A stretch of DNA of 10,176 nt from the NCBI GenBank assembly GCA_005801425.1, contig SYDY01000051.1:1-10176 (forward strand), in the 5' to 3' direction. Shown piece by piece: positions 1-10,176 of this stretch. The notes beneath the pieces are model-generated. The model saw only the letters and a list, made by a program, of their open reading frames with translations. It did no database searches and had not been told where the DNA came from. This DNA is from Bdellovibrionales bacterium. GTDB lineage: Bacteria; Myxococcota; XYA12-FULL-58-9; SYDY01. The position numbers were made by a program, and so were the translations under genes. How positions within the stretch are numbered: position 1 is the stretch's first letter; the number at the start of each line of letters is the position of its first letter.

Positions 1-2118
1 AGAAAGATTGGTCGCTGTTGGCGCATCATTGACAGCAATACCTGTCATCGCTTTCGAACCCGTTGCCGCAGCCGCCACGCCATCGCTTACGCTGGTGGCG
101 ATGGTAAAGCTGCTGCTAAAGTTGGTTGCCGGCGTGAAAGTAACGCTTGCAAGAAGTGTATTCACGTCCGCGATGACACCACCTGCTGTCCAAACCCCTG
201 TGCCAGCATTGTAGGTTGACGTGACAGCGCCTGATGTTGCCGTGCTCAAAGCTCCCGCAGATGGATTGGAAAGTGTAAGGGTCGCTGTCACCGCCACACT
301 ATTGGAAGTAGACACCACAATATCCACCAGATTCCGTGTGGTGTCCTCGGTATATGTTTCAGCCGCCGAAAGATTGGTTGCCCCAATTGGAGAAATGACT
401 ATCAACGATGCGGTATCTGTTTCCGTGGAAAAAGAAGTTACTCCGCCGTTTGGAGCCACTGAAGCAACCGTGCCATTCACTCCGGTTGCCCTATCCCAAG
501 CGCGAAATGTTATCGCGTTCGTTAACGTACCGCTGAATCCCGAGTTAGGCTGAAAATAGACCCGCGTCGATGCATCGGCAGCAAGCAATCGCGCATTCGT
601 ATGAGACATCGTGCCTATTGCTGTCCACAAGGTGCCATTGTCGAGCGAATAAAACCAACTGCCGCTGGTGGTTGAAACCGCAGTCACCGCAATGCCAAGT
701 TGAGCACCGAGATCCGAATCTGTCACATTGTCGTTTCCCCCAGAAGGAAGCGTAAAATCGACGAGACTGGAAACCAATGTTCCCACCGCACCGGATGGTG
801 CACTGGCATTTTGATTGACCGCTGGAAGTGTGGGAGATCTGCTTGCGTCAAGCACGGGCGCACTATTTGCAATCGGATTTGTTGGTGCAAGAACAATTGT
901 TTGTGTTGCCCCAACACTCGCATTATTGGACGCCGTCGCCGTGTATGTGGATGTTGTTCCCGTTGTTGTGAGCTCAATGTTGTTTCCTTCCATGGATACG
1001 CCCTGGCTTCCTAACGAGCTGCTTGCAATATCCACTTCCTCCGTCATGCCTGGCGGCGGTGTCCATGGGGCGGAGCTGGCAAAAGTGTGAAACGTGAGCA
1101 GCATATTTGCAGCTGTCGTGCTAACACTTGGTGCTGTGTGCTGTGTACCGTTTGCTGTGGCTGTACCACTGTAGGTCGCAATGGGGTTCGTCGTCGTGGC
1201 ATGGATGTACGCTTGGATCGCGCCAACCACACTGGAAGTCCCATTTGACATCGTCCATATATACGTCGAGGGTTCTGAAACACCGGATACTTTAAAGTAT
1301 GTTGCAATGGAAATGCCTTCGGAGGAACTGTTGTCGATGCGTTGAATAAGTGTCCAACCGGTTGGTGGGGTTAAAATGGTCGTCGATGGACTGAGGCTTA
1401 ACGCCGCAATTATGACATCGTCGGTTGTCGTGCCAGTAGGACGGGACAACGTAAGTGAGCTACCCGTTCCATCGACCGAACTTGCTGTAGCACTTCGAAA
1501 AGATATTTTTGGAAAAACAGTGATCGACGCGGTGTCCGTTGCGGTTGAAAACGCGGTGGCGGCACCGTTGGTTGTTGTGTCGACCGAACTTCCGTTTGAA
1601 CCACTGGTTTGATCCCAAGCCCGAAAGGTAATTCCGGAAGAGACAGTCCCCGAATAACCGCTGATGGGTTCAAAATAGAGAGAGGTGTTTGAATCCGCCG
1701 AAAGCAAACGAGACGACGACCCCGACACAGTCCCCATGCTATTCCACGTCGTACCGCCATTGATTGTGTAATGCCATGTTCCATTGGTTTCATCGGTACT
1801 GGTAACCGCAATTCCCAAGAGTGCGCCCGAGTCAGAATCAGTTACGTTGTCCACTTGACCATCCGGTGTTGCAAAATCAACCAACCCAGAAACACGCGTA
1901 CCGACTGCGCCTGACGGAGTACCAGCGCCAGTGACAACGGGGGTTAGCTCGGGGGTTTTTGCGTTGTAGAGTACCGGAGCGGTGTTCGTGCTTGAAGCCT
2001 GTTCCGAATGGAATACAGGTACATCATTGATTGCTATGCCTGATTCATCTTCTCCACAAGCTGCAACTAAGAGGATGCTGACAACAATGCTTCGTAGATA
2101 GTTTTTTTGTTTGTTCAC
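1..2118 (-). CDS. Giant repeat-rich surface lipoprotein, N-terminal part (runs off left edge)
   Basis: The frame is open without a stop from 2148 down to base 1, giving 706 codons from a GTG at 2118. TGA lies in frame just upstream (2151-2149), and the first in-frame ATG is far inside, so GTG is the only sensible start. The N-terminus (MNKQKNYLRS, a hydrophobic run, then LVAAC followed by GEDES) is a lipoprotein signal with Cys about residue 20. Gly at +2 fits release to the outer membrane. Residues 45-201 and 418-574 are two homologous modules with shared signatures (SGAVGT, DNVTDSD, TFRAWD, DTAS). Residues 202-417 are a separate Ser/Thr-rich beta-type domain. From about 580 a 122-residue repeat starts (ATNLSAAETYTEDT) and begins again at the window edge. 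Such modules are known from large cadherin- or Ig-like bacterial surface proteins, often adhesins. The adhesin role is inferred. No strong ribosome binding site is visible. Confidence 0.88.
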   Translation of the reverse strand, partial: MNKQKNYLRSIVVSILLVAACGEDESGIAINDVPVFHSEQASSTNTAPVLYNAKTPELTPVVTGAGTPSGAVGTRVSGLVDFATPDGQVDNVTDSDSGALLGIAVTSTDETNGTWHYTINGGTTWNSMGTVSGSSSRLLSADSNTSLYFEPISGYSGTVSSGITFRAWDQTSGSNGSSVDTTTNGAATAFSTATDTASITVFPKISFRSATASSVDGTGSSLTLSRPTGTTTDDVIIAALSLSPSTTILTPPTGWTLIQRIDNSSSEGISIATYFKVSGVSEPSTYIWTMSNGTSSVVGAIQAYIHATTTNPIATYSGTATANGTQHTAPSVSTTAANMLLTFHTFASSAPWTPPPGMTEEVDIASSSLGSQGVSMEGNNIELTTTGTTSTYTATASNNASVGATQTIVLAPTNPIANSAPVLDASRSPTLPAVNQNASAPSGAVGTLVSSLVDFTLPSGGNDNVTDSDLGAQLGIAVTAVSTTSGSWFYSLDNGTLWTAIGTMSHTNARLLAADASTRVYFQPNSGFSGTLTNAITFRAWDRATGVNGTVASVAPNGGVTSFSTETDTASLIVISPIGATNLSAAETYTEDTTRNLVDIVVSTSNSVAVTATLTLSNPSAGALSTATSGAVTSTYNAGTGVWTAGGVIADVNTLLASVTFTPATNFSSSFTIATSVSDGVAAAATGSKAMTGIAVNDAPTATNLS
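16..381 (-). repeat. First unit of a 122-aa tandem repeat in the surface lipoprotein
   Basis: The unit starts at ATNLSAAETYTEDT (381 downward) and ends with MTGIAVNDAPT. The next unit starts at base 15 with ATNLS, which gives a period of 366 bp. Internal phrases (TATLTLSNPSAG, TSTYNAGTGVWTA, FTIATSVSDGVAA) resemble the widespread cadherin-like tandem units of giant bacterial surface proteins. Only one complete unit lies inside the window. The array presumably continues to the left. Confidence 0.75.
397..867 (-). repeat. Module copy 2 (157 aa) of the surface lipoprotein
   Basis: Residues 418-574 of the lipoprotein. It begins NSAPVLDAS and ends DTASLIV. It is exactly the same length as copy 1 and has the same motif order (SGAVGT, LVDF, DNVTDSD, LGIAVT, RLLAADA, YFQP, TFRAWDRATG, DTAS). 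The copies have diverged, so this is an old duplication rather than a recent one. Confidence 0.85.
1516..1986 (-). repeat. Module copy 1 (157 aa) of the surface lipoprotein
   Basis: Residues 45-201 of the lipoprotein. It begins NTAPVLYNA and ends DTASITV. It shares length and spaced motifs with copy 2 at 397-867, with roughly half of the positions identical by eye. The motif order is SGAVGT, LVDF, DNVTDSD, LGIAVT, a GTW-type aromatic stretch, RLLSADS, YFEP, TFRAWDQTSG, DTAS. This order is typical of beta-sandwich repeats in large bacterial surface proteins. Confidence 0.85.
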
Positions 2119-2217
2119 GATTGCGTAGAGGTTAAATCGTTTTCGCTGTCATTGCTTATTTTTTGCAAGATTCGTGCTGTTACCACGCGAAGGATTTCAG
2201 AAAGAAAACCTGGTTCG

Positions 2218-2242
2218 CTTCGCCCACGAGACGTGGACGAAG
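2218..2242 (+). promoter_or_regulatory. Imperfect 25-bp hairpin/dyad upstream of the lipoprotein remnant
   Basis: CTTCG (2218-2222) pairs with CGAAG (2238-2242) and CCACG (2224-2228) pairs with CGTGG (2232-2236), around one internal mismatch and an AGA loop. It ends two bases before the ATG at 2245, so any transcript starting upstream would fold its ribosome-binding region. No T tract follows, so it is not a standard terminator. It could instead be a protein-binding dyad in the divergent region. Confidence 0.45.
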
Positions 2243-2244
2243 TA

Positions 2245-2383
2245 ATGACAAAAATGATTTCAAGATTTGTCTTTGTTTTCTACTCTGCCTGTACTTGGAT
2301 TTTGCCTGGCTGCTTGTGGCGATGAAGAAACCTGCACAGCACCGAATCCATCTCAAACAATTTCGCTTATCGATGCATTCTAA
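2245..2383 (+). pseudogene. Possible frameshifted remnant of a small lipoprotein
   Basis: One frame starts at ATG 2245 with MTKMISRFVFVF, a charged then hydrophobic stretch. The next frame, from about 2276, continues with STLPVLGFCLAACGDEETC and ends at TAA 2381-2383. Joined by removing one T from the TTTT run at 2276-2279, they give a classic lipoprotein signal: basic N-region, hydrophobic core, lipobox LAAC and an acidic start of the mature part. Only about 20 residues follow the Cys before the stop. A sequencing error, a decayed gene, or a chance hydrophobic stretch with TTG start at 2267 are all possible. The lipobox context (AACGDEE) resembles that of the divergent lipoprotein (AACGEDE). 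Confidence 0.38.
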
Positions 2384-2534
2384 AGAAACGAACGGTCAGC
2401 GTTTAATGCCGGGGTATTCAGGAGCAATCGCTAAAACGGGGTTTAATTCAGCTTCCCCCTCCATCTCACTTGGCTTGAAATCTCCCCTGAAATCCACCGA
2501 CCCCGTTGATATGACCTGCAGAGAGCATGTTTTT

Positions 2535-2562
2535 ATGAAACATCGCAGCAGGATATTATAAT
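2535..2562 (+). promoter_or_regulatory. Putative sigma70 promoter of the SecA-like gene
   Basis: TATAAT at 2557-2562 matches the -10 consensus exactly. ATGAAA at 2535-2540 is a 4-of-6 match to TTGACA at a 16-bp spacing. The start of transcription would fall near 2569, leaving a leader of about 24 nt before ATG 2593. The surrounding sequence is AT-rich, so the weak -35 lowers confidence. Confidence 0.5.
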
Positions 2563-2564
2563 AA

Positions 2565-2579
2565 AGATACAACGTATCT
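2565..2579. promoter_or_regulatory. Operator-like dyad at the predicted transcription start
   Basis: AGATAC-AAC-GTATCT is a perfect 6-bp inverted repeat around three bases, starting three bases after the -10 box. This is a usual place for a repressor site. As RNA it would form a small hairpin at the extreme 5' end. A 15-bp dyad in AT-rich DNA can arise by chance. Confidence 0.35.
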
Positions 2580-2592
2580 GTCCGTGGAGTGT

Positions 2593-5469
2593 ATGGTGCC
2601 ACCCAAAAAGATCACGGGAGCTGATCCCAGCGTTCCACCAGTACATTCTGGAAATCCTCCACCTCCTCCACCAAGACTTAAACATGACAAAGACCAAGTA
2701 GATCCCACAAAACCCAAAGGCATCCCTCCACCACGCCCCACGTTGCCTCCACAGGCATCAGCCAGCGCTACCCCTATGCCACCCCGCCGCCATGCCCCAC
2801 CCATCCCCCATCACGCTCCGCCCTACACGCGCGAAGAAATCCTTGCGCGCCTCACGGTCGATGGCAAACACATGCCTCATGCAGAGCAACGGGCTCTGGC
2901 CAGGGATCTGGAACAAATCGATATTTTCCGAAGATCCGATCCGTGCCAAGATAAAAACCTCGATACACTCTCCATCGATGACCCGCGCTTGGGCGAACCC
3001 AAAGAATACATGTATCGCCTCCTCATGCTTGCCAAGATAAGCACAATCGCAGAACATATTCCGGGCGGGCACAAACCCCGCGATACGCAAATGATCCCAG
3101 TGTTACAGTTTCTCGATGGCAAGCGTCGTCTTTCTGAAATCAAAACAGGCCAAGGTAAAACACTTATTTCGGCCATGACGGCCATTGCCCAAGTGAAGAT
3201 CCTCAAATCAGAAGTTCATGTGGTGGCTTCGACAGAAAATCTTGCGCGAAGTGCCCCCAGAGAAACGCAAACATTATTCGATGCATGCAACGTCAGCGTT
3301 GGTTTTCTTGATGATCAAGGGGGTCCCTTTGCCGTGTCCTATGGGACGTCGTTTGATTTTGAATCGGCAATGCTCAGCGATATGGATCCACGGAACAAAA
3401 TAAAGCGCATAAGCCAGGGTGCCGCTGCAGTGGTGGCAGCGTTGCATGAAGCCCTCGATGCGCTCGCGCATGCAGTGCCCGCATGGAAACCGGCATGCAA
3501 TTTACAAAAAGCAGATCACACAAAAATTGATGCTTTTATTGCCCGCTGTCGCACGCTTTCTGATTCAAGCAATCCCAAAGTAAACAGTGCACTTAATACC
3601 CTCGCAGTACTCAGCAACCGCTTGCATGGACGTCGCTTTGTCATGATCGACGAGTGTGATCATCACCTGATCGATCAAGCCACAGCGCGCGCACGCATGA
3701 GCGACCCCGATCCCGACAAAGAAACCATCAAGCAATTCACTGAAATTATTGCTGCCGAAGTTACTGCGTACTACAGCGAGGGCAAAGCACACATCCGCGG
3801 TGCTGAAAAGGCATTGCATGCCAAGATCCAAAGCCTCGTCGAACGACACATCAGCGAAGATCCGTTGCTACGCACCCGCTGGGAGACAGAACACGAAACA
3901 TGGATCAAGAATGCCCTTGAGGTGCTTGATCCCAATCCAAACAACGAATGGCGCGATGGTGTGAGTTTCGTTCTGCAGAGACCCGCACTTGACGAACTGA
4001 TGGAACTAACAGCCGCACCTGCCCTTCGAAAACATCTCGAGAAATCACTGGGCACCCTTGCGAGTGCTCTCGAAGAGCTTGGAAAACGCGGTGGAAAAGC
4101 ATCGCCCATACACACATCGGCCAATGAAAAAGCGATCGTGACCCAACTGACTGCTATCGCAAAAATACTCGATGGATCTGACGTGAAGGCTTCTCTTACG
4201 GCCGAACAACGCTCACTCGCCATACGTATCACTGAACTTAAGGATCGTATCACCGAGATTATTCGCATCAATGATCTCATCGATCGCAGCACCAAAGCGA
4301 CTGTTCCACGCACCCATGTATTTGAAATCATGCGAGAGCCCCAGGTACTTTATCTTGACGTGGCAACGGGTCAGATCATCGATAAAATGAAATTCAGTGG
4401 CATGATCCATCAGTTTCTCGAATACAGGTACTGCGACGGTAAGATCCGAACAGAACCCTCCATGTCACTTCGCGTGCGATCATTTTCATCTTACCTGGCA
4501 ACCGCCCAACAGGTCGTCGGGGTTTCTGGGACATTGGGCGATCGTGATCCCGAAGTACTGCATTTTCTTAAAAAGGCATGGGGTTTTGAAGAAACCATCG
4601 GTATTCCTGAATTTTGCGCGTCGCGTTTGCGAGAAGAGCCTGCGATCAAATGTGCTGATCGCGACATGTGGATCAATGCCGTTGCGGATCAGATCCTCGC
4701 ACATCCTGATCAACCTATCCTTGTGATTGCCCAAAATCCTGAAGATGCGCATTATTTGCTCGAAGGCCTTAAAAGAATACGCCCTGGTGCGGTGGCACTT
4801 TACGAAACATCCGCGGATGAACACCTGTTGACCCGAAAGCTTCGTCCTGGCGATATGATTGTATCAACCAACCTAGGCGGGCGCGGCAGCGATTACAAAG
4901 TCGATCTTGATCATGCGCCCAAGGGACTTCACGTCATTGTAGGATTTGATACCGACGAAATGCGCATTATGCGACAGGCCCAAGGCCGTGCAGGTCGTGC
5001 GGGGCAACCTGGAAGCCATCAGAAGGTTTTCAATGAAACGCTTAAGCAAAAACGCGACCCAAGTGAGATCGTTGCAAGTTTGGCAAGCGTCATGGAAGAA
5101 GATCTATGGTGTGACGTGTATCGCGTGTTCAGTGAATTGGTCACGCAGCTTGCCCAAGATCCCAAAACACAAAACGAAGAACATCGCGTTAAGCGACAGA
5201 TCATGGCCTGGTTAAGCAATCCCACAAGTCACGATACAACAGCAAAAATTTTAAAAAAAGCCATCAAAGCCGAGAACGGCGAACCCTTTGCAAGAGCGCT
5301 ATTCACCGAAATAACAACCATGCTTCGTGCTGAGCCAACGGCAAGTACGATCCTTCGGGATTATGAGCGAGGCTTCGTCGAAAGTCTTGCGACTTTGGTT
5401 AATAAAAACTTGGTTCGTTTGCATGCGCTCGAACGGGTGCGGCATCCAAAGCGTTTTATTCTTTTTTAA
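2593..5469 (+). CDS. Divergent SecA-like ATPase with proline-rich N-terminus
   Basis: About 958 aa from ATG 2593, which has GGAG three bases upstream. GTG 2584 (961 aa) is an alternative start. Residues 3-78 are proline-rich with a PPPPPP run and no signal peptide. The motor motifs follow SecA order: Walker A EIKTGQGKT (182-190), VHVVAST (about 208), DECD plus HHLID (353-361), WIKNAL (437-442), LDVATGQ and GMIHQFLE (588-610), VSGTLGD (644-650), STNLGGRGSD (758-767), GLHVIVGF, and QGRAGRAGQPG (797-807). Residues 365-575 occupy the place of SecA's preprotein cross-linking domain but look mainly helical and charged. After residue 810 there are about 145 helical residues and no C-terminal zinc motif. 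SecA drives preproteins through SecYEG with ATP. The SGTLG motif recalls non-housekeeping SecA-like proteins I know from scattered bacteria and some eukaryotes. Cytosolic ATPase activity is likely; substrate and partner are unknown. Confidence 0.88.
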   Translation: MVPPKKITGADPSVPPVHSGNPPPPPPRLKHDKDQVDPTKPKGIPPPRPTLPPQASASATPMPPRRHAPPIPHHAPPYTREEILARLTVDGKHMPHAEQRALARDLEQIDIFRRSDPCQDKNLDTLSIDDPRLGEPKEYMYRLLMLAKISTIAEHIPGGHKPRDTQMIPVLQFLDGKRRLSEIKTGQGKTLISAMTAIAQVKILKSEVHVVASTENLARSAPRETQTLFDACNVSVGFLDDQGGPFAVSYGTSFDFESAMLSDMDPRNKIKRISQGAAAVVAALHEALDALAHAVPAWKPACNLQKADHTKIDAFIARCRTLSDSSNPKVNSALNTLAVLSNRLHGRRFVMIDECDHHLIDQATARARMSDPDPDKETIKQFTEIIAAEVTAYYSEGKAHIRGAEKALHAKIQSLVERHISEDPLLRTRWETEHETWIKNALEVLDPNPNNEWRDGVSFVLQRPALDELMELTAAPALRKHLEKSLGTLASALEELGKRGGKASPIHTSANEKAIVTQLTAIAKILDGSDVKASLTAEQRSLAIRITELKDRITEIIRINDLIDRSTKATVPRTHVFEIMREPQVLYLDVATGQIIDKMKFSGMIHQFLEYRYCDGKIRTEPSMSLRVRSFSSYLATAQQVVGVSGTLGDRDPEVLHFLKKAWGFEETIGIPEFCASRLREEPAIKCADRDMWINAVADQILAHPDQPILVIAQNPEDAHYLLEGLKRIRPGAVALYETSADEHLLTRKLRPGDMIVSTNLGGRGSDYKVDLDHAPKGLHVIVGFDTDEMRIMRQAQGRAGRAGQPGSHQKVFNETLKQKRDPSEIVASLASVMEEDLWCDVYRVFSELVTQLAQDPKTQNEEHRVKRQIMAWLSNPTSHDTTAKILKKAIKAENGEPFARALFTEITTMLRAEPTASTILRDYERGFVESLATLVNKNLVRLHALERVRHPKRFILF

Positions 5470-6625
5470 TCTCAGGCACACCACCCAAGCGAAACAGCGC
5501 AAGGGTTCCATTGCCAACGAGCACAGAAAGCACATCGCCATCGGCGCCCATGCCACCTTCGATACGCGATCCTAAAAATGACGCTTGCAACGGTTTCCCC
5601 TCTTTGGCGTCAAAGACAAGCAAACCGTTGTCACCCGCCGCAAACGCGATCGTGCCACGATGTACATGCAAGATCGAAATCGGCCCCGAGGCAAAAGATG
5701 TTCGTACCAATTTATGTCCATCGGAGGCATTAAGAAGCAAAAGCACTCCCTCGGCACTCACTGCAATCACGCGTTCACCATCAAGTGCCATCGCAACCAC
5801 TGCACGCTGCGGCAAACGCCAAGTTACGCGTCCATCGTCCAATGCCATTGCAACCACGCCATCGCTGTAGCTTGCCGTATACACCCGATCGTCCGAACAC
5901 ACGGGGGTTGCATCCACATCACGAAATTCGCCTTCGCCTGAAATGCGCCGCGTCCACAAGGCGGTTCCGGTTTTTGCTTCATAGGCACTGACAGACCCAT
6001 CCACATAGCCCGTCACCACACGATCGCCACAGACCGTGATCCCACTATGTCCATAAATCGTTAAACCACGAGGTTCTGGACCATTCAGGCTCCAGCGTGT
6101 TTCGCCTGTATCACCCGCGACAGCGACCACACGTCCCTGGGATGTTTGCAAAAAAATCATATCCTCCCAGGCGGTAGGAGGCGCCAACACCAATCCCTTA
6201 AGTGCTATTTCCCATGACGTTTCGCCGCTGGCAGGATCAAGGGCAGAAAAAGATCCTGAAAGTCCTCCCACCAACAGGCGTTCAATCCCACCGACCTTCA
6301 CAAGTCCCAAGGCACTTGCAAAAGGTGTTTTAAGTAGACGACGCCATACGATTTCACCGGTCGTGATGGATCGCGCTTCGATATCACCATCGGCTGTTGC
6401 GATATACACATGCCCGCGCGCCACCGATACCGCCGGGTTCCCCATGGAAATATCCGATTGTCGATATTCGCCGGTGCGTATGACAGGTTTTTGCCAGCGC
6501 TTTGCGTATACCCACTGGGAACTGACATCAAGCCATTGCTGATTTTCGCGCCTGGGTCCGGGCATCGACATGGCGGCCACATCGAATCCACACAGACAAA
6601 CCAAAACAGTCACAAATATTTTCAC
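5456..6625 (-). CDS. BamB-like PQQ beta-propeller protein
   Basis: 389 aa from GTG 6625, whose start overlaps the stop of the upstream gene (GTGA), so the two are translationally coupled. Residues 1-18 (MKIFVTVLVCLCGFDVAA) form an export signal. Cys10 and Cys12 lie too early and in the wrong context for a normal lipobox, unlike E. coli BamB, which is a lipoprotein. About eight blades follow with PQQ-type phrases (DGDIEARSITTGEIVW, SGSFSALDPASGETSW, GRVVAVAGDTGETRW, GSVSAYEAKTGTALW, DGVVAMALDDGRVTW and weaker later ones). BamB is a scaffold of the outer-membrane protein assembly complex, and the position after a YfgM-like gene supports that. Other PQQ propellers bind redox cofactors, but no dehydrogenase catalytic part is present. 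Its 3' end overlaps the convergent SecA-like gene by 14 bp. The function rests on fold and synteny, so the gene symbol is withheld. Confidence 0.8.
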   Translation of the reverse strand: MKIFVTVLVCLCGFDVAAMSMPGPRRENQQWLDVSSQWVYAKRWQKPVIRTGEYRQSDISMGNPAVSVARGHVYIATADGDIEARSITTGEIVWRRLLKTPFASALGLVKVGGIERLLVGGLSGSFSALDPASGETSWEIALKGLVLAPPTAWEDMIFLQTSQGRVVAVAGDTGETRWSLNGPEPRGLTIYGHSGITVCGDRVVTGYVDGSVSAYEAKTGTALWTRRISGEGEFRDVDATPVCSDDRVYTASYSDGVVAMALDDGRVTWRLPQRAVVAMALDGERVIAVSAEGVLLLLNASDGHKLVRTSFASGPISILHVHRGTIAFAAGDNGLLVFDAKEGKPLQASFLGSRIEGGMGADGDVLSVLVGNGTLALFRLGGVPEIKKE

Positions 6626-7407
6626 GGTTTATTCTCAGCAGGAACAGGGGCAGGTGCAACAGGTGCGGGTGCAGGCACAGCACTGCCAAGCTGTTGACGC
6701 AAGCCGGCAAGCAAGCCACCCACGGAAGATTCTGCACTTACATCACCCAGTGCGTTCAAGACCGTGCGAGCTTCATCGGCACGCCCTGCATCGGCAAGCA
6801 GCCGTGCGCGACGGTACCCTGCCATACGACGAAATTCGCTATCTTTCTCGCTGAGGCCACCCTCAAGTTCCCCATAGGCTGCGGTAGCACCCTCGACATC
6901 GCCTTTTTCAGCTTTGAGCTGGGCAAGACGCTCCACCGCAAAAAAGCGAAGACTGTCTTTGGGTTCCAATGCTTTGATCAGACCTTCGAGAGCGGCTACC
7001 GCACCCTCTTTGTTGTCCAGGTGAATGCGCACATCGGCCACATACAGCGTCGCGAGATGCCCCACATCTCCGCCTGCCGCCATGACGGCCTCAAATTTAG
7101 GAAGTGCAGCCTGCCATTTTTCTGCCTCTGTGGCATACAAGAGCGCCTCTTTGGCATCCCCTGTGGCAGCGCCAACACGAGCGTCATAATGTTCCATCGC
7201 AATACGAAACAGTTCGTTGGCCTCGGCCCGATCCTCATCTCGAACATGCGACCATAAAGCCGTTGTCAGAGAAATAACGGCAAGCACCCCGATTGTAAGG
7301 CCTGCAAGACGTCGATGGTCCCCAACCCAGCTTACCGACGCCACTGCGGAGCTTCCCAAGGTATCTTCTCCGCCCAAAAGCACTTTACGATTTTTTTTGT
7401 ATGACAT
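6622..7407 (-). CDS. YfgM-like membrane-anchored TPR protein
   Basis: 261 aa from ATG 7407, chosen because GGAGG (7420-7416) sits eight bases upstream. A GTG at 7416 lies inside that site and is unlikely. Residues 1-33 are polar and basic, 34-52 form one transmembrane helix (LAGLTIGVLAVISLTTALW), and 58-230 are alpha-helical with TPR-like repeats (ALPKFEAVMAAGGD, AVAALEGLIKAL, ATAAYGELEGGLSEKD, ARLLADAGRADEARTVL). The C-terminus is a Pro/Ala tail. This matches the layout of YfgM/TPR_21 proteins: short cytoplasmic end, single anchor, periplasmic TPRs. In E. coli YfgM associates with SecYEG and periplasmic chaperones, and its gene lies directly before bamB, as here. The family call rests on architecture and context, because this helix-rich class diverges quickly. 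Confidence 0.72.
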   Translation of the reverse strand: MSYKKNRKVLLGGEDTLGSSAVASVSWVGDHRRLAGLTIGVLAVISLTTALWSHVRDEDRAEANELFRIAMEHYDARVGAATGDAKEALLYATEAEKWQAALPKFEAVMAAGGDVGHLATLYVADVRIHLDNKEGAVAALEGLIKALEPKDSLRFFAVERLAQLKAEKGDVEGATAAYGELEGGLSEKDSEFRRMAGYRRARLLADAGRADEARTVLNALGDVSAESSVGGLLAGLRQQLGSAVPAPAPVAPAPVPAENKP

Positions 7408-7415
7408 GAGGACCA

Positions 7416-7420
7416 CCTCC
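7416..7420 (-). promoter_or_regulatory. Ribosome binding site that sets the yfgM-like start
   Basis: GGAGG on the minus strand, eight bases before ATG 7407. It overlaps the alternative GTG at 7416-7414, which therefore cannot use it. It is the strongest Shine-Dalgarno sequence seen in the window. Confidence 0.75.
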
Positions 7421-7654
7421 AGCGCCTTCCTATAGCATGGTTTAGCGCCAGGTCACGGGCTTTCAAACAGGGGTATCATATCCGGGATGGTGACAGCGGG
7501 GTCAACCTGGGATAGTGGTAGGGGGAACAACGCAGGCGCGATGGATGAGACCTCGTGTCACTGCATTTTTTAAGGACAACAAAAACGGTCGACGCTCCGC
7601 CAGGCAAATGACATTGGCGTGAGATGCGTCGAACCAGCAGATAAGTAGAGATCC
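7421..7654. other. Divergent intergenic region between the yfgM-like gene and rne
   Basis: 234 bp with no convincing gene. It should hold the promoters of both divergent units. On the minus strand TTGAAA near 7461 and TATAGG near 7430 are promoter-like, but the spacing of about 26 bp is too long. On the plus strand GTGACA near 7490 is followed by GATAGT at about 15 bp, also imperfect. No clear riboswitch, tRNA or terminator was recognised. In E. coli the long rne leader mediates autoregulation. A leader of up to about 200 nt could serve the same purpose here, but the start point is unknown. Confidence 0.5.
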
Positions 7655-9697
7655 ATGACACGCAAAATGATCGTTAACGCCGTCGACCAGGACGAAGTTC
7701 GTATCGCAGTAGTGAACGACGGTAAACTTGAAGAGTTTGATATTGAAGCCCGGGGAACAGAACGCAACAAAGGAAATATTTATCTTGCAACAGTCGTCGC
7801 GGTTGAACCCGCGCTCAACGCAGCTTTTGTAAGCTATGGTGCTGAAAAACAAGGATTTCTTACAGCCCATGACGTCGATCCGAAAATCAACGCCTTGGAA
7901 GAACAAAGTGATCGTCCCTATCGCATTGATGAACTGCTCAAGCCCAAGCAAAAAATTCTTGTGCAGATCACCAAAGATGAAGTCAGCACCAAGGGCGCTG
8001 TACTCACCACATTTTTATCGCTCGCAGGTCGCTATGTGGTGTTGATCCCTGAATCACGACGTCAGGCTGTTTCACGTCGTATCCAAGACGATGAGGCCCG
8101 CACCCAACTGCTCGAAGCGGCCTCGATGCTGGATGTGCCTGAAGGCATGGGTGTGATCATCCGCACCGCAGGCAAAGATCGCAGCAGGACTGAACTTAAT
8201 CGCGATCTCAAAGTGCTATTGCAACTTTGGGAAAACATCCAAAAAGAATCAGAGCAAGCCAAGGCACCCGCGCTTATATTTAAAGAACAGGATGTGATCA
8301 TCCGGTCGCTTCGGGATTATTTCACGGCCGACACCGACGAAATCATCCTTGATTCCGACGAAGCCTACGACAGAGCCGAAGAGTACATGCATATGGTGAT
8401 GCCCAAACAGCGCAGCGTCCTTACACGCTACGTCGAACGGCGTCCTATTTTTCATCACTACAAAGTCGAAGATCAACTTGAGCTGCTCTACGTCCCCAAA
8501 GTAACACTGCCCAGCGGTGGATCGTTGGTGATCCAATCGACGGAAGCCTTGGTGGCAATCGACGTCAACTCCGGCAAGCAAAAATCCGGTGACCAAGAGG
8601 AAACCGCAACACAAACCAACATGGAAGCGGCGCGCGAAATAGCCCGCCAACTGCGATTGCGCGATTTGGGCGGCATCGTGGTCATCGATTTTATCGATAT
8701 GAATTCGCGCAGCAATCAACAACGTGTTGAAAAAGTGATGCGCGATACACTCAGCACCGACAAAGCACGCATCAAAGTGGGCAGGATCTCGCCCAACGGA
8801 ACGTTGGAAGTCACCAGACAGCGCATTCGCACGGCCTTACAAACCAGTGTCTCCGACACATGCTCGGCGTGCGAAGGAACAGGCCGCGTACAAAGTGCGA
8901 CATCCCATGTGGTGAGCGTTTTGCGACGTCTGCGTGATCGCGCTGCACGCTGCGATCTTAAAGAAGCCAAAGTACGCATCGGCGCAGAAGCGGGTGAGCT
9001 CTTGCGCACCGAAAAATGGAATGCCATTCGTGAACTCGAAACCGCCTACAATCTTCACGTTGAAATTGTGATTGATCGTACCATGGTGCCCGGCGCCGAC
9101 GATTTTACCTTTGAAACAGATCCCAATGCGGTCGTCATGCCGCTTGAAGAACCCAATTTTGGACCGGCTCCCCGCCCTGAGGGTGACGAAGTGTTCCCGG
9201 AAGATCACGTGGATGACGACGCGGACGAAGAAAAGGAAAGTGATATGGAAACAGAAACAAGTTCCACCAACAAAAACCCAAGACGCCGACGTCGCCGACG
9301 CAATGGTGAGCGCAGCACCGCATCATCCGCCACGCAATCAGCAGCCCTTGGCAACGATGGCATGGATTTGCCATCGTTTGAACTTATCGATGTGCCACGC
9401 AATTTAAACAAAAAAGACGCCTCACGCGACAAACCACGCACATCACGTCACGGTAGCGCAGAGCGCAATAGCGAGCGCGGTGCAGAGCGCGGAATGGACC
9501 GCAACGCACGTGGAGGGCAGCGTCCATCGCATCAAACCGCACGTTCACCAGAACGCAGTGGCGGTCGTGAGCGTGATCGTCGTCCGCGCCATCAATCCCA
9601 AGGTGCATCGGCGCAACGACGCGCCCCGACGTCTCTTGCGAAGAAATCTTCGTTTTTCCAGATGCTACGAAATTTCTTCGCAAAGTTGTTTGGGTAA
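7655..9697 (+). CDS. rne: Ribonuclease E/G family endoribonuclease
   Basis: 680 aa from ATG 7655, with a weak AGAG upstream. The catalytic half aligns nearly residue for residue with E. coli RNase E: S1-type RNA-binding domain about 36-119, 5'-sensor/RNase H-like region to about 285, catalytic AIDVNSG with Asp303 and VVIDFIDM with Asp345 (metal ligands), and the zinc-link TCSACEG with Cys403 and Cys406, which joins dimers into a tetramer in E. coli. Family action: cuts single-stranded AU-rich RNA in mRNA decay and rRNA/tRNA maturation. Residues 500-680 are low complexity: acidic (511-532), seven Arg in a row (543-549), an RG/ER-rich stretch (591-657), then SLAKKSSFFQMLRNFFAKLFG (660-680), likely an amphipathic helix. 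The tail is much shorter than in E. coli and shows no recognised degradosome sites. The length and tail favour RNase E over the shorter RNase G. Confidence 0.93.
   Translation: MTRKMIVNAVDQDEVRIAVVNDGKLEEFDIEARGTERNKGNIYLATVVAVEPALNAAFVSYGAEKQGFLTAHDVDPKINALEEQSDRPYRIDELLKPKQKILVQITKDEVSTKGAVLTTFLSLAGRYVVLIPESRRQAVSRRIQDDEARTQLLEAASMLDVPEGMGVIIRTAGKDRSRTELNRDLKVLLQLWENIQKESEQAKAPALIFKEQDVIIRSLRDYFTADTDEIILDSDEAYDRAEEYMHMVMPKQRSVLTRYVERRPIFHHYKVEDQLELLYVPKVTLPSGGSLVIQSTEALVAIDVNSGKQKSGDQEETATQTNMEAAREIARQLRLRDLGGIVVIDFIDMNSRSNQQRVEKVMRDTLSTDKARIKVGRISPNGTLEVTRQRIRTALQTSVSDTCSACEGTGRVQSATSHVVSVLRRLRDRAARCDLKEAKVRIGAEAGELLRTEKWNAIRELETAYNLHVEIVIDRTMVPGADDFTFETDPNAVVMPLEEPNFGPAPRPEGDEVFPEDHVDDDADEEKESDMETETSSTNKNPRRRRRRRNGERSTASSATQSAALGNDGMDLPSFELIDVPRNLNKKDASRDKPRTSRHGSAERNSERGAERGMDRNARGGQRPSHQTARSPERSGGRERDRRPRHQSQGASAQRRAPTSLAKKSSFFQMLRNFFAKLFG
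9636..9683 (+). repeat. Perfect 12-bp inverted repeat inside the 3' end of rne
   Basis: TTGCGAAGAAAT (9636-9647) and ATTTCTTCGCAA (9672-9683) are exact reverse complements around a 24-base loop, 11 bases before the rne stop codon. They encode the AKKSS and NFFAK parts of the C-terminal helix. In RNA this gives a stable hairpin at the end of the message. No U tract follows, so it is not a simple intrinsic terminator. Confidence 0.6.
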
Positions 9698-9703
9698 CCC
9701 TCG

Positions 9704-9724
9704 CAAAACAAAATGTATGTTTTG
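9704..9724 (+). repeat. Small inverted repeat just after rne
   Basis: CAAAACA (9704-9710) and TGTTTTG (9718-9724) pair around a seven-base loop, six bases after the rne stop. It is AT-rich and has no T tract, so it would be a poor terminator. It shares the CAAAAC/GTTTTG theme with the inverted repeat at 9822-9848 and may be an outer part of the same intergenic element. Confidence 0.4.
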
Positions 9725-9759
9725 GTTGCTGAGTCATGCGAACCAATTCGTTCAAAACC

Positions 9760-9821
9760 TAGAGGCAGACCCCCGTGTCTGCCCTCGTTCTAACAAGGGA
9801 GGACACAGGGGTCCGCCCCTA
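9760..9821. repeat. Long GC-rich imperfect palindrome (intergenic repeat element)
   Basis: Two 29-base arms (9760-9788 and 9793-9821) pair around a TCTA loop with six mismatches, five of them transitions. The ends read TAGAGGCAGACCCC and GGGGTCCGCCCCTA. Palindromes with a GGGGC-GACCC core between genes resemble dispersed REP/MITE-like elements of many bacteria. I cannot confirm other copies from one window. A hairpin this long after rne may also protect or end its transcript. Confidence 0.6.
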
Positions 9822-9848
9822 CCACAAAACGAATATTTTGTTTTGTGG
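9822..9848. repeat. AT-rich inverted repeat adjoining the palindrome
   Basis: CCACAAAAC (9822-9830) and GTTTTGTGG (9840-9848) are a perfect 9-bp match. GAA/TTT extends the stem to 12 pairs with one G-T and a TAT loop. It abuts the GC-rich palindrome directly, so the two probably form one compound element. It is not followed by a T tract. Confidence 0.55.
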
Positions 9849-9895
9849 GGGATGGAAGTTTTGGGTTGAGTTAGGCCGATGAAAGGGCCCCACTT

Positions 9896-9914
9896 CTTTT
9901 TCTTTTTCTTTTTC
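9896..9914 (+). repeat. CTTTTT hexanucleotide microsatellite
   Basis: Three exact CTTTTT units (9896-9913) plus a closing C, preceded by a partial unit (ACTT). It lies about 30 bases before the ATG at 9943, where changes in unit number could alter promoter spacing or the leader. Three units is short for an active slippage tract. Confidence 0.55.
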
Positions 9915-9942
9915 AACAAAGACCGATGTTAGAAGCGTTAGT

Positions 9943-10176
9943 ATGACCACTGTATCTGCCCTGCTTCGCAGCGCTGCTTCGGCGTACAATATTCCACCCG
10001 ACATCGCGCAGCTGCTGCCTACCAATGCCATTGTGGCCGATGCATTTGCCTATGCACAGAAAAATCCAGCTTCACCGATGGCAGCGTGGTGCATGGCAAC
10101 ACTCGTATCGAACACACCCATTTCGCTCTCTGCTGCTTCTTCGAGTGCTATGGTCCCACCCGTCCCTGCTGACTTG
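9943..10176 (+). CDS. Unrecognised protein, N-terminal 78 codons (runs off right edge)
   Basis: Open from ATG 9943 to the window end. It begins MTTVSALLRSAASAYNIPPD and continues with an Ala/Ser/Pro-rich sequence (LPTNAIVADAFAYAQKNP, MAAWCMATLVSN, SAMVPPVPADL). There is no signal peptide or long hydrophobic run. No clear Shine-Dalgarno is present (AGAAGC about seven bases upstream is the nearest). The composition, with many Ala, Ser and Pro and two Met-Ala stretches, is protein-like, and the frame has no stop. I recognise no domain and suggest no function. Confidence 0.6.
   Translation, partial: MTTVSALLRSAASAYNIPPDIAQLLPTNAIVADAFAYAQKNPASPMAAWCMATLVSNTPISLSAASSSAMVPPVPADL

What the first reader, a model, noticed from the sequence alone, without database searches (positions are those of the whole stretch)
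2593..5469. Stand-alone SecA-like motor with a non-SecA substrate region
All core SecA ATPase motifs are visible in order, but the place of the preprotein cross-linking domain holds about 210 helical, charged residues. There is no C-terminal zinc motif, and the MTGTA motif of housekeeping SecA is VSGTLGD. This suggests an accessory export motor or a repurposed nucleic-acid or protein-remodelling ATPase. It sits divergently beside a giant lipoprotein.
Basis: partly seen in the sequence, partly recalled or inferred. Interest (0 to 1): 0.72.

Follow-up and report, generated by a model that had tools for sequence, protein, structure and literature searches.

The report
Symbiont-type SecA-like motor, unrecognisable substrate clamp
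Besides its normal protein-export motor SecA, this bacterium carries a second SecA-like ATP-driven motor whose nearest relatives are poorly understood proteins of intracellular symbionts, and whose substrate-handling part can no longer be recognised.

Summary
The ORF at 2593-5469 (958 aa) is real and encodes a SecA-family SF2 ATPase with all catalytic motifs. It is not the housekeeping SecA: the C-terminal third of that gene, with its zinc motif, lies on contig C114, where the assembly breaks. It does not score as SecA2 and is not of the secondary SecA_DEAD type. A tree places it, on a very long branch, with the eukaryotic/symbiont-type SecA-like proteins of Rickettsiales, Chlamydiota, a 0.5-Mb Myxococcota and others (support 100/97; grouping with housekeeping SecA rejected, p-AU 0.0002). 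GTLG and GLHVxxxF...QAxGR are that clade's signatures, so the odd motif is explained. New relative to the clade: the slot of the preprotein cross-linking domain (aa 361-584) shows no detectable similarity to its relatives, in which that domain is still recognisable. There is also an extra insert before motif II, a proline-rich N-terminus, and only ~150 residues after motif VI. Best reading: a catalytically competent motor uncoupled from SecYEG, working as a soluble protein-remodelling ATPase, possibly an effector; function is inferred. New variant of a known, functionally uncharacterised kind.

The parts
2593..5469 (+). SecA-like ATPase gene, 958 aa
   Evidence: open frame, PF07517, fold match to SecA
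2593..2817 (+). proline-rich, predicted disordered N-terminus (aa 1-75)
   Evidence: 34% P in aa 1-80; pLDDT about 35
3142..3162 (+). motif I / Walker A KTGQGKT (aa 184-190)
3394..3621 (+). insert before motif II (aa 268-343)
   Evidence: absent or much shorter in the aligned relatives
3649..3660 (+). motif II DECD (aa 353-356)
3673..4344 (+). slot of the preprotein cross-linking domain (aa 361-584), unrecognisable
   Evidence: hhalign Prob 3.4 against relatives' slot; no Pfam family; helices at low confidence
4345..4371 (+). return strand VLYLDVATG into the motor
   Evidence: aligned with VxxIDxxTG of relatives
4525..4539 (+). motif III-type SGTLG (aa 645-649)
4867..4893 (+). motif V TNLGGRGSD (aa 759-767)
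4975..5013 (+). motif VI QAQGRAGRAGQPG (aa 795-807)
5014..5466 (+). short helical C-terminal tail (aa 808-958) in place of scaffold, wing, finger and zinc tail
   Evidence: no SecA_SW match; helices in the model

Best explanation
A second, non-housekeeping SecA-family motor of the eukaryotic/symbiont type. Shown: an SF2 SecA motor with its catalytic residues (K189, D353, E354, R764, R799/R802); kinship with SecA-like proteins of intracellular bacteria rather than with housekeeping SecA or secondary SecA_DEAD proteins; a PPXD slot changed beyond recognition; no recognisable scaffold/wing domain or zinc tail. Inferred: ATP binding and hydrolysis open and close NBD1/NBD2 as in SecA, but the stroke is passed to the insert and the C-terminal tail, not to SecYEG, so the protein acts as a soluble protein-binding, unfolding or remodelling ATPase. 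Guess: by analogy with the relatives it may act on another cell, with the proline-rich tail as a docking segment and the genome's T6SS as a possible route.
For: Best blastp partners are Rickettsiaceae MAG L031 (2.5e-22), Megaera plasmid protein (4.9e-20) and Parachlamydiales L033 (3.2e-19); housekeeping SecA of same-order genomes gives about 1e-4 to 1e-8 (separate searches, so only roughly comparable). Tree 100/97 with that clade, p-AU 0.0002 against housekeeping and against secondary SecA_DEAD. Top 27 VIA-align entries are SecA/SecA2. Relatives' slot against ordinary PPXD Prob 99.8, window slot against relatives Prob 3.4. Relatives lie in giant proteins of symbionts and in one case directly behind an ankyrin-repeat ORF. 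Literature: PMC3639933, PMC9680635, PMC3482391. One SecY; T6SS genes.
Against: Very long branch (5.0 and 6.6 in two trees), so its place inside the clade is unsure; at most 24% identity to any row. It shares only the motor with the symbiont proteins. The 3.4-Mb genome and absence of VirB4 and T3SS/flagellar gate matches do not point to an intracellular life. Neighbours look like housekeeping genes. I found no published activity for any member of the clade.
Confidence: 0.55

Rival explanations
1. A highly diverged accessory (SecA2-like) export motor that still works with the housekeeping SecYEG on a few special substrates, with the insert as a specialised substrate receptor.
For: SecA2 models match both motor halves (TIGR03714 58.5 bits, TIGR04397 58.7 bits). 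SecA2 structures are among the best fold matches, Z 26.3 for 6sxh. Many SecA2 systems use the ordinary SecYEG (general knowledge), so one SecY does not exclude it.
Against: Scores far under the SecA2 cut-offs; no SecA_SW match and only 151 residues after motif VI; nearest relatives are symbiont SecA-like proteins.
Confidence: 0.15
2. A secreted effector that acts inside a eukaryotic or bacterial partner cell, as proposed for SecA-like domains of Amoebophilus effectors.
For: Relatives occur in intracellular bacteria, one directly behind ankyrin repeats; SecA-like domains listed among Amoebophilus effectors (PMC3482391); the genome has TssB, TssC and a TssM-like gene; no transmembrane segment.
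Against: No secretion signal or effector marker identified; neighbours are housekeeping-like; codon composition like that of the neighbours; no T4SS VirB4 or T3SS gate found.
Confidence: 0.25
3. A nucleic-acid motor: a SecA-like core that has been turned into a helicase or translocase on RNA or DNA.
For: SF2 fold; DEAD-box helicases and DinG also match the model (Z about 20).
Against: SecA structures match clearly better; no nucleic-acid-binding domain found.
Confidence: 0.07
4. A decaying or functionless gene.
For: Long branch; no close relatives found; the other seven genomes of the class lack a match at E <= 1e-8.
Against: 958-aa open frame with all catalytic motifs intact and codon positions like those of the neighbours.
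Confidence: 0.08

Closest known systems
Eukaryotic/symbiont-type SecA-like proteins (Wolbachia wBol1_1091/1092, Amoebophilus Aasi_1610/1144, insect and protist homologues: PMC3639933, PMC9680635; here Megaera, Bandiella, Rickettsiaceae, Parachlamydiales)
   Same: Motor motifs, GTLG, GLHVxxxF...R...QAxGRxxRxGxPGS, and the same side of the tree, 100/97. The Wolbachia and eukaryotic sequences were not compared here; that the symbiont proteins are the same group is inferred from the published description.
   Different: Compact single protein rather than a much longer multi-domain one; PPXD slot unrecognisable; extra insert before motif II; proline-rich N-terminus; 3.4-Mb genome.
Housekeeping SecA (TIGR00963)
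   Same: SF2 motor fold and catalytic residues.
   Different: 58 bits against a cut-off of 800; no PPXD, SW or zinc-tail match; the genome has another secA.
SecA2 accessory translocases (TIGR03714, TIGR04397, TIGR04221)
   Same: A second SecA-like motor; motor halves match.
   Different: 51-59 bits against cut-offs of 725-1085; C-domain missing; one SecY.
Secondary SecA_DEAD domain proteins linked to type I secretion-like genes (PMC4452313; I take rows L039, L040, L043-L046 to be of this kind from their length and missing wing domain)
   Same: SecA motor that has lost most of the wing/scaffold domain.
   Different: They keep an ordinary PPXD and TNMAGRGTD; separate clade, p-AU 0.0002.

Membership tests
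SecA superfamily | SecA_DEAD domain and motifs I, II, III, V, VI in order | tested here: met
   PF07517 51.2 bits, cut-off 24.6; motifs; Z 27.9 to the SecA motor
Eukaryotic/symbiont-type SecA-like clade | groups with symbiont SecA-like proteins, apart from housekeeping SecA | tested here: met
   100/97; p-AU 0.0002 against housekeeping; long branch, exact place unsure
Eukaryotic/symbiont-type SecA-like clade | GTLG and GLHV...QAxGR signatures | tested here: met
Eukaryotic/symbiont-type SecA-like clade | PPXD-like slot related to that of other members (seen here, not a published criterion) | tested here: not met
   Prob 3.4, while relatives match ordinary PPXD with Prob 99.8
Housekeeping SecA | PPXD (PF01043) and SW (PF07516) domains | tested here: not met
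   no match at E <= 0.1
Housekeeping SecA | equivalog score over cut-off | tested here: not met
   58.1 bits against 800
SecA2 accessory translocase | equivalog score over cut-off | tested here: not met
   58.5 against 930 (TIGR03714), 51.5 against 725 (TIGR04221)
SecA2/SecY2 system | dedicated second SecY | tested here: not met
   one SecY match in the genome; assembly has gaps
Secondary SecA_DEAD proteins | clade membership | tested here: not met
   p-AU 0.0002
Secreted effector | delivery into another cell | not testable with these tools
   only indirect signs: T6SS genes, relatives' hosts

The most novel reading that the evidence does not exclude
A SecA motor that has exchanged its preprotein clamp for an unrelated helical domain and left the Sec pathway, used by a Myxococcota bacterium as a soluble protein-remodelling ATPase, perhaps directed at another cell.
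Probability: 0.25. Interest if true: 0.65.

Novelty: new variant of a known kind. Interest (0 to 1): 0.4.

Why it matters
Eukaryotic/symbiont-type SecA-like proteins occur in many intracellular bacteria and, by published work, in insects and protists, but I found no report of a biochemical activity. This member is small and carries no attached toxin or repeat domains, so it could be expressed and tested, unlike its very long relatives. It would show whether the SecA power stroke can be used without SecYEG.

Tried and rejected
Anti-phage defence protein: no PADLOC match. Phage protein: one SecA-like PHROG of unknown function, weak matches to short records labelled Listeria phage, no close match in IMG/VR. 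'It is the only SecA, since PF07517 finds only it in the genome': rejected, because TIGR00963 finds the housekeeping C-terminal third on C114. A known domain in the slot: none in Pfam; two structure predictions stayed near or under pLDDT 50 there, so I ran no fold search on the insert-only model. Searches over the phylum (n = 120, 300, 400) and over 80 relatives gave no answer from the machine, so absence elsewhere in the phylum is shown only for the 38 other genomes. The viral structure library gave only general helicase-like matches.

Full report
WHAT IS THERE. The frame 2593-5469 (+) codes for 958 aa without interruption. ATG at 2593 follows GTGGAG; a promoter-like pair ends at 2562, but such pairs are no more frequent here than in shuffles. 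Pfam gives SecA_DEAD (1.4e-13, over its cut-off) and weaker P-loop_SecA, DEAD and Helicase_C matches; PPXD (PF01043) and SW (PF07516) do not appear at E <= 0.1. NCBIfam SecA and SecA2 models recognise the motor at 46-75 bits, far under their cut-offs.

ANATOMY. aa 1-75: proline-rich, modelled as disordered. About aa 80-264: first part of NBD1 with KTGQGKT. aa 268-343: an insert that is absent or much shorter in the relatives. aa 353: DECD. aa 361-584: the slot where SecA holds the PPXD. aa 585-612: return into NBD1. aa 645: SGTLG. About aa 665-807: NBD2 with TNLGGRGSD and QAQGRAGRAGQPG. aa 808-958: 151 helical residues. AlphaFold2 models most of the motor at pLDDT about 70-94 and leaves aa 364-629 mostly under 50. 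A second prediction, of aa 343-660 alone, reached a mean of 50, with seven helices and no beta core in the slot. VIA-align lists SecA or SecA2 as its 27 best entries (Z 21-28), then DEAD-box helicases at about 20.

NOT THE HOUSEKEEPING COPY. PF07517 finds only this protein in the genome. TIGR00963, however, finds a 260-bit match on C114. That contig begins with 118 bp of 71% GC sequence in which the SecA frame is closed, then runs on from LRGRSGRQGDPG to the zinc motif CPCGSGMKYKKC. The fragment is 56-61% identical to SecA of four same-order genomes. The rest of that gene is missing from the assembly. I read this as an assembly break; it is not proven.

KINSHIP. In 38 relatives' genomes nearly all matches are weak hits to housekeeping-type SecA; the exception is a 1,258-aa ORF in a 0.5-Mb genome. 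Its contig length and ORF agree with the record 'Myxococcales bacterium nzgw261' (L037), which is why I take the window's phylum to be Myxococcota. The other seven genomes of the class have no match at E <= 1e-8. Plasmid records gave SecA-like proteins of Candidatus Megaera and Bandiella; the genome scan gave Rickettsiaceae, Parachlamydiales, a Rickettsia endosymbiont, a Neisseriaceae MAG and others. In the careful tree the window stands with the symbiont proteins (100/97). A group of window plus housekeeping SecA is rejected (p-AU 0.0002), and so is window plus the short secondary SecA_DEAD-like rows (p-AU 0.0002). The window's branch is very long, so its position inside the clade is unsure, and the AU test shares the model's pull between long branches. 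SecA2 and eukaryotic sequences were not in the tree.

THE SUBSTRATE SLOT. In the relatives the slot is still a PPXD: their profile matches that of the short SecA rows with Prob 99.8 (the compared stretch includes motor flanks), and PF01043 hits L038, L042 and L031 over or near its cut-off. The window's slot against the relatives' profile gives Prob 3.4 and no credible Pfam match. The compared stretch from before motif II to after GTLG is also the longest in the window, 318 aa against 180-259 in the symbiont rows. Comparing a single sequence with a profile is less sensitive than comparing two profiles, so replacement and extreme divergence cannot be told apart here.

PUBLISHED CONTEXT. The Wolbachia wBol1-b genome paper described two long secA genes with insect and protist homologues and two Amoebophilus relatives, separate from bacterial SecA (PMC3639933); wAlbB-Uju has similar ones (PMC9680635). 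SecA-like domains are listed among Amoebophilus effectors (PMC3482391). Secondary SecA_DEAD proteins that lost the wing domain and lie near HlyD and M50 genes are a different kind (PMC4452313).

HOW IT MAY WORK. Shown: motor, catalytic residues, kinship, loss of a recognisable PPXD and of the C-domain. Inferred: ATP-driven closure of the two NBDs moves the helical parts and acts on proteins without SecYEG. Guess: action on another cell. For the guess speak the relatives' hosts, the ankyrin-repeat neighbour of L038 and T6SS genes in this genome. Against it speak the housekeeping-like neighbours, codon composition like theirs, and the lack of VirB4 and FHIPEP matches.

VERDICT. The unusual motif is explained by a known clade. 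The unrecognisable substrate slot and the compact form are what is new.

Noticed in passing
L027 (G000:C114) 1-118: 118 bp of 71% GC sequence, unlike the 50% GC of the rest, cap the contig and cut the housekeeping secA; probably a chimeric contig end.
   Followed up: partly
L038 2-4498 and 4570-7782: In a Neisseriaceae MAG a 1,071-aa SecA-like ORF directly follows a ~1,500-aa ankyrin-repeat ORF on the same strand.
   Followed up: partly
L029 1-7910: A Candidatus Megaera plasmid carries two genes annotated SecA-like side by side, one of them about 15.7 kb long.
   Followed up: no
L047 and L048: Two IMG/VR contigs carry SecA-like ORFs of about 3,560 aa; possibly symbiont DNA labelled as viral.
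   Followed up: no
window 1-2118 (-): Putative lipoprotein (lipobox SILLVAAC), at least 706 aa, with a weak tandem-95 repeat match, cut off by the contig end.
   Followed up: no
window 5456-7416 (-): A bamB-like gene and a TPR_21 gene overlap by 4 bp; the bamB-like stop overlaps the end of the SecA-like gene by 14 bp.
   Followed up: no
L050 (G000:C77) 8404-12328 (-): T6SS genes TssC (VipB), TssB (VipA) and an IcmF-like gene in the window's own genome.
   Followed up: partly
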